Source: Acetobacterium sp. KB-1 (GTDB lineage Bacteria; Bacillota; Clostridia; Eubacteriales; Eubacteriaceae). Taken from it: 64,000 bases of DNA. Position 1 is the stretch's first letter; every line of letters starts with the position of its first letter. Of the stretch, positions 1 to 64,000 are shown in pieces. Under the pieces are notes generated by a model. The model was not told the DNA's origin. It worked only from the letters and a program-made list of their open reading frames with translations, and ran no database searches. The stretch spans positions 2,159,995 to 2,223,994 of the forward strand of contig NZ_CP030040.1 of assembly GCF_003260995.1 (NCBI RefSeq), in the 5' to 3' direction. The position numbers and the translations under genes were made by a program.

Positions 1-13
1 GTGTTGTTTTCAA
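1..13 (-). CDS. Start of a gene leaving the window (partial)
   Basis: On the minus strand a strong ribosome binding site (GAGGAGG, complement of 22-28) lies eight bases before a TTG codon whose complement is at 11-13. The following codons read Lys-Thr and then leave the window. Only the first four codons are visible, so no product can be named. The gene would be divergent from the heme-protein gene at 228, with the shared intergenic region holding the Fur/PerR-like box at 183-197. The call rests only on ribosome binding site spacing. Confidence 0.3.
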
Positions 14-182
14 TTCGTTATCCTCCTCATTCTAGAGATATTTTTTAATGACCATAAAATCTACAAAATAGGCTACCGGCTAAAAATTAAATCGCTCATC
101 CTCACCTGTTAGAAATCGCGAAACTCACCGATGCCAAAGATAAATTTAAGTGAACAAAGGGTGTTTATCATGATGAAACATG

Positions 183-197
183 TTATAATGATTATCA
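183..197 (+). promoter_or_regulatory. Fur/PerR-type operator overlapping the -10 box
   Basis: The 15 bases TTATAATGATTATCA match the Bacillus Fur 7-1-7 consensus (TGATAATNATTATCA) at all but one position and the PerR consensus (TTATAATNATTATAA) at all but one. The site contains TATAAT at 184-189, so a bound repressor would block the promoter of the cytochrome-like gene that starts at 228. Sequence alone cannot tell Fur from PerR. No good -35 box is visible. Confidence 0.65.
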
Positions 198-227
198 ATA
201 ACGATTTGTTCAAGAAAGGAAAGTAAA

Positions 228-951
228 ATGTTTGAAGAATTAGGTGGTTTTTTTGGCTGGCTTTTAATTGGTGCATTCGCGTGCACCCTGCTTAACTATC
301 TCGTAAAATTTGCTAATAAAAAATGGGGCAAGACGATTTCCAGCAACAGTTCTGGCAAAAAAACGATGAAATTACTGATGACCGTCTTTGTTCGGAATCA
401 CAAATTTTTTGGTTTCCTGACTGCCGCACTGCTACTGACACATTTTACCATTCAGTTTAGCCGCTATGGCATTAATCTAACTGGCGCCCTGGCGGCCATC
501 TTAATTATTTCCCAGGTCAGTTTAGGGATCTACGCTACGCGTGCTCACAAGCCGCGCAAGGGTGCGTGGTTTGTTGCCCACCGGTTAATTGCCGTTTTGA
601 TCATAATCGGAATTCTCTTGCACTTATTGGCTCCGTATTCACTTAACCGTATACTGCTGCAACCCGCAACCTCAGCGGTACAATCGACGGAAACAGACAC
701 TCGGTCAACCGAAGCGGATCGTCAATTAACGCGTTTTACAAAGGATGACTTGCCAGCTTAATGGTAAAGACGGTAATCCCACCTATGTTGCTTACAAAAA
801 CGTGGTTTATGATGTTTCGAACGTATCACAATGGGTAAACGGTGAACACAATGGCAATAGCCGACAATGATTTAACCCAGGCTCTTTCTGGTTCTCCCAT
901 GGTGAAAGGGTACTAGCTGATCTTCCCATCGTCGGCGAATATATCGCGTAA
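228..951 (+). pseudogene. Cytochrome b561-like membrane / b5-like heme protein, frameshifted
   Basis: The open part (228-761, 177 residues, ribosome binding site AAGGAAAG) encodes about four membrane helices with histidines in two pairs (NHKFFG, THFT, AHRLIA, LHLL), typical of a diheme b561-like fold. After the stop at 759 the coding sense continues in other frames. Frame 757-868 reads a b5-like segment (NGKDGNPTYVAYKNVVYDVS, then WVNGEHNG), the next frame continues from 860 (DLTQALSGSP), and the first of these resumes at 898 (HGERVLADLPIVGEYIA, stop 949-951). Comparison with intact b5-like domains implies deletions of about 2, 2 and 1 bases. The heme-ligand histidines (GEHNG, SPHG) remain readable. 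This is therefore a b561-b5 fusion that has decayed or carries sequencing errors. The Fur/PerR-like box upstream suggests iron or peroxide control. Confidence 0.75.
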
Positions 952-1015
952 GTATCAGCTAAGGAAGTTTCTATTTGTTAACTTTACTTAAATCCATTAA
1001 AGCAGGTGAAAATTT

Positions 1016-1828
1016 ATGCCCGAACTACCAGAAGTCGAAACCGTTCGCCGAACGTTAAAAAACTTTATTATTGGCAAAGAAATCAAGGAAATCCAGGTTC
1101 ATTACGATAAGATTGTCGTCGGGGATACGGATAACTTTGTGACGTCATTAACAGGACAAACCATTCGGGATATTGATCGAGTGGGAAAATATTTGGTCTT
1201 TATTCTCGATCGCGATGCGTTTATTTCGCATTTGCGAATGGAAGGCAAATATAATCTTGTCGATGCTTCAAAGCCGCTTAACAAACATGAACATCTGACC
1301 TTTGTCTTTCGTGACGGCACCGAATTACGTTATCAGGACACCCGCAAATTTGGTCGGCTTGAGCGCGTCAACAAAAAAACGTATCGTCAGGATTTACCGC
1401 TTTGCAAGCTTGGTCCCGAACCATGGGATGCTGATCCTAAAGCGATCTACGCCAAAATACATAAGAGCAATCTGCCGATTAAAACGCTGCTACTTGATCA
1501 AAGCATTATGACAGGAATCGGCAATATCTACGCCAATGAAATCTGTTTTAGATTAAAAATAGATCCTACCACCCCAGGCAAACGGGTCAGTAAAAAGCGG
1601 GTAGTGGAATTAATTGCTGTTTCAAAAGAAATCCTGGAGCAGGCCATTGCCCAAGGCGGAACAACGATTCACTCGTTTGACGCCAATGGCATTAACGGTT
1701 TGTTTCAGGTGCAGTTGCAGGTACATACACAAAAATTTTGTCCGCTATGTAGTGGTGCAATTACCAAAGAAATGGTTCGTGGCAGAGGTACCTATTATTG
1801 CAAAGCATGCCAAAAAAAGAAGGGCTGA
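1016..1828 (+). CDS. mutM: Formamidopyrimidine-DNA glycosylase (Fpg/MutM)
   Basis: This is a bifunctional base-excision repair enzyme that removes 8-oxoguanine and formamidopyrimidines and cleaves the abasic strand. The 270-residue length is normal. The N-terminus is the diagnostic MPELPEVETVRRTL, with the catalytic Pro2 and Glu3 exposed after Met removal. Lys58 (VGKYL) corresponds to the conserved DNA-contacting lysine. The C-terminal zinc finger has Cys242, Cys245, Cys262 and Cys265, and the conserved Arg lies in RGRGTYYC. The start follows AAAGCAGGTG with normal spacing. The gene is monocistronic, with a terminator immediately downstream. Confidence 0.96.
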   Translation: MPELPEVETVRRTLKNFIIGKEIKEIQVHYDKIVVGDTDNFVTSLTGQTIRDIDRVGKYLVFILDRDAFISHLRMEGKYNLVDASKPLNKHEHLTFVFRDGTELRYQDTRKFGRLERVNKKTYRQDLPLCKLGPEPWDADPKAIYAKIHKSNLPIKTLLLDQSIMTGIGNIYANEICFRLKIDPTTPGKRVSKKRVVELIAVSKEILEQAIAQGGTTIHSFDANGINGLFQVQLQVHTQKFCPLCSGAITKEMVRGRGTYYCKACQKKKG

Positions 1829-1852
1829 GATTATTAAACGAGGAAATATTTG

Positions 1853-1883
1853 ACCCAGAGAAGCTGCTTCTCTGGGTTTTTTT
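1853..1883 (+). terminator. Rho-independent terminator of mutM
   Basis: ACCCAGAGAAG and CTTCTCTGGGT form a perfect stem around a two-base centre, followed by seven T, 25 bases after the mutM stop. Confidence 0.9.
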
Positions 1884-1952
1884 ATCGCTTTAATGGTTGC
1901 AATGGGAGAAACTCCATTGTCTTTTTTAAACATCAGCCATTTCTTTTTTCGT

Positions 1953-2402
1953 TTATTTAACGACCAGAACCGGCTGTTTGGAATGACGCACTATTTTTGA
2001 GGTGACACTGCCAATAAACACCTGGCGCAGTCGTGAAATGCCAACCCCCTGAGAACCCATAATTACCATTTCCACCTCATTTTCATCGAGATAATCGGCT
2101 ATCTGATCGGCCGGATCTCCATAGAGCAAAACGGTTTCCACATTGACTGACAAATCTTTTAGCATTTCCTTTGCGTCAGCAAGGTTGCGCTCTGCATTAA
2201 GTTTAAACTGAGATACATAGGCCTGGACTTCCAAGCCGGATTGGATTAATAGATTGGACTCATCCGTTCCACTGGGTGTGGTAATATTGGCAACCGACAA
2301 TAAAACGATATCCGAGCCTAAGGCTTCCGCCAGTTTTTTTGCTTCCAGTACCGCTTTTGTTGATATTGGCGAGCCATCAATGGGAACAAGTAATTTTTTC
2401 AT
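1953..2402 (-). CDS. Universal stress protein (UspA family)
   Basis: A 149-residue single Usp domain that begins MKKLLVPIDGS. The C-terminal ATP-binding signature GSQGVGISRLRQVFIGSVTS fits the ATP-binding Usp subclass (G-2x-G-9x-G-S/T). Such cytoplasmic proteins dimerise and bind ATP or AMP during stress, with no defined reaction. The start has a GGGAGGCACC ribosome binding site upstream. It is convergent with mutM and divergent from the permease gene at 2664. Its specific role is unknown. Confidence 0.9.
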   Translation of the reverse strand: MKKLLVPIDGSPISTKAVLEAKKLAEALGSDIVLLSVANITTPSGTDESNLLIQSGLEVQAYVSQFKLNAERNLADAKEMLKDLSVNVETVLLYGDPADQIADYLDENEVEMVIMGSQGVGISRLRQVFIGSVTSKIVRHSKQPVLVVK

Positions 2403-2555
2403 ATGGTGCCTCCCTGTATTATTTAGTTAGCTTCATGATAACGATTTTTTTCTAAAATTGCAATGACTATTTTACTAACCACCTTCGGTATCTCCGGCTG
2501 CAAACGTTAAAGTTTCTTCTTATTATAATGTACTTCAAAAAAAACACAAAATCGA

Positions 2556-2584
2556 TTGACAAATCACCCCGTTAACACGATAAT
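2556..2584 (+). promoter_or_regulatory. Sigma-A type promoter of the permease gene
   Basis: TTGACA (2556-2561), a 17-base spacer and GATAAT (2579-2584), about 80 bases before the start codon. Confidence 0.75.
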
Positions 2585-2663
2585 GGGTAATGGCATTCAG
2601 ACGATTTAAATGATGTGAGGATCGGTTGGCTGCTTCACACATTGTAAATTGAGGAGAACTGAA

Positions 2664-3947
2664 ATGACGGAAAGTAATTATTTTTTTGTATCGATCGCTA
2701 TTTTTTTAATTGTGTATGCCTTAATCATCTGGGACAAATTCGATCGAACCCTTGTCGCTTTAGGCGGCGGCATGCTGATGGTTATTCTGAGAATTCTGAA
2801 TCAGGAATCTGCCATCGAGGCGGTTGATTTCGATACCATTACCCTTTTAATCGGGATGATGATGATTGTTATGGTCATGCGTCGAACCGGCGTTTTTGAA
2901 TACCTGGCCATTAAGGTATTAAAAATTTCCAAAGCCGATCCCCAGCGTCTGATTATTCTGCTTTCACTGATTACCGGTGTCTTATCGGGCTTGCTTGATA
3001 ATGTCACCACAATTTTGCTGATTATACCAGTAACGCTCAGCGTTGCCAAAGACTTAAAGCTTGATCCAATCCCCTTTATCATTGCTGAAATTTTCGCTTC
3101 CAATATCGGTGGCACTGCTACACTGATTGGCGATCCGCCCAATATTATGATTGGAAGTCAGGTTGGTTTTACCTTCAATGATTTTCTGCTTAATAATTCT
3201 GTCATCGCGCTGCCAATTCTTTTGCTGACATCCATTCTATTTGCGCTTTTATATAAAAAAGTTTTGATTGCCGATGAATCTGTCAAAGCCAAGGTTTTAT
3301 CCGTTAATGAAAAAGATGCCATCACTGATTTACCGCTACTACGAAAATCGATGATTGTCTTTACCCTTGTTATTCTTGGTTTTTTGTTCAATGGGGTGCT
3401 CCACATAGAATCACCGACTATTGCCTTATCGGGAGCGGTTATCCTCATCTTAATTTCAGGTATCAGCTCGGAAGAAATTCTTCACGAGGTGGAATGGAAG
3501 ACCATTTTCTTTTTCATCGGTCTCTTCATTCTGGTTGGTGGTATTGAAGCCACCGGCGTCATCGAAATATTGGCCAAAGAGGTACTGCTCTTAACTCATG
3601 GCGATGTTTTCATGACAACGCTATCGATCTTATGGGTTTCTGCAATTGCCTCAGCTTTTATCGATAATATCCCCTTTGTCGCCACGATGATTCCGATGAT
3701 CATGGAAATGGGGCATCTCTCCGGCATTGATATCTACCCGCTGTGGTGGGCACTTTCCCTGGGCGCCTGTCTGGGAGGGAACGGAACCGTTATTGGTGCC
3801 AGTGCCAATGTAGTCGCCATCGGGATTGCCGAAGCACAAGGTTACCGGATTACCTTTGGCCGCTATTTCAGAGTCGCTTTCCCCTTTATGATCTTTACGA
3901 TCCTGATCGCAACAGTCTATATGATCTTTCGATATCTGGCCTTCTAA
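2664..3947 (+). CDS. ArsB/NhaD-type (SLC13 superfamily) ion permease
   Basis: A 427-residue integral membrane protein with about 11-12 hydrophobic helices. The conserved re-entrant motif SNIGGTATLIGDPPNIMIG is diagnostic of the ArsB/NhaD/P-protein family, and a second inverted half carries GNGTVIGASANV. Family members exchange sodium, arsenite or organic anions; the substrate cannot be read from the sequence. An in-frame TTG at 2649 is part of the upstream Shine-Dalgarno region (TTGAGGAG), so the ATG at 2664, placed eight bases after GAGGAG, is the start. The gene is monocistronic, with its own promoter. No arsR or arsC lies nearby, so arsenite export is not favoured. Confidence 0.85.
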   Translation: MTESNYFFVSIAIFLIVYALIIWDKFDRTLVALGGGMLMVILRILNQESAIEAVDFDTITLLIGMMMIVMVMRRTGVFEYLAIKVLKISKADPQRLIILLSLITGVLSGLLDNVTTILLIIPVTLSVAKDLKLDPIPFIIAEIFASNIGGTATLIGDPPNIMIGSQVGFTFNDFLLNNSVIALPILLLTSILFALLYKKVLIADESVKAKVLSVNEKDAITDLPLLRKSMIVFTLVILGFLFNGVLHIESPTIALSGAVILILISGISSEEILHEVEWKTIFFFIGLFILVGGIEATGVIEILAKEVLLLTHGDVFMTTLSILWVSAIASAFIDNIPFVATMIPMIMEMGHLSGIDIYPLWWALSLGACLGGNGTVIGASANVVAIGIAEAQGYRITFGRYFRVAFPFMIFTILIATVYMIFRYLAF

Positions 3948-3982
3948 TGAGGCAAACACGAATAAAACATTCTATTTTCATT

Positions 3983-4003
3983 TGCAAATGATTCGTATTT
4001 GCA
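3983..4003. promoter_or_regulatory. Perfect 7-7-7 inverted repeat upstream of the metal cluster
   Basis: TGCAAAT and ATTTGCA are perfect inverted arms separated by GATTCGT. The site lies 113 bases before the COG0523 GTPase gene and about 30 bases before a TATAAT at 4032-4037. It is a candidate metalloregulator operator. It does not match the 7-1-7 Zur or Fur consensus, so the regulator is unknown. Confidence 0.45.
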
Positions 4004-4115
4004 CTTAAGGTTTTCCTGCCTTAATCTGTATTATAATTAAGTTCATGCAGTTACAATCGCTATCAATATACACTGCTTGTTTAATACTGATAAATAGTTC
4101 GGGAGGAATATACCA

Positions 4116-5048
4116 ATGACGAAAATAGATATTATCTCAGGCTTTCTGGGTGCTGGCAAAACGACATTGATCAAGAAATTACTGGAAGAAGCATTTATTG
4201 AAGAAAAAGTCGTGCTCATTGAAAATGAATTTGGGGAAGTGGGCATCGACGGCGCACTTTTTAAAGATTACAAAATCCAGATAACCGAGATGAATTCCGG
4301 ATGCATCTGCTGTTCCATTGCCGGGGACTTTGGTGCCGCCTTAAAAGAAATATTAGCACTTGATACGGCTGACCGAATCATTATTGAACCCTCCGGCGTT
4401 GGCAAGCTTTCTGATGTAATCAATGGCTGTCAAAACGCCTTAAAAGGAGCTGCTGCTCAATTAAATATGTGTGTTACCGTTGTGGATGCGACAAAGTATA
4501 AGGTCTACGTCAAAAATTTTACTGAATTTTATACGAATCAACTGGCCAATGCAAAAGCGATTATTTTAAGCCGTAGTCAAAAGGTTAACGAAGATACCAT
4601 AGAAATGATCATCAAAGATCTGCGAAGAATCAATCCCCATGCCCAAATCATTAGTACTGACTGGCAAGAATTAGACGGAAGCAAAATAAAAGAAATTGGC
4701 GAACTCACAGATAATATCGAAGCTCTCCATTCTTTAATCAACCCAACCAAACATACCCATGCGAGTCATCATCACGCTGATGAAGTTTTTAGTGTCTGGG
4801 GACGAGAGACGGCTAAAACATTTGAACGTAACAAAATTGAATCGGTCTTAAAACAATTAAAGCATTTAGAAGGAACGATTCTCCGGGCCAAAGGTATCAT
4901 CAAGGTCGAAAAAAATCAATGGCTTCAATTTGATTATGTGCCTGACGAAACCTTTATAAAAGATATCAAACCCGATTACATTGGACGAATTTGTGTCATT
5001 GGAGAACAGATCAATGATGTCCAGATTACTGAATTATTCGGTTTGTAA
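4116..5048 (+). CDS. COG0523 (CobW/YciC-like) metal-chaperone GTPase
   Basis: A 310-residue G3E GTPase. Walker A is GFLGAGKTT (residues 9-17), and the metal-binding CxCC signature appears as SGCICC at about residues 62-66. A short histidine-rich stretch (THASHHH) near residue 215 precedes the CobW C-terminal domain. The family uses GTP hydrolysis to deliver metals, often zinc or cobalt, and is often induced by metal starvation. The start follows GGGAGGAATATACCA. The two genes downstream follow at 9 and 10 bases, so the three probably form a metal uptake or trafficking operon like B. subtilis yciC and ycgRQ. The metal is not determined. Confidence 0.88.
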   Translation: MTKIDIISGFLGAGKTTLIKKLLEEAFIEEKVVLIENEFGEVGIDGALFKDYKIQITEMNSGCICCSIAGDFGAALKEILALDTADRIIIEPSGVGKLSDVINGCQNALKGAAAQLNMCVTVVDATKYKVYVKNFTEFYTNQLANAKAIILSRSQKVNEDTIEMIIKDLRRINPHAQIISTDWQELDGSKIKEIGELTDNIEALHSLINPTKHTHASHHHADEVFSVWGRETAKTFERNKIESVLKQLKHLEGTILRAKGIIKVEKNQWLQFDYVPDETFIKDIKPDYIGRICVIGEQINDVQITELFGL

Positions 5049-5057
5049 GCGATCCTT

Positions 5058-6635
5058 ATGGCAACTTATATAGATATTGTTACGGGATTTTTAGAAAGCG
5101 GAAAAACCACATTCATTCAAAATATATTAAACAACGGCCAAGTTTCGGATTTCAATTCAATCGTCCTGGTTATCTGCGAAGAGGGCTTTACTGACTATGA
5201 TCAAGAATTATTTGTGCAGAAGAATATCAAAAGCATCATTTTAGAGAGCCCCACTGAATTAAATGATGACTTATTTAAACAGATTGACGCAAAATTTCAT
5301 CCCGACTACATCATTGTCGAATATAATGGAACCTGGGATATTTCCCGACTTTTAGGTCTGAAAATGGACCCTGATTATCGCTACCGAAATGTTTTTTTTA
5401 TCAGCGAAACCGGAACTTTTAGAAATCAATTAAGCAATATGGTTACCCTTATGCATCCTCATATTCAAAATAGCAATGTCACTGTTTTTAACCGACACGA
5501 AACCATGGCTCCGGAGATCCTAAAAAAAATAGTCCAAGATATAAAAAGTATTAATCCGAAAACAAAAACGGTTTTTGCTGAAGCCGTCGCACCTACCCAA
5601 GCATTAAATCCCTATTTTGGTAAACCCGACAACCAGAAAAACAGTCCCTTAAATTCACTGATCAAATTGAACCTATTCATGTTGATGCTTTTATGTGTTT
5701 CGGTGATTCTGATATTTAGTGATTTTAATGACTATCACTACATTCAATCGATCACCACGATCTTTTTAAGTATTCTGATTCAGGCACTACCCTTTATCTT
5801 GTTTGGGGCATTTTTTTCAGCCATTATCCAGCTATTTGTTTCATCAAATTGGATTATCACGCAAATATCCAAGGGAACTTGGACTTCTTTTTTAATTGCT
5901 GCCAGTGCTGGCTTTTTCTTGCCGATATGCGACTGTGGATTAGTTCCTATTGTTTCTGGTTTACTTAAAAAAAGTACTCCCTTACCGCAAACAATTACCT
6001 TCTGGCTGGCTTCGTCAGCCGTCAGCCCAATTGTTTTTCTTTCCATGCTCTATGCCTTTCCCGAGCAACCCTACCTGGCTGTTATCCGTGTGATAACTGG
6101 CGTAGTAATTGGTATTGTTGCTGGAATCATCTTAAAATTGGCCCATCTGGAAACCAGTGCTGTTATTCAGGACAGCCGCTACTTCCAAACGATCGGCAAG
6201 GATATTCTTGATTTAAAATTTGAAGGGACCAAAGGAAAAATCGAGGCGGTTTTTGCCGGCGCAAAAAGTGAATTTTTCAGAGTGTCGAAATATGTCATCA
6301 TCGGTGCCTTGGTTTCGGCAATTTTACAGACGATTCTGCCACAAACACTAATGCACTTAATTAGTAGCAACCCCTTGTTACAATTTATGATTATGGTTGC
6401 CGCCGCCATCTTTATGTCCACCTGTTCCACGTCAAACGCGTTTATTGGGAAAAGTTTTTCGAATAATTTTTCTACCATACCTATTTTAGCCTTTGTTGTC
6501 ATGGGACCGATGCTGGATCTAAAAAACATGCTGATGCTTTCCGGTGTATTAAAAAAGCGCTTTTTGATTGTTCTTGCCACTCTGGTAATTCTAGAAGGCG
6601 CCGTCGTATTTAGCACCTTAGCTTATTTTCTGTAA
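5058..6635 (+). CDS. Fusion of a CobW-like GTPase domain and a COG0701 permease
   Basis: A 525-residue two-domain protein. Residues 1 to about 185 form a second G3E-like P-loop domain (Walker A GFLESGKTT at about 10-18) that lacks the CxCC metal motif of its neighbour; the equivalent stretch reads VICEEGFTD. From about residue 210 there are eight or more helices of a COG0701 (YcgR/DUF318) permease with its hallmark cysteines in CDCGLVP (about 291) and CSTSNAF (about 455). Separate COG0701 permeases lack the GTPase domain, so the fusion suggests nucleotide-gated or chaperone-coupled metal passage. There is no clear ribosome binding site and the gene starts nine bases after the previous stop, so translation is probably coupled. 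Confidence 0.78.
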   Translation: MATYIDIVTGFLESGKTTFIQNILNNGQVSDFNSIVLVICEEGFTDYDQELFVQKNIKSIILESPTELNDDLFKQIDAKFHPDYIIVEYNGTWDISRLLGLKMDPDYRYRNVFFISETGTFRNQLSNMVTLMHPHIQNSNVTVFNRHETMAPEILKKIVQDIKSINPKTKTVFAEAVAPTQALNPYFGKPDNQKNSPLNSLIKLNLFMLMLLCVSVILIFSDFNDYHYIQSITTIFLSILIQALPFILFGAFFSAIIQLFVSSNWIITQISKGTWTSFLIAASAGFFLPICDCGLVPIVSGLLKKSTPLPQTITFWLASSAVSPIVFLSMLYAFPEQPYLAVIRVITGVVIGIVAGIILKLAHLETSAVIQDSRYFQTIGKDILDLKFEGTKGKIEAVFAGAKSEFFRVSKYVIIGALVSAILQTILPQTLMHLISSNPLLQFMIMVAAAIFMSTCSTSNAFIGKSFSNNFSTIPILAFVVMGPMLDLKNMLMLSGVLKKRFLIVLATLVILEGAVVFSTLAYFL

Positions 6636-6645
6636 GGAGTTTGAT

Positions 6646-7443
6646 ATGAACAAAAAAATAAATACGGATGCACTTATCCAATTGATCATTCTGATCCTTA
6701 CTGTTGTTTTGCTTAGTTACGCCTTAATTACCAAGAAAATAAACGCCTATGTCCATCCAAGGTATTACCTGGGATTATGGCTTTCTATAATTATACTGGT
6801 CTTCTTTGCTCTAAGTTTAATCCCTAAAATTAAAAAAGCAAGACATAATGTGAGTATCAGTCCTTATCTGATTTTTATCATTCCCCTCGCCGCTGCTCTT
6901 TTCTTTCCCTCCGGAGAGGTCATCAGTAAGGACGTGACCATGATCGAAAGTAGTCTTTCAACGACAACCAGTGAACAACCGATAGCAGAAAACAAACCTA
7001 CCACAACCGATACTATTGAAGAACAATCTGATTCGAATGAAGATGCTTCTGAAAAATATGAACACTATAAGGTCGATGACGTCGTACAAATTAACGATGA
7101 TGTTTTTTCCGCCTGGTTTTTTGATACCTATGCTCATCTTGATGACTTTACCGGAAAAAGGTACCAGTATTTGGCTCAAGTATTTTCAATGGATGATTTT
7201 AAAGATAATCAGTTTTTAGCAGGAAGAAATTTTATGGTTTGTTGTGCCGCCGATTTGGCCGGCTATGGCATAATTTGTGAAAGCAATCTGCGAAATGAAC
7301 TGGTTGACCAAGAATGGATTATGGTTACCGGAACCATCACTTCCTATCAATACAATGGCCATCCTGTACCGATGCTAACAGATGTGACCATCACCAAAAC
7401 CGAGGCACCTGAAGTTGGATATATTTACTACAAAAACTACTAG
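6646..7443 (+). CDS. TIGR03943/DUF1980 putative permease subunit (YcgQ-like)
   Basis: A 265-residue protein with three N-terminal helices carrying the family motif YVHPR, then an acidic/threonine-rich linker (about residues 105-140) and a C-terminal domain with the conserved FMVCCAADLAGYGI cysteine pair. In Bacillus the homologue YcgQ is encoded beside the COG0701 permease YcgR. The ribosome binding site AAGGAG lies 11 bases after the fusion permease stop, in the same operon. The exact biochemical role is unknown; a metal-binding extracytoplasmic partner for the permease is inferred. The gene is convergent with the MFS gene, with only 21 bases between them. Confidence 0.82.
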   Translation: MNKKINTDALIQLIILILTVVLLSYALITKKINAYVHPRYYLGLWLSIIILVFFALSLIPKIKKARHNVSISPYLIFIIPLAAALFFPSGEVISKDVTMIESSLSTTTSEQPIAENKPTTTDTIEEQSDSNEDASEKYEHYKVDDVVQINDDVFSAWFFDTYAHLDDFTGKRYQYLAQVFSMDDFKDNQFLAGRNFMVCCAADLAGYGIICESNLRNELVDQEWIMVTGTITSYQYNGHPVPMLTDVTITKTEAPEVGYIYYKNY

Positions 7444-7464
7444 AATACTGTTTTCTGGTTGGGC

Positions 7465-8928
7465 TTATTTCCGGTTGCCGCTTATTTCATTCTCCAAAAT
7501 CACGGCTTGTTCGATCGCCCCTGACTTTTTTCTCAGCAGTCGCAAAAATGTTAACACCGCACCAAAAAGACAAATGACTGCCGCGGTAATATAAACGTTG
7601 CTCATACCGTTAATAAAGGCACCATTTTGACCGGCCACATAATCTGTTACACGATAACCCAGCTCTGCACTCATGCTGCCATAAAGCAGGGTGGTTGCCA
7701 AAGCAATCCCGGTAACCATGCCCATATTTCGGACCAGAGCATTGATACTCCCGGCAATCCCCAGTTGATCTCTTTTTACGGTTGACATGATCAAAGAATT
7801 GTTTGGCGATTGAAATAAACCCATCCCTACCGATAAGACAACAATGAAAATAACCATGGTTGTCAGGGTGGACTGCTCAGTCAGGGTGGACATCAGGAAC
7901 AAACCCAAACTGATCAGCAGTAAGCCAATGAAGGTTAGCAATTCTGATCCAATTTTGTCAGACACATGACCACTAACTGGTGCCAGCACCGCTAAAACGA
8001 GCGGGAAAATCATCATCATTAAACCCGCCTGCTCCGGAGAATAAATCATCACATCCTGGAGATAGAATGGTTGAATAATATTGTTGCAGAAGAGTCCCAC
8101 AAAGGTAATAAAGGCACAGAATATACTCAGTGAAAACAGTTTGTTTTTGAAAATATAAAGCGGAATCAACGGGTTTTCGCGTTTTTGTTCAACCCGTATA
8201 AATGCGATAAATGATCCGATCGACACGATAAAGCCAGCCAGAATCAGCGGATTGGTAAAACCCAGACTTTGCACCTGACCCAGTGCCACAAATAATGGCA
8301 CGATGCTTAGCATAAACAGAACAGCCCCCAGTGCATCCAGTCTCACTGTTGCCTTTTTATTGCTTCTCGGTAGCAGCTTAATGGCAAAAAACAAGACCAC
8401 CACCCCCACCGGTACATTGATCAAAAAAATATACTCCCAACTGGAAGCACCGACTATAATTCCTCCCAAACCAGGCCCTACCAGAGATCCCAACGCCACA
8501 GATGTACCCGTTAAACCCAGGGCCTTACCCCGCTGTGTTGCTGGAAAGACCTGGGTAATGATGCCCTGATTATTGGCCATGGTTGCCGCAGCACCAACCG
8601 CTTGAACAATCCGGGCACCGATAAGTACCGGAAATGAACTGGTGATACCGCAAAGCAACGAACCAACGGTAAACAATGCTATACCGAAAGTAAAGATCCT
8701 GGTTTTACCCAGCATATCTCCCAGTTTTCCAAAAATGAGAATAATCCCCACAATGACAATCAGATAGCTGGTCACCACCAGTTGAATCTGAGATGTGTCA
8801 ACATCCATTGCCCGGGCCATCTGGGGCAGAGCCACATTGACGATACTACTGTCCAGGGTTGCCATAAAGGTGGACATCACCACAATTAGCAGAATCGGCC
8901 ATTTATTTTTTTCATAGTTTTTTTCCAT
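7465..8928 (-). CDS. MFS drug:proton antiporter, DHA2 (EmrB/QacA) family, 14 helices
   Basis: A 487-residue protein. The first helix carries DSSIVNVALPQMARAM, and antiporter motif C appears as GPGLGGIIVGASSWEYIFLI, followed by VPVG, both typical of DHA2 exporters. About 14 hydrophobic segments are seen. It probably exports a hydrophobic toxic compound using the proton gradient. The start ATG follows GAGGAGGAAGTAA and overlaps the end of the marR-like gene by 17 bases, so the two are co-transcribed. The substrate is unknown. Confidence 0.92.
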   Translation of the reverse strand: MEKNYEKNKWPILLIVVMSTFMATLDSSIVNVALPQMARAMDVDTSQIQLVVTSYLIVIVGIILIFGKLGDMLGKTRIFTFGIALFTVGSLLCGITSSFPVLIGARIVQAVGAAATMANNQGIITQVFPATQRGKALGLTGTSVALGSLVGPGLGGIIVGASSWEYIFLINVPVGVVVLFFAIKLLPRSNKKATVRLDALGAVLFMLSIVPLFVALGQVQSLGFTNPLILAGFIVSIGSFIAFIRVEQKRENPLIPLYIFKNKLFSLSIFCAFITFVGLFCNNIIQPFYLQDVMIYSPEQAGLMMMIFPLVLAVLAPVSGHVSDKIGSELLTFIGLLLISLGLFLMSTLTEQSTLTTMVIFIVVLSVGMGLFQSPNNSLIMSTVKRDQLGIAGSINALVRNMGMVTGIALATTLLYGSMSAELGYRVTDYVAGQNGAFINGMSNVYITAAVICLFGAVLTFLRLLRKKSGAIEQAVILENEISGNRK

Positions 8929-9373
8929 TTACTTCCTCCTCAGTTCTTATCTGCTGGGTTCGCATAAATATTTTTTTCATCGCTGCCAGGGTTACTTCTT
9001 TTTCTTCTTGGGATAAATCTACTGTGATTAAGTCCACAATCTCCTCAATTTCCCTGTGCATCTGAGGTAGTATCGCTTTAGCTTTTTCTGTCAGATAAAG
9101 CTGATAAGCTCGACAATCCCCGTCTTTTCCGACCTTATAAACATATTTCAGCTCAATCAGGCGTTTGATGGTGCGGGTGGTCATCGCTTTGTCATTACCG
9201 ATTTTTATACTGAGTTGATGAAGGCTGACACCCTCGCTTTTTTCCAGAATAAAGAGATAGGACATCGAACCACTGCTTAAATCATATTTTTTCATCACCT
9301 TGTCCAGTTGAATCTGATTGTTTCTAAATATTTTATTGTTGAGCATAATAAAATGCATGTTTTCAATTTCCAA
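8912..9373 (-). CDS. MarR-family transcriptional regulator
   Basis: A 153-residue winged-helix protein with the MarR pattern: a recognition region around LSIKIGNDKAMTTRTIKRL and a wing at YKVGKDGDCRAYQLYLTEKA. The start is TTG at 9373, preceded by AAGGAGAG at six bases. The next ATG lies five codons in without a good ribosome binding site. The regulator leads the operon with the MFS pump, and its promoter carries a perfect palindrome, so autorepression relieved by a pump substrate is likely. Confidence 0.9.
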   Translation of the reverse strand: MEIENMHFIMLNNKIFRNNQIQLDKVMKKYDLSSGSMSYLFILEKSEGVSLHQLSIKIGNDKAMTTRTIKRLIELKYVYKVGKDGDCRAYQLYLTEKAKAILPQMHREIEEIVDLITVDLSQEEKEVTLAAMKKIFMRTQQIRTEEEVNGKKL

Positions 9374-9392
9374 TGTATTCTCTCCTTCTACA

Positions 9393-9438
9393 ATTGACTA
9401 GTCAATCTTATCTTAAATTATTTTCGTTGTGTTGTCAA
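9393..9438 (-). promoter_or_regulatory. Promoter and palindromic operator of the marR-MFS operon
   Basis: On the minus strand, TTGACA (9438-9433), a 17-base spacer and TAAGAT (9415-9410) form a promoter. The perfect 14-base palindrome ATTGACTAGTCAAT (9393-9406) sits just after the -10 box, where a MarR dimer would block initiation. Confidence 0.75.
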
Positions 9439-9571
9439 TCATATTTTTCGAACATTATCAATCCACAACATTCCGGGTAAATGACGACGGCCAATGGGTA
9501 AGGAAACCATTCTGACAAATTTTCCTATTGTGAATTAAATGAATTTAAATCATGCAATGCATAAAATATGA

Positions 9572-9600
9572 TTGAGTTTGCTAAAACGATCGGATATAAT
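9572..9600 (+). promoter_or_regulatory. Promoter of the chemoreceptor gene
   Basis: TTGAGT (9572-9577), 17 bases and TATAAT (9595-9600). This leaves a leader of about 155 bases before the start codon at 9762. I do not recognise a riboswitch in the leader. Confidence 0.65.
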
Positions 9601-9761
9601 GTTGGATGTTAATAAACAGATTCGATTGAATACCCTTGCTGTGAAGAGTAACAGCATCGATGCGCGCATTGATCAGTGGTATAGTCTTTCAAAGAAAAGT
9701 GGTGAATTAAACCTGAATTGTTGTTTAAACACATTTAAATCCATACTAAAAAGGAGTAAAA

Positions 9762-12047
9762 ATGAAGCATGAAATAAGTTTATTGTCAAAGATCCTGTTG
9801 ACGGTTGTTTTACCTGTTGCTTTGATTTTTTTAGCAACCGTTAGCGTTTCTATGTATGTTTTAAGTCAGAACATTGATCAATTTGCAAGTGTTCTAAACA
9901 CCATGATCCTCATCAATACCATCGGATTGGTTGTGATCGTTGGTGTGATTGTACTTGGCTTGAAAGACCCCTCTAACAAAATATCGCATCTTATCAAAGT
10001 TGCCAATCGAATCGTTGATGGTGATATTGACGTTAACTCCGAAACCGTACAACCACGTGATGAGTTAGAACGATTAGGCTACATCTTAAATGAAATTGCG
10101 GCAGATCTCAAATCACAGATTGACATTGCTAATCGCCTTGGTAATGGCGATTTATCGGTTGTCATCACGCCAACCTCTAAGAGCGATCTAATGGGAAATA
10201 GTTTACTGAGCATCCAAAAATCCGTTGAAAACGTTTTTACTTGTCTAAAAACACTACCTGAAGTCGCGACAGCAGAAGTAGATTTGAGCGGAGATTATAA
10301 AAGTGCGATCGAACAACTCAATTTGACCATAAAAGAAGTCTTAAATGAAAAGGATTTCTTTATGGCTATTCTTGATGCAATGCCATATCGTGTTACCACC
10401 GTTGATAATGATTCGAAGATTACTTTTCTTAATAAAGCCCTGGGGGATTTGATGAAAAAAACCGGAACTGCCGAACATCGTGAAGACATGTATGGCACTA
10501 ACTGTTCGGACTGTAATCTACAAATGTGCAAAACCGAAAATTGTGGTGTTACAGCATTTAAAAAAAGTGGCCGAATCGAATATCCGTTTGAATTCAGGGA
10601 CCGATACTACCGGATGGACACAACGGCTATTGTAGATAAAAACGGTGAAACGATTGGTTATCTGGAAGTTTCTCACGATACAACGCCAAGCGAAAGTGTT
10701 GCCCACTATACAAAAAAAGAAGTCCTCCGTTTAGAAGAGAACTTAGAACAATTGTCGGCTGGAAATCTGGATTTCAATCTGGATATTCAGAAGCCAAATG
10801 ACTATACCAATGAGACCTACGAACAGTTTATGACTATTGAAAACAACTTAATCAAAGTAAAAGATTCAATTAGTGTTCTCATCGAAGATGCAACCCAGCT
10901 TACCCGGGCAGCTATCCAGGGTGAACTGGATACCCGGGCTGATGAAACAAGCTTCGGTGGTTCCTGGCAAAAATTGATTAAGGGTATGAATGCTATTCTT
11001 GAAGAAATTTCAAAACCAATAAATGAAGTTGCTGCTACGATGGATGAGATGTCCGAGGGAAATTTAAACGTTTCCGTGAATGGCACCTATCAAGGACGTT
11101 TTGAAGCCCTAAAAACATCAGTTAACTCCATGGGAAGCCGATTCAGAACAGTCATGACTGAAATTTCGGCAGTTACTGAAGAAATTGGCAATGGAAATCT
11201 TAGTATTAACGATGTAAGAGTCTATCAAGGCGATTTTAATGCCATTTCTATTTCTCTCAATACGATTATCAAAAAATTAAACACGCTTTTGAGTAATATC
11301 AACGATGCGGCTGAGCAAGTAAATGCCGGTGCCAACCAAATCTCTGACAGCAGCCAATCGCTGGCTCAAGGTTCCACTGAACAAGCCAGCTCAATTCAGG
11401 AATTAACAGCATCCATCGCTGAAATCGCCGACCAGACTAAGCACAATGCAGTTAATGCAAACCGTGCCAATGAATTAGCTACAGAAGTCGCTAAAAATGC
11501 TGATAAAGGTAATTATCAGATGACCGAAATGCAGCGTTCAATGGTCGATATTAACAAGTCTTCTGATGATATTTCAAAAATCATTAAAGTCATTGATGAT
11601 ATTGCCTTCCAGACTAATATCTTAGCCCTAAATGCTGCAGTTGAAGCCGCTCGGGCCGGACAACATGGCAAGGGATTTGCAGTCGTCGCCGAAGAAGTAA
11701 GAACCCTAGCCGCTCGCAGTGCTGATGCTGCAAAAGAAACAACCGAACTTATCGAAGGTTCAATCGGCAAGGTTCAGGAAGGTACCAAGATCGCCGATGA
11801 AACAGCAGCAGCGCTGGATGAAATTGTCGCTGGCATTGGTCAAGTTACGGGCCTGATTGGTAATATTGCCAGCTCTTCCAATGAACAAGCTACCAGCATT
11901 GCCCAAATTAATATGGGCGTTGAACAAGTTGCCCATGTTGTTTCGCAAAACTCGGCCACAGCCGAACAAAGTGCGGCGGCCAGTGAAGAATTATCCGGCC
12001 AATCGGTTTTATTAAAACAAATGATTGACCAATTTCAACTGCGATAA
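9762..12047 (+). CDS. Methyl-accepting chemotaxis protein with HAMP repeats and a cysteine-rich PAS domain
   Basis: A 761-residue receptor. Two N-terminal helices (about 8-30 and 45-65) enclose only a short outside loop, so sensing is probably cytoplasmic. A HAMP domain follows (about 66-125). A PAS domain lies at about 195-310 ([20 protein letters not shown]) and contains Cys248, Cys251, Cys256 and Cys261 in the pattern CxxC-x4-C-x4-C. Further HAMP-like units span about 330-510. The C-terminal signalling hairpin carries the invariant [18 protein letters not shown] (about 615-635) that binds CheA/CheW. The ribosome binding site AAAAAGGAG is good. No che or fli genes are adjacent. The cysteine cluster could bind a metal or Fe-S cluster, or respond to redox; that is inference. 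Confidence 0.93.
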
Positions 12048-12070
12048 TTTTCCTGTTCCTTACCAAAATA

Positions 12071-12102
12071 AAAGCCATCACTTTACGTGGTGGTGGCTTT
12101 TT
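12071..12102 (+). terminator. Rho-independent terminator of the chemoreceptor gene
   Basis: AAAGCCATCAC pairs with GTGGTGGCTTT across a short loop and is followed by a T run, 24 bases after the stop. Confidence 0.8.
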
Positions 12103-12151
12103 TATACCCATTGATCTTAAAATCAAGATGATCCTGATCAATCGGTTTTAT

Positions 12152-12787
12152 TTATACCAATCGTTTTAACCCCGCCGCATCGATCAAGCGATTCACCAGA
12201 TCCGAACCGATTCCGATGACGGTTTCCTCATGGGTAAAATCCGTGATTTTTTCGTCAAAAAGAATGGTTGCCTGGGCGGGAAGTTCATCATCGCCATCCC
12301 AAAATAGAAACCGGATGGGCATACAGACAAACGCCATCGCCTGAAAACCGGCGTCTGAATTAGGCAGCCGCTCAAACCCCAGCTTTTCCGCGGTATCTAT
12401 CAATTGCTGGGTTTTGCCTTCAAATGTTTTAGCAAAAGGAGCGAGAGTCGATTTTTTAAATGCCGGACTAAACGGCGCTGCGCCCCGGAGCTCATGAAGG
12501 GGAATAAAATTGCCGGAATTTTTCGGTGCTTGTTTCGAAAAATGAAATAAGTGGTAGATGGCTGATTGGGTGTAAAAATCCGGCACTTCTTCCGGTTTAT
12601 CAACGCGGCTAATGCTGGCATCGGTGCGTTTAATTTCGTAGTTAACGCCAAAGTAAGTGATCGGTAAATTAGCCGCATTATACCCGGGCAGCCCCAGAGC
12701 AGCATAGCGCTCTTCGTAGTCAAACTTAAGCGCCTTGAGTCGCCAATACTCGCACACTTTTTTGTAATTATCTTGTTCCATCGTCAT
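12152..12787 (-). CDS. DUF3786 domain protein
   Basis: A 211-residue soluble protein of the DUF3786 family, which is found mainly in anaerobes. Recognisable stretches are YFGVNYEIKR near residue 45, LHELRGAAPFSPAF near the middle and a late FLFWDGDDELPAQATILFD segment. The function is unknown. Homologues are often encoded near corrinoid or one-carbon genes, but there is no such neighbour here. It has no signal peptide or membrane segment. The ribosome binding site is AAAGAGAG. It is convergent with the chemoreceptor gene and lies 28 bases downstream of the histidine kinase stop on the minus-strand side. Confidence 0.75.
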   Translation of the reverse strand: MTMEQDNYKKVCEYWRLKALKFDYEERYAALGLPGYNAANLPITYFGVNYEIKRTDASISRVDKPEEVPDFYTQSAIYHLFHFSKQAPKNSGNFIPLHELRGAAPFSPAFKKSTLAPFAKTFEGKTQQLIDTAEKLGFERLPNSDAGFQAMAFVCMPIRFLFWDGDDELPAQATILFDEKITDFTHEETVIGIGSDLVNRLIDAAGLKRLV

Positions 12788-12814
12788 CTCTCTTTCTAAT
12801 TTTTAATACATGGC

Positions 12815-14200
12815 TTAAACTTTAAGGGTGATGGTTACCAAACCACCTTGGGCCGTGTTGCCAACGACAAGCTGACCGCCATGCTGCTTCACAATGTTGT
12901 CGGCAATATAAAGTCCCATCCCGTGGTGCTTATGATCGGTTCTGCTGGTATCTCCCATGAAAAATTGCTCCTTCCCATGGCGTAATGCCTGGGCTCCAAA
13001 GCCTTTTCCACCATCACAAATGGTCAAGATAAGTTCACCGTCTTTTTTCTTTACTGTTACTGCAATGGTCTCCTGGGACGGTGTAAATTCAACGGCATTT
13101 CCCATCACATTCATGATCGCCCGATATAGCTTTTCCAGATCCGCTTGAATCACTTCCTTAGCTATATCTATTTCCTGCCAGTTGAGTTTAATGTTCTTTT
13201 TTATAATCAGACCCTTAGTCTGTTCATGAATTTCATCAAGCAAATCTTTAACTGCTACCTTTTTAAGCGTCAGCCCTTGCGGTGTCTCCGATTTTGAAAG
13301 CTCAACTAATTTATTAATATAGCCTTCTATTTGAGTCGCATTTTCAATGATATATTTCTGATACAACATTTGCTCCTGATCTAAGGTCGTTTCACCCAAC
13401 AGCTCCACATTTCCTTTAATAATCGTTAATGGCGTTTTGATATCGTGGGCTAAAGCAGAAATTTGTTCCTGCTTTCCTTTTTTAATCTGCCATTGCTGCA
13501 GCAACGACTCTTTTAACGCATCCCGGAGATGGTACAGGCTGTCCAGTACCTGATTGATTTCACACACATCGCTGCCACCCAGATCAAAATCCAGATTCTG
13601 ATTTTCAATATTCCAAGAAGCCTGCTGCAAAACCGCTATTTTTTTGCCTAAGTATTTACCAAAATTGATGGATAGAATCAAAATCAGGATAACTATTTCA
13701 AGTCCAAAGACTCCAATCCAAAGGGCTTCCAGCTTCGGAAATGCCTGACGCAAGTGCATATCACTAAATTGCAATGAGATTGGATAGGTAATTAGGAGCA
13801 CTTCATTTTCTCTTTGGATCACATAAATAAATTCTGATCCACTAAACGATGAATCGCCATTTTCATAATTCTTCCATATCTGCCCGATTTTTTCAAGATG
13901 CTCTGGTCCATTCTCTGGAAATGAACCATATTGATAATTACCAGTTACATCATAGACCCCAAAATCAGACCCGTCGGGAATCATGTCAAGGGTAATGGTA
14001 CTTGCTCTTTTTAGTGTCGCACTATTTTTTTGAATAAAGGATTCAGCGTAATTTGCCGGATATACAATCTTTGAATCAAGCGCATAGTTTAAAAGTCCAT
14101 AATTGACTCCGATAATGAGTAAACTAAATCCCAGCATGCACCCCAGAAAGTAGATAAATATCCGCCGCAACGATTTATTTTTACCCCTTATGCTTCCCAT
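12815..14200 (-). CDS. Sensor histidine kinase, partner of the adjacent OmpR-type regulator
   Basis: A protein of about 461 residues. An N-terminal helix, an extracytoplasmic region of about 120 residues and a second helix (about 160-185) are followed by HAMP and a HisKA domain with its phospho-acceptor in ALAHDIKTPLTIIKG. The ATPase domain has an N box (MGNAVEFTP), a G1 box (CDGGKGFG) and a G2 box (GMGLYIADNIV). I start it at the ATG at 14200, since the upstream in-frame GTG at 14218 lacks a ribosome binding site. It overlaps the response regulator by 13 bases. Context with a lantibiotic-immunity-type transporter suggests it senses a cationic peptide at the membrane. Confidence 0.92.
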   Translation of the reverse strand: MGSIRGKNKSLRRIFIYFLGCMLGFSLLIIGVNYGLLNYALDSKIVYPANYAESFIQKNSATLKRASTITLDMIPDGSDFGVYDVTGNYQYGSFPENGPEHLEKIGQIWKNYENGDSSFSGSEFIYVIQRENEVLLITYPISLQFSDMHLRQAFPKLEALWIGVFGLEIVILILILSINFGKYLGKKIAVLQQASWNIENQNLDFDLGGSDVCEINQVLDSLYHLRDALKESLLQQWQIKKGKQEQISALAHDIKTPLTIIKGNVELLGETTLDQEQMLYQKYIIENATQIEGYINKLVELSKSETPQGLTLKKVAVKDLLDEIHEQTKGLIIKKNIKLNWQEIDIAKEVIQADLEKLYRAIMNVMGNAVEFTPSQETIAVTVKKKDGELILTICDGGKGFGAQALRHGKEQFFMGDTSRTDHKHHGMGLYIADNIVKQHGGQLVVGNTAQGGLVTITLKV

Positions 14201-14850
14201 TTGTAGCCCACTCCCCAAACCGTTTTGATGGGCTCCTCTTTGCTTAATGCAAATTTACCGCGAATGTTTTTGACATGTTCGACAATTACACTATTATAAC
14301 TCTCGCCAAAAGCACCAAAAACCGACTCATAAATCTGTTCTTTGGAAAACACCTGTCCATGATGAAGTGCCAGCAGCTCCGATATTTCATACTCACTTTT
14401 CGTTAGTACAACGGGAGTATCATCAACATAGCAGGCTTTGCGGGACATAAAAAAATGACAATTCCCGACCGTAAAAGCATGGCTCTTTTGGCGTGATTCC
14501 CGTCTTAAATGGGCGTCAACCCGGGCTCGCAGTTCGGCAATGACAAATGGTTTAGTCAGATAATCATCGGCCCCCAGACCAAGACCATAAATAATGGCCG
14601 CTTCTTCCGCTTTGGCCGTTAAAAAGAGAATCGGACAATCGACCTGATTTCTGATTTTGTGACATAATTCAAAACCACTCATCCCCGGCATCATCACATC
14701 CAGGATCATCAGCTGATAATAATCCAATTTTTCTTTTAAAACATCTTCCGGTATTTCAATTTTTTTTATCTGATGACCATTTTTACTCAAGACATTGGCG
14801 ATTAAATCCAACATCCCGGGGTCATCATCGACCACTAATATGTTTGCCAT
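14188..14850 (-). CDS. OmpR/PhoB-family response regulator
   Basis: A protein of about 220 residues. The receiver domain begins MANILVVDDDPGMLDLI, with the phosphorylated Asp in LMILDVMMPGMSG and Lys in YLTKPF. The C-terminal winged helix carries LTKSEYEISELL and VEHVKNIRGKF, ending VWGVGYKWEA. It lies directly between the ABC permeases and the kinase, in the order transporter-regulator-kinase, and would activate the transporter operon upstream of it. The preferred start is the ATG at 14850, preceded by GGAGCGGGTG. Confidence 0.93.
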   Translation of the reverse strand: MANILVVDDDPGMLDLIANVLSKNGHQIKKIEIPEDVLKEKLDYYQLMILDVMMPGMSGFELCHKIRNQVDCPILFLTAKAEEAAIIYGLGLGADDYLTKPFVIAELRARVDAHLRRESRQKSHAFTVGNCHFFMSRKACYVDDTPVVLTKSEYEISELLALHHGQVFSKEQIYESVFGAFGESYNSVIVEHVKNIRGKFALSKEEPIKTVWGVGYKWEA

Positions 14851-14859
14851 CACCCGCTC

Positions 14860-15606
14860 CTATTCTTCCGATTTACGGCCTTCCCACCTCGAAAACCACA
14901 CCATTAGCAGTCCCACCCCCCAAATCGTCACCACAATACTCAAAACAATGCCAAGCGGCATCATCGGGTCCTGGATCATGACACCTTTGCCACTTTGGGT
15001 CATCGTCGTCCAGGTAAAACGGATGCTCCAGGCGCAGGGGAAATAGGCCCACCGGCCATCCCCCATTCCGGTTCTGAAAAGGGCCACAATGAGGGCTTCA
15101 AAGATCCCAATACCAACAGAAACCGATTTTGAAAAACGCAGACTTAAAAATAAATGAAATGCGTACAAAAACAAACTGCACCCAAATAAAATGCCGGTCA
15201 ATGCAAAATACGTTCCAATCGTCAATGTCTCGGTCATTTGTGACATGCCAAGATAAAAACCAATCACGGCAATAAGGGTACTAAGCCCTCCAAGCACAAT
15301 TAGTACGAGGTATTTACTCATTAAAGCCGGCCACTTAAACGGATAGACGTTTAACAGGTTGCGGTAATTCCCGGCCTGGTCTTCAGCTTCGGCAACCATG
15401 GCGGTAATCACACCAGAAAGAATCGGAAACGCCACACAAATCACTGTAATATAGGTTTTTTGTTTCATAAAGACGTCCATTGGACTCACCGCATAATAAC
15501 TCAAAAACACCATCAACCCTAGCGCTGGCACCAGCACGTGCAGCCACAGAACCGGGGTTGATTTAAGTTTTATTATATCAGTAATCAGCAGATTTTTAAA
15601 CTTCAT
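14860..15606 (-). CDS. Lantibiotic-immunity-type ABC permease (MutG/SpaG-like)
   Basis: A 248-residue protein with six predicted helices of the ABC-2 type that resembles the G subunit of LanFEG immunity transporters. The conserved element VAEAEDQAGNYRNLL follows the first two helices. It would form a heteromeric membrane channel with the product of the gene at 15606-16325, driven by the ATPase at 16319-17029, and expel or shield against membrane-inserted cationic peptides. The start ATG follows GGGAGGGAAAATA and abuts the stop of the preceding permease. Confidence 0.85.
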   Translation of the reverse strand: MKFKNLLITDIIKLKSTPVLWLHVLVPALGLMVFLSYYAVSPMDVFMKQKTYITVICVAFPILSGVITAMVAEAEDQAGNYRNLLNVYPFKWPALMSKYLVLIVLGGLSTLIAVIGFYLGMSQMTETLTIGTYFALTGILFGCSLFLYAFHLFLSLRFSKSVSVGIGIFEALIVALFRTGMGDGRWAYFPCAWSIRFTWTTMTQSGKGVMIQDPMMPLGIVLSIVVTIWGVGLLMVWFSRWEGRKSEE

Positions 15607-16325
15607 TATTTTCCCTCCCGCTCTTTAAAGGACCAGGCCGTTGCTGCCACTAGCATGATAAAAACGAGCATACAACCGAGTGCCGCACTCCAGATTCCAT
15701 TGTCAGCTAATAATGGACTGCCTTCGGGAACCGGTAAGCCATTGGGCAAAATATGGAGAATCGGGCACATCAAGGCCACACCAACACCATAGGGGGAGTA
15801 CTTTATAATTGATTCACTTCCAAATGATACCACCGATAAAATAACCATGCCGACGTTAAACAGCGTTGCCACAAAAAGATTGAAACGATCCGCCAGAAAC
15901 ATACAAATCGGAATCTGAAAAAGAAAGGTTAAAATTAATATGCTCATGGCCAATAAGTTGGCCTGTAAGGAGATCGTCGCTTGATCAATTAATCCCATCA
16001 TGGCAATGCCCAACATAAAAATCAGGCTGGAGCCTAAAAACAGTAAACTGACATAAAGTGTTTTGCCAATCCAGAATAAGGCTTTTTCTCTTGGATAGAG
16101 AAACAGCCCTTTATACTCAAGATTCTTATCACGACCGATGACCATCGCCGCTAAAATAGCGATGAGCCCGGGCAGAAACATGACCACCCACCAATTATAG
16201 GCGCCGTTTTGTCCCCCACCTAAAAAATAGCAAAGCAGGAGCGTCATAAGGGGTGCCAGAATAACAAACTTGTTCACCGCTGACCGTTTACTTTTTTGAA
16301 ACTCGGATTTTATGATGGCTAACAT
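15606..16325 (-). CDS. Lantibiotic-immunity-type ABC permease (MutE/SpaE-like)
   Basis: A 239-residue protein with six predicted helices, corresponding to the E subunit of LanFEG transporters (N-terminus MLAIIKSEFQKSKRSAVNKF; conserved GRDKNLEYKGLFLYP). The start codon overlaps the end of the ATPase gene by seven bases and its stop is adjacent to the next permease start, so the three transporter genes are translationally coupled. Confidence 0.85.
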   Translation of the reverse strand: MLAIIKSEFQKSKRSAVNKFVILAPLMTLLLCYFLGGGQNGAYNWWVVMFLPGLIAILAAMVIGRDKNLEYKGLFLYPREKALFWIGKTLYVSLLFLGSSLIFMLGIAMMGLIDQATISLQANLLAMSILILTFLFQIPICMFLADRFNLFVATLFNVGMVILSVVSFGSESIIKYSPYGVGVALMCPILHILPNGLPVPEGSPLLADNGIWSAALGCMLVFIMLVAATAWSFKEREGK

Positions 16326-17029
16326 ATGTATTCACCCTTGTTTTTTCGGATCACATCCATAAATATCTTTTCCAAGTCTTCACCTTTTTGGACGGCGCCC
16401 TGATAACCGACGACCCCATTCGCGATGATTGAGACCTCATCGGCAACCAGTGCCACTTCCGATAGAATGTGACTAGAAAGAATGACGGTGATCCCATGGG
16501 ATGGGAAGGAACGAATTAATTCTCGCAATTCTTCGATCCCCACCGGGTCCAGGCCATTGGTTGGTTCATCCAGAATCAACAGCCGCGGCGTATTAATAAT
16601 GGCTAAACCGATTCCTAAGCGTTGCTTCATACCCATCGAAAAATTTCTGGTTTTCTTTTTGTCGGCACCTTCTAAACCAATCAGCGCTAGCACTTCCTCA
16701 GCTCTTGAGCTGGGCAGTTCATAGAGGGTACACGCCACCTTTAAATTCTCCATGGCAGTCAGATTGGGATAAATGCCCGGGTTTTCAATCAGGGCCCCAA
16801 TTTTAGCTAAGTCTTTTCTTTCCCAGGGTGTTTCTTCAAACAAGATCTCCCCATCCGTCGGCCTAATCAATCCGGTGATCATTTTTAACAGCGTTGACTT
16901 CCCGGCCCCATTTGGCCCCAGCAGACCATAGACAGAGTTTTCTTTAACCTTAATCGACAGGTCATTGACCGCCTTTTGATTTTTAAACTGTTTCGTCAAT
17001 TGTTTTGTTTCTAAAATTATTTTTTCCAT
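16319..17029 (-). CDS. Lantibiotic-immunity-type ABC ATPase (LanF/CprA-like)
   Basis: A 236-residue nucleotide-binding protein: Walker A GLLGPNGAGKSTLL, Q-loop near IGALIENPGIYP (the E-loop variant IENPG is typical of lantibiotic immunity ATPases), signature NFSMGMKQRLGI and Walker B LLILDEPTNGLDP. An in-frame TTG at 17041 is the start of TTGGAGGAACTC, which contains the ribosome binding site, so the ATG at 17029 is the real start. It is the first gene of a five-gene unit (ATPase, two permeases, regulator, kinase) arranged like the C. difficile CprABC-CprRK system for cationic peptide resistance. Confidence 0.9.
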   Translation of the reverse strand: MEKIILETKQLTKQFKNQKAVNDLSIKVKENSVYGLLGPNGAGKSTLLKMITGLIRPTDGEILFEETPWERKDLAKIGALIENPGIYPNLTAMENLKVACTLYELPSSRAEEVLALIGLEGADKKKTRNFSMGMKQRLGIGLAIINTPRLLILDEPTNGLDPVGIEELRELIRSFPSHGITVILSSHILSEVALVADEVSIIANGVVGYQGAVQKGEDLEKIFMDVIRKNKGEYIC

Positions 17030-17217
17030 GAGTTCCTCCAATTTGTTTGTTTATTTAGTTAAATTACTAAGTTTGCTTACTAATAATCTTACAAAGCAAA
17101 GATAAGGAATTGATAAAGATCCAGAAAACTTCTGCAATTTAAGTATTTTATTAATCTTTTCGATCTTTACTCACAATTTGAACCTTTTCTTTTTTAACCA
17201 ACTGCAGCTAATCACGC

Positions 17218-17305
17218 AAAAAAACAGCTGACTGTTAGCCCGCTGTTTTTCTTGGGGTGAGAGGAATATTATAACTTTTATAATTCATTCGTCACATGAA
17301 ATAAG
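17218..17305 (-). repeat. Repeated 3' element with terminator hairpin, copy A
   Basis: This 88-base stretch just downstream of the DUF2254 stop closely resembles 19753-19849. On the minus strand AAAACAGC and GCTGTTTT (complement of 17242-17249 and 17221-17228) form a hairpin followed by T residues, so it acts as the DUF2254 terminator. The similarity extends beyond the hairpin to the common ends around GAAATAA(A)G. Confidence 0.65.
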
Positions 17306-17326
17306 ATCTGAAAAAAATCGGTTCTT

Positions 17327-18616
17327 CTAGAAATTAAGCAAATCATTAAATTCTTTTTGAATTTTACTAAATTCTAATTTGCCAAAAGCTTTATTTTCGC
17401 GTTTATTAAATACATGTTTTGCATATTCATCAATTATTTCACGATTGTTCTGGCTTGCCTTGGCTTTTATAAATCGCAACGATTTAAATCCTGCCACCAC
17501 AATGGATACATCCTTTTGCCCATAAAACATAATTTGATTATAGGCATCATACAGCAGCACTTCAAAATCAAAAGCTTCGTAGATTATAAAGCCAAATTCA
17601 TTTTGTTCTTTTAAGATAATATATCCTTTTTCGATATTTGCTAAATTTCTTAACAAAACACCCATGATCTTAAGACAATGAACTGCCGTATTTGGATCAT
17701 TTATCCCTGGCGAAAGTGCTTTTAAAGCGATTTCAACGATCTTTTGAATTGTAAAACTAAAGTCTTGAGCCTGCGTTTTTTTATTTCCGATCAAAATACA
17801 TTGATGAAGTTCATTTAATACGATTTCAGTAAAATCTTCAAAACCTTCGAAATAAATTATTAAAATCCTCGTTTCCGTTGAAACGAATTGCCCGACAACT
17901 TTTTTAAAACAAACAATACACTTATATCTCTGTGCAAATTTTTTTAATCTTTGGTAATTTATTTCTTGAATATAACCATCGGACCGAGCAAATATTTTAA
18001 TAAAATTCTTTTTGTCTATTATTTTTTCCAATTTGACTTCTGAAATAATTTCTGACTCTTTTGCAAAATTAGTATACTTTTCAATTTCTCCGATTGCTTC
18101 TTCATGAAGTCTAGATATTAAATCACTGGCTTGAATATGGGTTGAAACATTATGGATGAATAATAGGAAATATACCAGACCGACTATGATATAAATAACA
18201 CCTACACTGGCCGCAATTACAAGATTACCATCTTTATTTGTGTCAATAAACAACAACGAAGTAATCGCATAGATAAATCCACTCAGAAAAATACCAAAAG
18301 ATTTCATTGTTGTCTTATTATTTAAAAAATTTTCTACAACGCGTGGTGTAAACTGTGAAGAATACATCGTCAACACTACCATCGTTGTCGAAAAAGTAAA
18401 GGTCGAAATTGTAATAAACGCTCCTGCAATAATACTCAATACTGCCTGGGCTAAAGAAGATGTCGTATAAAATAGCTCATTTACATAGTTCAATGATTCA
18501 TCAGTATACGTTTTATCGATGATTGTAATACTAATCGAGAGTACGAACGCAAACAAACTATAAATCGTTGGATACAACCAGATGCTTGTTCGAATCTTAT
18601 TAATTATTTTTTTCAT
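17327..18616 (-). CDS. DUF2254 integral membrane protein
   Basis: A 429-residue protein of the DUF2254 family. Four helices occupy about residues 12-175, including TFTFSTTMVVLTMYSSQFTPR, the family hallmark, followed by a large cytoplasmic domain with LSPGINDPNTAVHC. The function is unknown. It has an AT-rich composition compared with flanking genes and its own downstream terminator. The ribosome binding site is weak (AGTAGGATGATTGA). No operon partner overlaps it; the MscS channel gene 114 bases upstream on the same strand might be co-transcribed. Confidence 0.85.
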   Translation of the reverse strand: MKKIINKIRTSIWLYPTIYSLFAFVLSISITIIDKTYTDESLNYVNELFYTTSSLAQAVLSIIAGAFITISTFTFSTTMVVLTMYSSQFTPRVVENFLNNKTTMKSFGIFLSGFIYAITSLLFIDTNKDGNLVIAASVGVIYIIVGLVYFLLFIHNVSTHIQASDLISRLHEEAIGEIEKYTNFAKESEIISEVKLEKIIDKKNFIKIFARSDGYIQEINYQRLKKFAQRYKCIVCFKKVVGQFVSTETRILIIYFEGFEDFTEIVLNELHQCILIGNKKTQAQDFSFTIQKIVEIALKALSPGINDPNTAVHCLKIMGVLLRNLANIEKGYIILKEQNEFGFIIYEAFDFEVLLYDAYNQIMFYGQKDVSIVVAGFKSLRFIKAKASQNNREIIDEYAKHVFNKRENKAFGKLEFSKIQKEFNDLLNF

Positions 18617-18729
18617 TCAATCATCCTACTTTCATTATTTATCAAAAGCATTTTTTATTTATGCGCAATAATGGCAACGAAACCGCCAAAATTTGCCATT
18701 GCTTTGATTCTCATCAAAACTAACACCAC

Positions 18730-19644
18730 CTATGGGCTATTGATCTCATTGTTCGATTTTACTTCAATGGGAGGCATTTTTGTTAACGCAAAAGTTGCTG
18801 AGGCAAACTTAACCTGACCTGAACTGCTTTCTACCCTCTCAAGGATTTTTGTGAATAGCTGATCCTTTACACCCACACGCATTTTATAGTTCACCACATA
18901 ACGAAGGCTAAACTCTACCCAGTTATCATTGGCAATAATATTTACCATCGGATGGGTTGAGGCGTTTTCAATCAGAAATTTTTGTACCATGATCTCCCAA
19001 TGCTTCTCCGCTTCATCAGAATAGTCGCTTACCACTTCCTGAGCTACATCATAGAGAATTTCTCTTGCCAGAGTGTAATTACTTCCATATTGAATCGGAA
19101 CCTTAATCTCATCCCATAAAAAAGGAAAATCTGCGGAATAGTTGTATACGGGTTCCTTGAATACAAAGCTGTTGGAGATTCTAACAATTCTGCCATTGTA
19201 TAAATCCCCTTCTACCCATTCGCCTATTTCCATAATGGTGGTTCGCAGCACACCGACATCAATCACGTCGCCTTTGATTCCGCCCATCAATACCCGGTCC
19301 CCAGATTTATAAATGTCGCTGGACAAGATCGCCATCCATCCAGCGATGCTTGTAATAACTTCCTGTAGTGCAAAAGCAATCCCAGCTCCGGCAATCCCCA
19401 AAAAAATTGTTAACGATCCCAGGCTCTCGCGATAAATAATTGAGATCAACAGTAGAATGAGAAAATAGCCCACAAGGTTAATGGCCTTTCTGGTTCGATA
19501 GGAATTATTTTGATCGTTGATGTGTCTGCTCAGGCGAGACCGAATCAAGTTTTTCGCCGTCAAAATTAGGATCACGCCTGCTACCACCAGAACCAGTTGC
19601 AAAACGCGAGGATTTTGCATCATAATGTCGAAATATTCATCCAT
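18730..19644 (-). CDS. Small-conductance mechanosensitive channel (MscS family)
   Basis: About 304 residues. There are three N-terminal helices, with the pore helix region GIAGAGIAFALQEVITSIAGW, then the cytoplasmic beta domain (GDRVLMGGIKGDVIDVGVLR, WVEGDLYNGRIVRISNS) and an alpha/beta C-terminal domain. It would open under membrane tension to release solutes. The frame is open 36 codons further upstream, but the ATG at 19644 with GAGGAGG five bases ahead is the clear start. Family assignment is firm; gating properties are not predictable. Confidence 0.9.
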   Translation of the reverse strand: MDEYFDIMMQNPRVLQLVLVVAGVILILTAKNLIRSRLSRHINDQNNSYRTRKAINLVGYFLILLLISIIYRESLGSLTIFLGIAGAGIAFALQEVITSIAGWMAILSSDIYKSGDRVLMGGIKGDVIDVGVLRTTIMEIGEWVEGDLYNGRIVRISNSFVFKEPVYNYSADFPFLWDEIKVPIQYGSNYTLAREILYDVAQEVVSDYSDEAEKHWEIMVQKFLIENASTHPMVNIIANDNWVEFSLRYVVNYKMRVGVKDQLFTKILERVESSSGQVKFASATFALTKMPPIEVKSNNEINSP

Positions 19645-19752
19645 GGAAACCTCCTCTATTTTTGACTGTTTCACCTGCACTATCATATTTTTTATTATAG
19701 CATTTATCGTTGTGGAATCACTGTATTTATTATCACTTTTCAAAATTAGCAC

Positions 19753-19849
19753 AAAAAAACAGCCGACTGATATAAAGTCCGCTGTTTTTTCTTTGGTTGA
19801 GGTGGATGTTACTACCTAAATAATTTAATTCATGAACCTTGAAATAAAG
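19753..19849 (-). repeat. Repeated 3' element with terminator hairpin, copy B
   Basis: This stretch resembles 17218-17305. On the minus strand AAAAAACAGC and GCTGTTTTTT (complements of 19781-19790 and 19754-19763) form a stem with a T run, located 47 bases after the gdhA stop, and would terminate gdhA. The hairpin loop shares GACTG with copy A, and the flank shares CTT(T)GG-TGAG and GAAATAA-AG. Confidence 0.65.
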
Positions 19850-19895
19850 TTGAAAAAGAGTGACCTCTTCAAACTTTATCAAATAACACGATTGA

Positions 19896-21155
19896 TCAAG
19901 GGAAAATGCCTTTTATTTCTTCTGCATAAATCAATCGTTTTAAGGCAATGATATAAGCAGCCATCCGTAATGAACATTGGGACTGCTGACTTTCTTCCTG
20001 GATCTCAATAAAGGCGGCCGACATGATCTTTTCCAAGGTTTTATTAACCTGCTCCCGATTCCAGGTTAGAATTTGAATATTTTGTACCCACTCAAAATAA
20101 GAGACAATGACCCCACCGCTATTGGCAAAGATATCCGGTACCAACACGATACCCCGTTCTTTTAGCAACGCATCGGCTTCCACACTAGTCGGTCCGTTAG
20201 CGCCCTCAACAATATACGAGCATTGCAGTTTTGGAGCATTTTCAGCATTAATCTGATTCTCCAGTGCCGCCGGGATTAGCACATCGCATTTACAGGTTAG
20301 TACCTCCTCATGGGAAATATGGCTGACCCCCGCTTTCTGATAATCCTTTAACTGATTACATTTAATCTCCAGAAACGTTGAGACTTCATCCGCATCCAGA
20401 CCTTCTTCGCAGTAGATGCCCCCGGAGACATCGCTTAAAGCCACAATTTTACTACCGCGATGAAAAAGAATCCGGGCTGCATTGCCGCCAACATTGCCCA
20501 TCCCCGAAATTGCCACTGAAATATCCGCAAGCGTCTTGCCATCCCGTTCCAGAATCAGCTTGGTACTGATAGCCACCCCTCGACCAGTAGCCGAATTTCG
20601 TCCTTTTGAACCACCCAGCTCCAGTGGTTTTCCGGTAACCACGCCGGGACAGGGCTTGCCCTTTAGCATGCTGTAGGTATCCAGAATCCAGGCCATTGTT
20701 TGGGCGTTGGTATTGACGTCCGGTGCTGGAATATCGGTATCAGCACCAATTAGTGGTTCGATGGCAAAGGCATAGCGTCTGGTCAGTTTACGGAGTTCCC
20801 GCAGCGACAAGGTATCGGGATCTACCCGCACCCCGCCTTTAGCCCCACCATAGGGGATATTGACCACTGCACATTTTAGCGACATCCAGGTCGCCAAAGC
20901 CTTTACTTCATTTAAATTACAGTCCTGATGAAAGCGGATTCCACCTTTAAAGGGTCCCCGAATATTGGAATGTTGAACCCGATAGCCTTCAAACACTTTT
21001 ACCGCTCCATCATCCATTTCGACTGGTAAATAGACCTTTGTCTCCCGCTGAGGATTTTTAATGATCTCAAACATATATTGATTCATCCCGCCAATTTTCA
21101 TTGCCTCTGTCATTACATCGACCACGTTTAAATATGGATCATAAAATTCTCTCAT
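19896..21155 (-). CDS. gdhA: Glu/Leu/Phe/Val-type glutamate dehydrogenase
   Basis: A 419-residue enzyme that reversibly deaminates glutamate to 2-oxoglutarate and ammonia with NAD(P). The catalytic lysine segment is NIPYGGAKGGVRVDP (about residues 98-112), preceded by GGIRFHQDCNLNEVKALA. The Rossmann nucleotide fold begins ISGMGNVGGNAARIL near residue 215. Length and motifs fit the hexameric small GDH family. The start has AGGAGACAAGT upstream. It is divergent from an Lrp-type regulator gene, and an inverted repeat overlaps its -35 box, so Lrp-like control is likely. Leucine dehydrogenase is a less likely alternative. Confidence 0.9.
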   Translation of the reverse strand: MREFYDPYLNVVDVMTEAMKIGGMNQYMFEIIKNPQRETKVYLPVEMDDGAVKVFEGYRVQHSNIRGPFKGGIRFHQDCNLNEVKALATWMSLKCAVVNIPYGGAKGGVRVDPDTLSLRELRKLTRRYAFAIEPLIGADTDIPAPDVNTNAQTMAWILDTYSMLKGKPCPGVVTGKPLELGGSKGRNSATGRGVAISTKLILERDGKTLADISVAISGMGNVGGNAARILFHRGSKIVALSDVSGGIYCEEGLDADEVSTFLEIKCNQLKDYQKAGVSHISHEEVLTCKCDVLIPAALENQINAENAPKLQCSYIVEGANGPTSVEADALLKERGIVLVPDIFANSGGVIVSYFEWVQNIQILTWNREQVNKTLEKIMSAAFIEIQEESQQSQCSLRMAAYIIALKRLIYAEEIKGIFP

Positions 21156-21202
21156 ATACTTGTCTCCTGTTTATGATTTGTTGTGAACATCAACTGAAAA
21201 CA

Positions 21203-21246
21203 ATCATAAACTTAAACCATTTACATTGTCAATCACTCAATGTAAA
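21203..21246 (-). promoter_or_regulatory. gdhA promoter with overlapping inverted repeat
   Basis: On the minus strand TTGACA (21232-21227) is followed after 17-18 bases by TTATGAT. The arms TTTACATTG (21220-21228) and CAATGTAAA (21238-21246) form a perfect inverted repeat with a nine-base spacer that covers the -35 box. It is a good candidate operator for the adjacent Lrp-family regulator. Confidence 0.65.
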
Positions 21247-21324
21247 ACGATGATACCTAATTATTTTAAGTGTATATCCCTAATTTAAAAAGTTTTTTCG
21301 CTTTTCTACTTAATTTAATTATGC

Positions 21325-21336
21325 TACACTAGTGTA
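21325..21336. promoter_or_regulatory. Perfect 12-base palindrome before the lrp-like gene
   Basis: TACACTAGTGTA sits 70 bases before the Lrp-family start codon, just after a possible -10 (TATGCT, overlapping at 21325). It is a candidate autoregulatory site; the second TGTA...TACA pair at 21343-21356 may be part of it. Confidence 0.4.
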
Positions 21337-21405
21337 AAGAATGTACGTTTTTTACATCAACAGTATATTTTCAATTATTTTCAACGCGTTCAGGAGATTA
21401 AAACC

Positions 21406-21864
21406 ATGAAAAACAAGTTACTGGATTCCATCGATCTGCAGATCTTAAATCTGTTACAAAAAAACGGACGGATTTCAATCAAAGATTTAGCTGCCCAGGT
21501 TTACCTCTCATCACCGGCAGTTTCTTCACGGATTGAGCAATTGGAGAAAAACGATTATATTTGCGGCTATCAGGCAGTGGTGAATCCCATCAAGATGGGT
21601 TATCATATCAAGGCCTTTGTTAATCTTGAGGTTGAACCCGTTCGCAAAAAAGAATTTTATCCCTACATTAAGACCTGCATCAATGTGATTGAATGCAATT
21701 GTGTCACTGGGGATTATTCGATGCTGCTGGAAGTTCTTTTCCCCAGCACCAGTGAACTGGACAGCTTCATTGGGGAGCTGCAACAATTTGGCCGAACCAA
21801 AACACTGATTGTCTTTTCGACTTCGATAGAACACCGGGGGATTGCGTTTTCCCAGGAGGAATAA
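21406..21864 (+). CDS. Lrp/AsnC-family transcriptional regulator
   Basis: A 152-residue protein. The N-terminal winged helix (residues about 5-60) begins LDSIDLQILNLLQKNGRISI, with recognition helix SSPAVSSRIEQLEK. The C-terminal RAM ligand-binding domain follows, with the usual GDYSMLLEV segment. The ribosome binding site AGGAG is well placed. It is divergent from gdhA and next to leucine biosynthesis, so amino acid-responsive control of gdhA is the natural inference. Confidence 0.92.
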   Translation: MKNKLLDSIDLQILNLLQKNGRISIKDLAAQVYLSSPAVSSRIEQLEKNDYICGYQAVVNPIKMGYHIKAFVNLEVEPVRKKEFYPYIKTCINVIECNCVTGDYSMLLEVLFPSTSELDSFIGELQQFGRTKTLIVFSTSIEHRGIAFSQEE

Positions 21865-21983
21865 TACATTTGGGGCTCATTTTACGTCGCCTTATATTGT
21901 CTTCTTATGTCCCCTTGTGAATCTTGCAAAGCAACGATCCACAAGCGATCATAAAAAGACTTCTTCATTTCCTTCTGCAAAAC

Positions 21984-23504
21984 TTATTTGAGCAGCATCT
22001 TATTCACAGCGTTAATTAGTGCTAAGGCACTGGCGTGCATCACATCCTGTTCGATGGCTTTACCTGAAAACAACTGCTCATTGCAGCGAATTTGGGTGGT
22101 GACCTTTCCCAGGCTCCCTTTACCCCGGCTTAAGCTGTTGATCCGATAATCGATGAGTTCAATGGGTTCACCGACCGCTTCCATAATGGCCCCATAAAGA
22201 GCATCAATGACACCGGAGCCGCTCTGGCTGACTGCCACTTTTTTATCACCTCGAGCCAGCTTTACCGTTGCTGAAGGTAAGCCGCTGGTCACCTGTAGCT
22301 GATAATCGACCAGCTGCCATAATTCCGGGCTAATGCCACTGCTGGGGACACCACTGTTTTTTAGCAGGGTCAGCACGTCATTATCATAGATTTCTTTTTT
22401 AGCATCGGCCATGGTCAAGAATTGCTGATAGCAATCTGCCACTGATTCCTCGGGGATATCAAAGCCCAGACCCTGAGTGACATGCATAAAGGCATGTCGG
22501 CCTGATCTGGCGGTGAGGACAATTTCCATTGCCGGCGCCCCGATGGTTTCCGGATCCATAATTTCATAAACATCCTTTGATTTAAGCAGTCCATCCTGAT
22601 GGATCCCCGAAGAATGGGCAAAAGCATTTTCTCCCGTGATGGCCTTGTTCACCTGAAGATCCAGCCCCATGGTGGCACTGACCATCCGCGAAGTTTCGTA
22701 AATTTTTTGGGTATCCACCGTGGTATGTCCGCCATAATAAGCCGGGTGGAGCGAAATCCCCATGACCACTTCTTCCAGCGCGGTATTTCCAGCCCGTTCA
22801 CCGATGCCATTGATGGTACACTCCACCTTATCCGCCCCGTTTTTAACGGCTGCCAGGGTATTGGCGGTGGCCAGACCAGTGTCATTATGACAGTGAACAC
22901 TGAGCATCACCTGAGGGTCAAGATTCTTCAGTCGGTCATTAATGCGGTAGATCAGCTTGCCAAATTCTTCGGGAATGGCAAAACCGACCGTATCCGGCAC
23001 ATTAATGATGGTGGCGCCCGCCTTAACCACCGCTTCAATGGTTTGCCAGAGATACTCAAACTCTGAGCGGCTGGCATCTTCCAGCGAATACTGAACCTGG
23101 GGCAGCAGGCTGCTGGCATATTTAACTGCGCCGACCCCCATCTCAATGACTTGCGCCGGTGTTTTTCTGAATTTCTTAGCGACATGTACATCCGACGACC
23201 CTAAAACAATATGAATCAGCGGATTCTCAGCCTCCCGAATACTCTCATAAATGCAATCAATATCCGCTTGCACCGCCCGACCCAGGGCGGCAATCCTGAC
23301 GTCCTGGCCAATTTTGCGACTGATCGCCCGAACGGCCTCAAAATCCCCCTGGGATGACGAAGGGAAGCCCACCTCCATCATATCGACCTTCATTTTGGCA
23401 ATCTGCTCAGCCACCTCCAGTTTTTCGCTTAGATTCAATTTGGCTCCCGGTACCTGTTCACCGTCTCTTAAGGTTGTGTCAAAGACATAAATTTTTCGTG
23501 ACAT
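21984..23504 (-). CDS. leuA: 2-Isopropylmalate synthase
   Basis: A 506-residue enzyme that condenses acetyl-CoA with 2-oxoisovalerate in the first committed step of leucine synthesis. The N-terminal HMGL barrel begins [17 protein letters not shown], with metal-binding HCHNDTG near residue 200 and [14 protein letters not shown]. The C-terminal regulatory domain (about 370-506) ends with [20 protein letters not shown] and is the site of leucine feedback in the family. The start has AAAGGAGAAAGCGT upstream. It is preceded by a T-box leader with a Leu (CUC) specifier, which supports leuA over citramalate synthase. No other leu genes are adjacent in the window. Confidence 0.93.
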
Positions 23505-23532
23505 ACGCTTTCTCCTTTTATGAATTTTGGGT

Positions 23533-24050
23533 AAAAAAAGCTCCCTGACATCTCAATCAGAGACGAAAAGGGAGCTTTCCGCGGTACCACTCTTATTCAC
23601 ACAGACGACTGTATGCACTTTATCGATACCCTTTATCCTGCCCCTGAAGATTCTTTGTATAAAAATTTTGCAACCACGATTCCGCTCCGCTTCATCTTTG
23701 GTTCGTGGGCAGTCGCCAACTGCAAGCGAGCTTGCGATTGGCGACTGCCTTCACGCAAAAAAACGCCTGTCTCAAACGAGACAGACGAAAAATCTGCTAT
23801 ACCACTCTATTTTATACGACGATCTTCAATACGGGTTTAACAAAACCGATATCCATCCCTTATAACGGTGGGCTTCCGTCTTAACCTACTTTTTCACTGA
23901 ATTTGGTATCAGGATCGTATCATCAGCGCTATTTCAGCAAGCAACTCAGAGGTGAGTTCATCGTCTTCTGATTTCTGCTTCACACCACCCAGCAGATCTC
24001 TGAAAATCATCCAATAACTACTATTCCTCATCAGCGTCTTTTTGATATTT
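23533..24050 (-). ncRNA. T-box leader (tRNA-Leu, CUC specifier) with duplicated terminator module
   Basis: Reading the minus strand from about 24050: a Stem I with the distal GGTGGTGTGAAGCAG element, and a specifier loop GAA-CUC-ACC with CUC (Leu). Then comes a degenerate antiterminator box AGAGTGGTATAGCAG (complement of 23794-23809) followed by a perfect-type terminator hairpin at 23764-23787 and a T run. After a second long hairpin (23708-23749, nearly 20-base arms) comes a canonical T-box AAGAGTGGTACCGCGG (complement of 23579-23594) and a second terminator AAAGCTCCC...GGGAGCTTTTTTT (23533-23578). Uncharged tRNA-Leu should favour antitermination and leuA expression. Short open frames here are artefacts of RNA structure. 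Confidence 0.9.
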
Positions 24051-24055
24051 TATAT

Positions 24056-24084
24056 ATCATAAACGAATCCAAGCCCTTTGTCAA
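24056..24084 (-). promoter_or_regulatory. Promoter of the leuA T-box transcript
   Basis: On the minus strand, TTGACA (24084-24079), exactly 17 bases, then TATGAT (24061-24056), just before Stem I of the leader. Confidence 0.85.
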
Positions 24085-24090
24085 CCCAAT

Positions 24091-24121
24091 AAAAAAAGCA
24101 GCCGTTCAATGAACAGCTGCC
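24091..24121 (-). terminator. Terminator of the glycine/serine operon
   Basis: On the minus strand GGCAGCTGTTC-ATT-GAACGGCTGC is a hairpin followed by seven T. It lies about 220 bases after the sdaAA stop and directly upstream of the leuA promoter. The stretch 24122-24342 shows nothing else I can identify. Confidence 0.8.
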
Positions 24122-24342
24122 AGTGATAGTGAAGTGAAAAAAGATGTCGAAACTTTTCTCACATCACAGATTCTAACGCATTAAACTTAACGCTCTCTGT
24201 AAACATGCATTTACTTAAGCATATGTTAAAAAAAGGTGAAAATTAGTGCAATTTATTTCCAGATATTCCTAAATCTTTTCCGACAAGACGATCCCACCAA
24301 TCCTTAATTGAATGTGATTGACTCGAATTATCCGATCCTGGG

Positions 24343-25218
24343 TCAGCGCCGAATTTCCCGGGCAATTTTCTTCGCGGTGGGTGTGTCGGCCAGACCCCCT
24401 TCTGCCGTTTCTTTTAATGTTTTGGGCATCGCATCGCCAACGGCTTTCATCGCACCAATCACCTCATCGACCGGGATAGTACTCTTTATCCCGGCTAGAG
24501 CCATCTCTGCCGCAACCAGGGCATTGGCTGCTCCGCTGGCATTACGCTTGATACAAGGCACCTCCACCAGCCCGGCAACCGGATCACAAACTAATCCCAG
24601 CACACTTTTTAAGGCCATCGCACAGGCATGGGCACACATTTGTGGGGTACCACCCATTAATTCAACCGCCGCGGCTGCGGCCATTGCCGCGGCACTGCCG
24701 CATTCTGCCTGACAGCCTCCCTCCGCACCGGAAACGCTGGCCTTTTGGGCAATCACCATGCCGAGTCCGGCGGCGGTAAAAAGGCTCATCACCACCTGAT
24801 CCTCAGCTAAATGGTGTTCTTCTTTTAAGGTCAGCAAGAGGGCCGGAATAATCCCGCAGGAACCGGCCGTCGGCGCCGCGACAATTCTACCCATGCAGGC
24901 ATTCACTTCAGCAATCGCCAACGCCTTTGCCAGGGTTTCACTCAGCACCTTCCCGCTAAGGGCTCTGCCGGCATCAACCGCCTGTTTCATTTTATTGGCA
25001 TCACCGCCACTTAAACCGCTTGCCGACAAACTCTGTGAAGTGAGTCCCTTTTCTGCTGCGGCCGCCATCACATGAAGGCTTTTACGCATCAGCTCAAAGA
25101 GTTCATCGTTTGACTGTTCCATATGCAAGGCCTGATCCTCAAGGACCAGCTCCGAAATTCGCTTCCCTTTTTTTGTGGCCTTATCTGCCAGTTCCTGTAT
25201 CGAATCATAACTAATCAT
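24343..25218 (-). CDS. sdaAA: L-serine dehydratase, iron-sulfur-dependent, alpha subunit
   Basis: A subunit of about 291 residues that, with SdaAB, deaminates L-serine to pyruvate and ammonia using an oxygen-sensitive [4Fe-4S] cluster. Typical features are APTAGSCGIIPALLLTL (about 135-152), GGCQAECGSAAAMAAAA (about 188-205) and VCDPVAGLVEVPC near residue 230, which together carry the cluster-binding cysteines. I prefer the ATG at 25218 (ribosome binding site AGGAG, five-base spacing) over the in-frame GTG at 25224. It is the last gene of the riboswitch-controlled operon, after SdaAB, and drains serine made from glycine by the GcvT-GlyA fusion. Confidence 0.95.
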   Translation of the reverse strand: MISYDSIQELADKATKKGKRISELVLEDQALHMEQSNDELFELMRKSLHVMAAAAEKGLTSQSLSASGLSGGDANKMKQAVDAGRALSGKVLSETLAKALAIAEVNACMGRIVAAPTAGSCGIIPALLLTLKEEHHLAEDQVVMSLFTAAGLGMVIAQKASVSGAEGGCQAECGSAAAMAAAAAVELMGGTPQMCAHACAMALKSVLGLVCDPVAGLVEVPCIKRNASGAANALVAAEMALAGIKSTIPVDEVIGAMKAVGDAMPKTLKETAEGGLADTPTAKKIAREIRR

Positions 25219-25226
25219 CTTCACTC

Positions 25227-25889
25227 CTAATAGATCGGTTCAATTAATACTGCCTTTTTTACCGTCTTCACCGCTTCGATTGAGCAAACCAATCCACCTT
25301 TAACCGCCTGATCGGTTTCAATCACCATCATCGCCTCACCGCCGCGATGGGAACGATACATATTCAGTTCAGCAATGTTAATCCCATGATCCGCCAGCAG
25401 TTTAGTTACGGCCGCAATCACCCCGGGCGTATCGGTGTGGGGAATCAGCAGAGTATAATAGTCGCCCTTGAATTTGACATTGATCTCGTTAATCCGGTTG
25501 ACTACAATTCTGCCACCACCGACTGAAGATCCCTGGACAATTGTTTTTTTTCCCAATTGATCGACCGATGAAATCAAGGCCGTATTGGGGTGAACCGCTT
25601 GATTACCGGACTTTCTAAATTTAAAACTCATTCCCGCCTGCCTGGCCAGCGCCAGACTGTCTTTAATCCGCTCATCGTCTGGTGCCATGCCCAGCAGGCC
25701 GGCAATAATCGCTTTATCCGTTCCATGTCCCTTATAGGTTTGGGCAAAGGAGCCATAGAGTTCAATGGACACCGCAACCGGCTGTCCGCCTGCGACCACT
25801 CGGGCTATTTTGCCGATTCGCACCGCTCCGGCAGTATGAGAGCTGGACGGGCCCACCATAATCGGTCCGATAATATCAAATACATTCAT
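25227..25889 (-). CDS. sdaAB: L-serine dehydratase, iron-sulfur-dependent, beta subunit
   Basis: About 220 residues. The N-terminal Ser_dehydrat_beta domain carries GPSSSHTAGAVRIGKIAR (about residues 12-30), and a C-terminal ACT domain covers about 145-220 (YTLLIPHTDTPGVIAAVTKL). The ATG at 25889 after GGAGGTTGGC is the start; an in-frame GTG four codons earlier contains part of the ribosome binding site. The stop is eight bases before sdaAA. The ACT domain suggests that the amino acid product or substrate modulates activity. Confidence 0.94.
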   Translation of the reverse strand: MNVFDIIGPIMVGPSSSHTAGAVRIGKIARVVAGGQPVAVSIELYGSFAQTYKGHGTDKAIIAGLLGMAPDDERIKDSLALARQAGMSFKFRKSGNQAVHPNTALISSVDQLGKKTIVQGSSVGGGRIVVNRINEINVKFKGDYYTLLIPHTDTPGVIAAVTKLLADHGINIAELNMYRSHRGGEAMMVIETDQAVKGGLVCSIEAVKTVKKAVLIEPIY

Positions 25890-25984
25890 GCCAACCTCCA
25901 CTTTGGGGCAACCACTTTTTCAGGCACCACTATTTGATTCTGGTGTATTCTTGCGTTATTAATACCCGATTTACATCGGATTAT

Positions 25985-27442
25985 CTAGACTTTGTTATAC
26001 CGAAGCATCGGTTTTCGTACTGCCGCAACCTCATCGAGCCGTTTTACCATGCTGTCATGGGGTGCTTCCTTTAGAAGCTCCGGATTCGTCTGCGCTTCGC
26101 TGGCAATTTGTTGCATCGCCACGATGAATTCATCCAGGGTTTCCTTACTTTCAGTCTCAGTCGGTTCAATCATCAGCGCTTCTTTGACGATTAAGGGAAA
26201 ATATATCGTTGGCGGATGATAACCAAAATCAATCAGCCGTTTGGCAATATCCAGCGCCGAAACCCCAAACTTGCTCTGCTTTTGAGCCGAGAAAACCACC
26301 TCATGCATACAGATTTTGCCAAACGGTAATTCGTAATCATCCTGCAGTCTGGCACGGATATAATTGGCATTAAGTACCGCTGTCTCTGATGCCTCCCGAA
26401 GGCCCGCAGCCCCCAAGGAGCGGATGTAAGCAAAGGCTTTAACGACCACCCCAAAATTGCCATAGAAAGATTTAACCCGGCCAATCGATAAGGGCCGGTT
26501 ATCATCCAGATAATAGCGATCCTCGACCCGTTCCACCACCGGACCAGGCAAAAAGGGAACTAACTCTTTTTTGACGCCCACCGGACCTGAACCGGGGCCG
26601 CCACCGCCATGCGGAGTGCTGAAGGTTTTGTGCAGATTAAGATGGACCACATCAAAGCCCATATCGCCAGGCCGGGTCTTACCCATGATGGCATTCATAT
26701 TGGCACCGTCGTAATAAAGCAGGCCGCCCGCCTGGTGGACAATCTGAGCTATTTCGGTAATATTTTCTTCAAATAAGCCCAGGGTACTGGGATTGGTAAG
26801 CATCAGTCCGGCAATTTCATCACTCATCACCGCCTTTAGTGACGGGATATCAACGCCGCCAAATGCATTGGATTTCACTTCAACCACATCAAAACCAACC
26901 ACCGACGCCGAAGCCGGATTGGTGCCATGGGATGAATCCGGCACAACGATTTTTTGTCGCTTAGTATCGCCGCGGTTCTGATGATAGGCTTTGATAATCA
27001 TCAGTCCCGCCATCTCCCCATGAGCGCCAGCCGCCGGTTGCAGGGATACCCGCTCCATTCCGGTGATTTCTGCCAGCATGATGTCAGTTTCGTATAAAAC
27101 CGCCAGGCAACCCTGGGCGGTTTTTTCAGGTTGGTACGGGTGCATCCGGGCAAAGCCACTAAATTTGGACACCTCCTCGTTCACCTTGGGATTATACTTC
27201 ATGGTACAGGAACCCAGCGGATAAAAGCCGGAATCGACCCCGTGATTCATCTTCGATAAGGCCGTAAAATGGCGAACCGTATCGACTTCGCTGACCTCCG
27301 GGAGTTCCGGCGACTGAGCCCTTAAAAAACCGGCGGGGATGGCGCTGCCAAGATCTAATTCAGGAACATCACAGGCTGGTAACAGGTCCGTTTTTCGACC
27401 TGAAACTGACTTTTCAAAAATCAGTGCTTCGCTCTTAATCAC
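25985..27442 (-). CDS. gcvPB: Glycine dehydrogenase (decarboxylating), P-protein subunit 2
   Basis: A 485-residue PLP subunit of the two-subunit P-protein, which decarboxylates glycine and passes the aminomethyl group to lipoyl-GcvH. The PLP lysine is about Lys272 in [20 protein letters not shown]. The start is a GTG that overlaps the last codons of gcvPA by eight bases, which indicates tight coupling. It is a few residues longer than average at the C-terminus, without obvious extra domains. Confidence 0.96.
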
Positions 27443-28781
27443 AATAATTCACCGCCTTTTCTACTAAACTATCGATCTCGGTTCGGGTCCGTTTTTCGGT
27501 CACCGCCAGCAACCAGCCGTTTTTTAGCTGCGGATACGATTTCTCCAACTCATAGCCACCGATAATTTGGTCCAAGAGCAACGCCGTATTCAGGGCTTTG
27601 GTTTCGCAACTGCTGATTATAGCAAATTCCTTAAAAAAGGGAGCTGAAAAAACAGGCGTAAATTTCCCCGATTGGATCAGTTGATCATAGAGATAGTGAG
27701 CTTTATTAAAGCATAGATTGGCTACCTCTTTTAAACCCTCCTTACCAAGAACCGTCATATAAATAGTCGCAGCCAGAGCATTTAAGGCCTGGTTGGAGCA
27801 AATATTAGAAGTAGCCTTGTCCCGACGGATATGCTGTTCTCTGGTCTGGAGGGTCAGCACAAAGGCCCGTTTGCCATCAAGATCAGTGGTCTGACCAACG
27901 ACGCGACCCGGCAGCTTCCGCATTAATGCCTTAGAGGTGGCCATAAAACCAAGGCCGGGACCGCCAAAGCTAATCGGATTACCCAGACATTGACCATCCC
28001 CAACCACAATATCGGCCGCCAGTTCGCCTGGGGATTTTAAGATTGCCAGCGAAATCGGATCGACACTGGCAATCAGCAGGGCCTTATGGTGGTGCGCCAG
28101 TTCGGCGGCCTGGCCCAGATCTTCGATGATACCGAAGAAATTGGGATTCTGGACAATAACCGCCGCAGTTTGATCCGATAACGCTGCTTCCAGACAACCG
28201 AAATCGATGCTACCATTATCATAGTCAATTTCTTTGACCTCAATGCCTTTGTATCGGGCATAGGTTTTTATGACTTCCCGACTCTCCGGATGAACGGTGC
28301 TGGCAATGAGCATCTCATTTCTTCTGGTATGACTACAGGCCATCGCGACCGCCTCAGCCAGGGCGGTGGCACCATCATACATCGAGGCATTGGCAATATC
28401 CATCCCGGTGAGCTCGCAGATCATCGATTGAAACTCGAAGATCGCCTGCAGGGTACCCTGGCTGATTTCTGGCTGATACGTGGTATAGGCCGTGTAAAAC
28501 TCCTGTCGGGCAGTCAGATTGCCGACCACGCTGGGGATGAAATGATCATAGGCCCCGGCTCCCAGAAAACAGCTATAAGCATCCAGATTGGCATTTTGCT
28601 GTGACAGCTTTTGCATATAACTAGTCAGTTCCATCTCTGATAGAGCCGGTGGTAATAGAAGCTCGCGGTTTAAGCGCACTTGTTTTGGAATGTCGGCAAA
28701 AAGTTCGTTTATCGAAGCGATTCCCATCGCTTTTAGCATCGCTTGTTGTTCTTCTTTGGTATGGGATAAATAGGATGACAC
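27435..28781 (-). CDS. gcvPA: Glycine dehydrogenase (decarboxylating), P-protein subunit 1
   Basis: A 448-residue subunit that pairs with GcvPB. Characteristic segments are [47 protein letters not shown] and [19 protein letters not shown]. The start is GTG at 28781, seven bases after AAGGGGG. The gene lies 31 bases downstream of the gcvT-glyA fusion in the same operon. Confidence 0.96.
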
Positions 28782-28812
28782 GCTTTTTCCCCCTTTTAAA
28801 CTTATTTTTTAT

Positions 28813-31455
28813 TTAAAACGTATTTTTTAATTTTTCCAGCTGTGCTGCAATTTCTTCATCATCGAAGCAATATTTAAGACTCGTAAACTGGCCTCTAAGC
28901 CGCTTGACATCTTCTTTAACATCTTTATTTCTTAAAATCACATCCGCCATCAAAGCTGCGGTTTCGGCAAAGGCTTCTTTGCCAAAACCAAACCGGGTCA
29001 TTTCTGCAACCCCGATGCGAATCGCACCAGAAGCGGTAAAGCCTTCTTCTTCCGGGGTGGCCTGATAATTAATGATGATATTATTATTTTCCAGGCGATT
29101 GGCCACTTCGGGACCGCTGCCATAACCCACTCGCACCACCACCTGATGGGTCTCCGTATAGGAAATGGCCGGGTCTCCTGCCACCTCCAGGCCGCAATCT
29201 GCCAGACATTTGGCAAAATACTTGGCATTGTCAATGACATTTTTCTGATAAAGATCCTTAAAGCAGTTCATTTCGTAGCTTGCCATGAGCAGACCCAGCA
29301 TCGTTCCTAAATGGTGATTGCTGACGCTGCCGGGGAAGGCACGGGTTTCGATGGTTTCCCAGAGACCATACTTATAATCGTCTTTGTCATAATTCCCAGC
29401 AATAACGCCCCGTTGGGTGCCAAAGAAGGTTTTATGGGTCGAGCCGGTGACCAGTTCCGCCCCTTCGGCAAAGGGGTCCTGGAAATGATCCCCGACCAGA
29501 CCAAGGACATGGGCCATATCATACATAATGATCGAACTGAGCTTTTGCGCATCAATAAATTCCCGAATTTCCCGAACGGGTTCTTTGTGAAGCACCATGC
29601 TCTTACCAAAGATAATCAGCTCTGGCTTATATTGTTCAATGACCTTTTTAGTTTCCGCTACATCAATCTTAAAGGGGTTGTCTTTTTCCACCGGAAAATT
29701 CACCACTGCCGTTTTTTCCGTAACCGGATCGACGGCGATGTAATCGTGGAGCGCGCCCATCGGCTGAGCACTTAAATGACCGCCGCGGATAATGTGGTTA
29801 TTCATCACATAACCTAATCGTTTGGCATCGACCTTCCGGTTGACCCGATTTTTATAATCCATCAGCGCACTAAAGACCGCGACATTGGCCATCTGGCCGC
29901 TAATCACCCGGGTTTCTACCTCGGCGCAACGCAGATATTTTTTCATTTCTTCCATCAACAAGTATTCAATCTCATCAATAAAGGCGGTACCCTGATAATA
30001 GAAGACATCATAATCATAAAATGATTTTGTCTTTTTGTGCTCTGCATAACGGAAGGAAGGGTCCATTATCGATAATAACCGCACCGCCGCAGAATGGGTC
30101 TGCTCGGAAGGAATCAAATTAATGGTTTGATGTTGTCTCAAGATGGTATTGTCATAGCTTTTTTCCAGCAGATTAAGAGCCTTGGTTTCATAATCCCGGG
30201 GACTATCAAATTTGCGCTCTACTTCGACCCCATAAAGGATCGGTCTGGCAAAAGGCGGTGCATCACTTTTCATATGGTAGGGGGCAATCACCGCCGGTAC
30301 CATCTTACCGCGAATTTCCACCGCTACCGCATCATTTAGTTCCACATCACCGTCAATCAGGGCCAAACCAATGGCCCGCATCGCTTTCTCGTCGGTGATT
30401 TTACTGTCCAGCCCATATCCTACCGCCTTTAAATAAGGCACCATCGTAGCGCTGGTGACAGTGCCGACTTCTTTGCCATCTTTATACACCTTACAACCGG
30501 CCCGGGCAATGCCGCGACCGGTAATGGCAATTGGCCTGACAATCCGAGCCAGATGGGACAGATCAGCCAGATCCCGCTCCATAATTTTTTTAAAGCCAAT
30601 ATATTGATTCGCCAGGGCTTCCCGGCCAATATAGTCGCCTTTGACCGCGGCAAAACTGACTGCAAATTTAGCCAGCGGGCAGGAAAAAATGGGAATTTCG
30701 TTCCCGTCGCTATCAAGCCCCAGTTCATGACCATATAAAGGCAGACCCGCTTCCAGTCTTAAGGTATCGCGGGCACCCAGACCAATCGCCATGGCACCCA
30801 GGTCAAGCAGCTTTTCCCAGATTGCCGGGCCCTGTGCGGCCTTAGCAAAAAGCTCAAAGCCAAGGGGTTCGCCGGTGTAGCCGGTTCGGGCAATTAGTAA
30901 GCCCTCACCTTGATAGTCTAAAATCGCCAAAGCATTCTTAAGGGGTTCGGTGAGATTCTCGCTGCCGAGGAGCTTTTTAAGCACTGTTTTTGAGTCCGGT
31001 CCCTGCAGCGAGATCATCGCAATTTCAGCGGACTGATCAATAATCCGGGCATCAAAGGCGACAATTTCTTTATTTAAGTGCTGCCAGTCTTTTTCGGCAT
31101 TGGCAGCATTAACCACCAGCAGATACTCGTCTTCATAAAAACGGTACAGATAGGCGTCGTCCAATGCCCCGCCATTACTGTTCTGAATCATCGTGTATTG
31201 GGCCTGAAGCAGGTCCAGGGCTAATACATTGTTCGTTAACACATGTTGCAAAAAGGCGATCGCTTCCTTCCCGGAGACGATGAATCTTCCCATATGGGAG
31301 ACATCAAAGATTCCAGATTTAATGCGGGTATGAATATGTTCATCAACAATGCCAGCCGGATATTGGATGGGCATTTCCCAGCCCCCAAAATCGACCAGGG
31401 TTGCTCCGGCTTTGACATGATTGTCATAAAAGAGGGTGTGTTTTAAATTTCCCAT
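28813..31455 (-). CDS. Fused glycine cleavage T-protein / serine hydroxymethyltransferase
   Basis: An 880-residue protein that joins two normally separate enzymes. Residues 1 to about 400 are aminomethyltransferase GcvT (LVDFGGWEMPIQYPAGIVDE, FDVSHMGRF, GYTGEPLGFEL), which releases ammonia and forms methylene-THF from aminomethyl-GcvH. After a linker near PFARPILYGVEVERKFDSPR (about 405-425), residues to 880 form a fold-type I PLP enzyme of the SHMT family (NLIPSEQTHSAAVRLL, PLP lysine about 675 in TGSTHKTFFGTQRG). This SHMT half is divergent from classical GlyA. The fusion could hand methylene-THF from the T-protein to serine synthesis. The reading frame is uninterrupted and the start has CAGGAGATTAAGAA ahead, so this is not an assembly join. 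No other T-protein or SHMT gene lies in the window. Confidence 0.9.
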   Translation of the reverse strand: MGNLKHTLFYDNHVKAGATLVDFGGWEMPIQYPAGIVDEHIHTRIKSGIFDVSHMGRFIVSGKEAIAFLQHVLTNNVLALDLLQAQYTMIQNSNGGALDDAYLYRFYEDEYLLVVNAANAEKDWQHLNKEIVAFDARIIDQSAEIAMISLQGPDSKTVLKKLLGSENLTEPLKNALAILDYQGEGLLIARTGYTGEPLGFELFAKAAQGPAIWEKLLDLGAMAIGLGARDTLRLEAGLPLYGHELGLDSDGNEIPIFSCPLAKFAVSFAAVKGDYIGREALANQYIGFKKIMERDLADLSHLARIVRPIAITGRGIARAGCKVYKDGKEVGTVTSATMVPYLKAVGYGLDSKITDEKAMRAIGLALIDGDVELNDAVAVEIRGKMVPAVIAPYHMKSDAPPFARPILYGVEVERKFDSPRDYETKALNLLEKSYDNTILRQHQTINLIPSEQTHSAAVRLLSIMDPSFRYAEHKKTKSFYDYDVFYYQGTAFIDEIEYLLMEEMKKYLRCAEVETRVISGQMANVAVFSALMDYKNRVNRKVDAKRLGYVMNNHIIRGGHLSAQPMGALHDYIAVDPVTEKTAVVNFPVEKDNPFKIDVAETKKVIEQYKPELIIFGKSMVLHKEPVREIREFIDAQKLSSIIMYDMAHVLGLVGDHFQDPFAEGAELVTGSTHKTFFGTQRGVIAGNYDKDDYKYGLWETIETRAFPGSVSNHHLGTMLGLLMASYEMNCFKDLYQKNVIDNAKYFAKCLADCGLEVAGDPAISYTETHQVVVRVGYGSGPEVANRLENNNIIINYQATPEEEGFTASGAIRIGVAEMTRFGFGKEAFAETAALMADVILRNKDVKEDVKRLRGQFTSLKYCFDDEEIAAQLEKLKNTF

Positions 31456-31480
31456 TTCTTAATCTCCTGTTTTCTGCGTT

Positions 31481-31858
31481 TTAATCCTGACAAATAGTAT
31501 CGTATTTTGCGGCGTCCATCAGTTCATCCAGTTGTGCCGGATCATCCATTTCCACACACACCATCCAGTTTTCAAAGGCATCAGTATTGAGCAGTTCCGG
31601 TTCATCAACCAGGGCTTCGTTTATTTTAACAACGGTGCCCGATACTGGTAAATAGATATCTGAGGCAGCTTTTACCGATTCCACTACCCCAAAGGCTTCT
31701 TCCTTGCCAATTACATCACCAATTTCTGGTAATTCAACAAAGACGATATCACCAAGGGAATGCTGGGCATAATCAGTAATGCCAACGGTGGCCAGATTGC
31801 CCTCAACTTTTACCCACTCATGATCTTTTGAATACTTTAAACCTTCAATAATTTTCAT
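31481..31858 (-). CDS. gcvH: Glycine cleavage system H protein
   Basis: A 125-residue lipoyl carrier of the glycine cleavage system. The lipoylation lysine lies in GVVESVKAASDIYLPVSG (about residue 63). It is the first gene of the operon, with ribosome binding site GGAGGAG, 25 bases before the T-protein/SHMT fusion. It shuttles the aminomethyl group between the P and T proteins. A dihydrolipoamide dehydrogenase gene is not in the window. Confidence 0.96.
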   Translation of the reverse strand: MKIIEGLKYSKDHEWVKVEGNLATVGITDYAQHSLGDIVFVELPEIGDVIGKEEAFGVVESVKAASDIYLPVSGTVVKINEALVDEPELLNTDAFENWMVCVEMDDPAQLDELMDAAKYDTICQD

Positions 31859-31922
31859 CTTTTTTCTCCTCCACTTTGTTTAGTTTCTGTAAATTCAATA
31901 CCCGTTCTGAAATTTTATAAAC

Positions 31923-31949
31923 AAAAAAACAGAAGGCTTACGCCTTCTG
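31923..31949 (-). terminator. Expression-platform terminator of the glycine riboswitch
   Basis: On the minus strand CAGAAGGC-GTAA-GCCTTCTG is a perfect hairpin followed by seven T, placed right after the second aptamer and 65 bases before the gcvH start. Confidence 0.88.
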
Positions 31950-32125
31950 CTCTGTTATTAACCTGAGAGTTTCGTTCCATTATGGAAGTTGCCCCTTCGG
32001 TGCTACGCTTTCCAGAGTTATGTCCGGTTACGGTCCTTTTTACCTGAGATCATCATTGATATGAGCTATTCTATCAATTTAATCCTTCGGTGCTGCACTT
32101 TAAGCAGTCTCTCCCGTAGCCATCA
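31950..32125 (-). ncRNA. Tandem glycine riboswitch
   Basis: Read on the minus strand, two glycine aptamers follow each other. The first has GGGAGAGACTGC, GCAGCACCGAAGGATT and CTCAGGTAAAAAGGACC. The second has GGACATAACTCTGGAAAGCG, GCACCGAAGGGGCAA and CTCTCAGGTTAATAACAGAG. The paired GCACCGAAGG and CTCAGGT signatures are diagnostic. An intrinsic terminator follows directly, so glycine binding is expected to switch transcription of gcvH through sdaAA on. Confidence 0.95.
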
Positions 32126-32208
32126 TCCATTCGCAACTATTTAATTATGTTAGGTGCATTCTATTTCGTTTAAATATTTCACATTGATATTTTCTTGTGT
32201 TTATGTGA

Positions 32209-32237
32209 GTATAACCCGTTCCAATGGGGATTGTCAA
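32209..32237 (-). promoter_or_regulatory. Promoter of the glycine riboswitch transcript
   Basis: On the minus strand TTGACA (32237-32232), a 17-base spacer and TTATAC (32214-32209). Confidence 0.8.
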
Positions 32238-32269
32238 CCATCGAACTGTTTTTATTAAGAACATTTCCC

Positions 32270-34519
32270 TTATTCGCGATTCTTTAATACCTCAGCATGA
32301 CTTATTTTTTTAAGCCGTTGCAACAGTAATGTGTTAATGACTAAATATAAAAATAGAATCATACCGTATACCCCGGCATAGAGCCACCATGGAAAGTTTA
32401 AATTAAAGCCTACCGCCACATTAGAAACCAGGATCGGGTAGACTTGATCCATCACCCATTTAGCCAGGGGAATACTGATAACGGCACCTACTGCAATGAC
32501 ATAGAAATTACCGTTTATATAGAGCTTTCTAAGTTCTTTGGACCGATAGCCAAATATTTTCATTAGCGCAATCCCAAAAGCGGAACGATCCACCATCACC
32601 TGCATCATCAGATACATCACCACTGCCAGCAAAATTAGAGATACCGCCACCATCGTAATAATCAAAGAGGTCATCTGGCTAATAAAAACATTGGCACTCT
32701 TAACACTATCTTCCCTGGTGGTAACATTATTTAGTCGCTCAGTTTCCAGATTCAAAGGCTGATCCGAAAAAACGATGTTATAATATGTGTCGGTTTCACC
32801 AAAATAATCCCGCATATCCGCCAAATTCATAAAAACAAAAAGCCCCGATGCGTAGGCTGTCACCCCGTCAACGGTAAATGCTGCCAATTTTTCATCTTCC
32901 TCATCATTTAACACGAGCACATCTCCTGCCGCAAGGCCAAACTTCCTGGCCACTGCCGAAGAAATGATAACCTTATTTTGTCCTTTGGTAACCGCGGCAT
33001 CAAAATAGGGATTACTCGCATCAATTCCCAAAAGCGTCACATCCAGGTTGTAGCCAAAGACTTCTTTTTTCAGGGTTTTTCCAAAAGCGGCCACGCCGCC
33101 CTCTGGTACCGCTTCGGTTGGAAACTTATAGCTATACATGTATTCGAAACGGGTATCGGCTTTGTTTTCTAAACCGACGTGGCTACAGACCGCATAACAG
33201 TTTAGTCCCAGCATCATAATTAACAAGGCAATGAACAAACCAAAAACAACCGTCAGGCTGGTCCGGGCCTCCCTGATCATCTGCCGGATTTGAAAACGCC
33301 GGACAAAGCCAAAGCGTTTAAGCGTGATCGTCGCTGCCTGCTCACTGTTTTCCCGATTTGACAATAGATCCAGAACATTTTTGGAAAGCTTTTTACGAAT
33401 CACCAGGGCGTTAACAACAGCGGCCACAACCGCCGGCATCACAATCCCATAGAGTAAGAGCGGTAATGAATAAACCGTGGCCAGATTGGGGACCGAAAAA
33501 TAATTCAGCGACTCAGCCATTTGCAGACTAACCCCCCATTGGCTGTAACCGATCGCGGTCCCGATCATGCCACCTAAAACAGTAATGATTACCGGCAAGG
33601 TAAGATAGTATCGCATCAGGTCTTTTTTAGTTACCCCCAAGGCATAAAGGGCTCCGATAACGGGTCGCTCCCGATCAATCGTATGAATTACAAAAACAGA
33701 AATAATATACGTAAATAGAATCATCACAACGACTCCGGCAATCAGCCCGGCAATTTTAGTGATCACCTGATCATCTGCTGAAGCCGCAATACGGGGGTTA
33801 TTTGCCGCAGTTATAAACGCCGTCAGCTTATTATGATCATAATAAGTATCCTTTAGCTTCTTTTTTAGATCGCTATCATCCATGGTGCCGTTTAAGTGAT
33901 ATGCATAGGTAAAACTTTTTGATTTGATGGCCTGTCCTGCGGTCTTCATCATTTCATAATCCGCGGGTACCACAAGTCCAAACCCGAAGGTTTCGCTTTC
34001 AACGATACTATCGGACAGCTCCTGATAAACGGCGTCATAATCTGGTAGGGTGCCGATTCCGGTGACCTTAAAAAGGCTTCCAGCAATTGTGATTTGGCTA
34101 CCCGTTGTCAGCTGATTCTTTCTCGCACAGTGTTTTTCCAGAAAGATTTCGCCCGCTGTTACCGGCATTCGGCCCTCATCAACTGAGGCCAAATTAACCG
34201 CCTTGCGGTTCTTAAAAAGCCGGACTACGCTATTATTTCTTCCATGATAATCAAGATAAAACTGCTCTTCCAGGGTGATCCCCGCCGCCACCAAGTCATT
34301 TTCTTCTTTTTCTGTCAACGGAACAAACACTGAAAACTGGCCATCTTCGACTTGAAGAAGCTGGTTTTTTTCGGCTACCCCGGTAATCACGGTATCGGCT
34401 GCCCCGACAAAACTGACAACCAGATACATCCCCAACACAATCAAAAACCCCGGTGCCAGATAGTAAAAAAGATTTGCCTTTAAGTCGCGAAGTATCCGCT
34501 TTCTCAGTATCTTCTGCAT
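32270..34519 (-). CDS. FtsX/MacB-type ABC transporter permease
   Basis: About 749 residues. An N-terminal helix (LKANLFYYLAPGFLIVLGMYL) precedes a large extracytoplasmic region, then a first FtsX domain of about four helices (near residues 250-390), a second extracytoplasmic region and a second FtsX domain at the C-terminus. The open frame extends 37 codons further upstream, inside the ATPase gene, but the ATG at 34519, one base after the ATPase stop and eight bases after GGAGG, is the start. With the adjacent LolD/MacB-like ATPase it forms a type VII-like ABC exporter or mechanotransmission pump. The substrate is unknown. TetR control suggests drug or peptide response. Confidence 0.9.
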   Translation of the reverse strand: MQKILRKRILRDLKANLFYYLAPGFLIVLGMYLVVSFVGAADTVITGVAEKNQLLQVEDGQFSVFVPLTEKEENDLVAAGITLEEQFYLDYHGRNNSVVRLFKNRKAVNLASVDEGRMPVTAGEIFLEKHCARKNQLTTGSQITIAGSLFKVTGIGTLPDYDAVYQELSDSIVESETFGFGLVVPADYEMMKTAGQAIKSKSFTYAYHLNGTMDDSDLKKKLKDTYYDHNKLTAFITAANNPRIAASADDQVITKIAGLIAGVVVMILFTYIISVFVIHTIDRERPVIGALYALGVTKKDLMRYYLTLPVIITVLGGMIGTAIGYSQWGVSLQMAESLNYFSVPNLATVYSLPLLLYGIVMPAVVAAVVNALVIRKKLSKNVLDLLSNRENSEQAATITLKRFGFVRRFQIRQMIREARTSLTVVFGLFIALLIMMLGLNCYAVCSHVGLENKADTRFEYMYSYKFPTEAVPEGGVAAFGKTLKKEVFGYNLDVTLLGIDASNPYFDAAVTKGQNKVIISSAVARKFGLAAGDVLVLNDEEDEKLAAFTVDGVTAYASGLFVFMNLADMRDYFGETDTYYNIVFSDQPLNLETERLNNVTTREDSVKSANVFISQMTSLIITMVAVSLILLAVVMYLMMQVMVDRSAFGIALMKIFGYRSKELRKLYINGNFYVIAVGAVISIPLAKWVMDQVYPILVSNVAVGFNLNFPWWLYAGVYGMILFLYLVINTLLLQRLKKISHAEVLKNRE

Positions 34520-34520
34520 C

Positions 34521-35222
34521 TTACAATTCCTCCAGATCCGCCGCCGGAATCCGTTGTTCGTTTTGATAAGTATTAGAAATAGTGCCATCTTTAATGGTAA
34601 TGACCCGATTGACCATGTCCTTAATGGCATTATTATGGGTGATGATGATCATGGTGGTACCAAAGGTCTGATTGATTTTTTCCATCAGAATTAAAATGTC
34701 TTTTGCCGTCTTGGAATCCAGTGCTCCGGTAGGCTCATCGCACAACAAGAGTTTTGGGTTTTTAACCAGAGCTCTGGCAATCGCACAACGCTGTTGCTGG
34801 CCACCAGACAACTGGGAAGGAAACTTGTTCTGATGTTCGGTTAAACCCAAGACCTCAAAAAGCATTGCCATTGCCATCGGTTCTGGGGATAAGTAGCCGC
34901 AGACCTCGACGTTTTCCTTAACGGTTAGATTCGGTACCAGGTTATAAAATTGAAAGATAAACCCCAAATAATCCCGACGATAATCAGACAAGGCCTCAGG
35001 TTTTAGTCCCACAATTTCTTTGCCGTCAACCGTTACACCACCACTGTCGGGTGTATCCAAGCCCCCGATACAATTAAGCAGAGTCGATTTGCCCGAACCA
35101 CTGGCCCCCTGAATCACACACATTTCGCCTTTTTCTACCGTTGTGGTAATTCCCTTAAGTACCTCCACATAACTGCCGTTTTTACCAAAGCTCTTCTTTA
35201 AATTTTTTATTTCCAGAAACAT
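34521..35222 (-). CDS. LolD/MacB-type ABC transporter ATPase
   Basis: A 233-residue ATPase. Walker A is QGASGSGKSTLLNCIGGLDT, the signature is LSGGQQQRCAIARAL, and Walker B LLLCDEPTGALDSKTA carries the TGALD variant typical of MacB/LolD/SalX ATPases. The start follows GAGGGAAATAAG. It is encoded one base ahead of its FtsX permease and downstream of a long palindrome that matches the TetR operator. Confidence 0.93.
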   Translation of the reverse strand: MFLEIKNLKKSFGKNGSYVEVLKGITTTVEKGEMCVIQGASGSGKSTLLNCIGGLDTPDSGGVTVDGKEIVGLKPEALSDYRRDYLGFIFQFYNLVPNLTVKENVEVCGYLSPEPMAMAMLFEVLGLTEHQNKFPSQLSGGQQQRCAIARALVKNPKLLLCDEPTGALDSKTAKDILILMEKINQTFGTTMIIITHNNAIKDMVNRVITIKDGTISNTYQNEQRIPAADLEEL

Positions 35223-35244
35223 CTTATTTCCCTCTTTCTTCCTC

Positions 35245-35273
35245 GGCTTAACATAACACCGTTATGTTAAGCC
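35245..35273. promoter_or_regulatory. TetR operator upstream of the ABC exporter operon
   Basis: Perfect 13-base arms GGCTTAACATAAC and GTTATGTTAAGCC around ACC. The core ATAACACCGTTATGTTA recurs before the tetR gene at 36094-36110, so one regulator probably binds both. Confidence 0.8.
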
Positions 35274-35371
35274 TAAAATTTTTTGTTTCTTACTCCTGCT
35301 CACTTTAGCAATTCCCAAATTGCTCCTGATTAAGATCCTCACCAAAGGAAGCAGGGGCTTAGCTACTATAA

Positions 35372-35998
35372 TTAATCCTTCATCTCAGGTGCAAATAGAC
35401 CGAACCAACCACCGATCATATATTTAATGACCTGTTGCACATGCACCACTGCCGCTTCTTCTGATACCTCATGGGTCAAAATATGAATAAAGGCATCAAT
35501 TAACATATGGGCGATCCAATGGATCAGATAATCAGCCACCCGCGGAGCACCATAACATTTTTCCATATTGTCGGCGATCAGTCTAAAGTGTTTTTCAGTG
35601 ATCATCACAAAATCATCGGTGATTTTCTCATAGCAGGAACCCTGGCTTTTTGTCAGCAACATCATGAATTCATCCCGATGCAAATAGAGACAACGCAAGA
35701 TTGCGATGGCCGCTTCGACATCATCATCCCGGTCCGTTTCCATCAGGAGTCCGGCATTAATCTGAGCCTGTTCCTCGGCGTAGTGACGATTCATTACTGC
35801 ATGAAGTTTTTTTATCGGTTCGGCAACCAATGCGCCATACAGGTCTTGCTTATCTTCAAAGAAAAAATACAAGGCCCCGGTGGTAACCCCGGCATTCTTA
35901 CAGATATTGCGCAGCGATGCCGAGAGGTAGCCTTTTTCAATAAATTCTTTTTTGGCACTCGTCAGCAGCTTTTCTTTGGTTTCTTTATTGTCTTTCAC
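35372..35998 (-). CDS. TetR/AcrR-family transcriptional regulator
   Basis: A 208-residue protein. The N-terminal helix-turn-helix covers about residues 8-54 (KEKLLTSAKKEFIEKGYLSA, then NICKNAGVTTGALYFFFEDK), and a helical ligand domain follows. The start is GTG at 35998 after GGGGAAGTTAA. It lies 149 bases upstream of the ABC exporter operon on the same strand. The matching operators before both units point to autorepression and repression of the exporter. Confidence 0.93.
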   Translation of the reverse strand: MKDNKETKEKLLTSAKKEFIEKGYLSASLRNICKNAGVTTGALYFFFEDKQDLYGALVAEPIKKLHAVMNRHYAEEQAQINAGLLMETDRDDDVEAAIAILRCLYLHRDEFMMLLTKSQGSCYEKITDDFVMITEKHFRLIADNMEKCYGAPRVADYLIHWIAHMLIDAFIHILTHEVSEEAAVVHVQQVIKYMIGGWFGLFAPEMKD

Positions 35999-36093
35999 TT
36001 AACTTCCCCGCTTTATCATTTCATTTGCACTATCGATAACCGTAGTTGCGTTACCTGAAGGCACTGATACGTTCAATCACCACCGCTCATTAG

Positions 36094-36133
36094 ATAACAC
36101 CGTTATGTTATCCTGGCTAGTAAACTTTGTCAA
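36094..36133 (-). promoter_or_regulatory. tetR promoter with overlapping operator
   Basis: On the minus strand TTGACA (36133-36128), 17 bases, TAACAT (36110-36105). The -10 box lies inside ATAACACCGTTATGTTAT, the same core as the exporter operator at 35245-35273. The rest of 35999-36365 holds no recognisable gene. Confidence 0.75.
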
Positions 36134-36365
36134 GCGGATTTTATTCTTGCTAATAATTTTCATTCGCTAAAATCTTTTTATTACTGCTCCTATAGAAAGC
36201 GCTCCATTCGCGAACAGCACTTTTTACTCGTCAATTGATGTTTTATTAAAGCTGATAAACTGTTAGAATAAACTACATTTAAGAGTCACCAAATTTGCCT
36301 ATTCATTCACCAGAAATTACTGGATTAAATTAATCCGCATTCAAACCATTAAAAAAGGAGAAAAA

Positions 36366-39300
36366 GTGAAAAAATTTATATTCGTCTTACTGGCGTTTTG
36401 CCTGATTATTCCGATTCCTTCTGTGTTTGCCCAAGTCGATACCGAAACGATCCCGGTTCTTTCCCGGGGCCACATTCAAGATCTGGGCGATTACCCAACC
36501 GATGGTTCTTTCGTTGCGAGCCCTAATCGGATTGGTACCGTTGGCCAAAGCAAACGAATTGAAGGCTTTGAATTAAAGCCTGACAGCGAGCTGCCGGCAG
36601 ATCTTTCGCTGTGCTACAACGTCCATGTCCAGAACATCGGCTGGCTCTATGATGAGAGCCAACCATCCACCTGGGCCAAAAACGGCGAGTATGCCGGAAC
36701 CCGGGGCGGTGGGTTGCGAATTGAGGCGATTAAAATTATCCTGCTTGATGCCACCGGTAATAAGGCCATCGGCTATCATATCCGCTACCAGGGCCATGTC
36801 CAGAACATTGGTGATCTGCCTGCAGATTCAGAACAATGGTTTGCCGATGGTGAACAGCTTGGGACTGTTGGCAGTTCTTTGCGCCTGGAAGCGTTGAAGT
36901 TGGAAATTGTTAAAGACACCGATGTAAACAGTGAATTAAGCACCTACTATAGCCTTCTTGAACAAATTGATGACTTGAGTGAGTCTGATTATACCCAAAC
37001 CTCCTGGGCTAATCTGCAGACGGTTATAAAGAATCACGTCGTTACCGATAAAAGTACAGCGGAAGAAGTGGCTGATGCCGTTAAAGCCATTGAAACAGCG
37101 ATCCAACAGCTTGAAAAATTAAGCACATCCACAGTCTACGATAAAGCCGGCACCTATGGCCCAACTAACGGATCAGAACCGATCAACCAGGATGTGATCA
37201 TCACCGCTACCGGAGTAATCCTGCAGAACCTGACCATTGATGGCAACCTGATTATTGATGAAGCCGTTGGTGACGGCGATGTCACCTTGAATAATGTCAC
37301 CGTCTCCGGCGAGCTGCGGGTTCGCGGCGGCGGTAAAAACAGTATTCATATTAACGGTGGCGATTATCAGAACATCCTGGTGGAGAAAACCCCCACCGGC
37401 GTCGTGCGGATTGTGGTCACTGGACTCGATGGGACTCCATTTGTTTTAAGCGAAGTCGCCGCTGGTCAAGAAGTGATTCTAGAAGGCAATTTTGATTCGG
37501 TAACCGTAAATGCCCCGGATGCCGTGGTTAAAACCGACAAACAGACAAGCATCAAGCAGCTTATTATCGCGCCGGAAGCCAAAAACAGCACGGTGAATCT
37601 GGGCAGCCAGACAACCGTTACCGACCTTTCTGTAAAGGCTCCCGTCAAAGTAACCGGGACGGGCACCGTCAGCAAAGCTGAAATTGCCTCGGACAATGTC
37701 AGCTTTGAAAAAGCACCCGGGAACTATACTGTCGATCCCGAAGTCGTTATTCCCCCAGTAATCCCAACACCGCAACCACAACCCGGCGGCGATAGTGGTG
37801 GCGGTTATACACCACCAAGCAAAATCAGTCTGAGCGTGGTCACTGCACCAACCATTATCTTGTCTAAAACCTATGACGGTACCACGGATACCGATGTGAC
37901 TAACAAGGTTCTTGATGCTACGGCGGTTACCGGAATTATCTCTGGCGATAACGTGACCGTAAGTGCTACCGCCACTTATGACAATAAAAACGTCGGCAAC
38001 AACAAAGATATTACCGTCACCTACAGCCTCTCCGGTACCAATGCCAATAAGTACAATCCGCCAGCCGCCACGACCATAAAGGGTGAGATTACGCAAAAAC
38101 CTCTGAGTAATGCGACGACAACCGCCATCGCAAAGGAATTTGACGGAACAGCGACGCTTAACACCGTGATTACCGAAGCCCTTGGCCAGTTTAACGCCGA
38201 TACACTGACGATCACCCGGACCGCTACCTATCAGAACAGTAGCGGTAAAACGGATGCGATTGAAGTGGGTACGAATAAACCAGTGCTATGCAGCTATAAC
38301 CTGTCGGGAACCGACGCCGGTAATTACAGCGCACCGGCGGAACACGCGGAAATCGGGATCATTACGAAGAAAAATCTGATGGTCTCCGCCGCCAGCCTGA
38401 ATATCAATAAAAACAAAACCTATGATGGCACCACCGATGTGTTTAATAACAAGGGAAAAATTGCCGCCGGCAATAACGTGATTAGTGTGGCAACCGGTGT
38501 AGCAGCCGACCCCAATATTAATGTCACAGCCACCGCAGTCTATGATAATCAAAACGCCGGTAGCAACCGGACCATTACAGTTAGCTATACAATTGATAGT
38601 AGCCCTGCTAATAAACGCTACCAGATCGCAGCGACCGAAACAATCGGGGCCAGCATTACCGCGCGACCATTGACGATAGTAGCTCCCACCCCGGTGGCCA
38701 AAGCTTATGACGGCACCGCCGATGTCTTTACGGCGGCCAATAATACCGAGAAAATCTATAATATGCCGGTCACACCCGGCAATATTGCCGCTGCTGACGC
38801 CGGTAAAGTGACGGTCACTGCGACCGCCACCTATGATGACGGTAAAGACGTCGATCCCAATAAAAACATTACCATTCACTACACCCTTGCCGGCGAGGCC
38901 GCAGGAAATTATCAGCCCCTGCCGGATGATCAAAGCAAAACTGCTGATATTACCCCACTGTCGATTGCCACCACTCCCATTGTCAAAGATAGTGATAAGA
39001 CTAAGGAATATGACGGTACCAGCAATGCCCTCGTCACCGTCAGAGTTACCGATACTAATCAAATACCGATCGTTCAGGAAGCGATCCAAAACGGGACGCT
39101 GACATTTGATACCACTGCTGTCTATAAAGACAATAATAGCGAAACCAGTAACGTCGGTAGCGGTTATACGATCGCCTATACCTATAAACTCAGTGGCACG
39201 GCAGCCCACAATTTCAGCCTGGCGGATGCCGCATCCGATGGCAGCATTACCGGTACGATCTCCGGCGGCAGTATTACCCCAAAAACCTTGACCATCGCCC

Positions 39301-40769
39301 CACCGGCTATCAAGACCTCCCGCCCCTATGACGGCACCAGTAAGGTTTATGATTCGGATGGTAAGGAAATATCATCATATACGGTCGCTGCTTCGCAAAT
39401 CAGCGGGCTTGCTGTAGGTGAAAGCATAGCTGTGACAGCTAATCTTTCATACAACGATAAAGATGCCGGCGAGCAAACTGTCACTATCAGCTACTCCACC
39501 AGTGACACTAGCGGTAACTATCTGATTACCAATCAGACCACCACAGTTACCATTACCCCGCTGCCGCTGACCGTCGTCAGCACCAAGCTGCCGGCCATCG
39601 CAGCGACCCGTAAGTATGACGCCACTACCGATGTTTATCTGGCCGATAACACAACTAAATTATCGGAATATCCCCTTGCTGCTGATGCCGTTAGCGGCTT
39701 AATCAATAACGATGCCGTGACGGTCAAAGCCACTGCCAGCTACGATACTAAAAATGTCACCAGTGACGGCAGTGCCAAACCCGTGACCATCCACTTTACC
39801 CTTGACGGCGAGGCCGCCAAAAACTACCTGGCCCCGAATCCAGATACCTCAAAAACGGCGGCGATTACACCAAGAATCCTGGGTTATGTCAATGTCAATC
39901 TGGCCACCGTAAAAAAAGCCGATGGCAGCAGCAGCATCACGGTCACATATGCTGGAGTTAATCCGTCTAAAAATCCAGCTAACGGTACGGACGCTATTGC
40001 CCATATTGCTGGTAGTGTAGAGCAGGAAGATGTGCATCTGGCAACCTACAGCGCTGACTATTACGATAGCAGTAACAACAAAACCAGTAACGTGGGCAAC
40101 AATTACACCATCAAACTGAACGGCACCTTAACCGGCAACCATGCCAGTAATTACCTTATGGCTGATTATGTTTATTCAAGTAATGGCCAAATTCTTGATG
40201 CCAATGCGGTTATCTCCACCCCTTACAATAACACCGCCTGGACTCCGGCCGGCAGCCTGACCGCACCAGCTGATGGTTTTAAACTCTTTTACGCCAAGCA
40301 AGCGGGTGCGACGACTTTTTACGGCTATGACAGTACTGGTCAGATCTACAGCTCAACCAACTTAAGTACCTGGACAAGCGGTGCTCAGGTTACTTTGGAC
40401 GGCAGCAAACAGTTGATTGGTATCGATGATAGCTATGGTCTGCTGGCGATTGACAGAAACTACACCGAAGACGTAAACACCAATAAATACTACCAGATTT
40501 ACTCCTGGTCAGGCGGATGGGTTGATATTGATCCCAACAATCCGGAAATAAGCAACATCATTCCGATCAATTCCACCTATTATTCTGACAACACCGGCGT
40601 CTATCTGATCTGTCAGGACCAAGACAATAACAACAAAGCGATTAAACGCGTTATTTCTGGTTCAGACCAAGAGACAATCGATGCTAGCTCAGGCCCCACC
40701 CTCCCAGGCGGCTTTAAAAACTCCCTGTTGGTCTATGACGGCAGCACCCTGATGCTCTACGCTTACTAA
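36366..40769 (+). CDS. Large secreted ChW-repeat and YDG-repeat surface protein
   Basis: A 1467-residue extracellular protein that starts at GTG (ribosome binding site AAAAAAGGAG). The signal peptide covers residues 1-22 (FIFVLLAFCLIIPIPSVFA). Three ChW-like units follow (about 30-180: GHIQDLGDY, VHVQNIGWL, GHVQNIGDL with GTVGQS/GTRGGG/GTVGSS and LRLEA motifs); these modules are common on clostridial surface proteins. Next are a FIVAR-like helical segment (about 195-255), a Val/Thr-rich beta region (260-460) and a Pro/Gly linker. Seven YDG repeats of about 90-105 residues start near 501, 590, 684, 779, 880, 986 and 1082, with one degenerate unit after them. The C-terminal 270 residues form an unrecognised beta-rich domain. 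There is no LPXTG, SLH or membrane anchor. An adhesin or matrix-binding role is inferred. Confidence 0.85.
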   Translation: MKKFIFVLLAFCLIIPIPSVFAQVDTETIPVLSRGHIQDLGDYPTDGSFVASPNRIGTVGQSKRIEGFELKPDSELPADLSLCYNVHVQNIGWLYDESQPSTWAKNGEYAGTRGGGLRIEAIKIILLDATGNKAIGYHIRYQGHVQNIGDLPADSEQWFADGEQLGTVGSSLRLEALKLEIVKDTDVNSELSTYYSLLEQIDDLSESDYTQTSWANLQTVIKNHVVTDKSTAEEVADAVKAIETAIQQLEKLSTSTVYDKAGTYGPTNGSEPINQDVIITATGVILQNLTIDGNLIIDEAVGDGDVTLNNVTVSGELRVRGGGKNSIHINGGDYQNILVEKTPTGVVRIVVTGLDGTPFVLSEVAAGQEVILEGNFDSVTVNAPDAVVKTDKQTSIKQLIIAPEAKNSTVNLGSQTTVTDLSVKAPVKVTGTGTVSKAEIASDNVSFEKAPGNYTVDPEVVIPPVIPTPQPQPGGDSGGGYTPPSKISLSVVTAPTIILSKTYDGTTDTDVTNKVLDATAVTGIISGDNVTVSATATYDNKNVGNNKDITVTYSLSGTNANKYNPPAATTIKGEITQKPLSNATTTAIAKEFDGTATLNTVITEALGQFNADTLTITRTATYQNSSGKTDAIEVGTNKPVLCSYNLSGTDAGNYSAPAEHAEIGIITKKNLMVSAASLNINKNKTYDGTTDVFNNKGKIAAGNNVISVATGVAADPNINVTATAVYDNQNAGSNRTITVSYTIDSSPANKRYQIAATETIGASITARPLTIVAPTPVAKAYDGTADVFTAANNTEKIYNMPVTPGNIAAADAGKVTVTATATYDDGKDVDPNKNITIHYTLAGEAAGNYQPLPDDQSKTADITPLSIATTPIVKDSDKTKEYDGTSNALVTVRVTDTNQIPIVQEAIQNGTLTFDTTAVYKDNNSETSNVGSGYTIAYTYKLSGTAAHNFSLADAASDGSITGTISGGSITPKTLTIAPPAIKTSRPYDGTSKVYDSDGKEISSYTVAASQISGLAVGESIAVTANLSYNDKDAGEQTVTISYSTSDTSGNYLITNQTTTVTITPLPLTVVSTKLPAIAATRKYDATTDVYLADNTTKLSEYPLAADAVSGLINNDAVTVKATASYDTKNVTSDGSAKPVTIHFTLDGEAAKNYLAPNPDTSKTAAITPRILGYVNVNLATVKKADGSSSITVTYAGVNPSKNPANGTDAIAHIAGSVEQEDVHLATYSADYYDSSNNKTSNVGNNYTIKLNGTLTGNHASNYLMADYVYSSNGQILDANAVISTPYNNTAWTPAGSLTAPADGFKLFYAKQAGATTFYGYDSTGQIYSSTNLSTWTSGAQVTLDGSKQLIGIDDSYGLLAIDRNYTEDVNTNKYYQIYSWSGGWVDIDPNNPEISNIIPINSTYYSDNTGVYLICQDQDNNNKAIKRVISGSDQETIDASSGPTLPGGFKNSLLVYDGSTLMLYAY
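37860..39880 (+). repeat. Tandem YDG-domain repeats within the surface protein
   Basis: Seven units, each opening with a (K/R)xYDGT-type motif at nucleotides near 37869, 38137, 38419, 38703, 39006, 39324 and 39612, and each containing a VT(V/A)xATY-DxKxVG strand and an xNY segment. The units are diverged at DNA level, so recent expansion is not evident, but unequal exchange is possible. Confidence 0.85.
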
Positions 40770-40819
40770 AACTCCTATAGCCAGCCCGGTCGTGGCTTGC
40801 CCCGGCTGCAAAAAAACTC

Positions 40820-40857
40820 AGAGGCCCCTGATTCATCCTGAATCAGGGGCCTCTTTA
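40820..40857 (+). terminator. Rho-independent terminator of the surface protein gene
   Basis: A perfect 16-base stem AGAGGCCCCTGATTCA / TGAATCAGGGGCCTCT with a three-base loop and TTT after it; an A run precedes it, so it can also act on the minus strand. Confidence 0.88.
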
Positions 40858-40905
40858 GGCACTTATACGACTTACCACGATACTTAATCAGATCACCGAT
40901 CAGCC

Positions 40906-41523
40906 TTACTGATCAGCTTTTACCTTAAACCGCAACACCGTCTTTAACTTATTCGTCTCGGTCCGGCGGGGATCATAAATCTCCCGATGGGTTTTATCAC
41001 TGCGCCGATAGCCATGCTCACTGCAAAAAGCTTCCATCTGCGCAAAGCTGGCCGGCTCATCATCATAGCTGCCCAAATGCAGCATTTGGCAGCAGGTGCC
41101 TTCCTCTATTTCCCCAAGCCGGATACGATCGAGGAAGTCATTGGGCTTTTTCTTTTTGACTTCCGTGATAAACCGGGCAGCCAGTTCAGCGGTCAGAAAA
41201 TCCGGCTGGCGGATCATCATCGTATAGGCATAGTTACTTTTATCCGCACTGGTTCTGGTCGTGTCGACCAGATCCCAGACCCCTTCCAGGGGGAAAACGG
41301 TATAGTCGTAATAGCCCTCCGGAATGGTCTTGCTCTTATAGGACATTTTTACTGCGTAGCTGAAGCTGTACAGCGCCCCCACCACCTCCGCAAACGCTTC
41401 CCCATTGGGATCGCCATTACCGTCTAACATAGCAAAGTGCATCGCCGGAACCGCAATGATTGACGGCTGAGACTTTGGTAAATACAAGGCTTTAAATTGC
41501 TTTTTATAATCGACTTTGTCCAT
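40906..41523 (-). CDS. GyrI-like small-molecule-binding domain protein
   Basis: A 205-residue protein of the GyrI-like/SOUL-type family (COG4832). It begins DYKKQFKALYLPKSQPSIIA and contains MLDGNGDPNGEAFAEVVGAL, the family hallmark. Homologues bind small molecules or antibiotics, and the function is not settled. It lies 14 bases downstream of a second GyrI-type gene and forms an operon with it and probably with the WYL regulator upstream. Confidence 0.8.
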   Translation of the reverse strand: MDKVDYKKQFKALYLPKSQPSIIAVPAMHFAMLDGNGDPNGEAFAEVVGALYSFSYAVKMSYKSKTIPEGYYDYTVFPLEGVWDLVDTTRTSADKSNYAYTMMIRQPDFLTAELAARFITEVKKKKPNDFLDRIRLGEIEEGTCCQMLHLGSYDDEPASFAQMEAFCSEHGYRRSDKTHREIYDPRRTETNKLKTVLRFKVKADQ

Positions 41524-41537
41524 CGTTTGCGTCTCCC

Positions 41538-41996
41538 TTAATTCAGTGAAATATAGACATGGATCTCGGCGTTGGCCATGTCTTCCCCGGGTTGATATTC
41601 CTCAAAATCGCTACTAAATTTCCGGTCGAGCTTCATATCCCAAAGCTTCACCCATAAGTCGCCAACGGCCTGCTGCACATCACCATGGACAACAAATTTT
41701 GCATAGTTACCAGGTGCAATGCTTACGGTTTCAACCCGCTCTGATTGCGAAGCTGCAGCATCAACTTCACAACCAACCACCACGTCATAAGTGCCGGCCA
41801 CACCATTTTCATAATTGGTATAAAGACCAATACATTTCTCATTTTTTCTGCCGGTCAGGGAGGCTTCAATTCCTTCCCCATAAAAACGCTGCCAGGTGGC
41901 ACCAATTTTTTCAACCATCTGGGGATCGGTATTACTGGTGCGTATTTTCAGCCCCGCCACTTGCTTTTCTGTTAGTTGTACCAATTCATAATCCAT
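41538..41996 (-). CDS. GyrI/AraC-type effector-binding domain protein
   Basis: A 152-residue protein with only the effector-binding (GyrI-like) fold: MDYELVQLTEKQVAGLKIRT at the start, a central YTNYENGVAGTYDVVVG segment and a C-terminal EIHVYISLN strand. It has no DNA-binding domain, so it is probably a ligand-binding or inhibitor protein rather than a regulator. The start follows AAAGAGGTATACACAA. An inverted repeat (42050-42064) lies between it and the WYL regulator. Confidence 0.8.
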   Translation of the reverse strand: MDYELVQLTEKQVAGLKIRTSNTDPQMVEKIGATWQRFYGEGIEASLTGRKNEKCIGLYTNYENGVAGTYDVVVGCEVDAAASQSERVETVSIAPGNYAKFVVHGDVQQAVGDLWVKLWDMKLDRKFSSDFEEYQPGEDMANAEIHVYISLN

Positions 41997-42049
41997 TTGT
42001 GTATACCTCTTTCTAACTTATTAATAAATTCAGTATACACCCTTTAACC

Positions 42050-42064
42050 TGACACCTAATGTCA
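42050..42064. promoter_or_regulatory. Inverted repeat between the WYL regulator and GyrI-like genes
   Basis: TGACA-CCTAA-TGTCA, immediately downstream of the WYL regulator stop and 54 bases before the GyrI-like start. It may be a regulator site or minor secondary structure. Confidence 0.3.
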
Positions 42065-42066
42065 TA

Positions 42067-42969
42067 TTAAAGATATTTTTTAAGACCATCTTCCAATTTT
42101 TTCTTAATTGCCTCCCGCAACCACTGGGGTTCTAACACCTCAGCAGCATCACCATAAGAAAGAATATAGCCATACACCCAGCCATCCTCGGGCAAGCGGC
42201 TCGCTACCACAAAGGACCCATCCTGATTTTTTGTGATCGCGGCCGGATCAAATTCATCATAGATCCGAAACGCCATGCTCGCGTCAATTCTCAGGATCAA
42301 CCTGATTTGGGAAGCGCTTATCTCCGGTTTTTCAAAAACAGGGCCCTCCGGCAGGGTCCGGGAAAAAGCCTCCGATAACTGCCGGAGCTGCCTGATCCGA
42401 CTGACCTTGAAAAAGCGCAACGCCTCTTTACTTAAACAGAATCCATAAACATACCAGGACTGCCCCTTAAACAAGAGCTTTAGCGGTTCAATAGTGCGCC
42501 CGGTCTTTTCTCCGGTCGCACTAAAGTAGTCAAAAGCAATTCTGTTTTTTTCAAGGATGGCGTTTTTCAGCACATTAAATTTTTCCCGTTCATCGCTATC
42601 ACCGCCCCAATGGGAAAAGTCGACTTCAATCCAGTCGGCATCTTTTTTTTCAAACAGGGTCGCCAGTTTTCTCAGCACCGGATCGACCTCCGGTCCGTTT
42701 AGCACATTCATCCCCTGTAGCGATGCCAGCAGATTGACCTGTTCCTTTTCTGAAAGCAGTGATTTTTTAATCACGTAGTTATCCAGCAGCCGAATTCCTC
42801 CACCCTTACCTTTTTCAGCATAAACAGGAATCCCAGCCGCACTTAGAGACTCCACATCCCGGTAAATGGTACGCTGAGACACTTCAAAGTAGTCGGCTAA
42901 TTCGCTCGCCGTTATCTTTTTCTTTTCAAATAAAATATAGACCATTTCTAGCAATCGATTGATTTGCAT
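42067..42969 (-). CDS. YafY-type transcriptional regulator (HTH_11 plus WYL domain)
   Basis: About 300 residues. The N-terminal winged helix (residues 1-60) has ITASELADYFEVSQRTIYRD, and a WYL ligand-sensing domain follows (about 140-300), with a PLKLLFKGQSWYVYGFC motif. ATG codons at 42975 and 42969 are both possible; the second has better spacing from AAAGGA. It is followed in the same direction by two GyrI-like genes, a common pairing in which the regulator probably responds to the same ligand. Confidence 0.88.
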   Translation of the reverse strand: MQINRLLEMVYILFEKKKITASELADYFEVSQRTIYRDVESLSAAGIPVYAEKGKGGGIRLLDNYVIKKSLLSEKEQVNLLASLQGMNVLNGPEVDPVLRKLATLFEKKDADWIEVDFSHWGGDSDEREKFNVLKNAILEKNRIAFDYFSATGEKTGRTIEPLKLLFKGQSWYVYGFCLSKEALRFFKVSRIRQLRQLSEAFSRTLPEGPVFEKPEISASQIRLILRIDASMAFRIYDEFDPAAITKNQDGSFVVASRLPEDGWVYGYILSYGDAAEVLEPQWLREAIKKKLEDGLKKYL

Positions 42970-43057
42970 TGTCATTATCCTTTGTCGTTTTGTCTTCTAT
43001 TTTATCACAATTTTGTCGCAAATGGCACTTCTATAAAAGATCGCGCGCTGTTTGCCT

Positions 43058-43726
43058 TCACCCAACACTTGCCATCTTTTTTTCGTCGTCCGTCATCTTT
43101 TCCTCTCTGGCAATGCAGCCATCGATGCTGCACGCTGCACAATCGCAATAATTTTGAAAATCATCAAAGAGAATCCCGGAAGAACTGTAGACAGGACGCA
43201 TAATGTAGCCTTTACCCATCTTTAGTCCGATCTGCAGGGAGGCACTGCCAAAGCTGTCAAAAATAGCTTTGCTATCCTGAATTGCCCAATCCTGGATCAG
43301 ACCGGGATTCGCTATTCCCACCTGCTTAAGATGATTGTCTTCCCGAACTGCCGCTTTCAAGTGCTTCATGGCACCATACATAATTGGCAACTTAAGCGAC
43401 TGCAAAAAATAATGTTCAATCTGGTGAAGCTTTGTTGGCATTTCACCGATTGTCAACAAATACAAAAACACCTGTTCGTGGTCTTTTAACAAATAATGAA
43501 GGGTTTTGCTCTTGTACTTAATCCCATCCATCACAACTAAATGCTTCGAAAACGTCTCAACCGGACAGGCTTTAATGATCGCCATCGGTTTTATCTGGTT
43601 TCTTAAAAGCTCCACCGCATTTTGGTATTCATCATAAACTGGTGAATCACATGTTAATTTCATTTTTTTCATCAGCATCGGCATATTGACATCAACCGGT
43701 AACTCTATTATCCTAATTTTTTCCAT
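43058..43726 (-). CDS. MetH reactivation-domain-like protein (B12-dependent methionine synthase activation family)
   Basis: A 222-residue soluble protein that resembles stand-alone proteins related to the C-terminal reactivation domain of methionine synthase. Seen features: VFLYLLTIGEMPTKLHQIE in the middle, SFGSASLQIGLKMGKGYIMR and a C-terminal cysteine cluster YCDCAACSIDGCIARE, like the C-terminal cysteines of clostridial homologues. In known MetH this domain supports reductive methylation of oxidised cobalamin with SAM. Acetogens often use split corrinoid methyltransferase systems, so this may reactivate one encoded elsewhere. A cobalamin riboswitch precedes it. Ribosome binding site AGAAAGAGGAAGAG. 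The family call is moderate. Confidence 0.65.
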   Translation of the reverse strand: MEKIRIIELPVDVNMPMLMKKMKLTCDSPVYDEYQNAVELLRNQIKPMAIIKACPVETFSKHLVVMDGIKYKSKTLHYLLKDHEQVFLYLLTIGEMPTKLHQIEHYFLQSLKLPIMYGAMKHLKAAVREDNHLKQVGIANPGLIQDWAIQDSKAIFDSFGSASLQIGLKMGKGYIMRPVYSSSGILFDDFQNYCDCAACSIDGCIAREEKMTDDEKKMASVG

Positions 43727-43756
43727 CTCTTCCTCTTTCTCGACATCTACAAAAAG

Positions 43757-43781
43757 CTAAAAAAACCTTTTTAAAAGGTTT
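43757..43781 (-). terminator. Terminator of the cobalamin riboswitch
   Basis: On the minus strand AAACCTTTT-A-AAAAGGTTT folds into a hairpin followed by a run of T, about 30 bases before the start of the MetH-activation-like gene. Confidence 0.8.
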
Positions 43782-43894
43782 ACAAAATGTGTGCCATATT
43801 TTTGTCCAGATAAGGGAAAAAATTTCTCCAAATCCTGTATTTCTAAATGGTCTCACACGTTGTAGCCTTCTTTGAAGCTTCAAACATCTTAACC

Positions 43895-44033
43895 ATTTGG
43901 AAATATCCTGACTTGGCGGGGCTTGTTGCAAACGGCCTTCTCGGATAACCCAATGACCACCTGCACCCATGATCGCCTTACAGTAGCAAAGAAACTGTTG
44001 CGGATTCCCACCGCATTCCTTCTGTCATGGTTT
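43895..44033 (-). ncRNA. Cobalamin riboswitch
   Basis: Read on the minus strand: GGAATGCGGTGGGAATCCGC, then AACAG...CTGTAAGGCGATCATGGG, CAGGTGGTCATTGGG and the B12 box AAGTCAGGAT (complement of 43905-43914). These match the conserved core of AdoCbl/MeCbl riboswitches. A terminator lies before the gene, so cobalamin should repress. An 85-codon open frame overlapping it (43713-43970) is an artefact. Confidence 0.9.
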
Positions 44034-44039
44034 GACTCT

Positions 44040-44068
44040 ATACTAATCTAAAACGTATTTTTTGGCAA
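44040..44068 (-). promoter_or_regulatory. Promoter of the cobalamin riboswitch transcript
   Basis: On the minus strand TTGCCA (44068-44063), 17 bases, TAGTAT (44045-44040). Confidence 0.6.
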
Positions 44069-44254
44069 GGGTTTATTCTGACCGATCATAGTAATTTCCT
44101 GAGCGTAATCAGGATGATCTTTTTTAGCATTAGCGCCTGCTATCTACCCATTGATACAATACACATTGATTCTTTAAAAATCTTAATCGCTTTCACTTAA
44201 ACTAACAATTTTTTGCAAAGATAACATAAATCCTGTTAGTCTACAATCATTTGG

Positions 44255-44269
44255 GTATAATTATTATAT
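44255..44269 (+). promoter_or_regulatory. PerR-like box upstream of the encapsulin operon
   Basis: GTATAATTATTATAT differs from the PerR consensus TTATAATNATTATAA only at the two outermost positions, and overlaps TATAAT (44256-44261), 32 bases before the encapsulated ferritin start. It suggests peroxide- or iron-dependent repression. The A/T richness makes a chance match possible. Confidence 0.5.
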
Positions 44270-44300
44270 ATCCAATATTTAGAAGGTAGGAGGAAATTTT

Positions 44301-44648
44301 ATGGCACAGTATCATGAACCAATTGAATTATTAGATGAAAAAACGATGAACATCACTCGGGCCATCAATAGTTTAAAAGAAGAATTAGAAGCTGTTGATT
44401 GGTATAACCAACGCGTGGCAGCAACGAGTGATCCTGAATTAAAAGGAATTATGGCGCATAACCGGGACGAAGAAATTGAACACGCCTGCATGGCCATTGA
44501 ATGGTTAAGACGAAATATGGACAAATGGGATGAAGAACTGCGAACGTACCTGTTTGTCGATGGTTCAATTCTGGAAGCCGAAGAAAATGAAGCGGCACCC
44601 GAGTCTGTAAATATATCCGGTATCCATATCGGTGATTTAAAAAAATAA
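44301..44648 (+). CDS. Encapsulated ferritin-like protein (EncFtn cargo)
   Basis: A 115-residue protein. The ferroxidase residues of EncFtn are readable with correct spacing: Glu28, Tyr35, Glu58 and His61 (within LKEELEAVDWYNQR and RDEEIEHACMAIEW). The protein forms an annular decamer of dimers and oxidises Fe(II). The C-terminus after an acidic linker, VNISGIHIGDLKK, fits the encapsulin cargo-loading peptide. Ribosome binding site GGTAGGAGGAAATTT. It is 24 bases upstream of the shell gene in the same operon. Confidence 0.95.
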   Translation: MAQYHEPIELLDEKTMNITRAINSLKEELEAVDWYNQRVAATSDPELKGIMAHNRDEEIEHACMAIEWLRRNMDKWDEELRTYLFVDGSILEAEENEAAPESVNISGIHIGDLKK

Positions 44649-44672
44649 CGCGCATTAATCAAGGAGGAAAAA

Positions 44673-45461
44673 ATGTTAAAAAGAGAAATCGCACCCTTAA
44701 CTCAACTCGCCTGGAGCGAAATTGATGGCCGAGCGGAAGCCGTGTTAAAAAGTCGATTAACAGCAAGAAAGGCCGTCACGGTAAATGGACCGAAAGGTCT
44801 TGATTTTACTAGCGTATCGGAAGGTCGACTCGAATTAATTAATGACGATGAAAACCTTGTTAAAACCGGTGTTTTCAAGATCAAACCACTTGTTGAAGCA
44901 AGAATAAGCTTCACCTTAAACCGTTGGGAGATGGATAACCTGACGCGTGGTGCCAAGGATATTGATTTAACTAATCTGGAAGAAGCTGTCCAAAGAATTG
45001 CCGAGTTTGAAGAAACGGTCGTGTATAAAGGCTTTGAAGCTGGTCAGATTAAAGGTCTGGAATCGGTAACCGTTAATGAAAAAATACCCTTTGGTAAAAC
45101 AGACTCCCAAATTATGGAAGCAATCTCAAAAGGCCTGGTTACACTAAGAGAAAAATTTGAAGCCGGTCCCTTTGTATTAATTGTTGGTGAGGTGGCTTAT
45201 AATCGTCTCAATATAAGCTCTCATGGGTATCCGCTGATTAAACAGATCGAAGCCCTCATTGGTGGAAAAATACTATTAAGCACCGTTCTTGATGGCGCTT
45301 TTCTGATCCCTTATGATAATCCAAACTTTGAACTGACCATCGGACAGGATTTTGCCATCGGTTTTGAATCTTATGATAAAGAAAATGTCAAACTGTTTAT
45401 CACCGAAAGCTTTACCTTCCGCGCGTTGGACGAAAATATTATTATTTCCTATACGCTATAA
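44673..45461 (+). CDS. Encapsulin shell protein
   Basis: A 262-residue HK97-fold protein of the linocin M18 family. It starts MLKREIAPLTQLAWSEIDGR, has GPKGLDFTSVSEGRLELI in the N-arm/E-loop region, PLVEARISFTLNRWEMDNL, and ends FTFRALDENIIISYTL. Shells of this length usually form 24 nm T=1 compartments. It stores iron mineral made by the EncFtn cargo encoded just upstream. Ribosome binding site AAGGAGGAAAAA. Confidence 0.97.
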   Translation: MLKREIAPLTQLAWSEIDGRAEAVLKSRLTARKAVTVNGPKGLDFTSVSEGRLELINDDENLVKTGVFKIKPLVEARISFTLNRWEMDNLTRGAKDIDLTNLEEAVQRIAEFEETVVYKGFEAGQIKGLESVTVNEKIPFGKTDSQIMEAISKGLVTLREKFEAGPFVLIVGEVAYNRLNISSHGYPLIKQIEALIGGKILLSTVLDGAFLIPYDNPNFELTIGQDFAIGFESYDKENVKLFITESFTFRALDENIIISYTL

Positions 45462-45572
45462 GCGTTTCCCATCGTTTTATCAATCAGGAGCGTCAATCGA
45501 TCTTATTACAAAACGGTTTGATCTTTTTATGGCGGAGGATAACAATTATAGGATAACAAAATAGTACCAAAA

Positions 45573-45612
45573 AAACCGCTAAGACATCAAGCAGTTGATG
45601 CTTAGCGGTTTT
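45573..45612. terminator. Bidirectional terminator between encapsulin and the VWA gene
   Basis: AAAACCGCTAAG and CTTAGCGGTTTT form a perfect stem with an inner CATCAA-GCAG-TTGATG stem; A and T runs on both sides suit both convergent transcripts. Confidence 0.9.
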
Positions 45613-45617
45613 ATTTT

Positions 45618-47384
45618 TTAACTTACAATAATTTGCTTTAAATACTTAATAACCAAATCAGCAAAGCGGTTAATGTCTTTAATATAGGCAAAATCCTTGC
45701 CATAGATCAGCTTTTCAGCCATCAGATCCTGCTCTTTTCCGGTGAAGACCCCCAGTACCATAATACCCTGTTGGCGGGCCGTTCGAACTTCCCGGGCGGT
45801 GTCAGAAATAGCCACCCGACCCCGATAGGCCTGGGTTAAACTATTAACCTGACCCTTTCCCACCTTAATGTCGTTGGGGCGGCCGTCGCTGAGGACAATT
45901 AAAATCTTATTATCTTCCCCTCGCTTAATGAGATCTTCACAGGTGGTCTTAATTGCCAAACCGTCGCGGTTGTTGCCGGAGCAATAATATTCAAAGATGT
46001 TGTCATTGGCTGAAAGGGGCGATTCGTAATCACGGAAGCGTTTGATGACTGTATAGTCAAGAAAACTGGAAAAACCCAGCACCCGATTAGGAATCCCCAG
46101 TTGGGTTAATGCCATCGCCAGAATATAGGCTTGAATCGCAACATTGGACTGGTTACGTCGCTGGGAGCCACTGGAATCGATAAGGATATCCACCACAAAG
46201 CTCCCCTTGTTATTATCAATATTTTTTACAAAAACCTTGTTATTACTGCTACGACCAATCCGCCAGAGTTTGCTGGGAATCAGCCTCCCGGCATCAGAAG
46301 GGATGGCGTCGATAATTTCTTCCTGAACCAGGGTTCGGGACATGCTTTCCCGAAGCTTATTAATGTTGCGCTTGAACACCTTGTAATTAGCGCGAAACAC
46401 ATCGGTATTTTTAATCTGGTGCCGTTGCACATATTTCTGTTGAAATTCATTATCACTGTCACTCCGGACGACGCCATCGGTCATATGAATCCGGCAGCTG
46501 CCATGGGCGTCTTTGCATACCCGGTTCTGAAGCTTTTTGACTTCACTGATATCCAAAAACGATTTTCCGTAATAGTAAGCCACTTTTTCATAGATTTTTT
46601 CGATATCCTCTTCCTGCACCCGCAAAATCCGGTTGTCAGCATCATTGGATACGTTGGACTGATCTCCTTGGGATTCTCCCAGCAGAGCCTCGGCAATGTC
46701 TTCAATGGAGGCTTCAATGTCCAGGTCTTCGGGCTCGTCAAACATCTCTTCTAACATAAAATCAGAAAAATCGCCGCGGAGATGATTTTTATTGTGGCCC
46801 GATTCACTGGAATCACCGCTATCGCCCTCCACAAACATCGGAAAATATTTCACATAGATTTCTTCAATGCCTTTTAATAACTCAATGGTATCCTCCCGAT
46901 CCTGTAGGTTTTCCAGATCGCTGGCGATGTTTCGGGTTTCGGTGTCCATCATCGGCGCTTTACCAATCTTTTTTAGGATCATCGCGTGACGTACCTTTTC
47001 CATCAGATCGTCGGTGTGAAGCTTATAATAATTGCGAAGAATATCATCGTAGGCATCTTTGCGGATATCATAAACTCCGGGGCGTTCGGCAATAATTTTT
47101 TCTTCCACTACCACATCACTCCCCATAGCAATAAGACTCAGGAGAATATCCTTATTAAAACCCGCCCGATAACGACTGATGACGTATTTCTTGACACTGG
47201 GCCAGTTAATGAACTTTCGCCTTCCCCCGGCAGTTACGGCATGGTAAAGGGCCACATTTTTTGAAATAAAGCTCTTTTCTCCGACGTCCATGTTTTCATC
47301 GTAATCACCGGAAACCGTCCACATCAGATTGGATACCCGGTTGTCAAATTCATAGTCCTGATAGATCCATTTTGCATCCTTCAT
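45618..47384 (-). CDS. VWA-domain (NorD/CobT-like) protein
   Basis: A 588-residue protein. The N-terminal two thirds are helical and acidic in the middle (about 190-280). The C-terminal von Willebrand A domain (about 390-588) has a MIDAS motif in DILIDSSGSQRRNQS (DxSxS) and a later LIVLSDGRPND. NorD/CbbO/CobT-type VWA proteins work with a MoxR AAA+ partner as metal-inserting or activating chaperones. The partner is encoded 42 bases upstream. No nitric oxide reductase, RuBisCO or cobaltochelatase gene is near, so the client is unknown. Ribosome binding site GAAGGGAGGAACAGG. Confidence 0.85.
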   Translation of the reverse strand: MKDAKWIYQDYEFDNRVSNLMWTVSGDYDENMDVGEKSFISKNVALYHAVTAGGRRKFINWPSVKKYVISRYRAGFNKDILLSLIAMGSDVVVEEKIIAERPGVYDIRKDAYDDILRNYYKLHTDDLMEKVRHAMILKKIGKAPMMDTETRNIASDLENLQDREDTIELLKGIEEIYVKYFPMFVEGDSGDSSESGHNKNHLRGDFSDFMLEEMFDEPEDLDIEASIEDIAEALLGESQGDQSNVSNDADNRILRVQEEDIEKIYEKVAYYYGKSFLDISEVKKLQNRVCKDAHGSCRIHMTDGVVRSDSDNEFQQKYVQRHQIKNTDVFRANYKVFKRNINKLRESMSRTLVQEEIIDAIPSDAGRLIPSKLWRIGRSSNNKVFVKNIDNNKGSFVVDILIDSSGSQRRNQSNVAIQAYILAMALTQLGIPNRVLGFSSFLDYTVIKRFRDYESPLSANDNIFEYYCSGNNRDGLAIKTTCEDLIKRGEDNKILIVLSDGRPNDIKVGKGQVNSLTQAYRGRVAISDTAREVRTARQQGIMVLGVFTGKEQDLMAEKLIYGKDFAYIKDINRFADLVIKYLKQIIVS

Positions 47385-47426
47385 GGCCTGTTCCTCCCTT
47401 CTTCAGGTGTTGGGCCGATTCTGGCC

Positions 47427-48347
47427 TTAGCCGGAAAAAACATCGGCACAATCCCAGCTTTCCCGGATCCGGGTTTTGATGACATCCAGAACGATTTCTT
47501 TTTCAAACTGATCGAAGGTTTTTCCGACCACCCCCATATCGACCGCCAGCATCGGTTTTAAGCCTCGGCGGATGGTGCGCAGACTCCCGATAATCCCCCG
47601 CAGATCGACAGACTTGGTGGAGATTTCCGAATTTCTGGCCTTGGCTTGAAGATCCAAAAAAACACCGGCAAACTGGGCCAGAATTTCCGGGTTGGCATCC
47701 GGAAAATAATCCTTTAAAATCAGCATCAGGGTTTCTTCCTCAATTTGGGGAATATCAATGGTCATAAAACGAGATACCAGGGCTTCATTTAGCTCCTTAG
47801 TCCCGGCATATTCATAATTCATGGTGCCGATAAACCGGGTGGCGTCGTGGAGCTTGATTTTCTCATAGCCCGGCACATCGATCACCTTTCGATAATCCAG
47901 AGCCGAGTGGAGTACCACCAGGGCATCGTTTTTTGCCATATTGATTTCGTCAAAAACGCCAAAGCCGCCGTTTATGGCACACTCATAAACCGATCCTCGT
48001 CGCAGTCGTACCTCATTATCAATAAAAGTATCGGTGCCAATCAGGCTGGAGCTGTCGGTGTTGACATGGAAGGAGGTGTTCCACTGAGGACGGTTAAAAA
48101 GCTCGCAAATATTATCGGCCAGGACATTTTTCCCGGTGGCCTTGGGACCGGAGAGTAAAATGTTCTCGCCCTCTAGAATGGCAGTAATACACATCGACCA
48201 GATGTCCTTGCCATAAAAAACAGTTTCGGTACTGGGAACCCGATCCTGAAGACGCTCCTCCAGTTTATAAAAGTGTTTGAAATATTTTATATCGTCAAGC
48301 AGCTTTTCGCTGATTCCCTGTTTTAGTAATTCCTGTGTTAATCTCAT
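47427..48347 (-). CDS. MoxR-family AAA+ ATPase (NorQ/CbbQ-like)
   Basis: A 306-residue ATPase. Walker A is LSGPKATGKNVLADNI (about residues 77-92), Walker B FGVFDEINMAKNDAL, sensor 1 FIGTMNYEYAGTKELNEAL and arginine region ALVSRFMTIDIP. It is the AAA+ motor of a MoxR-VWA pair that remodels or activates a metalloprotein. The ribosome binding site GAAAGGAAAACG precedes an ATG start. It is transcribed ahead of the VWA gene. Confidence 0.9.
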   Translation of the reverse strand: MRLTQELLKQGISEKLLDDIKYFKHFYKLEERLQDRVPSTETVFYGKDIWSMCITAILEGENILLSGPKATGKNVLADNICELFNRPQWNTSFHVNTDSSSLIGTDTFIDNEVRLRRGSVYECAINGGFGVFDEINMAKNDALVVLHSALDYRKVIDVPGYEKIKLHDATRFIGTMNYEYAGTKELNEALVSRFMTIDIPQIEEETLMLILKDYFPDANPEILAQFAGVFLDLQAKARNSEISTKSVDLRGIIGSLRTIRRGLKPMLAVDMGVVGKTFDQFEKEIVLDVIKTRIRESWDCADVFSG

Positions 48348-48819
48348 TCGTTTTCCTTTCTGTCAATGCCATGCATCGATTTTGTCAGTTTATTTAGAAT
48401 GATTTGAATATAACACAAAACCCAGCGGAATAGTTAGAAAAAATGCAAAAGCACAAAAATTTATCCTTTTTTAAGACTCTTATCTTAAACCGCCAAATAC
48501 CGGTAATTCATATAAAGCCGGTTGTTCTAAGTTCCGCTAAAAAGAGCAATCCTCCAAAGCGAAGGATCGCTCTTTGATATCCAGTTGGATGATCGGTTTC
48601 ATTGCATGGCCTCGTGATTGTATTTCTAAATGAACTCTTTAAGCATAAAGCCGCGCATGAAGGTCTCCTGACTGTGGTTTATCTGTTTTTGTACCCTCCG
48701 CGGGTACTCGATCTTTTTTTATATGGTAAAATATGCTATAGTTAACACAAAACTTCTTGCATCATAAGGCTAATAAAAAATATAACAGCTTATTTAATAT
48801 TCAATTGGAGGGATAAAGA
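48348..48819. other. Intergenic region with a hairpin, no gene seen
   Basis: This 472-base divergent region holds a hairpin at 48541-48575 (AAAGAGC-ATCCT...AGGATC-GCTCTTT) with a short T run on the minus-strand side, and an A/T-rich stretch near 48720-48745 that could hold the promoter of the gene at 48820. I see no recognised riboswitch. Confidence 0.5.
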
Positions 48820-49428
48820 TTGATTACGCTAGAGCAAATTATGTCGATTTCAAAAAGCGACTTACAAGAAGCGTCAAAGACATTAAACAAAGATGATATT
48901 CCGCAGCTTGTAGAATGGCTCTCCTTAAAAGATAACACCATTAGATATCAGGTATTTCTCATTCTGCAAAACAGATCATTCTTTTTTGACGATGTTTATC
49001 CGTATTGGGATACCTTCAAAAGCAAACTAAAAAGTGAAAATTCTTATCAAAGAAATATCGGACTGAATTTGATTGCCAACAATGTAAAGTGGGATACCGA
49101 AAACAAAATAGACGATACCATTGATAAATATCTACAACTCCAAAACGATGAAAAACCCATCACGATACGCCAATGTATTCAGTCATTGGGCGAAATAGCT
49201 TCATCTAAGCCTGACTTACATGATAAAATAGCTTCTAGACTTATTACCTTTAATCTCATGTCCATTAAGGAAACCATGCGAAAATCAATACTGCTTGATC
49301 TCTTGAAGGTACTTCTTGTTATCAGGAAAGAGCATCGAACAGATAAAATAGAAAACTTTATCCAAAACGCATTACTAGGAGAGATATTGGATAAAAGGTC
49401 AAAAAAACAAATAGAAGCCCTGCTATGA
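48820..49428 (+). CDS. Hypothetical protein, possible HEAT-like helical repeats
   Basis: A 202-residue soluble, all-helical-looking protein that I do not recognise. Repeated amphipathic pairs such as IPQLVEWLSLKDNTIRYQVF and KSENSYQRNIGLNLIANNVK, with spacing near 40-45 residues, resemble HEAT/armadillo repeats. The start is TTG at 48820 after GGAGGGATAAAGA. It has an AT-rich composition and stands alone between divergent and tandem neighbours. A scaffold or binding role is only a guess. Confidence 0.6.
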   Translation: MITLEQIMSISKSDLQEASKTLNKDDIPQLVEWLSLKDNTIRYQVFLILQNRSFFFDDVYPYWDTFKSKLKSENSYQRNIGLNLIANNVKWDTENKIDDTIDKYLQLQNDEKPITIRQCIQSLGEIASSKPDLHDKIASRLITFNLMSIKETMRKSILLDLLKVLLVIRKEHRTDKIENFIQNALLGEILDKRSKKQIEALL

Positions 49429-49620
49429 TCATAACGCATGAATCATTAACCACTAGTTGAAAATAAACAAGTTGCTGTTACAAATATGTACATCATGACA
49501 TTAGTATCAAAATAACAATCAACATTTTGGTCCTGCGCCCGCATTTTAGTCGGGAATTTATGTGCATAAAAATTGTTCGTTATTTCTACCCCCTAAAAAT
49601 TTCAAGAATAGGAAATCCTG

Positions 49621-51189
49621 ATGAAAAATTTAGAAAAAAATCATTACTTCTCTTTAAAAAGCTATGACCCCCATACCCATGGCGGCCAGTATCTGGCAAA
49701 CCTTTCAACCGCCAACTGGGCATCTGAAGCTTTATTTACCGCCCTGGAACTGGATCTTTTTGAAATTCTTAATTCCTTCGGAGATAATGGCGCCGATGCC
49801 CAAGCACTTTCAGAAAAAATCGAAACTGATGCCACGGCATTGTCGTCATTTCTGCCGCTACTGGAAAGTCTGGGGCTTCTTTTTTGTTATCAGGGCAGTT
49901 ACAGCAATGCCATCATAACCAAGTGCTATCTGCTTTCATCCAGTCCAGATTATCTGGGCGACACCATCAAACTGCGGCAATTACAATCTCAAAAATGGCG
50001 TCAGTTGAAATCTTCACTACTAAAAAACACACCAACTGAACAAAATAGTGGGCCGGAGTATTTAGCCAATAAACAGCTTAATCAACTAAAGATTAAGGCA
50101 ATCCATGAATTGACTCGCATGAAAGCGCTTGAATGCGTTAAATTCTTCCCCGCCTTGTCCGGGAAAATTCTAATCGGCGGTCCCGGAGCTCAAACAATGG
50201 CAGATTGTTTTCTCCATGCCTTTCCCGATCTGGAGATCACCCTGCTTTGCGACGATGATCCCTTTCCGATTGACGTTGCTGTTTTTAATGATCCCCAAGC
50301 ACAGCCGATCGATACCAGTTCCTTTGATAAACTGCGCGCTGCCTCTGCCAAAAATCATGAGGCCTATGCTCTGATTATCTTCACCCGTTTGTCAATCAGT
50401 AAGGATCAGCCGCTGTTTCTAAATCAAGTACTCGCCTGTTTACCGATGCTTAAGCCAGATGGTATCCTGATGCTTCACGACGCCTTTGACGAGCATGCAA
50501 CCCTGATGGCCAGGTTATCTGGAATCAATCGGATGATCCATTTTGAGGGCCAGGTTTGTTCCGCAAATGAAGTCATCCACAAATTTGAGGCAGCCGGTCT
50601 CACCACCACTGCTCTGATTCCGCTTGAAACCGATACTGCTGTCATTTTTTCCGGAAAATCGCCATCATTTGTGGAAGCTCTGGCTTTGACACCGATGCAA
50701 CGCCTCAAGCATCCAATCCTTAACATCGGCTTTGATGATGTCTTAGAAATTACCACCGATTCGGTGGTGGTTACCGAATTTGCCAAAAACAAATGTGCCT
50801 TTGGTTGCTCATCGGCCAATCTCAAACATTGTCAGGCCAACGAGATCCCCTTTGAAGAAACCGGCCGATTAATCTCCCGCTACACCAGGGCTTTTCTAAT
50901 TAAAGGAACCCCGGGAACCGGAGAATTTCAACGAAAGATCTTAGAAGCAGAACGCTTAGCCTTTATTGGCGGTTTTCACAAGGCCTTTGCCTTCTGGTCC
51001 GGACCCTGTCACATCTGCCCCGCCTGTGATTTGGATAAACCGTGTCTTAACACGAAAAATCGCCGTCCCTCAATGGAAGGGTCCGGCATTGATGTCTTCG
51101 AAACCGTAAGAAACAACGGCGAAACCTTAAAGACACTGGCTTCTAAGAATGAGTTTGTTAAATACTATGGTTTATTACTGCTTGAATAA
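49621..51189 (+). CDS. Methyltransferase-like / DUF2284 metal-binding fusion protein
   Basis: A 522-residue protein in three parts. Residues about 18-130 match an O-methyltransferase dimerisation winged helix ([20 protein letters not shown]). Residues about 150-335 resemble the SAM-binding domain of plant/bacterial O-methyltransferases, but the glycine loop reads [10 protein letters not shown] and is degenerate (GGPGA rather than GxGxG). Residues about 385-522 are a DUF2284 domain with cysteines 392, 396, 404, 463, 466, 469 and 475 (CAFGC, then [15 protein letters not shown]), suited to an Fe-S cluster or zinc. Ribosome binding site AATAGGAAATCC. No operon partner is seen. A corrinoid or metallo-cofactor methylation role is speculative. 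Confidence 0.75.
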
Positions 51190-51202
51190 TCGCCTTACCC
51201 TC

Positions 51203-51231
51203 AAAAAAAAGCACGGATAACCGGTGCTTTC
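51203..51231 (-). terminator. Terminator for the minus-strand nitroreductase transcript
   Basis: On the minus strand GAAAGCACCGG-TTAT-CCGTGCTTT with one bulged base, followed by T residues. It may also help end the methyltransferase gene on the plus strand. Confidence 0.65.
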
Positions 51232-51245
51232 AGACTATCAAAAAA

Positions 51246-51363
51246 GATAACCCCGTACCGACAATTGTTACATCATGTTGTACGCATCGGAGCGGACACT
51301 GCTTCGCCTGTCCGATTCCGCAGCGAACAACAAATTAACAATTGGTCGGTACGGTCGTTTATC
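51246..51363. repeat. Imperfect 118-base inverted repeat between convergent genes
   Basis: Outer arms CCGTACCGACAATTGTTA (51253-51270) and TAACAATTGGTCGGTACGG (51336-51354) pair almost perfectly, extended by GATAA/TTATC. Inner parts GTTGTACGCATCGGAGCGGA and its partner near TCCGATTCCGCAGCGAACAA also pair, so nearly the whole element can fold into one long hairpin. Eleven-base direct repeats CACGGATAACC lie outside it at 51212-51222 and 51377-51387. It could be a degenerate miniature transposable element, a structured 3' UTR or a small RNA. Confidence 0.7.
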
Positions 51364-51400
51364 GACAACCTCAAACCACGGATAACCCATTTTTTTTTGA

Positions 51401-52000
51401 TTATTCAATGACAATGACGCGCCGTTCAATGGGCTCGAAAACTTTTTCAATAGGGTCTTCGGTAGGCACACCAAAGGGCATCTGGGCAATCAGTCGCCAA
51501 TCCGACGGAATCAGAAAAGCAGTCTTTACATCATTATCGATGATCGGATTATAATGTTGCAGGCTTGCACCCAGACCTGCTGCTGACAATTGCGTCCAAA
51601 TGGCAAACTGCAACATCCCATTGCCCTGCTCAGCCCAATCCGGAATCCGATCCCGGTAGGGTGAAAACCTTTCCATCAAACTTTTAGTAACAGACGTATC
51701 ATCATAAAACAGCAATGTTCCACATCCTGCGGCAAAGCTGCTGATCCGATTTTCAGTAGACCGAAATTCATCAGCCAGAATTTTTTTTCTGAGTGTTTCC
51801 ATCACGATACTCCAGAATTCCAGATGTTTCTCTCCAAATAATACTGCTACCCGCTGACTTTGGCAATTAAATGCCGAAGGTACGTGCTTCGTTGAATGGT
51901 CGACGATCTCCATTATTTCTTCCGCAGTAATGGTACTTTCATCGCTAATTCCATATATCGAGCGCCTTTGCTCTATTGCTTCTTTAAAATCCAATGGCAT
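51401..52000 (-). CDS. Nitroreductase family protein (Frm2/HBN1-like)
   Basis: A 199-residue FMN-dependent oxidoreductase. It begins FKEAIEQRRSIYGISDES, has the family segment HVPSAFNCQSQRVAVLFG (about residues 38-57), and lacks the long C-terminal part of NfsB, matching the short Frm2-like subgroup. Such enzymes reduce nitroaromatics or quinones with NAD(P)H; the natural substrate is unclear. Ribosome binding site AGGAGTACTTAC. It is monocistronic between terminators. Confidence 0.88.
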   Translation of the reverse strand: MPLDFKEAIEQRRSIYGISDESTITAEEIMEIVDHSTKHVPSAFNCQSQRVAVLFGEKHLEFWSIVMETLRKKILADEFRSTENRISSFAAGCGTLLFYDDTSVTKSLMERFSPYRDRIPDWAEQGNGMLQFAIWTQLSAAGLGASLQHYNPIIDNDVKTAFLIPSDWRLIAQMPFGVPTEDPIEKVFEPIERRVIVIE

Positions 52001-52104
52001 GTAAGTACTCCTTTTCTATTTAAAAAATATTTGTTCGTATGACCTCATACTAATCATTATACCTTAATTACCCACAAATTCAAATTTTTCTGCAAAACGC
52101 TAAA

Positions 52105-52128
52105 AAACAGCGTCTTGATGACCCTGTT
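52105..52128 (-). terminator. Terminator of the ispF-to-transketolase operon
   Basis: On the minus strand AAACAGGGTC-ATCAA-GACGCTGTTT with one mismatch and six T following, 30 bases after the transketolase C-subunit stop. Confidence 0.75.
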
Positions 52129-52157
52129 TTTTTGCTTCTTTGCTTAGGTTTTTGCTA

Positions 52158-53096
52158 TTATTTTCGGCCGATGGCTTTTTTAGCAGCCGCTACAATATCT
52201 TTCGCCGTTAAACCGTATTTTTCCATCAATGGCGTAACCTTACCGGATTGTCCAAAGAGATCCTTAACACCAACCCGTTCCAGAGGTACTGGGGCGACAT
52301 CGCATAATACTTCAGCAACAGCACTGCCCAGGCCGCCGATAATGCTGTGTTCTTCAGCCGTAACAACAGCACCGGTAACAACGGCAGCGTCTTTTATGGC
52401 ATTTACGTCGATGGGTTTAATGGAACCCATATTTAATACTCTGGCCGAAATATCCTCTGCTTTTAAAAGCTGTGCCGCTTCCAGAGCTGGTCCCACCATC
52501 AGACCGGTGGCAATAATGGTTACATCATCACCGCTTTTTAATAAGCCGGCTTTTCCTACTTCAAATTTATAATTTTCATCGAAAAGAACGGGTACGTCAC
52601 TGCGGCCCAAACGAATATAAACAGGTCCGTCAATTTCCATTGCGGCATCCATCATCTTTTCTGTTTCGATCGCATCTGCCGGTGATAAAACCGTCATATT
52701 GGGGATTACCCGCATCAGCGCAATATCTTCAATCGACTGGTGTGAACCGCCATCTTCACCTACTGAGATCCCCGAATGAGTTAAGGCAATTTTTACATTC
52801 AGCTTCGGGTAACAGATACTGTTACGAATAATTTCATAGGCTCGTCCAGCGCCAAAAATAGCGAAGGTGCTGGCGAAAGGAATCTTTCCTGCGGTTGCCA
52901 AACCGGCGGACATTCCCATCAGGTTTGCTTCCGCAATCCCGACATTGAAATGCCGTTCGGGACAGGCCTTTTTAAAGACGTTGGTCTTTGTTGCTCCTGA
53001 GAGATCGGCATCCAAAACCACCAAATTTTTGTTTTTTTCGCCCAGCTTCACTAAATATTCGCCATATGCCTGTCGTGTTGATTTTTTATCTGCCAT
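52158..53096 (-). CDS. Transketolase, C-terminal (pyrimidine-binding) subunit
   Basis: A 312-residue split-transketolase subunit containing the Pyr domain and the C-terminal domain. Seen: VVLDADLSGATKTNVF, FNVGIAEANLMGMSAGLAT (catalytic Glu), THSGISVGEDGGSHQ and VYIRLGRSDVPV. With the N-terminal subunit encoded just upstream it transfers two-carbon units between sugar phosphates and supplies pentose and erythrose phosphates. 1-Deoxyxylulose phosphate synthase is excluded by the split form and motif set. Ribosome binding site GGAGG; the gene begins two bases after the N-subunit stop. Confidence 0.93.
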   Translation of the reverse strand: MADKKSTRQAYGEYLVKLGEKNKNLVVLDADLSGATKTNVFKKACPERHFNVGIAEANLMGMSAGLATAGKIPFASTFAIFGAGRAYEIIRNSICYPKLNVKIALTHSGISVGEDGGSHQSIEDIALMRVIPNMTVLSPADAIETEKMMDAAMEIDGPVYIRLGRSDVPVLFDENYKFEVGKAGLLKSGDDVTIIATGLMVGPALEAAQLLKAEDISARVLNMGSIKPIDVNAIKDAAVVTGAVVTAEEHSIIGGLGSAVAEVLCDVAPVPLERVGVKDLFGQSGKVTPLMEKYGLTAKDIVAAAKKAIGRK

Positions 53097-53098
53097 GA

Positions 53099-53908
53099 TT
53101 AAGCCTCCAATTCTGCCAATGCTTGTTTCACTTCATCTGCATTCGGCCCTTTTCCATGCCATCCCGCATTGTTTTCCATAAATGAAACGCATTTACCCTT
53201 GACCGTTTTACAAATAATCACGGTTGGTTTGTCCTCTGATTTTTTTGCAACTTCCACAGCCGTTCGCAACTCATCAAAATCGTGGCCGTCTTCCACTGTA
53301 ATCACGTTCCAACCAAAGGCCTCAAACTTGCCATCGATGGGAAATGGTGACATCACCTCACAAATAGCGCCATCAATCTGAAGATTATTGTTATCCACAA
53401 AGGCAATCAGATTATTAAGCTGGTAATGGCTGGCTGCCATAGCAGCTTCCCAAACCAGACCTTCTTGTAATTCGCCGTCACCCAGTAAAGCATAGATCTT
53501 ATGATCCTTATTGTCCATTTTTCCGGCCAATGCCATCCCGGCAGCCACCGAAATTCCCTGTCCCAAAGAGCCGGTTGACATATCAACCCCGGGTACCTTG
53601 TTCATATCCGGATGTCCCTGAAGGATCGACCCCAGTTGTCGCAGGTTTTCCAGCTCGGCTCTGGGGAAGAAGCCTTTTGCTGCCAGCGTTGCATAAAGCA
53701 CCGGAGCAGCGTGTCCTTTTGACAACACAAAACGATCCCGATCTTCTTTGCGGGGATTGTTTACATCCACATTCATTTGTTCAAAATAAAGCAGGGTCAG
53801 AATTTCTGCTGACGACAATGAGCCTCCAGGATGACCTGAAGCGGCCTTACCAATCATTTTTACAATATCCTTGCGAATACCCCTAACGGTTTCTTCTAAA
53901 AATGCCAT
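53099..53908 (-). CDS. Transketolase, N-terminal (TPP-binding) subunit
   Basis: A 269-residue subunit with the thiamine diphosphate motif GDGELQEGLVWEAAMAASHY continuing to NNNLQIDG, and N-terminal KAASGHPGGSLSSAEILT. It forms the diphosphate-binding half of split transketolase with the next gene. Ribosome binding site AGGAGAATTAA. It lies 13 bases after alr. Confidence 0.93.
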   Translation of the reverse strand: MAFLEETVRGIRKDIVKMIGKAASGHPGGSLSSAEILTLLYFEQMNVDVNNPRKEDRDRFVLSKGHAAPVLYATLAAKGFFPRAELENLRQLGSILQGHPDMNKVPGVDMSTGSLGQGISVAAGMALAGKMDNKDHKIYALLGDGELQEGLVWEAAMAASHYQLNNLIAFVDNNNLQIDGAICEVMSPFPIDGKFEAFGWNVITVEDGHDFDELRTAVEVAKKSEDKPTVIICKTVKGKCVSFMENNAGWHGKGPNADEVKQALAELEA

Positions 53909-53921
53909 TTAATTCTCCTCT

Positions 53922-55109
53922 TTAATAAATATCACTGTTTGTGTTGATTTGTCGATCTAAAATGTCACGTCTGATGGACTGAAGAGCCCCGTCCTTAATG
54001 AACACCCGGGGCACCCGTTTGTTTACCATACAGGTAATTTCATAATTGATGGTTCCCAATGCATTAGCCAGTACATCGGCTGAAATGTTGTTACCAAAAA
54101 GCTCCACCTCATCATAAAGGGAAACCGCTTCCACATCGGTTAAATCGATCATGCATTGGTCCATGCAGATACTACCGACCACGGGTACGAGCTGGCCGGA
54201 AATAAAGACCTTGGCCAGACCGTTTAACATCCGCGTGTAGCCATCGGCATAGCCAATTGGCAAGGTACCGATAATCCGATCGTCATCGGCAACAAAACGG
54301 TTGCCGTAGCTTACCGTTTCTCCCGGATGAAGGGTTTTTAAGTGTACAATGGTTGACTTTAAGGTCATGACTGGTTTTAAATCAATTTTTGACCGATCAA
54401 CCTCAGCTGATGGATAAAGCCCATAAAGAATAATCCCCGGCCGTACCATATCAAAATGAACCCCTTCGACATCAAATATTCCGGCACTGTTTGCCATATG
54501 CTTGATGGGAATGACAATATTCTTCTTTTCCAGTTCCGAAAGAACCTGTTGATAACGCCTGATCTGCTCCTTGGTGTGGGTTTTATCAGCAGCATCTGCG
54601 GTCGAAAAATGCGTATACAACCCCTGAAGTTCAATGCCCTCCAATTGATTCATCGCGTCAATTACTTGTGAGGCCTCGCGCCAGCCAATCCCAATTCGCC
54701 CCATACCGGTATCAATTTTAATATGGACGGGATGAGAAATGCCGCTTTCCTGACAATGTTCTGATAAGGCTTTGGCAAAGTCAAACTGATAGGTTCCGGG
54801 AATCACATCCCAGCGGATCAAATCAGGAATATGTTCTTTTGAGGTATATCCCAGCAGTAAAATCGGTTCGGTGATGCCCCCCTGTCGAAGCGCAATGGCT
54901 TCATCAATAAAAGCTACGGCCAGCATGTCCACCCCGGCTTCACAAAGGGTTTTAGCACATTCCAAACTACCATGTCCGTAGGCATCGGCTTTGACAACCC
55001 CCAGGATTTTTACGTCAGGCCCGACGATTCGGCGAATTTCTTCATAATTGCTAATCAGTGCATCTAAGTCTATTTCTGCCCAGGTCGGGCGGAGTGCCAA
55101 TTCTTTCAT
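53922..55109 (-). CDS. alr: Alanine racemase
   Basis: A 395-residue PLP enzyme that supplies D-alanine for peptidoglycan. The PLP lysine is Lys40 in VVKADAYGHGS; the second catalytic base lies in YGNRFVADDD, and CMDQCMIDLTDV is a conserved substrate-pocket segment. Length is typical. The start ATG is two bases after the mtnN stop, with GGGAGTCGCGTAACG covering the ribosome binding site. It is the cell-wall gene of this mixed operon and works with ddl at 59720. Confidence 0.96.
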   Translation of the reverse strand: MKELALRPTWAEIDLDALISNYEEIRRIVGPDVKILGVVKADAYGHGSLECAKTLCEAGVDMLAVAFIDEAIALRQGGITEPILLLGYTSKEHIPDLIRWDVIPGTYQFDFAKALSEHCQESGISHPVHIKIDTGMGRIGIGWREASQVIDAMNQLEGIELQGLYTHFSTADAADKTHTKEQIRRYQQVLSELEKKNIVIPIKHMANSAGIFDVEGVHFDMVRPGIILYGLYPSAEVDRSKIDLKPVMTLKSTIVHLKTLHPGETVSYGNRFVADDDRIIGTLPIGYADGYTRMLNGLAKVFISGQLVPVVGSICMDQCMIDLTDVEAVSLYDEVELFGNNISADVLANALGTINYEITCMVNKRVPRVFIKDGALQSIRRDILDRQINTNSDIY

Positions 55110-55111
55110 CG

Positions 55112-55801
55112 TTACGCGACTCCCGGAATCATATTAAGCACCATTGCGACCCCATTCTTAATCGACGCTTCCAGGTTTTTCTTGTAATCATCGGTCAAAT
55201 TGGAATCGGCCTTATCCGACATGGAGCGAATCACCAGATAAGGAACCTGGTTTTGCATCGCCACCTGGCCCACTGCCGCACCTTCCATTTCGACACACAA
55301 ACCACCGAATTCTTCCCGCAGTTCTTTTTTAAGCTTATTGGAGTCTACCCCCAAATCTGCAGTCATAATCCGACCCGTCTGGTAGGAAACCTGGAGCGCT
55401 TCGGCGGCGGCCTCAGCTAGCTTGATCAAAGTCGGATCTGCTTTAAAAAAGGTTATATCCATGTTTGGTATTTCACCCCGGGGATGACCAAAGGCCCGGG
55501 CATCCATATCATATTGACAACTATCTTCTGAGATGACGATGTCACCAATTTCCAGATCGGGATGAACCGCACCAGCCACACCCACATGGATAATGGTTGT
55601 TACCTTGAAGAGATCAATCAAAATCTGGGTGCACATAGCAGCATTGACTTTTCCAACTCCGCTTTTAACTGCTACAACTTCTTTTTTGTTGAGTTTTCCC
55701 TTAAAAAAAGTCATCCCTCCGTGGTGGATCTTGATGCTATCTTCCATTGCCGACTTGATGTCACGAACCTCACTGTCCATGGCTGCAATAATACCAATCA
55801 T
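55112..55801 (-). CDS. mtnN: 5'-Methylthioadenosine/S-adenosylhomocysteine nucleosidase
   Basis: A 229-residue enzyme that cleaves adenine from MTA and SAH, removing SAM-reaction by-products. It begins [15 protein letters not shown] with the catalytic Glu near residue 11, has [18 protein letters not shown] and [14 protein letters not shown] (active-site Glu), and ends with the SDKAD aspartate. The frame is open 36 codons further upstream within ispF, but the ATG at 55801, which overlaps the ispF stop as ATGA, is the start. Translation is coupled. Confidence 0.95.
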
Positions 55802-56286
55802 CTGCTTATTTCTCCTTTCAAAAGACTCACTACTGCGTTGGCAGCAATTCCCTGCTCGCTCCCGGTAAAGCCCAGGCCTTCTTCGGTCGTGGCTTTTACA
55901 CTGATACAATTCCCAGATAAGCCCAGGGTTCTGCTTATGTTTTCCACCATGCTGTCAATATAAGGTGCCAGCTTTGGCGCCTGGGCGATGATGGTTGAAT
56001 CAATGTTATTGATCCGATACCCTTTTTCGGCCACCAGTTGCCCCACTTTCTCAAGCAGCAATAAACTGTCACTATCTTTATAGGCGCTATCAGTGTCCGG
56101 AAAGTGCTTGCCGAGATCACCCAGCGCCAACGCTCCCAAAAGCGCATCCATAATGGCATGCACAAGCACATCCGCATCTGAATGTCCCAGCAGACCCAAG
56201 GAATGTTTTATTTTTACACCACCTAAAATGAGTGGTCGATTTTTTACTAAACGATGGACGTCATAACCGCTTCCAATCCGTATCAT
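55798..56286 (-). CDS. ispF: 2-C-methyl-D-erythritol 2,4-cyclodiphosphate synthase
   Basis: A 162-residue enzyme of the MEP isoprenoid pathway. The metal ligands appear in SGYDVHRL (Asp9, His11) and [25 protein letters not shown]-type and ERGLGF-like elements are seen as [13 protein letters not shown]. The upstream in-frame codons lack a ribosome binding site, whereas ATG 56286 follows GAGAGGAGCAAG. It heads a minus-strand operon with mtnN, alr and split transketolase. Confidence 0.95.
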
Positions 56287-56642
56287 CTTGCTCCTCTCCA
56301 ACCACCTTTCACAAGTAGATTTAACCATATTTTTAGCCATTTGTACAGGATTATTTCGTTCGCGCATGTTTATATTTAGCTGCTCCGATCCAAAAAAACA
56401 ATTCAGTTGACAACTGATTTTATTTTTACAAATAGAAAAATCATGAAACCTTTTGGAACGTTACTTACGCTTTCTAAGGCTCTAGTCGTTTGCGCTGCTG
56501 TATTCTTAAACCCTGATGATTTGAATTTTCCGGGCGCTTCAATTTACATTAGAATTATAACATAAATAACCAAAAAAAATGCCACCAAATAAATAACTCA
56601 AAAGGTTTTTAAGCTATTTAATCTGGCAGCAAATATCTGTTG
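56287..56642. other. Intergenic region upstream of ispF
   Basis: It contains a small inverted repeat TCAGTTGACAACTGA (56403-56417) and, near its far end, the terminator of the tcdA gene. I see no gene or known RNA in it. Confidence 0.4.
56572..56628 (-). terminator. Probable terminator after tcdA
   Basis: On the minus strand TGCCAGATTAAATA pairs imperfectly with TATTTATTTGGTGGCA and is followed by eight T, 15 bases past the tcdA stop. Confidence 0.55.
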
Positions 56643-57350
56643 TTAATTTTCTTCTATATTTCCATTTCTCAGCAGATCCCGTACCACTTCACCGGCAATC
56701 AGCAGTCCGGCCACCGAGGGAACAAAGGCAATACTGCCCGGCGGGTTTTCTCTGGTTAATGGTTCTTCAGTGGAATAAAGAACCTTTAGGGATTTTACGC
56801 CCCGTTCCCGCAATTCTTTACGCATCACTTTGGCCAGCGGACAAATTGAGGTTTCATAGATATCGGTAATAATAAAACGACTGGCATCCATCTTGTTTCC
56901 GGTTCCCATGCAACTGATAATCGGCACCTTGTTTTGCTGACTTTTGATGACCAGATCAATTTTTGCGGTTACCATATCCACTGCGTCAATGACATAGTCG
57001 TAATCCTGGAGATGAAATTCCGGAGAACTTTCCGGGGTATAGCATCGATGCATGGGATGAACAATGGACAGCGGATTGATGGCAATCAGCCTTCTGGCCA
57101 TCACATCGACTTTTTTCTTGCCGATGGTTTTAACATTGGCCATGATCTGACGATTGAGATTGCTGGACTCGACGATGTCCTTATCGACAATGGTTAAAAA
57201 ACCAACTCCGCTACGAATTAGCGCCTCAGCGACAAATGAGCCAACCCCGCCAACACCAAACAGGATAACGCGTGAGTTTTTTAAACTATCCAAACCAGAT
57301 TGTCCAATTAGTTTCTCAGTTCGATCAAAAATACCTGCTTCTGTTTTCAT
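56643..57350 (-). CDS. tcdA: tRNA threonylcarbamoyladenosine dehydratase (TcdA/CsdL)
   Basis: A 235-residue E1-like (ThiF/MoeB superfamily) enzyme that cyclises the t6A37 modification to ct6A using ATP. The nucleotide-binding loop is VILFGVGGVGSFVAEALIRS (about residues 28-47), with the conserved DIVESSNLNRQI and a late LYSTEEP. It lacks the zinc cysteine pairs and rhodanese of MoeB/ThiF paralogues, which favours TcdA. The start overlaps the end of argS by one base spacing, an apt context for a tRNA enzyme. Confidence 0.9.
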   Translation of the reverse strand: MKTEAGIFDRTEKLIGQSGLDSLKNSRVILFGVGGVGSFVAEALIRSGVGFLTIVDKDIVESSNLNRQIMANVKTIGKKKVDVMARRLIAINPLSIVHPMHRCYTPESSPEFHLQDYDYVIDAVDMVTAKIDLVIKSQQNKVPIISCMGTGNKMDASRFIITDIYETSICPLAKVMRKELRERGVKSLKVLYSTEEPLTRENPPGSIAFVPSVAGLLIAGEVVRDLLRNGNIEEN

Positions 57351-57351
57351 T

Positions 57352-59028
57352 TTACATTCTTTCTGGAGCAGATACGCCCAAAATACTCAGAGCATTTTGA
57401 ATCACCTGCTTAGTTGCTTCAATCAGTGCAACGCGAGCTTTCATCAAGGCCTTGTCGGAAACCCGGACATGGCAGGCATTATAAAAACTGTGGAATGCCG
57501 CCGCCAAATCGATGGCATATCGGGTAATTCGGCTGGGGTCCAATTTATCTTCGGCCGTCACAATTTCATCTGGGAAATTTGAAAGGATTTCCATCAGGTT
57601 TAATTCTTCTTTTGCGATCAGTCGACCGTAATCCAGGGGAATCGTATTATCCAATTCTTCTTTCATCTGACGGATGATGCTGCAAATTCGGGCGTGGGCA
57701 TACTGCACATAAAACACTGGATTATCATTAGATTGCTCAATGGCCAGATCCAAATCAAAGTCAAAATGACTGTCTGGCGAGCGCAGATTAAAGAAGAAGC
57801 GGGTGGCATCGACGCCTACTTCGTCGATGAGATCCGTCAGTGCAATGGCTTTTCCCTGACGCTTAGACATTCTTGCCACTTCGCCATTACGGAGCAGTCG
57901 CACCAGTTGCATGATGACCACATCAAAATTAGCGGCATCAATACCGACCGCCGATAATGCCCCTTTAAGCCGGGCCACATGGCCGTGGTGATCGGCGCCC
58001 CAGACGTTAATGCAGCGATTGAAGCCCCGGTTAATAAACTTATCCATATGGTAGGCAATATCGGCCATAAAATAGGTGGGCAGTCCGTTGGCGCGGATTA
58101 AAACATCGTCCTTATCAGAACCGAATTCGGTGGCCTTGAACCATAAGGCACCTTCCTGTTCGTAGGTAAATCCGCCTTTTCCCAACAGCTCAATCGTCTT
58201 CTCAATAGCACCGCTGTCATAAAGGCTTTGTTCTGAAAACCAGACATCATAGTGGATCCCATAGGCTTCCAGATCACTTCGCATTTGGGTAAGATTTTTA
58301 TTTAGTGCATAATCAATCAATATCGGTTTACGTTCTTCCGGGGTCATGGTTCGGTGAACATCACCATTTACTTCAATAAAAACTTTCATATGTTCGGTAA
58401 TGTCTTCACCCTGATAACCATCCTCAGGAAAGGGGAACTCTTCGCCCATTAATTGTCGGTAACGGGCATCCAGGGAATCGCCAAATTTGACAATCTGGTT
58501 TCCAGCGTCATTAATATAGAATTCCCGGGTAACAGAATAGCCAGTCCAGTCGGCCACCGCCGCTAAAATATCGCCAATGGCCCCACCTCGGGCGTTTCCC
58601 ATATGCATTGGTCCGGTGGGATTGGCTGAAATAAACTCCAGATTGAATTTTTTCCCGGCATTTTTCTGACTCCGGCCATAATCCGCTTTCAACTCGGCTA
58701 CCTCTGCTAAAACCGCATACTGCCAGTAGGGTTTTAGTTTAAAGTTAATAAAACCCGGCCCGGCTATTTCAATTGACTCAACATAAGAGTCTGCAATTTT
58801 CATATTGGCCACCAGGGTTTCAGCAATAAAACGCGGGGCTTTCTTCGTCTGTTTGGGAAGCTGCATGGCGATATTGGTGGAATAATCACCATGGTCTTTT
58901 TCTCTGGGCATTTCCAGAAAAAGATCCGGTTTGATTTCTATCGCCAATGCTCCCGATTCAATTGTTTGATTAAGGGCTTCTCCGATGATCTTTTTAAGTT
59001 GTTCGGTGATCTTTTCGCGTATGTACAT
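57352..59028 (-). CDS. argS: Arginyl-tRNA synthetase
   Basis: A 558-residue class I synthetase. The HIGH signature appears as GPMHMGNARGG (about residues 130-140); the KMSKS-like loop is MSKRQGKAI (about 385-393); the N-terminal Add-1 domain precedes it and the C-terminal DALR anticodon domain begins near 440. Ribosome binding site GAGAGGAAATTAAGG. It follows the DUF1934 gene, as in the Bacillus ywiB-argS order. Confidence 0.97.
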   Translation of the reverse strand: MYIREKITEQLKKIIGEALNQTIESGALAIEIKPDLFLEMPREKDHGDYSTNIAMQLPKQTKKAPRFIAETLVANMKIADSYVESIEIAGPGFINFKLKPYWQYAVLAEVAELKADYGRSQKNAGKKFNLEFISANPTGPMHMGNARGGAIGDILAAVADWTGYSVTREFYINDAGNQIVKFGDSLDARYRQLMGEEFPFPEDGYQGEDITEHMKVFIEVNGDVHRTMTPEERKPILIDYALNKNLTQMRSDLEAYGIHYDVWFSEQSLYDSGAIEKTIELLGKGGFTYEQEGALWFKATEFGSDKDDVLIRANGLPTYFMADIAYHMDKFINRGFNRCINVWGADHHGHVARLKGALSAVGIDAANFDVVIMQLVRLLRNGEVARMSKRQGKAIALTDLIDEVGVDATRFFFNLRSPDSHFDFDLDLAIEQSNDNPVFYVQYAHARICSIIRQMKEELDNTIPLDYGRLIAKEELNLMEILSNFPDEIVTAEDKLDPSRITRYAIDLAAAFHSFYNACHVRVSDKALMKARVALIEATKQVIQNALSILGVSAPERM

Positions 59029-59118
59029 CCTTAATTTCCTCTCACTCTTTTTATTTATGTTTAGATTATATTCAGATCATTGCGCATTTTTGTCATTCCC
59101 GCTCAAGTGAAATTTAAA

Positions 59119-59143
59119 GGAGAAGCGCTCTTGGCGCTTCTCC
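59119..59143 (-). terminator. Hairpin after the DUF1934 gene
   Basis: GGAGAAGCGC and GCGCTTCTCC form a perfect 10-base stem, 25 bases past the DUF1934 stop, followed on the minus strand by TTTAAATTT. It may attenuate transcription before argS rather than end it. Confidence 0.5.
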
Positions 59144-59167
59144 AGTGATTGACATTGCTGCCATTTT

Positions 59168-59599
59168 CTATTGGGTAATTTTTATATTCAGGATATTTTG
59201 AGAATTTGTAACGCCTTCAATTTCGATGTTATAGTCGATCGAGACCTTGGTCGGCTCTTCATCCTCATTATAGTTTACAAATACATCCTTGGTTAAAATC
59301 CCCATGGTCACATCCCCGTAAGGGGTAGAATACCAGGTCAGGTTTCTCTTTCCACGTTCAAACTCCATAATCGAGTTGGTTGTTCCCAAACGAATGACTG
59401 ACACTTTTTGTGCATCAACACAGACGGTGGTGATTGTTCCTTCCATACCGGAAACTTCCGATTCATTATACGTGACGCAGGATCGATTGGCTTCTTTATA
59501 TAAGTCTCCTTCGGTCAGGAACTCGAGGCTATCCTTTTCATCTTCATCTTTGACGGTTCCCGAAATGGATAACCATACTTTTTTTCTTTCTTCAGTCAT
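59168..59599 (-). CDS. DUF1934 (YwiB-like) beta-barrel protein
   Basis: A 143-residue protein of the DUF1934 family, a lipocalin-like small barrel. Seen: VWLSISGTVKDEDEKDSLEF at the start, GMEGTITTVCVDAQKVSVIR in the middle and VSIDYNIEIEGVTNSQNILN near the end. The function is unknown. It lies upstream of argS in the same direction, 139 bases apart, a conserved neighbourhood in Firmicutes. Ribosome binding site AGGAGGAGACCA. Confidence 0.85.
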   Translation of the reverse strand: MTEERKKVWLSISGTVKDEDEKDSLEFLTEGDLYKEANRSCVTYNESEVSGMEGTITTVCVDAQKVSVIRLGTTNSIMEFERGKRNLTWYSTPYGDVTMGILTKDVFVNYNEDEEPTKVSIDYNIEIEGVTNSQNILNIKITQ

Positions 59600-59719
59600 T
59601 GGTCTCCTCCTAGAGGTATAATTTCTTCCACTATTAAACCATTGATGGGTTCTTTTATCAAGAAAAATTATCCTCTTAAGTTTTTATTAGGATTACGCAT
59701 CATAAAGAAACCGGACGAC

Positions 59720-60772
59720 TTAGCTTACAGTAGTGCGTTTCCGCTTTGCTGACGCAATAATCAGGTCTACAAGTTCTATATACCCAATTCCGGTGGCTTC
59801 CCACATTTTTGGGTACATACTGATATTTGTAAATCCTGGCAGCGTGTTGACTTCATTAATTAAAATGCGCTCATCTTCGGTAACAAAGAAATCCACCCGG
59901 GTTAACCCAGAGCCTTCAATGGCTTCAAACGCTTTGATCGCATAATCCCTCACCTTTTGTGTGATTTCCGGAGATAGATCTGCCGGTATGACCACCTTGG
60001 AGTCTTCTGTGGCTGAGTATTTGGCCTCATAATCATAAAACTCTTTAGAAGGGATAACCTCCCCGGGAATCGAGGCCCGAATAGCGTCGCCAACTTCAAG
60101 GACCGCACATTCAATTTCTCTCCCTTTGACAAAGTCTTCCAAAATCAGTTTATTATCATAAACAAAGGCTTCTTTAATCGCAGCGACGAGTTCAGTTCGG
60201 TCGTGGGCTTTGGTGATGCCAACGCTGGAGCCCATGTTCGCTGGCTTAACAAAAATAGGATACCCCAATGCCTTTTCAATCTCTGCAATTTTCGCATCGG
60301 GATCGCACTTCCAGTCATTTTCCCGGAAATAAATGTACTTCCCGGTGGGGATTCCCACACTTTGAAACATAATCTTAGAAAAAACTTTATCCATTCCCAC
60401 TGCTGAGCTTAGCACACCACACCCGACATAGGGTTTATTCAGCATTTCAAAAACCCCTTGAATCGTCCCATCTTCGCCCATCGGACCGTGAAGAACCGGA
60501 AAAAAAACGTCAATCTTGGATATTTCCGGATGGTCAAAGATTGAAAAGTCTGCGGTAAGGTTTTTCTGATCCTGTTCCCATGAACCATCTTTAATCTTCT
60601 CGGCATCGCCAGCATATAAAAACCATTTCCCCTGTTTTGAGATCCCGATGGTGACAATATTATACTTATCCCGATCGATGACACCCAAAACATTGTATGC
60701 AGAAACCCTTGAAACCTCATGCTCGCCCGACTGTCCTCCAAAAACCACTCCAATGTTGAGTTTGTTTTTCAT
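59720..60772 (-). CDS. ddl: D-alanine--D-alanine ligase
   Basis: A 350-residue ATP-grasp enzyme that joins two D-alanines for peptidoglycan. N-terminal IGVVFGGQSGEHEVSRVSA is the family signature; VKPANMGSSVGITKA binds ATP, and INEVNTLPGFTNISMYPKMW is the C-terminal catalytic segment. The upstream GTG at 60784 belongs to the ribosome binding site GTGAGGAATAGT, so the ATG at 60772 is used. Within NTLPGFT the Tyr/Phe that governs D-Ala versus D-Lac cannot be fixed by eye. It works with alr at 53922. Confidence 0.96.
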   Translation of the reverse strand: MKNKLNIGVVFGGQSGEHEVSRVSAYNVLGVIDRDKYNIVTIGISKQGKWFLYAGDAEKIKDGSWEQDQKNLTADFSIFDHPEISKIDVFFPVLHGPMGEDGTIQGVFEMLNKPYVGCGVLSSAVGMDKVFSKIMFQSVGIPTGKYIYFRENDWKCDPDAKIAEIEKALGYPIFVKPANMGSSVGITKAHDRTELVAAIKEAFVYDNKLILEDFVKGREIECAVLEVGDAIRASIPGEVIPSKEFYDYEAKYSATEDSKVVIPADLSPEITQKVRDYAIKAFEAIEGSGLTRVDFFVTEDERILINEVNTLPGFTNISMYPKMWEATGIGYIELVDLIIASAKRKRTTVS

Positions 60773-60870
60773 ACTATTCCTCACTTTTCTTTTGAGATCG
60801 CCTTGTTATGATTTTGTAAAACCGATAACAAACTGACGCCGGCTTTGCCAATTGCTTCGCAAAGGCCTAA

Positions 60871-61362
60871 TTATTTCAAACACTCCAAAAAATCATCTTC
60901 GGTGATGACGCGAATGCCGTTTTCTTTTAATAAGGCTACGGCGATACCGTCCCCAGCAACCAAATTTCCACTAAAGGTTCCATTATAAATTTCCCCACAA
61001 CCACAGGACGGACTTCTGCTTTTCATAATTGCAATTTTTGCCCCGGATGTCCGGGCAGTATCCAGGCTTCGCTGGGCCCCCAGACGAAATCCTTCGGTTA
61101 CGTCAACTTCTTTATTATTATACACTTTCCGTTCTCCATTGACTATGACTATTTCAGCCGGATCTCGGGGAATCGGCATTGATGCCAGCACTTCCGGACA
61201 AATTGGAATCGCCTGTCCCTGAAGAAAAAGTTGTCGCAGCTCATCCACCGGATGGGCCTTTCCTTCATAGTTTATCTTCATTCCCAATAAACAACTGGAT
61301 ACTAAAATCTTCTTTTTCTTTTCCAAAGCTTCTTTTAAACAAGTAAAATCTTTTTGATTCAT
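60871..61362 (-). CDS. DUF523 (YbbK-like) protein
   Basis: A 163-residue protein. The family signature ILVSSCLLGMKINYEGKAHP lies near residues 18-37, with CPEVLASMPIPRDPAEIV and the cysteine-rich KSRSPSCGCGEIYNGTFSGN later. The conserved cysteines suggest a metal or Fe-S site; function is unknown (the 2-thiouracil desulfurase TudS belongs to this family). The ATG at 61362 follows GAGGGAAAAA. It is the last gene of an operon with the hexapeptide-repeat protein and RsmF-like methyltransferase. Confidence 0.85.
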   Translation of the reverse strand: MNQKDFTCLKEALEKKKKILVSSCLLGMKINYEGKAHPVDELRQLFLQGQAIPICPEVLASMPIPRDPAEIVIVNGERKVYNNKEVDVTEGFRLGAQRSLDTARTSGAKIAIMKSRSPSCGCGEIYNGTFSGNLVAGDGIAVALLKENGIRVITEDDFLECLK

Positions 61363-61370
61363 TTTTTCCC

Positions 61371-61775
61371 TCACTCATCGTTTTTATCATTTAAACTGTC
61401 TTCCCGGTAAATCCAGGCACCCCGTTTAAAAACCATTTTATAAATCATATCTTTTAAGACGATTTCACCAATTTTTATGACCGAATCAGGTCCAACGCTT
61501 ACCCCATTGGTAATCCGGGCACCAATCCCAATTTTGGTATTTTTACTGAGCGTTACCGCCTTACCGATTATCACACCGGGCTCCAATACACACTTGTTTT
61601 CAATCCTGCTGTCTGACTCGATGATTACGCCGGTGCCAATCTGGCAATCTTCACCAATAACTACACCCGCTCCGATGATTGCCCCGGCACCAATGATGGT
61701 TCGACTTCCAATCAGGGCATCGTTAGAAATTACCGCACTGGGGTGAATCTGCTTTTTATTCGCCTGGTTACCCAT
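61371..61775 (-). CDS. Hexapeptide-repeat (left-handed beta-helix) protein
   Basis: A 134-residue protein made largely of [LIV]-G-x4 hexapeptide turns (IGAGAIIGAGVVIGEDCQIG, VIIESDSRIE), typical of LbH-fold proteins such as acyltransferases or carbonic-anhydrase-like enzymes. It has no clear catalytic histidine or acyltransferase C-terminus, so it may be structural or a partial enzyme. It lies 11 bases after the RsmF-like gene. Ribosome binding site GGAGAACAACGG. Confidence 0.8.
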   Translation of the reverse strand: MGNQANKKQIHPSAVISNDALIGSRTIIGAGAIIGAGVVIGEDCQIGTGVIIESDSRIENKCVLEPGVIIGKAVTLSKNTKIGIGARITNGVSVGPDSVIKIGEIVLKDMIYKMVFKRGAWIYREDSLNDKNDE

Positions 61776-61786
61776 CCGTTGTTCTC

Positions 61787-63187
61787 CTATTTTTTCCTGA
61801 TTCTTAGCCCCTTGGGATAGTGATTTTTAATCAAACCCTCACTGGCTTTTCCAAATCCCAACGAATAGCCCTCATAGCCAACCAAAACCCAGCCTTTGGT
61901 TGCTTCCAGGTTTAATGCCTCACCCTTTAGATACTGATAAGCCAGCTCTTCATCGGTTAAGTCGCAGACATTTTTAGCCTGCGACAACTTAAGCGCCATT
62001 GCCAGTGCATAGCCAGGTTCAAAGCGATTCTTTTTAAAGGTTCCCAGATGAAGACCAGTCCGCAAGAGTTTTAAATTGGCAATCCGCTCCAGCACCACCC
62101 CCTCCGGGATGGCATAGAGATGTTCACCCAGCAGATAAAGACGGTCTTCGAATGCTTTAGAAAATTCCGCTGCCAGATTATTTTTGGCAAAATCGTTATA
62201 GTCTTGTAGCTCGATGCGGGTGGCCTTTTTCAACCGTGATTTAGCGTATCCCGGTTTAATCTCAATGGTATCAGTAACGACGGTTGATTTTATCAGTTTG
62301 GCAATAAAATGTCCTTCGCCTTTAACCGTCATCGGCATAATCCGTAGTGTTTTAGCGATCTCCTGCTGCTGCTTGTGGGTCCATTCGACCCGGCCATGAT
62401 CGATAATCCCGGGTAACTCGATGGTTTCCAGGGTGTAGGGGTATTTCTCAATAAAAGCTTCAATCATCTGTTCATTTTCTTCCGGCGAAAAGGTACAGGT
62501 TGAATAGACCAGCACCCCGCCGGGTTTTAACAGCCGATGGGCACTTTCTAATATTTTTTCCTGCTTACCCATACAGCGGTCAACCCGTTCCAGACTCCAA
62601 TCGGCCAGAGCTCCCGGGTCTTTACGAAACATGCCCTCGCCGGAGCAGGGCGCATCGACTAGAATCTTATCAAAGCTTTGATAAAAAGAGTCCACCAATC
62701 GCTCGGGAAATTCATTGGTGACAATGGCGTTGGTTAACCCCATCCGTTCGATATTAGTGGACAGGATTCCAGCCCGGGTATTAACCAGCTCATTGGCAAC
62801 TAACACCCCCGTACCCTGAAGCCGGGCACCAATTTGGGTGGACTTACCGCCTGGGGCCGCACAGAGATCAAGCACCCAATCCCCGGGTTTCGGATCAAGT
62901 ACTTCAACTGCCGCCATTGCCGTCGGTTCCTGGACATAATAGAGCCCGGCGTAATAGTGGGGATTTTTACCCGGCCGCACCGTATGATCAATATAAAATC
63001 CTTCTCTGCACCAGTTCACACCCTGGGTTTTAAAGGGTAATTTATTGGCTAATTCCTCAGGTTCCAGCTTTAGGGTATTGGTTCGGATGCCTTTGCTTTC
63101 GGGTTGATCATAAGAATCCAGCAGGCTCTCATAGGCTTCACCCATCAGATTTTTCATTTTTTCTTTAAACGCTTCAGGTAGTTCCAT
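61787..63187 (-). CDS. RsmF-like rRNA (cytosine-C5) methyltransferase
   Basis: About 466 residues. The NOL1/NOP2/Sun catalytic domain has SAM loop DLCAAPGGKSTQIGARL (about residues 107-123), and the two cysteines of the m5C mechanism in DAPCSGEGMFRKDP and VYSTCTFSPEENE. A C-terminal RsmF-type region (about 300-466) follows. It methylates 16S or 23S rRNA cytosine; the exact site cannot be read here. The frame also opens at ATG 63199 but its spacing to AGGA is poor; 63187 is preferred. Confidence 0.88.
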   Translation of the reverse strand: MELPEAFKEKMKNLMGEAYESLLDSYDQPESKGIRTNTLKLEPEELANKLPFKTQGVNWCREGFYIDHTVRPGKNPHYYAGLYYVQEPTAMAAVEVLDPKPGDWVLDLCAAPGGKSTQIGARLQGTGVLVANELVNTRAGILSTNIERMGLTNAIVTNEFPERLVDSFYQSFDKILVDAPCSGEGMFRKDPGALADWSLERVDRCMGKQEKILESAHRLLKPGGVLVYSTCTFSPEENEQMIEAFIEKYPYTLETIELPGIIDHGRVEWTHKQQQEIAKTLRIMPMTVKGEGHFIAKLIKSTVVTDTIEIKPGYAKSRLKKATRIELQDYNDFAKNNLAAEFSKAFEDRLYLLGEHLYAIPEGVVLERIANLKLLRTGLHLGTFKKNRFEPGYALAMALKLSQAKNVCDLTDEELAYQYLKGEALNLEATKGWVLVGYEGYSLGFGKASEGLIKNHYPKGLRIRKK

Positions 63188-63321
63188 GATGATCCCCATT
63201 TTCCTGCAAATTTTTCTGCAAAGCCATCTCTGACCCTGCGCCGATTGTTAACAATACTTATTTCATTATACGTAAAGCCCCTGTTAATTACAATAAATTT
63301 GTCAAAAAACGCCGAAATAGA

Positions 63322-63347
63322 AACACCAGCGCAAGCGCTGGTGTTTT
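63322..63347 (-). terminator. Hairpin terminator between the PIN/TRAM and RsmF-like genes
   Basis: ACACCAGCGC and GCGCTGGTGT form a perfect stem 28 bases past the PIN/TRAM stop; the T-rich flank is better on the plus strand, so polarity is uncertain. Confidence 0.65.
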
Positions 63348-63374
63348 TGTCGAGAACTTATAATTGCTGGTTCG

Positions 63375-64000
63375 TTATTTCTTTGGTTTTGCAAAAATCA
63401 TCCGTCCAGCTGCTGTTTGCAGAATACTGGTAACAATAACCGTGGTGGTGGTTCCGATATATTTTTTGCCATTTTCAACAACAATCATGGTTCCATCATC
63501 CAGATAGGCAACGGCCTGGCCGTTTTCTTTTCCGCCTTTTACCAGCAGAACTTTCATTTCTTCACCCGGCAGAACAATTGGTTTCACGGCGTTGGCCAAC
63601 TCGTTAATATTGAGCACGTCCACCCCTTGAACCGTGGCAACCTTGTTAAGATTATAATCGTTGGTTAAAATCTTACCTTTGGTTGATTTTCCCAGTTTTA
63701 CCAATTTTGAATCCACCTCATGGGTATCTTCAAAATCTTCTTCCGTAATTTGCACTTCAATGTCCAGATCAGTCTGAATTTTATTTAAAATATCCAAACC
63801 GCGACGACCCCGATTCCGCTTTAATTCATCGGCTGAGTCCGAAATCAACTGGAGTTCATTCAGCACAAATACCGGAATCACTAAGGGACCTTCAATAAAA
63901 CCTGTTTTACAGATATCAAAAATCCGTCCATCAATGATCACGCTGGTATCGAGTAGCTTGGGAATGGCCGCGCCCTTCTTTTTGGTGGGTCGCTTTTGAC
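63375..64000 (-). CDS. PIN/TRAM-domain protein (YacL-like), partial at its start
   Basis: The reading frame runs off the window at 64000; 208 residues are visible. It opens with [20 protein letters not shown], the PIN nuclease start with its conserved aspartate, continues through the PIN acidic positions (residues corresponding to [21 protein letters not shown]) and ends with a TRAM domain ([40 protein letters not shown]). YacL-like proteins have four N-terminal membrane helices, which would lie upstream, outside the window. Confidence 0.9.

Follow-up and report, generated by a model that had tools for sequence, protein, structure and literature searches.

BzaC is the 5-hydroxybenzimidazole O-methyltransferase of anaerobic B12 lower-ligand synthesis and, as the title of one paper reportedly puts it, methylates the ligand. 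The reaction of BzaE replaces a methoxy group by a methyl group, and we know of no electron or cofactor partner for it. The dimerising O-methyltransferase fold is also reused in RdmB, a protein with a methyltransferase fold that binds SAM without transferring a methyl group. Two named families, the ArsM/DUF2284 selenoprotein (NF041536, named a methyltransferase/DUF2284 protein) and MbdU (NF045648), share with the protein described here a DUF2284-like C-terminal part. A partial literature search, which lacked key BzaC papers, returned nothing on the DUF2284 of BzaC or on its split from the enzyme. Those mentions of DUF2284 that it returned are, in the accessible parts of the sources, not about BzaC, and the BzaC papers were reviews, genome surveys and the like.

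The window, a stretch of 64,000 nucleotides from Acetobacterium sp. KB-1, encodes a protein that is related to BzaC over its full length, with the domain order of fused BzaC (methyltransferase, MT, followed by DUF2284) and the same seven cysteines. Unlike BzaC, it is encoded outside the operon, has lost the SAM motifs and shows its strongest constraint on DUF2284. The best other match in the same genome (one contig of 3,988,268 bases) is a 350-residue BzaC from the bza operon, 39% identical over residues 11-354. This short BzaC, a form also seen in loci L187 and L188, has a homologous MT domain, keeps the SAM motifs and lacks DUF2284, making it the mirror image of the window protein.

Architecture of the gene at 49621-51189

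The gene is a single uninterrupted frame with an ATG start. Its features and its downstream neighbour are as follows.

49621..51189, + strand: probable BzaC-derived pseudo-methyltransferase with DUF2284, 522 aa (open reading frame, Pfam, paralogy to the operonic BzaC, orthologues)
49651..49920, + strand: N-terminal dimerisation region, residues 11-100 (PF08100 and identity to the own-genome BzaC)
49921..50676, + strand: putative pseudo-methyltransferase core, residues 101-352 (fold match and lost invariant positions)
50164..50196, + strand: degenerate SAM motif I, replacing DILDVGTGSGA of the own-genome BzaC (alignment)
50371..50406, + strand: motif IV without its His, replacing LIILSNIIHAYA (alignment; His column matched to human ASMT)
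50476..50496, + strand: HDAFDEH, with H286, D287 and H292 kept in 10 standalone sequences (alignment)
50749..51183, + strand: DUF2284 domain, residues 377-521 (PF10050 and low dN/dS)
50794..50832, + strand: first cysteine group, C392, C396 and C404 (invariant in 25 of 25 aligned fusions)
51007..51045, + strand: second cysteine group, C463, C466, C469 and C475 (invariant in 25 of 25 aligned fusions)
51401..52000, - strand: nitroreductase-family gene, convergent with the window gene (PF00881, gene cluster c7)

Pfam places a Dimerisation domain (PF08100) at residues 21-104 (42 bits against a cut-off of 25.6) and DUF2284 (PF10050) at residues 377-521 (78.8 bits against 25); no Pfam SAM-methyltransferase model matched the middle of the protein at E 0.1. 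In the AlphaFold model (mean pLDDT 77.7), the MT part folds as a SAM O-methyltransferase. Residues ~14-348 superpose on RedM (8tjj; Z 26.0, rmsd 3.0, 308 aligned) and on human ASMT (4a6d; Z 25.9, rmsd 4.0, 318 aligned). The architecture is thus the one that had been annotated, dimerisation and SAM-type domains joined to a cysteine-rich domain. For DUF2284 the AlphaFold confidence was low, with several segments under 50, and the fold searches spanned the MT part, so we make no structural claim for this domain; searching by sequence, we found no solved structure for it.

The protein contains 14 cysteines, and the seven that had been counted in DUF2284 (392, 396, 404, 463, 466, 469 and 475) are precisely those invariant in the alignment of 25 fusions. 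The DUF2284 of fused BzaC (21 sequences) has 40 invariant positions, and all standalone sequences, that is, the window protein and its orthologues, retain 38 of them. The domain is probably an Fe-S or metal-binding module, judging by its cysteines. Membership of NF041536 or NF045648 was rejected, with scores of 71.1 and 69.6 against cut-offs of 575 and 600 that involve the C-terminal part only, as was a selenoprotein, the gene having no in-frame TGA.

An assembly artefact, raised in the initial annotation as a possible source of the fusion, was rejected along with a chance frame, because 10 genomes of the genus, counting that of the window, carry orthologous fusions (the G007 copy is cut by the contig start). 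In the window the gene indeed stands alone rather than in an operon: a 202-residue frame without known family ends 192 bases before its start, and it is followed by the convergent nitroreductase gene, a neighbour that its orthologues in the main subclade share. Sites resembling promoters or terminators were no more frequent around the window gene than in shuffled sequences. Further upstream, the window encodes on the - strand (45618-48347) an AAA ATPase (AAA_5) and a CobT_C/VWA protein, a pair that resembles MoxR-VWA or CobS-CobT pairs.

Missing from the MT half of the window protein are a SAM motif I of the DxGxGxG type, the Asp that follows it and the His of motif IV. The SAM loop had been described as degenerate, and the comparison with the own-genome BzaC, which keeps DILDVGTGSGA where the window protein does not, agrees. 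The alignment used for these motifs leaves out L033-L039 as second copies of genomes already used (L034 is partial and L038 is the same record as L052). All 10 standalone sequences lack Asp 185 of motif I, the Gly that closes the loop (191) and His 259 of motif IV, and they keep G187, H286, D287, H292, D338 and T339. The H259 column coincides with that of a His in human ASMT, which we take to be the catalytic base in related enzymes. The operonic BzaC of the family, fused or short, keep D(V/I/L/A)GxGSG, the following Asp-Ile and the motif IV His, although a textbook motif I is not universal among operonic BzaC: its Asp is missing in L128 and L130, and the loop is altered in L131 and L136. A set of 32 operonic sequences, limited to the family and L040, shares 62 invariant positions in the MT region; 21 of these are lost in all standalone sequences (D185, G191 and H259 among them), 18 are kept (including H286, D287 and H292) and 23 are mixed.

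With motif I and the motif IV His lost, the MT half is probably non-catalytic, as had been suspected. The alternative, that the methyltransferase is still active on another substrate and has an unusual SAM pocket, could draw on the overall O-methyltransferase fold of the AlphaFold model and on the retained residues from G187 to T339. It would have to accommodate the loss of D185, G191 and H259 in all 10 standalone sequences and a motif I that differs between standalone subclades, as expected under relaxed constraint, and we consider it very improbable. Unlike RdmB, which binds SAM, the window protein has lost the SAM loop itself.

The two halves evolve under different constraint. The 8 main standalone orthologues are on average 61% identical to one another in the core and 89% in DUF2284, with a median dN/dS of 0.265 and 0.066, respectively. 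The corresponding values are 76% and 71% identity with dN/dS of 0.12 and 0.228 (4 usable pairs each) for the seven fused operonic BzaC of the genus, and 55% and 67% with dN/dS of 0.262 and 0.219 for fused BzaC of other genera; sequence pairs whose dS reached 1.6 were excluded. The standalone core is therefore faster only relative to the genus, since the fused core of other genera (0.262) is close to it. The striking value is the very low dN/dS of the standalone DUF2284, by this measure the most constrained part of the protein. These figures bear on whether the gene might be a relic becoming a pseudogene. A core without SAM motifs that has fallen to 61% identity, against 76% in the fused BzaC of the genus, would fit such decay, as would the reduction of the standalone gene to a remnant in one genome (G010, see below). 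However, no standalone sequence contains an internal stop, and not only the value for DUF2284 but even that for the core reflects purifying selection, so that we hold decay to be most unlikely.

The bza operon and the inverse distribution of DUF2284

The initial annotation saw no clue to the substrate in the gene's context, yet its nearest own-genome relative provides one, being the BzaC of a bza operon headed by a cobalamin riboswitch. The operon is located near 3,847,500 of the contig (G000:C1), far from the solitary window gene, and has the order ThiC-like, ThiC-like, CobT, MT, radical SAM, radical SAM. NCBIfam models identify BzaB (711.6 bits, cut-off 700), CobT (449.2, cut-off 319.3) and BzaD (752.2, cut-off 450). 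Unlike BzaC, the window gene does not lie between cobT and bzaD/bzaE. The possibility that the fusion had already been characterised, with an intact SAM pocket, was half right: the architecture is that of the known enzyme BzaC, but the pocket of the window protein is not intact.

Across the loci examined, BzaC usually takes the form of an MT-DUF2284 fusion. Within the family, 20 of 40 genomes carry a fused BzaC in the bza operon; outside it, 21 of 22 bza loci, chosen by BzaD matches or, for G262, by BzaC, carry the fusion with 7 of 7 cysteines. A BzaC-based search added two whole fusions, one cut, two short forms and two loci with a separate DUF2284 gene. The two out-of-family searches scored the best 3 or best 4 candidates per genome, and absences there are soft; L070, cut at a contig end, was left out of the count of short BzaC. 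The oddity of the window genome is the arrangement: an apparently inactive fusion encoded away from the operon, and an operonic copy without DUF2284.

Within the genus, the two forms exclude one another. Ten genomes combine a short BzaC with the standalone gene (G000, G003, G005, G007, G009, G011, G012, G015, G016 and G018), seven have a fused BzaC and no standalone gene (G001, G002, G004, G010, G013, G014 and G017), and none has both (Fisher p 5.1e-5 for 10/0/0/7, uncorrected for kinship). The standalone gene is also absent from 13 fused genomes of other genera. In G008, a short BzaC was found without a standalone gene, whose site is unread because the contig begins about 143 bases before EcfA; in G009, 425 bases separate EcfA from the standalone gene. 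The inverse pattern between standalone and operonic DUF2284 is thus exact in the sequences wherever it is readable. G006, a small genome, has neither operonic form of BzaC nor the standalone gene, and carries a decayed bza operon remnant with pieces of bzaA, cobT and bzaC (L153, about 3081-3700). Elsewhere, a 412-residue frame with a CobT match (L194:7319-8560) ends in a stretch matching BzaC-type DUF2284, the pattern expected had a deletion fused two genes.

In a tree of the MT domain (43 sequences), the standalone sequences form one group (99/96) on long branches, apart from all operonic sequences, those of other genera included. The distribution of short BzaC requires at least three changes on this tree, all forced by the starred branches. 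Since DUF2284 is unlikely to have been regained at the same place, we favour three losses of it, and short BzaC would thus have arisen by repeated loss; one loss followed by two regains could be an alternative history. In the DUF2284 tree, the standalone sequences form a clade (98/96), and this clade and the genus's seven fused BzaC fall together (96/93). These trees place the standalone sequences differently, and we trust the DUF2284 tree more for their origin.

Traces of loss were also sought in the DNA. In the fused genome G010, the syntenic site, between the ECF-operon riboswitch and the nitroreductase gene as for the standalone gene in relatives, contains a piece of the standalone gene that aligns over 83-88 bp with four orthologues and 61 bp with a fifth (identity 76-82%; lowest blastn E 7e-18, with five sequences in the database). 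The standalone gene was therefore once present there and was then lost. No such remnant was detected in G001, the other fused genome tested. Of three gaps tested behind a short bzaC for a decayed DUF2284, that of G008 gave a signal (5.6 bits, reached in 0 of 100 shuffles that kept single-base content) and those of G009 and G018 gave none.

Five further genomes (G488, G599, G623, G670 and G808) encode solo proteins that, like the window protein, consist of a worn-out MT and DUF2284 and lie outside a bza operon. They differ from it in forming a separate branch of the DUF2284 tree (two tested), in having genes for UbiD and HydAB alongside in four of the five and, for G488, in a mostly deleted SAM core. 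G488 at first seemed a clean second split but was dropped as proof: it is not counted as independent because its solo belongs with the other solos, four of them beside the UbiD-HydAB cluster.

With the paralogy, the missing SAM loop and motif IV His, the seven retained cysteines, the strongest constraint falling on DUF2284, the inverse pattern where readable and the G010 remnant all established at the level of sequence, the window gene would be a displaced, dead duplicate of BzaC kept for its DUF2284, a reading that is well supported as to ancestry and constraint.

A possible link between DUF2284 and BzaE

To ask which step DUF2284 might serve, we compared 62 loci, of which 6 were set aside as cut; the loci are not all independent (L133 and L139 come from one genome). 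The 54 loci with bzaE comprise 41 in which BzaC carries DUF2284 as a fusion, two in which a separate neighbour encodes it (L196 and L197) and 11 that lack it. For 10 of these 11 (nine Acetobacterium and G488), a BzaC-type DUF2284 is encoded elsewhere in the genome. The two loci without bzaE (L187 and L188) have no DUF2284, and two fused loci with bzaE (L189 and L190) have no bzaD. This co-occurrence, together with the bzaD-less loci, points to BzaE rather than to O-methylation or BzaD. There is a serious caveat: along 5.2 kb, as far as the MT domain reaches, L188 and L189 share 96% identity, and beyond that point DUF2284 and bzaE seem to have disappeared from L188 in one deletion (L188:7592-8686 compared with L189:7679-9226). 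That DUF2284 accompanies BzaE is therefore a thin contrast resting on two BzaE-less loci. The gene order of L188 matches the bzaA-bzaB-cobT-bzaC order of M. thermoacetica as given in PMC8123684, where the product is 5-methoxybenzimidazolyl cobamide; elsewhere this review also lists BzaD and BzaE for that organism. L196:4508-10400 and L197:4292-10200 are bza-like operons with MT and DUF2284 as adjacent genes and a BzaE-like radical SAM protein, and contain no BzaD.

The following sequence of events would account for the pattern. After a duplication of bzaC, the MT half of one copy would have died and its DUF2284 half been retained. The operonic BzaC of 350 residues would perform O-methylation without a DUF2284 of its own, and the window protein would supply the cysteine-rich domain in trans to the anaerobic dimethylbenzimidazole pathway. 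There, the standalone DUF2284 would serve a step after BzaC, most likely that of the B12-dependent radical-SAM enzyme BzaE. We consider it reasonably likely, though far from assured, that the window protein is such a trans-acting part of dimethylbenzimidazole synthesis. Against supply in trans stand the absence of bza genes adjoining the window gene within the window and the missing riboswitch, an Rfam scan of 48400-52200 having given no match up to E 1.

More speculatively, the dead domain might dock to BzaC as a heterodimer. The window protein is 64% identical to the own-genome BzaC at residues 12-50 and 44% at residues 51-100. The dimerisation region is poorly kept in G011 and G012 (34% and 29%), however, and it is not proportionally better kept than the rest, so nothing favours heterodimers.

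The ECF-UbiD-hydantoinase cluster beside the orthologues

In most orthologous loci, an ECF transporter operon (EcfA, EcfT, S component) lies upstream on the opposite strand, with genes for UbiD, HydA, HydB, UbiX and a PAC_bac protein after it. The window gene itself does not lie beside this cluster, though its orthologues do. The window protein might accordingly belong to another B12-regulated pathway (ECF/UbiD/hydantoinase A-B/UbiX/PAC_bac), its match with short BzaC being a side effect; BzaC-derived pseudo-MT-DUF2284 proteins would then have been recruited to the ECF-UbiD cluster at least twice. The conserved composition of the ECF-UbiD-HydA-HydB-UbiX cluster beside the orthologues supports this explanation, as does a cobalamin riboswitch near the ECF operon in seven of the eight standalone loci scanned (L041 lacks it). 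The solo proteins of G599, G670, G623 and G808 adjoin genes of the same cluster, and the two solos tested in the DUF2284 tree, G488 and G808, fall away from the standalone clade. Among the best 3-4 candidates scored per genome, neither BzaC nor BzaD was found in the unrelated genomes with a pseudo-MT-DUF2284 gene beside the cluster (the presence of G599, G623 and G670 in the best-4 sample was deduced from their numbers). Likewise, no BzaD was found in G808 (genome 91% complete), where a pseudo-MT-DUF2284 is present.

Several observations within the genus run counter to it. The window genome has kept the standalone gene with no EcfA match at E 1e-120, whereas G001, G002, G004, G010 and G014 have EcfA without the standalone gene (in G004 and G014, stops are flagged inside the match). 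The ECF-operon cobalamin riboswitch is also carried by the fused genomes G010 and G001. Within Acetobacterium, then, the ECF cluster does not predict the standalone gene, while the inverse relation of that gene to operonic DUF2284 holds without exception wherever the sequence can be read. We regard membership of this other pathway as a possible but minority explanation. Chance is nonetheless a poor explanation for the recurrence of pseudo-MT-DUF2284 beside the cluster, and this recurrence suggests a connection of the cluster with lower-ligand chemistry.

Returning to the supply of DUF2284 in trans, a wider form of it would include these loci, although we put it forward tentatively and think it rather doubtful as a whole. 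DUF2284 would be an unrecognised Fe-S module of dimethylbenzimidazole synthesis that serves BzaE and not the O-methylation, and BzaC would be its normal carrier. In some Acetobacterium it would have been separated from the live BzaC and kept on a dead one, the two forming a pair, and a similar carrier would have independently joined the ECF-UbiD-hydantoinase pathway. If this were true, that pathway would also handle benzimidazole-like lower ligands. The orphan domain DUF2284 would gain a pathway and a testable role, and the usual BzaC may have a second, apparently non-methyltransferase function. The genus would then present a natural experiment in which a fused enzyme has come apart into a working enzyme and a dead carrier, the opposite losses being readable in the DNA.

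The cluster itself can be followed in L044:1-8294, L202:4908-14023 and L205:1-6800. The S component of L044 had no Pfam, NCBIfam or PDB match; all three loci show an EcfA-EcfT-S component-UbiD-HydA-HydB arrangement, with UbiX and the PAC_bac protein where seen.
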